In this document: piece by piece, positions 1-5,647 of the stretch
How positions within the stretch are numbered: the first letter of the stretch is position 1
Layout: every line of letters begins with the position of its first letter
Source: a bacterium
Lineage (GTDB): Bacteria > Blakebacterota > Blakebacteria > Blakebacterales > Blakebacteraceae
NCBI GenBank assembly: GCA_025774205.1
Contig: JALGWK010000151.1
Location: forward strand, 1-5,647
Direction: 5' to 3'
DNA length: 5,647 nt
The notes under the pieces: model-generated
What the model saw: the letters and a program-made list of their open reading frames with translations, nothing else
What the model was told of the DNA's origin: nothing
Databases searched by the model: none
Position numbers and translations under genes: made by a program

Positions 1-99
1 ACCCACGATCCGCTCGTGATGGAACAGGCCACCAGACTGGTGATGCTGCGCGACGGGAAGGTCGAATCCGATGAGAAGAGGGGGAACGGTCATGGATGA
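1..99 (+). CDS. ABC transporter ATP-binding protein, C-terminal end (LolD/MacB type)
   Basis: Only the last 32 codons are present, in frame 1, ending at TGA 97-99. The fragment opens with THDPLVMEQATRLVMLRDGK. This matches the end of LolD/MacB-family ATPases: the switch-histidine (H-loop) THD motif, then the strand-turn ending in a 'lRDGk' sequence. The protein would power the permeases encoded downstream from the cytoplasmic face by hydrolysing ATP. Its stop codon overlaps the start of the first permease gene (ATG 92), so the genes are probably co-transcribed and translationally coupled. The Walker A, signature and Walker B motifs lie outside the window. The ATPase call therefore rests on this short tail plus the two FtsX-type permeases that follow. 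The substrate class is inferred from the context. Confidence 0.85.
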   Translation, partial: THDPLVMEQATRLVMLRDGKVESDEKRGNGHG

Positions 100-763
100 G
101 ATGGTTCCGGGCCTGCTTGATACCGGGACCACCTTCCGCCTCGGACTGAGGAACCTGTTCCGGAACAAGCGGCGCACTCTGATCACCGCTTCCACCGTCG
201 CCATCGCGGTGATGCTGATGCAGTTCATGTTCGCCCTGATGATGGGCCTCGAGCAGCAGTCGTTCGATAATCTGATCAACTACCAGACCGGTCACGCCAA
301 GATCTACGCCGCCGGGTACTTCGACGAGCGGAGCGAACTTCCCCTGGAGCCGGCCCTGGATAACGCCGCCGAGATCCAGGCCACGCTCGGATCTATCACG
401 GGCGTAGCCGCCACGACCCCCCGTCTGAACTTTTTCGCCCAGCTGTCGAACGGTGTGGATCAGCTCCCCGTCCAGGGGATCGGCATCCAGGTGATGGGCA
501 GCGATGATGATGTCTTCCGCATTCCGGGAGCGATTGTGGAGGGCGAGTATCTCAAGCCCGCCGAGGAGGGGATGCTCCTGGGCAGCGGACTGGCCGAACT
601 CTTCGGCGTTTCCACCGGTGACTGGCTGACGGTGCTGACCAAGACCGCCGCGGGCGCCTGGGAAGCGCTCGACCTGCCCATCACGGGGATCATCGGCAGC
701 GGTAATCCGGCGATAGACCAGAACCGCCCAGGAGATCCTCGAGATGCCGGGAGCCGTGACTGA
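92..763 (+). CDS. ABC transporter permease 1 (FtsX/MacB/LolC type), N-terminal fragment of a frameshifted gene
   Basis: This is the 5' half of a MacB/LolC-like permease. I chose ATG 92 because a purine-rich AGAGGGGGAA lies just upstream and the start overlaps the ATPase stop. An in-frame ATG at 71 is possible but less likely. Visible from the N terminus are the family's amphipathic lead (LGLRNLFRNKRRTLIT, about residues 17-32), one membrane helix (about 29-52), and then the start of the large periplasmic domain with a YQTGH motif that the next permease also has (VQTGH). Homology stops at about residue 212 (GNPAIDQNR). The remaining 11 residues before TGA 761-763 are out-of-frame junk. The rest of the protein continues in another frame at 726-1340. 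Joined, the halves would give about 420 residues, the size of the intact paralogue at 1333-2583 (416 aa). Confidence 0.8.
   Translation: MDEMVPGLLDTGTTFRLGLRNLFRNKRRTLITASTVAIAVMLMQFMFALMMGLEQQSFDNLINYQTGHAKIYAAGYFDERSELPLEPALDNAAEIQATLGSITGVAATTPRLNFFAQLSNGVDQLPVQGIGIQVMGSDDDVFRIPGAIVEGEYLKPAEEGMLLGSGLAELFGVSTGDWLTVLTKTAAGAWEALDLPITGIIGSGNPAIDQNRPGDPRDAGSRD
714..745 (+). other. Frameshift/deletion junction in permease 1
   Basis: Upstream coding is in the frame of 92 up to CGC 725-727. Downstream coding is in the frame of 744 from GCC 726-728 onward. Aligned with permease 2 (IDPLDRM...IFMPLDQAQY), the residues matching IFMPLDQ are missing between R (725-727) and AQ (726-731). The two frames can only be rejoined by adding 3n+2 bases, and the paralogue's spacing predicts 23 missing bases. 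A plain one-base indel would not restore the family alignment. The sequence alone does not say whether this is a mutation in the organism or an assembly error. Confidence 0.7.
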
Positions 764-1340
764 AGTCGCCATGCGCTTCCGTCTGGGCGCCAGGGAATCG
801 GTCATTCTTCAGCGGGTGAAAGAAACCCTGAGCAGTGAGAGCTCGGTGGAAGTGAAGGGCTGGCGGTCGATCGAGGACAGCTTCCTGGCCCTGACGAAGA
901 TGAAACGCTCCGGCCAGGGAGTCATGCTGGGTATCATGCTCATCATGGCGGTGGTCGGGATCACCAACATGATGCTCATGGCCACCTACGAACGAACCCG
1001 GGAGATCGGCATGCTCCTGGCCATGGGGATGCGCCGGAAGGGGATCCGCCGGCTCTTCCTGGCCGAGGGGGCTATCAACGGTCTGCTGGGCGGCGCCATC
1101 GGCACCCTGCTCGGCCTCATCCCCATCCTCTGGCTGGCCAACACCGGCTGGGACCTCACCGCCACCTACGGCGACATGGATATCGGCTATCCGGTCAAGG
1201 GGGTGATCTACCCCACCGTCAGCTTCATCATGATCTTCCTGATCTGGCTCTTCACCGGACTGATGGCGACCGCAGCGGCCTGGTATCCCGCGGCCAGGGC
1301 GAGCAGACTCAAGGCCGTGGAGGCTCTCCGCCATGTCTGA
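744..1340 (+). CDS. ABC transporter permease 1 (FtsX/MacB/LolC type), C-terminal fragment of a frameshifted gene
   Basis: This is the 3' half of the permease that begins at 92. Homologous sequence extends upstream of ATG 744 to about 726 (reading AQEILE), and a stop at 714-716 closes this frame further upstream. It carries the end of the periplasmic domain, then three membrane helices (about residues 58-82, 107-131 and 157-180 counted from ATG 744). The conserved cytoplasmic coupling loop reads YERTREIGMLLAMGM. The C-terminal signature YPAARASRLKAVEALR matches the usual FtsX/MacB tail (PARRAxRxxPxEALR). An AGGAG at 730-734 lies nine bases before ATG 744, so a separate C-terminal piece could in principle be translated. 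A half permease split inside its periplasmic domain is unlikely to work alone. The end overlaps the next gene by 8 bp. Confidence 0.8.
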   Translation: MPGAVTEVAMRFRLGARESVILQRVKETLSSESSVEVKGWRSIEDSFLALTKMKRSGQGVMLGIMLIMAVVGITNMMLMATYERTREIGMLLAMGMRRKGIRRLFLAEGAINGLLGGAIGTLLGLIPILWLANTGWDLTATYGDMDIGYPVKGVIYPTVSFIMIFLIWLFTGLMATAAAWYPAARASRLKAVEALRHV

Positions 1341-2583
1341 GTCGAGACTGCGTCTGCCCCTGCTCAGCCTCGCGGCGCGGAACACCCGGCGCAATACCCG
1401 GCGCACCCTGCTTACCATGAGCGCGATCCTGGTGGCGGTTGCGGCGGTGACTTTCTCCTTCGGCTACATCAACGGCATCGTGGACGATTTCCTCGACAGC
1501 ATGACCAAGGTCCAGACCGGACATGTCCGGATTACCCATAGTGAGTTCCCGGCCCGGGAGCGATTCCTCCCGATGCACCTGAATGTGCAGCATATCTCCG
1601 AACTCCTGCCGGTCATCCGTTCCCACCCCACTGTGGTGGAGGCCATGCCCCGGATCAAGACGGCGGTCCTGATCGATAACGGCCTCGACAACAAACCGGC
1701 CATGCTCCTCGGCGCCGACCTGGAACGGGAAATCGGCTACCTGGATATCATATCGATGGTCTCGGAAGGGCGGGCACCGCAGGCCGGAGAGACCGGGATG
1801 CTCATCGGTTACCTGCTGGCCGAAGAGCTGGAGGTATCGGTCGGGGACACCCTGACCCTGCTCGGTCAGACCGCCTACCGCTCCCTCGGCGGCATCAGGG
1901 CCCCGATCACCGGCCTGACCTCCACGGGAATCGATCCGCTTGACCGAATGACCATCTTCATGCCCCTCGACCAGGCCCAGTACATGACTGACCTGGAGGA
2001 CAGCACGACCGAGATACTGGTATTCTTGGAAGACTTTGAACTGTCGCGCGAGATAGCCGGGTCACTCCAGGAGGAACTCGATCCGCTGGTGATCGGCGGC
2101 GTGGCAGCCGTCTCATGGCTGGATCAGAGTGAGATAGCACAGATGTGGGAGATGGCCGACAGCATCTACGGCGCCATCATGTTCATCTTCCTGCTCATGG
2201 CGGGCCTGATCATTGTCAACACCATGATCATGACGGTGATCGAACGGACCCAGGAGTTCGGGATGCTGCGCGCAATGGGGATGAACAACCGGAGCATCAT
2301 GATGCTGATCATCGATGAGGGTCTCATCATCGGCCTGATCGGCGCCGTCATCGGCGGTCTGGTGGGCAGCGGCTTCGCCATCTGGCTCGAGAAAACCGGT
2401 CTCAACATGGCGAAGGCGGTAGAGGGTATGGACTGGCCGATCAGCAGTGTCATGTATCCCGACTGGAGGCTGAGTCACCTGATCATCGGCATCGCCGTGG
2501 GAGTGCTGACAGCGGGAATCGCCACCCTGCTGCCGGCGCGACGGGCGATCAGGATGAACCCGGCGGAGGCATTGAGAGAATGA
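1333..2583 (+). CDS. ABC transporter permease 2 (FtsX/MacB/LolE type)
   Basis: This is an intact 416-residue inner-membrane permease and the paralogue of the broken gene upstream. The start ATG 1333 is preceded by GGAGG (1319-1323) with nine-base spacing, and it overlaps the previous gene by 8 bp. The layout is typical of the MacB/LolC/LolE superfamily. There is a short cytoplasmic lead (AARNTRRNTRRTLLT), TM1 at about 25-48 and a periplasmic domain at about 49-275. TM2 is at 277-301, followed by the coupling loop IERTQEFGMLRAMGM (303-317), TM3 at 328-352, TM4 at 380-401, and the terminal PARRAIRMNPAEALRE. Such permeases do not pump across the membrane like a channel; they use ATP-driven conformational change to act on periplasmic or membrane-embedded cargo. 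Two different permeases plus one ATPase resemble LolCDE, and the following LolA-like gene supports a lipoprotein or lipid cargo. The cargo is inferred, not shown. Confidence 0.92.
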   Translation: MSESRLRLPLLSLAARNTRRNTRRTLLTMSAILVAVAAVTFSFGYINGIVDDFLDSMTKVQTGHVRITHSEFPARERFLPMHLNVQHISELLPVIRSHPTVVEAMPRIKTAVLIDNGLDNKPAMLLGADLEREIGYLDIISMVSEGRAPQAGETGMLIGYLLAEELEVSVGDTLTLLGQTAYRSLGGIRAPITGLTSTGIDPLDRMTIFMPLDQAQYMTDLEDSTTEILVFLEDFELSREIAGSLQEELDPLVIGGVAAVSWLDQSEIAQMWEMADSIYGAIMFIFLLMAGLIIVNTMIMTVIERTQEFGMLRAMGMNNRSIMMLIIDEGLIIGLIGAVIGGLVGSGFAIWLEKTGLNMAKAVEGMDWPISSVMYPDWRLSHLIIGIAVGVLTAGIATLLPARRAIRMNPAEALRE

Positions 2584-3416
2584 GGCGACGATTCATGAAA
2601 ACCCTCACACTTGACCATCGAAACGCCGGATCGCCGTCCAGGACTCCGTCCAGGGAGAAGGGCACGCTGATATGGCCGCTCACCCTTCTTCTCATCATGC
2701 TGGCTCCAGCGATCGCCTCCGCCCAGCCCACTCCGGAGGAGATACTCCAGCGGGTGGACACGAACATGACCTTCTCAACCGGCCGGATGACGGCGAAGAT
2801 GACCATCAATTACCGCAACGGGGTGTCGCGGGAGATGGAGTTCAATTCGTGGTCGGAGGGGACCGACCGCTCCTTTCTGGAATTCACCTCCCCTGCCCGT
2901 GACGCGGGCAGCCGGTTCCTCCGCCTGGAGGGGGATCGGATGTGGATCTTTATCCCCCGGGTCGGCAAGAGTATCCGGATCCAGGGACACATGCTGAGGC
3001 AGGGCCTGATGGGGAGTGACTTCTCCTACGGCGACGCCAGCGAGAATCCGAGCATGGTGGATGACTACACCGCTGTCATTGAGAGGGAGGAAACCCTCGA
3101 CGGGCGCCCGACATGGGTCCTCTATCTGACGGCGAAACGGCCCGATCTGGCGTATCAGAGCCTCCGTCTCTGGATCGATGCCGAACGGTGGGTCCCGCTG
3201 AAGGAAGAGCAGTTTGCGAAGAGTGGGAAACTGCTCAAGACATCACTGCTGGGAGATATCCGGCTGATCGACGGGCGCTGGTATCCCATGCGCATCGAAC
3301 TCAACAACGCCCTGCAGGCCGACACGAGCACGGTCATGGAGATCATTGACTTCGAGATGGATGTCGAGATCCCCGAACGGATCTTCACCCTCCGCAACCT
3401 CGAGGGAGGGAGTTAG
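2580..3416 (+). CDS. Periplasmic LolA-like outer-membrane lipoprotein-sorting protein (PF17131 type)
   Basis: A 278-residue exported protein. ATG 2580 forms an ATGA overlap with the permease stop and has GGAGG at 2565-2569. ATG 2595 (residue 6) is an alternative start. A hydrophobic segment at about residues 30-46 ends in ASA before Q49, a good signal peptidase I site; no lipobox cysteine is seen. The mature part (about 230 aa) carries signatures I recognise from the 'outer membrane lipoprotein-sorting' LolA-like family: FLEFTSPARDAGSRFLR (99-115), MWIFIPRVGKSIRI (121-134) and LMGSDFSYGD (143-152). Members fold like LolA/LolB half-barrels and are often encoded beside ABC permeases or RND exporters. 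The expected role is to carry or receive hydrophobic cargo in the periplasm for the ABC complex. The charged stretch before the hydrophobic core is unusually long (27 aa) and contains a 12-bp in-frame duplication (2634-2657). Confidence 0.88.
   Translation: MRRRFMKTLTLDHRNAGSPSRTPSREKGTLIWPLTLLLIMLAPAIASAQPTPEEILQRVDTNMTFSTGRMTAKMTINYRNGVSREMEFNSWSEGTDRSFLEFTSPARDAGSRFLRLEGDRMWIFIPRVGKSIRIQGHMLRQGLMGSDFSYGDASENPSMVDDYTAVIEREETLDGRPTWVLYLTAKRPDLAYQSLRLWIDAERWVPLKEEQFAKSGKLLKTSLLGDIRLIDGRWYPMRIELNNALQADTSTVMEIIDFEMDVEIPERIFTLRNLEGGS
2634..2657 (+). repeat. 12-bp in-frame tandem duplication in the signal-peptide n-region
   Basis: CCGTCCAGG occurs at 2634-2642 and again at 2646-2654, a period of exactly four codons. 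It encodes PSRT followed by PSRE just before the hydrophobic core of the LolA-like protein's signal sequence. It lengthens the charged n-region and probably arose by replication slippage. No function is implied. Confidence 0.6.
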
Positions 3417-3419
3417 CAG

Positions 3420-3534
3420 CTGGTCGTGAGTCCCCCGTACGACTGGTCGTGAGTCCTCTGTACACCTCGTCCTGAGTCCCCGATACACCTCGTCCCGGGT
3501 TCCCGGCACATCTGTTCCGTGAGTCCCTGTGTGC
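3420..3534. repeat. Five-unit 23-bp tandem repeat array in the intergenic region
   Basis: Five head-to-tail units start at 3420, 3443, 3466, 3489 and 3512, beginning four bases after the LolA-like stop codon. Units 1 and 2 share an exact 14-base core (CTGGTCGTGAGTCC) and 19 of 23 bases overall. Units 2 and 3 share 18 of 23, and units 3 and 4 share 17 of 23. Unit 5 keeps GTGAGTCC shifted by one base. A very degenerate sixth copy may follow from about 3534. The period is not a multiple of three and no plausible gene covers the array, so it is not a coding repeat. There are no unique spacers, so it is not CRISPR. It could be a decaying minisatellite, a multi-site protein-binding region, or part of a repeat family dispersed in the genome. 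Confidence 0.8.
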
Positions 3535-3571
3535 CGGTCGAATATCCTGTCGGAATTTCTCGAATAAAAGT

Positions 3572-3614
3572 GAAACACCTCTGGCGCGGTCGCGTATTAT
3601 CCTGTACATTGACA
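3572..3614 (+). promoter_or_regulatory. Candidate promoter for the membrane protein/winged-helix/sigma operon
   Basis: The segment from about 3555 to 3660 is clearly richer in A/T than the flanking genes. TATTAT at 3595-3600 is a good -10 candidate, with a weak -35 (GAAACA, 3572-3577) 17 bases upstream. A perfect TTGACA lies at 3609-3614, but the bases 16-18 nt downstream of it make a poor -10. Either arrangement puts the palindromes at 3612-3642 on or just after the promoter, where a bound repressor would block it. The exact start site cannot be fixed from sequence. Confidence 0.4.
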
Positions 3615-3642
3615 AAGTACTTTGTGTGGCAAACTGCTTTGC
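3612..3642. promoter_or_regulatory. Twin palindromic operator sites, CAAA-N4-TTTG
   Basis: ACAAAGTACTTTGT (3612-3625) is a perfect 14-bp palindrome. A second site, GCAAACTGCTTTGC (3629-3642), has the same half-sites CAAA and TTTG around a different four-base centre. The two sites are 17 bp apart, which is about one and a half helical turns. They lie between the candidate promoter and the first gene of an operon that encodes a small winged-helix regulator. Regulators of that type normally bind short palindromes as dimers and often control their own operon. Autoregulation by the protein encoded at 4336-4647 is therefore the simplest reading. The pairing of protein and site is inference. Confidence 0.65.
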
Positions 3643-3693
3643 GAATAACAAACAGGATCAGTCGAAGCAGTCCCTGTCGGCACCGAATATCGA

Positions 3694-3700
3694 AAAGGAG
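3694..3700 (+). promoter_or_regulatory. Strong ribosome binding site that fixes the start at 3707
   Basis: AAAGGAG lies six bases before ATG 3707. The same reading frame is open back to ATG 3626. That upstream start would sit inside the palindromic operator and lacks a comparable Shine-Dalgarno sequence, so the 27 extra residues are not believed. Confidence 0.8.
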
Positions 3701-3706
3701 CACCTG

Positions 3707-4333
3707 ATGTCGCAGCCCATCGATCTCGAAACGATCGAACGCAAAGCGTACTCGTCCAAGTTCCGGGACGGACTTCATGATATCCAGATCGGACTCCTCC
3801 TTGTGGGAGCCTGGGCCCTGCTGGTCGATTTCACCGGGGACACCTACATATTCCGGGAGGCCATGCCGATCTACCTCCTCTACTGCCTCGTGATAAGTAC
3901 GATCCCCTGGCTGGGGAAACGCTGGATCACCGCCCGAAGGATGGGCACAATGAAACCTGGAGTTGAGAGACGGTTGAAGATACGCAAGGCCGGTGTGGTC
4001 CTGGCCCTCATTGTTTTGATCCAGGCATTCCTGGTCCTGCTCCAGACCATGGGGATCATACAGGTCGGGACCGACCACCTGTTGTTCGCCCTGGGCGCCG
4101 GCACCATCGTCTTCCTGCCGATGGCGGTCATCGCGCACCGGAACGATCTCATCCGGGGTTATGTCCACGCCATCCTGGTGGGGATGACGGTTACCCTCAT
4201 CATACTCCTGGACACGGGCGCTCCCCTGCTCTGGTCCGGAGTTGTGATTCTGACGATGGGGCTCTTCATCTTCATCAGGTTCATGATTCAGAATCCTCTG
4301 CCGGACGACACCCCCGTCAGCGAGGAGGAGTGA
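3707..4333 (+). CDS. Six-helix integral membrane protein of unknown function
   Basis: A 208-residue protein that starts at ATG 3707 after AAAGGAG. Six hydrophobic helices are visible at about residues 24-41, 53-69, 96-114, 124-143, 151-169 and 173-191. The long loop 70-95 is strongly basic (GKRWITARRMG...ERRLKIRK), and loop 144-150 contains HR and R. By the positive-inside rule this places both termini in the cytoplasm. The N-terminal stretch ERKAYSSKFRDGLHDIQIGL resembles uncharacterised membrane proteins that I associate with neighbouring winged-helix regulators. I know of no assigned biochemical function. The acidic C-terminal tail (DDTPVSEEE) has no recognisable domain. It is first in a three-gene operon with a regulator and an ECF sigma factor, so it may be a regulated membrane stress component or a sensor. 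That is inference only. Confidence 0.85.
   Translation: MSQPIDLETIERKAYSSKFRDGLHDIQIGLLLVGAWALLVDFTGDTYIFREAMPIYLLYCLVISTIPWLGKRWITARRMGTMKPGVERRLKIRKAGVVLALIVLIQAFLVLLQTMGIIQVGTDHLLFALGAGTIVFLPMAVIAHRNDLIRGYVHAILVGMTVTLIILLDTGAPLLWSGVVILTMGLFIFIRFMIQNPLPDDTPVSEEE
4324..4330 (+). promoter_or_regulatory. Ribosome binding site inside the end of the membrane protein gene
   Basis: GGAGGAG at 4324-4330 lies five to seven bases before GTG 4336, the favoured start of the winged-helix gene. It is too close to the other in-frame GTG at 4330, which overlaps it, to serve that codon. This decides the start and implies translational coupling with the upstream gene. Confidence 0.7.
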
Positions 4334-4335
4334 TC

Positions 4336-4647
4336 GTGTCCGGGACGGAAGGATCACCGGGCGGGATCAACCGACTGATCCACGAACCGGCGAGACTTAT
4401 GATCATGTCGTATCTCGCCGTCGTGGAGAGCGCCGACTTCCTCTTCCTGCAGAGCCAGACCGGTCTGACCTTCGGAAACCTCTCCTCCCACCTGAGTCGG
4501 CTGGAGGAGGCCGGATACCTGCGCGTCGAGAAGAAATTCGTGGGGAAGAAACCGAACACCATCCTCAGTCTCACGGCCACGGGACGTGAAGCGTTCGATC
4601 GGTACCGGCGGCAGATGATGGAAATGCTCGACGAGGAAGAGGCCTGA
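4336..4647 (+). CDS. Winged-helix transcriptional regulator, HTH_34 (MarR/ArsR-like)
   Basis: A 103-residue single-domain DNA-binding protein. The start is GTG 4336, two bases after the preceding stop; GTG 4330 is a less likely alternative. The sequence follows the HTH_34 (PF13601) pattern from end to end. The INRLIHEPARLMIMSYL helix at 11-27 is typical of the family. A helix-turn-helix follows at about 36-60, with recognition helix TFGNLSSHLSRLEEAG. The wing is YLRVEKKFVGKKPNTILSLT (61-80), and the dimerisation helix is TGREAFDRYRRQMMEML (82-98). No cysteine cluster or ligand domain is seen, so a sensed signal cannot be named. The likely role is a dimeric repressor of its own operon acting at the CAAA-N4-TTTG palindromes at 3612-3642. 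The family assignment is strong; the target is inferred from position. Confidence 0.9.
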   Translation: MSGTEGSPGGINRLIHEPARLMIMSYLAVVESADFLFLQSQTGLTFGNLSSHLSRLEEAGYLRVEKKFVGKKPNTILSLTATGREAFDRYRRQMMEMLDEEEA

Positions 4648-4648
4648 C

Positions 4649-5281
4649 ATGTCCGGAACGAAATCGAACAGTGTCCCGGAGATGGACCGGGAGAGGGAAC
4701 GTGACCTCCTGCGACGCTGCCGTCGTGGAGAGAGTGACGCCTACGAACCGATCGTGCGCCACCACGAGCAAAGAGTGTTCGGACTGCTCTATGCCCTGAC
4801 CGGCTCCGTGGAAGATGCCCGCGACCTGACCCAGGATACCTTCATCCGCGCCTGGCGCCGGATCGATCAGTACGATCCGGAGCGTCCCTTCGCGCCCTGG
4901 GCCCTCATGATCGCCCGGAACCTCCATCACGATCAATACCGCCGCACGAAGAAAACCCTGTCGGTCGAATCGATGACCGAGGAAGGCTCCCTGATCCTCT
5001 CCGACGAACACGCCGACACCGAACGCCACGCCGTCTCGGAGGAGACCAGGAGCCGGATATGGACCGCCCTCAACCGGCTCGATGAAGCCAAACGGGAGCT
5101 GCTGGTCCTCAAGGACATCTCCGAACTCAGCTACGAGGAGTTGAGCTGGATGATGGGTATCCCCAGGGGCACCGTGGCCAGTCGCGTCTTCCATGCCCGC
5201 CAGGCGCTGCGTCGATTGCTCCCCGATCAGGACAATTCTGTTTCCCGCAGGGGGTTCTCATACGATGTTACCTGTTCCTGA
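4649..5281 (+). CDS. ECF-type RNA polymerase sigma factor (sigma-70 family)
   Basis: A 210-residue sigma factor. ATG 4649 follows the winged-helix stop by one base, with AAGAGG at 4637-4642 as its binding site. Region sigma2 spans about residues 20-102 and includes DARDLTQDTFIRAWRRIDQY and the -10-binding segment PFAPWALMIARNLHHDQYRR. A variable acidic linker (103-135) follows. Region sigma4 (about 136-190) contains LLVLKDISELSYEELSWMMG and the -35 recognition helix GTVASRVFHARQALRRLL. Both regions are complete, so it should direct RNA polymerase to a private promoter set. ECF factors are usually held by an anti-sigma encoded immediately downstream. Here the next gene is korA, and no zinc-binding HxxxCxxC protein is seen. 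Control may instead come from the operon's winged-helix protein, the membrane protein, or an unlinked anti-sigma. The 18-residue tail after sigma4 has no recognised motif. Confidence 0.95.
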   Translation: MSGTKSNSVPEMDRERERDLLRRCRRGESDAYEPIVRHHEQRVFGLLYALTGSVEDARDLTQDTFIRAWRRIDQYDPERPFAPWALMIARNLHHDQYRRTKKTLSVESMTEEGSLILSDEHADTERHAVSEETRSRIWTALNRLDEAKRELLVLKDISELSYEELSWMMGIPRGTVASRVFHARQALRRLLPDQDNSVSRRGFSYDVTCS

Positions 5282-5325
5282 TCCGTAAGGATTGCGAAAG
5301 AGCGCGGAAAACAGGGTATCACATC

Positions 5326-5330
5326 AGGGG
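5326..5330 (+). promoter_or_regulatory. Ribosome binding site for korA
   Basis: AGGGG at 5326-5330 stands nine bases before GTG 5340 and supports that codon as the korA start. The 58-bp gap between the sigma gene and korA shows no convincing terminator stem with a T-run and no strong sigma-70 promoter. Whether korA is read through from upstream is therefore open. Confidence 0.55.
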
Positions 5331-5339
5331 ATAACCGAC

Positions 5340-5647
5340 GTGGATCCCAGAACACAAATGATGCAGGGGAATATCGCGGTCGCGGAAGGCGCGATCGCGG
5401 CCGGGTGCCGCTTCTTTGCGGGTTATCCCATCACTCCCTCGACAGAGATCGCTGAACATCTTGCCCGACAGCTGCCGGCTGTGGGCGGCCGCTTCATGCA
5501 GATGGAGGACGAGATCGCGGCGATGGGCGCGGTGATCGGAGCCTCCCTCGGGGGCGCGAAATCGCTGACGGCCACGAGCGGTCCCGGGTTCTCCCTGAAG
5601 CAGGAGAATATCGGCTACGCCTCGCTGGCAGAGATACCGGTCGTCAT
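5340..5647 (+). CDS. korA: 2-oxoglutarate (2-oxoacid):ferredoxin oxidoreductase alpha subunit, N-terminal part
   Basis: The frame is open from GTG 5340 to the window edge, giving 102 complete codons. ATG 5358 and 5361 are alternative starts but lack a binding site. The sequence matches the pyrimidine-domain start of 2-oxoacid:acceptor oxidoreductase alpha subunits (POR_N, PF01855). It begins QGNIAVAEGAIAAGCRFFAG, followed by the near-invariant GYPITPSTEIAEHL (about 31-44), then MEDEIAAMGAVIGASLGGAK and the SGPGFSLKQENIGYASLAEIP block. The GFSLKQENIGYA wording fits KorA better than the VorB branch (SPGISLMQEGISY type). The enzyme oxidatively decarboxylates 2-oxoglutarate to succinyl-CoA with thiamine diphosphate, reducing ferredoxin in the cytoplasm, or runs in reverse in the reductive TCA cycle. 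A beta subunit gene is expected just beyond the window. The exact substrate is inferred from similarity. Confidence 0.9.
   Translation, partial: MDPRTQMMQGNIAVAEGAIAAGCRFFAGYPITPSTEIAEHLARQLPAVGGRFMQMEDEIAAMGAVIGASLGGAKSLTATSGPGFSLKQENIGYASLAEIPVV

Follow-up and report, generated by a model that had tools for sequence, protein, structure and literature searches.

Dimers of MarR-family repressors bind short inverted repeats at the promoters of their own operons, and in Bacillus subtilis the GntR-type YtrA is a local autorepressor of an ABC-2 exporter operon. The nearest solved structure to the winged-helix regulator described here is PH1061 of Pyrococcus horikoshii (PDB 1ub9; hmmsearch E 3.7e-15, TM 0.80), although the two proteins share only ~30% identity. 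Neither an operator nor a partner gene of PH1061 was found in the open-access papers searched, and the same papers contained no mention of the HTH_34 family name or of a TTTG-N5-CAAA operator.

The locus and its paired palindromes

The window, that is, the whole stretch of 5,647 nucleotides analysed, harbours a three-gene operon in which the HTH_34 regulator is the second gene. The relevant features are as follows.

Window, + strand: ABC-type permease genes (FtsX/MacB)
2580-3416, + strand: LolA-like gene
3571-3598, + strand: ECF-type promoter TGAAAC-N16-CGTATT (-35 at 3571-3576, -10 at 3593-3598)
3605-3610, + strand: TACATT, a possible sigma-70-like -10 by sequence comparison
3613-3616, + strand: outer left half-site CAAA, in register in 22 of 44 operators
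3617-3637, + strand: predicted operator GTACTTTG-TGTGG-CAAACTGC, 21 bp, with core TTTG at 3621-3624 and CAAA at 3630-3633
3638-3641, + strand: outer right half-site TTTG, in register in 6 of 44 operators
3707-4333, + strand: partner membrane protein, 208 aa, first operon gene, no Pfam family
4330-4647, + strand: HTH_34 winged-helix regulator, 105 aa, second operon gene, PF13601
4649-5281, + strand: ECF sigma-70 factor, 210 aa, third operon gene, PF04542/PF08281, TIGR02937

The membrane-protein and HTH_34 genes share 4 bp, as in a tight operon, and a 2-oxoacid oxidoreductase gene lies 3′ of the ECF sigma gene. The regulator, previously given as 103 aa, has 105 when counted from the GTG at 4330. 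It is a member of PF13601 (E 3.8e-28, 97.9 bits against the Pfam curated cut-off of 27), and its AlphaFold2 model (mean pLDDT 89.9) displays the winged-helix arrangement, with helix 48-60 followed by strands 64-71 and 74-81. It did not score as an ArsR/SmtB metalloregulator (NCBIfam NF033788, 29.8 bits against 55), being also devoid of cysteine, nor as a PadR-type Rv3488 protein (NCBIfam NF053635, 20.4 bits against 140).

The MacB/FtsX-like permease at 71-1340 is broken up into two frames that overlap (71-763 and 744-1340), suggestive of a frameshift or an assembly error. An ECF sigma homologue occupies the same place in genome G001 and is incomplete: the gene, 3′ of HTH_34 (L110, 3477-3908), matches only residues 51-210 of the window protein and therefore looks truncated or frameshifted.

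The original prediction of two CAAA-N4-TTTG palindromes is borne out by the letters: CAAAGTACTTTG at 3613-3624 and CAAACTGCTTTG at 3630-3641 are both present, 17 bp apart from centre to centre, and the perfect 14-bp palindrome ACAAAGTACTTTGT (3612-3625) encloses the former. Both lie in the 290-bp gap between the LolA-like gene and the operon. They are the only two matches in the window; dinucleotide shuffles contained 0.01 on average, and none of 200 yielded two. In 20,000 draws from a first-order Markov model of the 290 intergenic base pairs the full composite did not arise, and it occurs once in the 3.09-Mb genome. The pair is not due to chance. The sites precede the operon, as had been stated; they are not directly next to the regulator gene itself, which comes second, after the gene for the 208-aa membrane protein.

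A conserved dyad upstream of related operons

The window and 78 related loci, among them 65 from named genomes, were oriented on the HTH_34 gene, and all half-site spacings from 0 to 12 were counted in the zone from -2000 to -400 of that gene. Only TTTG-N5-CAAA and CAAA-N4-TTTG stood out. TTTG-N5-CAAA was found 0.4-2 kb upstream in 44 of the 79 loci and downstream in 3, tallies in which close homologues (ANME, Spirosoma) are over-counted; with a matching fifth base required, the numbers were 37 upstream and 0 downstream. CAAA-N4-TTTG was likewise enriched (24 loci upstream, 3 downstream). A profile search added 24 new loci, 12 of them with an exact TTTG-N5-CAAA core. The usual distance from dyad to HTH_34 gene is ~710 bp, because the partner gene sits in between. 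Among the 35 loci without an exact core, some are on cut contigs, some have the site farther upstream and some carry variants; no site was found at the loci of several distant HTH_34 proteins.

The bacterial carriers of the dyad belong to Latescibacterota, Chloroflexota, Acidobacteriota, Gemmatimonadota, Deinococcota, Bacteroidota and Neomarinimicrobiota, and the archaeal ones to ANME and other Methanosarcinales, Bathyarchaeota, Theionarchaea and Thorarchaeota. The dyad of a Lokiarchaeon lies ~6.2 kb upstream of HTH_34 and heads a longer operon. A motif search before related HTH_34 operons could have gone against the claim of an HTH_34 operator, and the claim survived it: the element is kept upstream. 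The unit was out of register, however, since the conserved inner dyad (3621-3633) joins the 3′ half of the first palindrome to the 5′ half of the second.

The register follows from the symmetry of the sites. The bases flanking the core were C..G in 26 and G..C in 11 of the 44 operators, and with 12 further sites included they were complementary across the dyad in 49 of 56, against 30 expected by random pairing (0 of 20,000 permutations). In the TTTA..TAAA sites (L019, L144, L145, L158, L162) both halves had changed together. This symmetric covariation, together with the paired changes, sets position 3627, which lies between the two palindromes, as the two-fold axis. The window's own site is not a perfect dyad, as its right half reads CAAAC and the flanks are thus C..C. 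Both outer arms were present in 4 of the 44 operators, namely those of the window, L007, L021 and L055, which have all four half-sites, and the left CAAA is frequent in Methanosarcinales. The outer CAAA/TTTG arms are optional, and CAAA-N4-TTTG was rejected as the operator unit since these arms are not constant.

Promoters around the site

The sequence at 3571-3598 has the ECF form known from SigW; TGAAAC, the 16-bp spacer and CGTA occupy 3571-3596. In the 3.09 Mb, GAAAC-N16-CGTATT has just two occurrences, one before each HTH_34 operon (reversed control 0), and the orthologues of G001 and G002 are preceded by it as well. When the three orthologous gaps were aligned, the TGAAAC, CGTATT and operator blocks were kept and the remainder drifted. 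The looser TGAAAC-N16-CGTA had 10 genomic matches and its control 3, which makes the ECF assignment weaker than that of the operator. The promoter would presumably be recognised by an ECF sigma factor; G002 keeps it with no ECF gene beside the operon. In G003 (L113, 819-845), GAAAC-N16-CGTATT lies ~10 bp before a gene for a 265-aa protein with a signal-like N-terminus, possibly a further ECF target.

The counterparts of TACATT are TAGATT in L007 and TAAATT in L021, with TTGACC/TTGACA 17 bp upstream; no good -35 for TACATT was found in the window. TTGACA at 3609-3614 was rejected as a -35, as no good -10 follows, a promoter scan was empty and the promoters of the relatives lie upstream. A 23-bp tandem repeat of ~3 copies (GTCCTGAGTCCCCCGTACACCTC) occupies 3423-3505, past the LolA-like gene and ahead of the promoter, and was not seen when the orthologous gaps of L007 and L021 were aligned.

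Elsewhere among bacteria the operator lies right after a TTGACA-N17-TATAAT-like promoter; in archaea its right half-site adjoins a TATA box. This placement, just past -10 boxes or against TATA boxes, suits repression.

Genome-wide specificity

The 3.09 Mb contain CTTTG-N5-CAAAS twice, in the window and at C419:1686-1700 (reversed control 1), and these precede the only two HTH_34 genes above cut-off in the genome. The C419 regulator gene is also paired with a homologue of the partner membrane protein, and its operon has the inner dyad only. Two sites, both before HTH_34 genes, argue for a local autoregulator. Used as a regulon finder in 15 other genomes, STTTG-N5-CAAAS gave counts mostly near or below control, so that no wider regulon can be claimed from the pattern. 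In Spirosoma (L077, 5301-5315; L078, 5303-5317) a second operator copy is located 3′ of the regulator, before a gene for a 414-aa protein without a Pfam match; small regulons therefore exist.

Residue 48 of the regulator

Among the aligned columns of the regulator, residue 48 carried the most information on operator class, and in the structure model the recognition helix (48-60) begins with it. K, Q or R at this position goes with G-TTTG..CAAA-C, and F, W, A, D or E with C-TTTG..CAAA-G. This rule was picked after inspection of the first locus set, where K/Q/R was found with 10 of 11 G..C sites and none of 25 C..G sites (Fisher 4e-8, relatedness ignored); the exception is L053, with L and G..C. 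All 12 exact cores among the new loci obeyed it (K 3/3, D/E 9/9). The window regulator has F48 (codon 4471-4473) and a mixed C..C site. The trait changed only 3-4 times on the tree, and the independent pairs agree and are too few for significance; the link is therefore suggestive rather than statistically independent proof.

The membrane partner

The model of the 208-aa partner is all-helical, with approximately six helices of membrane length, and the N-terminus contains the motif IERKAYxxxFxDGLxDIxxG. Across the family's four genomes, every homologue found accompanied an HTH_34 gene. Pfam has no family for most members and a Foldseek search gave no match below E 0.3; the partner appears to represent an undescribed membrane-protein family, marked near the N-terminus by DGLxDIxxG. 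Bacteroidota have another membrane protein in this position. The operons of Calidithermus, an Anaerolineae MAG and the Lokiarchaeon include an ABC ATPase and an ABC-2 permease, which suggests a role in export or envelope homeostasis. The Lokiarchaeal operon (L133, 1024-7521), with the same operator and a TATA box at its front, encodes an Rce1-like protein, the ABC ATPase, the ABC-2 permease, three partner paralogues and HTH_34.

Proposed mechanism and alternatives

The joint reading, to which we assign a probability of roughly 0.85, is that 3617-3637 is an HTH_34 operator, bound by a dimer that represses the membrane-protein/HTH_34/ECF sigma operon at its ECF-type promoter. We infer the binding, the dimer arrangement and the repression, as well as the acting sigma factor and the inducing signal, as follows. 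An HTH_34 dimer would bind TTTG-N5-CAAA with one recognition helix per half-site, and residue 48, at the N-terminus of this helix, would select the base beside the invariant TTTG/CAAA. The outer arms would be additional half-sites able to accommodate a second dimer. With the operator directly downstream of the promoter, bound protein would block RNA polymerase and HTH_34 would exert negative autoregulation on its operon. An ECF sigma factor probably acts positively on the same operon, and the inducing signal may arrive via the membrane partner.

The version originally put forward, two separate CAAA-N4-TTTG operators each with its own dimer, would account for the upstream enrichment of that spacing (24 loci against 3), for the four half-sites in the window, L007, L021 and L055 and for the frequent left CAAA of Methanosarcinales. 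It is nevertheless unlikely, as the inner dyad is constant and most loci lack the outer arms, the covariation and the TTTA..TAAA double changes centre on the inner dyad, and the C419 paralogue carries that dyad alone. Were HTH_34 instead to activate its operon from the site, which its position alone would allow in some lineages, one would hardly expect it past the -10 or against the TATA box in most of them, normally a repressive place, and we consider activation more improbable still.

We give the least credence to the idea that the dyad is not a site of HTH_34 and belongs to another regulator, a promoter element or an RNA hairpin. The site is always at a promoter, and the Bacteroidota half-site TAACTTTG resembles the known -7 box TAnnTTTG. 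Against this, the dyad is common to Bacteria and Archaea despite their differing promoters and found with HTH_34 genes, is specific in its own genome and co-varies with a recognition-helix residue; the RNA version was rejected, since an Rfam search matched no family.

Repression by HTH_34 from the inner dyad is thus the preferred reading. Relative to the original prediction, the evidence favours the operator, corrects its register and brings in an ECF-type promoter. HTH_34 genes are widespread. Having a defined site and a residue predicted to set specificity makes them a testable system, in which operators in bacteria and archaea become predictable from protein sequence, and singles out the unnamed membrane protein as the probable sensor or target. 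For a local regulator it is unusual that a DNA site should persist across two domains whose promoters differ. The chances seem evenly balanced for a broader picture in which one operator and one residue-48 code were kept across Bacteria and Archaea, Asgard included, the regulator travelling with a small membrane protein whose family is undescribed, and perhaps serving as a membrane-signal switch for ABC exporters, here layered on an ECF sigma loop.

Comparison with known systems

The winged-helix fold is shared with the MarR-family repressors solved with operator DNA (HsmR 8zde, MftR 8ylg, MepR 4lll), but sequence similarity to these is weak, the window protein is shorter, its predicted site is TTTG-N5-CAAA and its usual partner is a membrane protein without known function. 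As in YtrA systems, a small DNA-binding protein is co-transcribed with membrane genes; unlike there, the regulator is HTH_34 and the constant partner is a small membrane protein, not an exporter. The sequence at 3571-3598 is identical to SigW-type ECF promoters in hexamer, spacing and -10 core, and differs from them in the predicted HTH_34 operator directly downstream.
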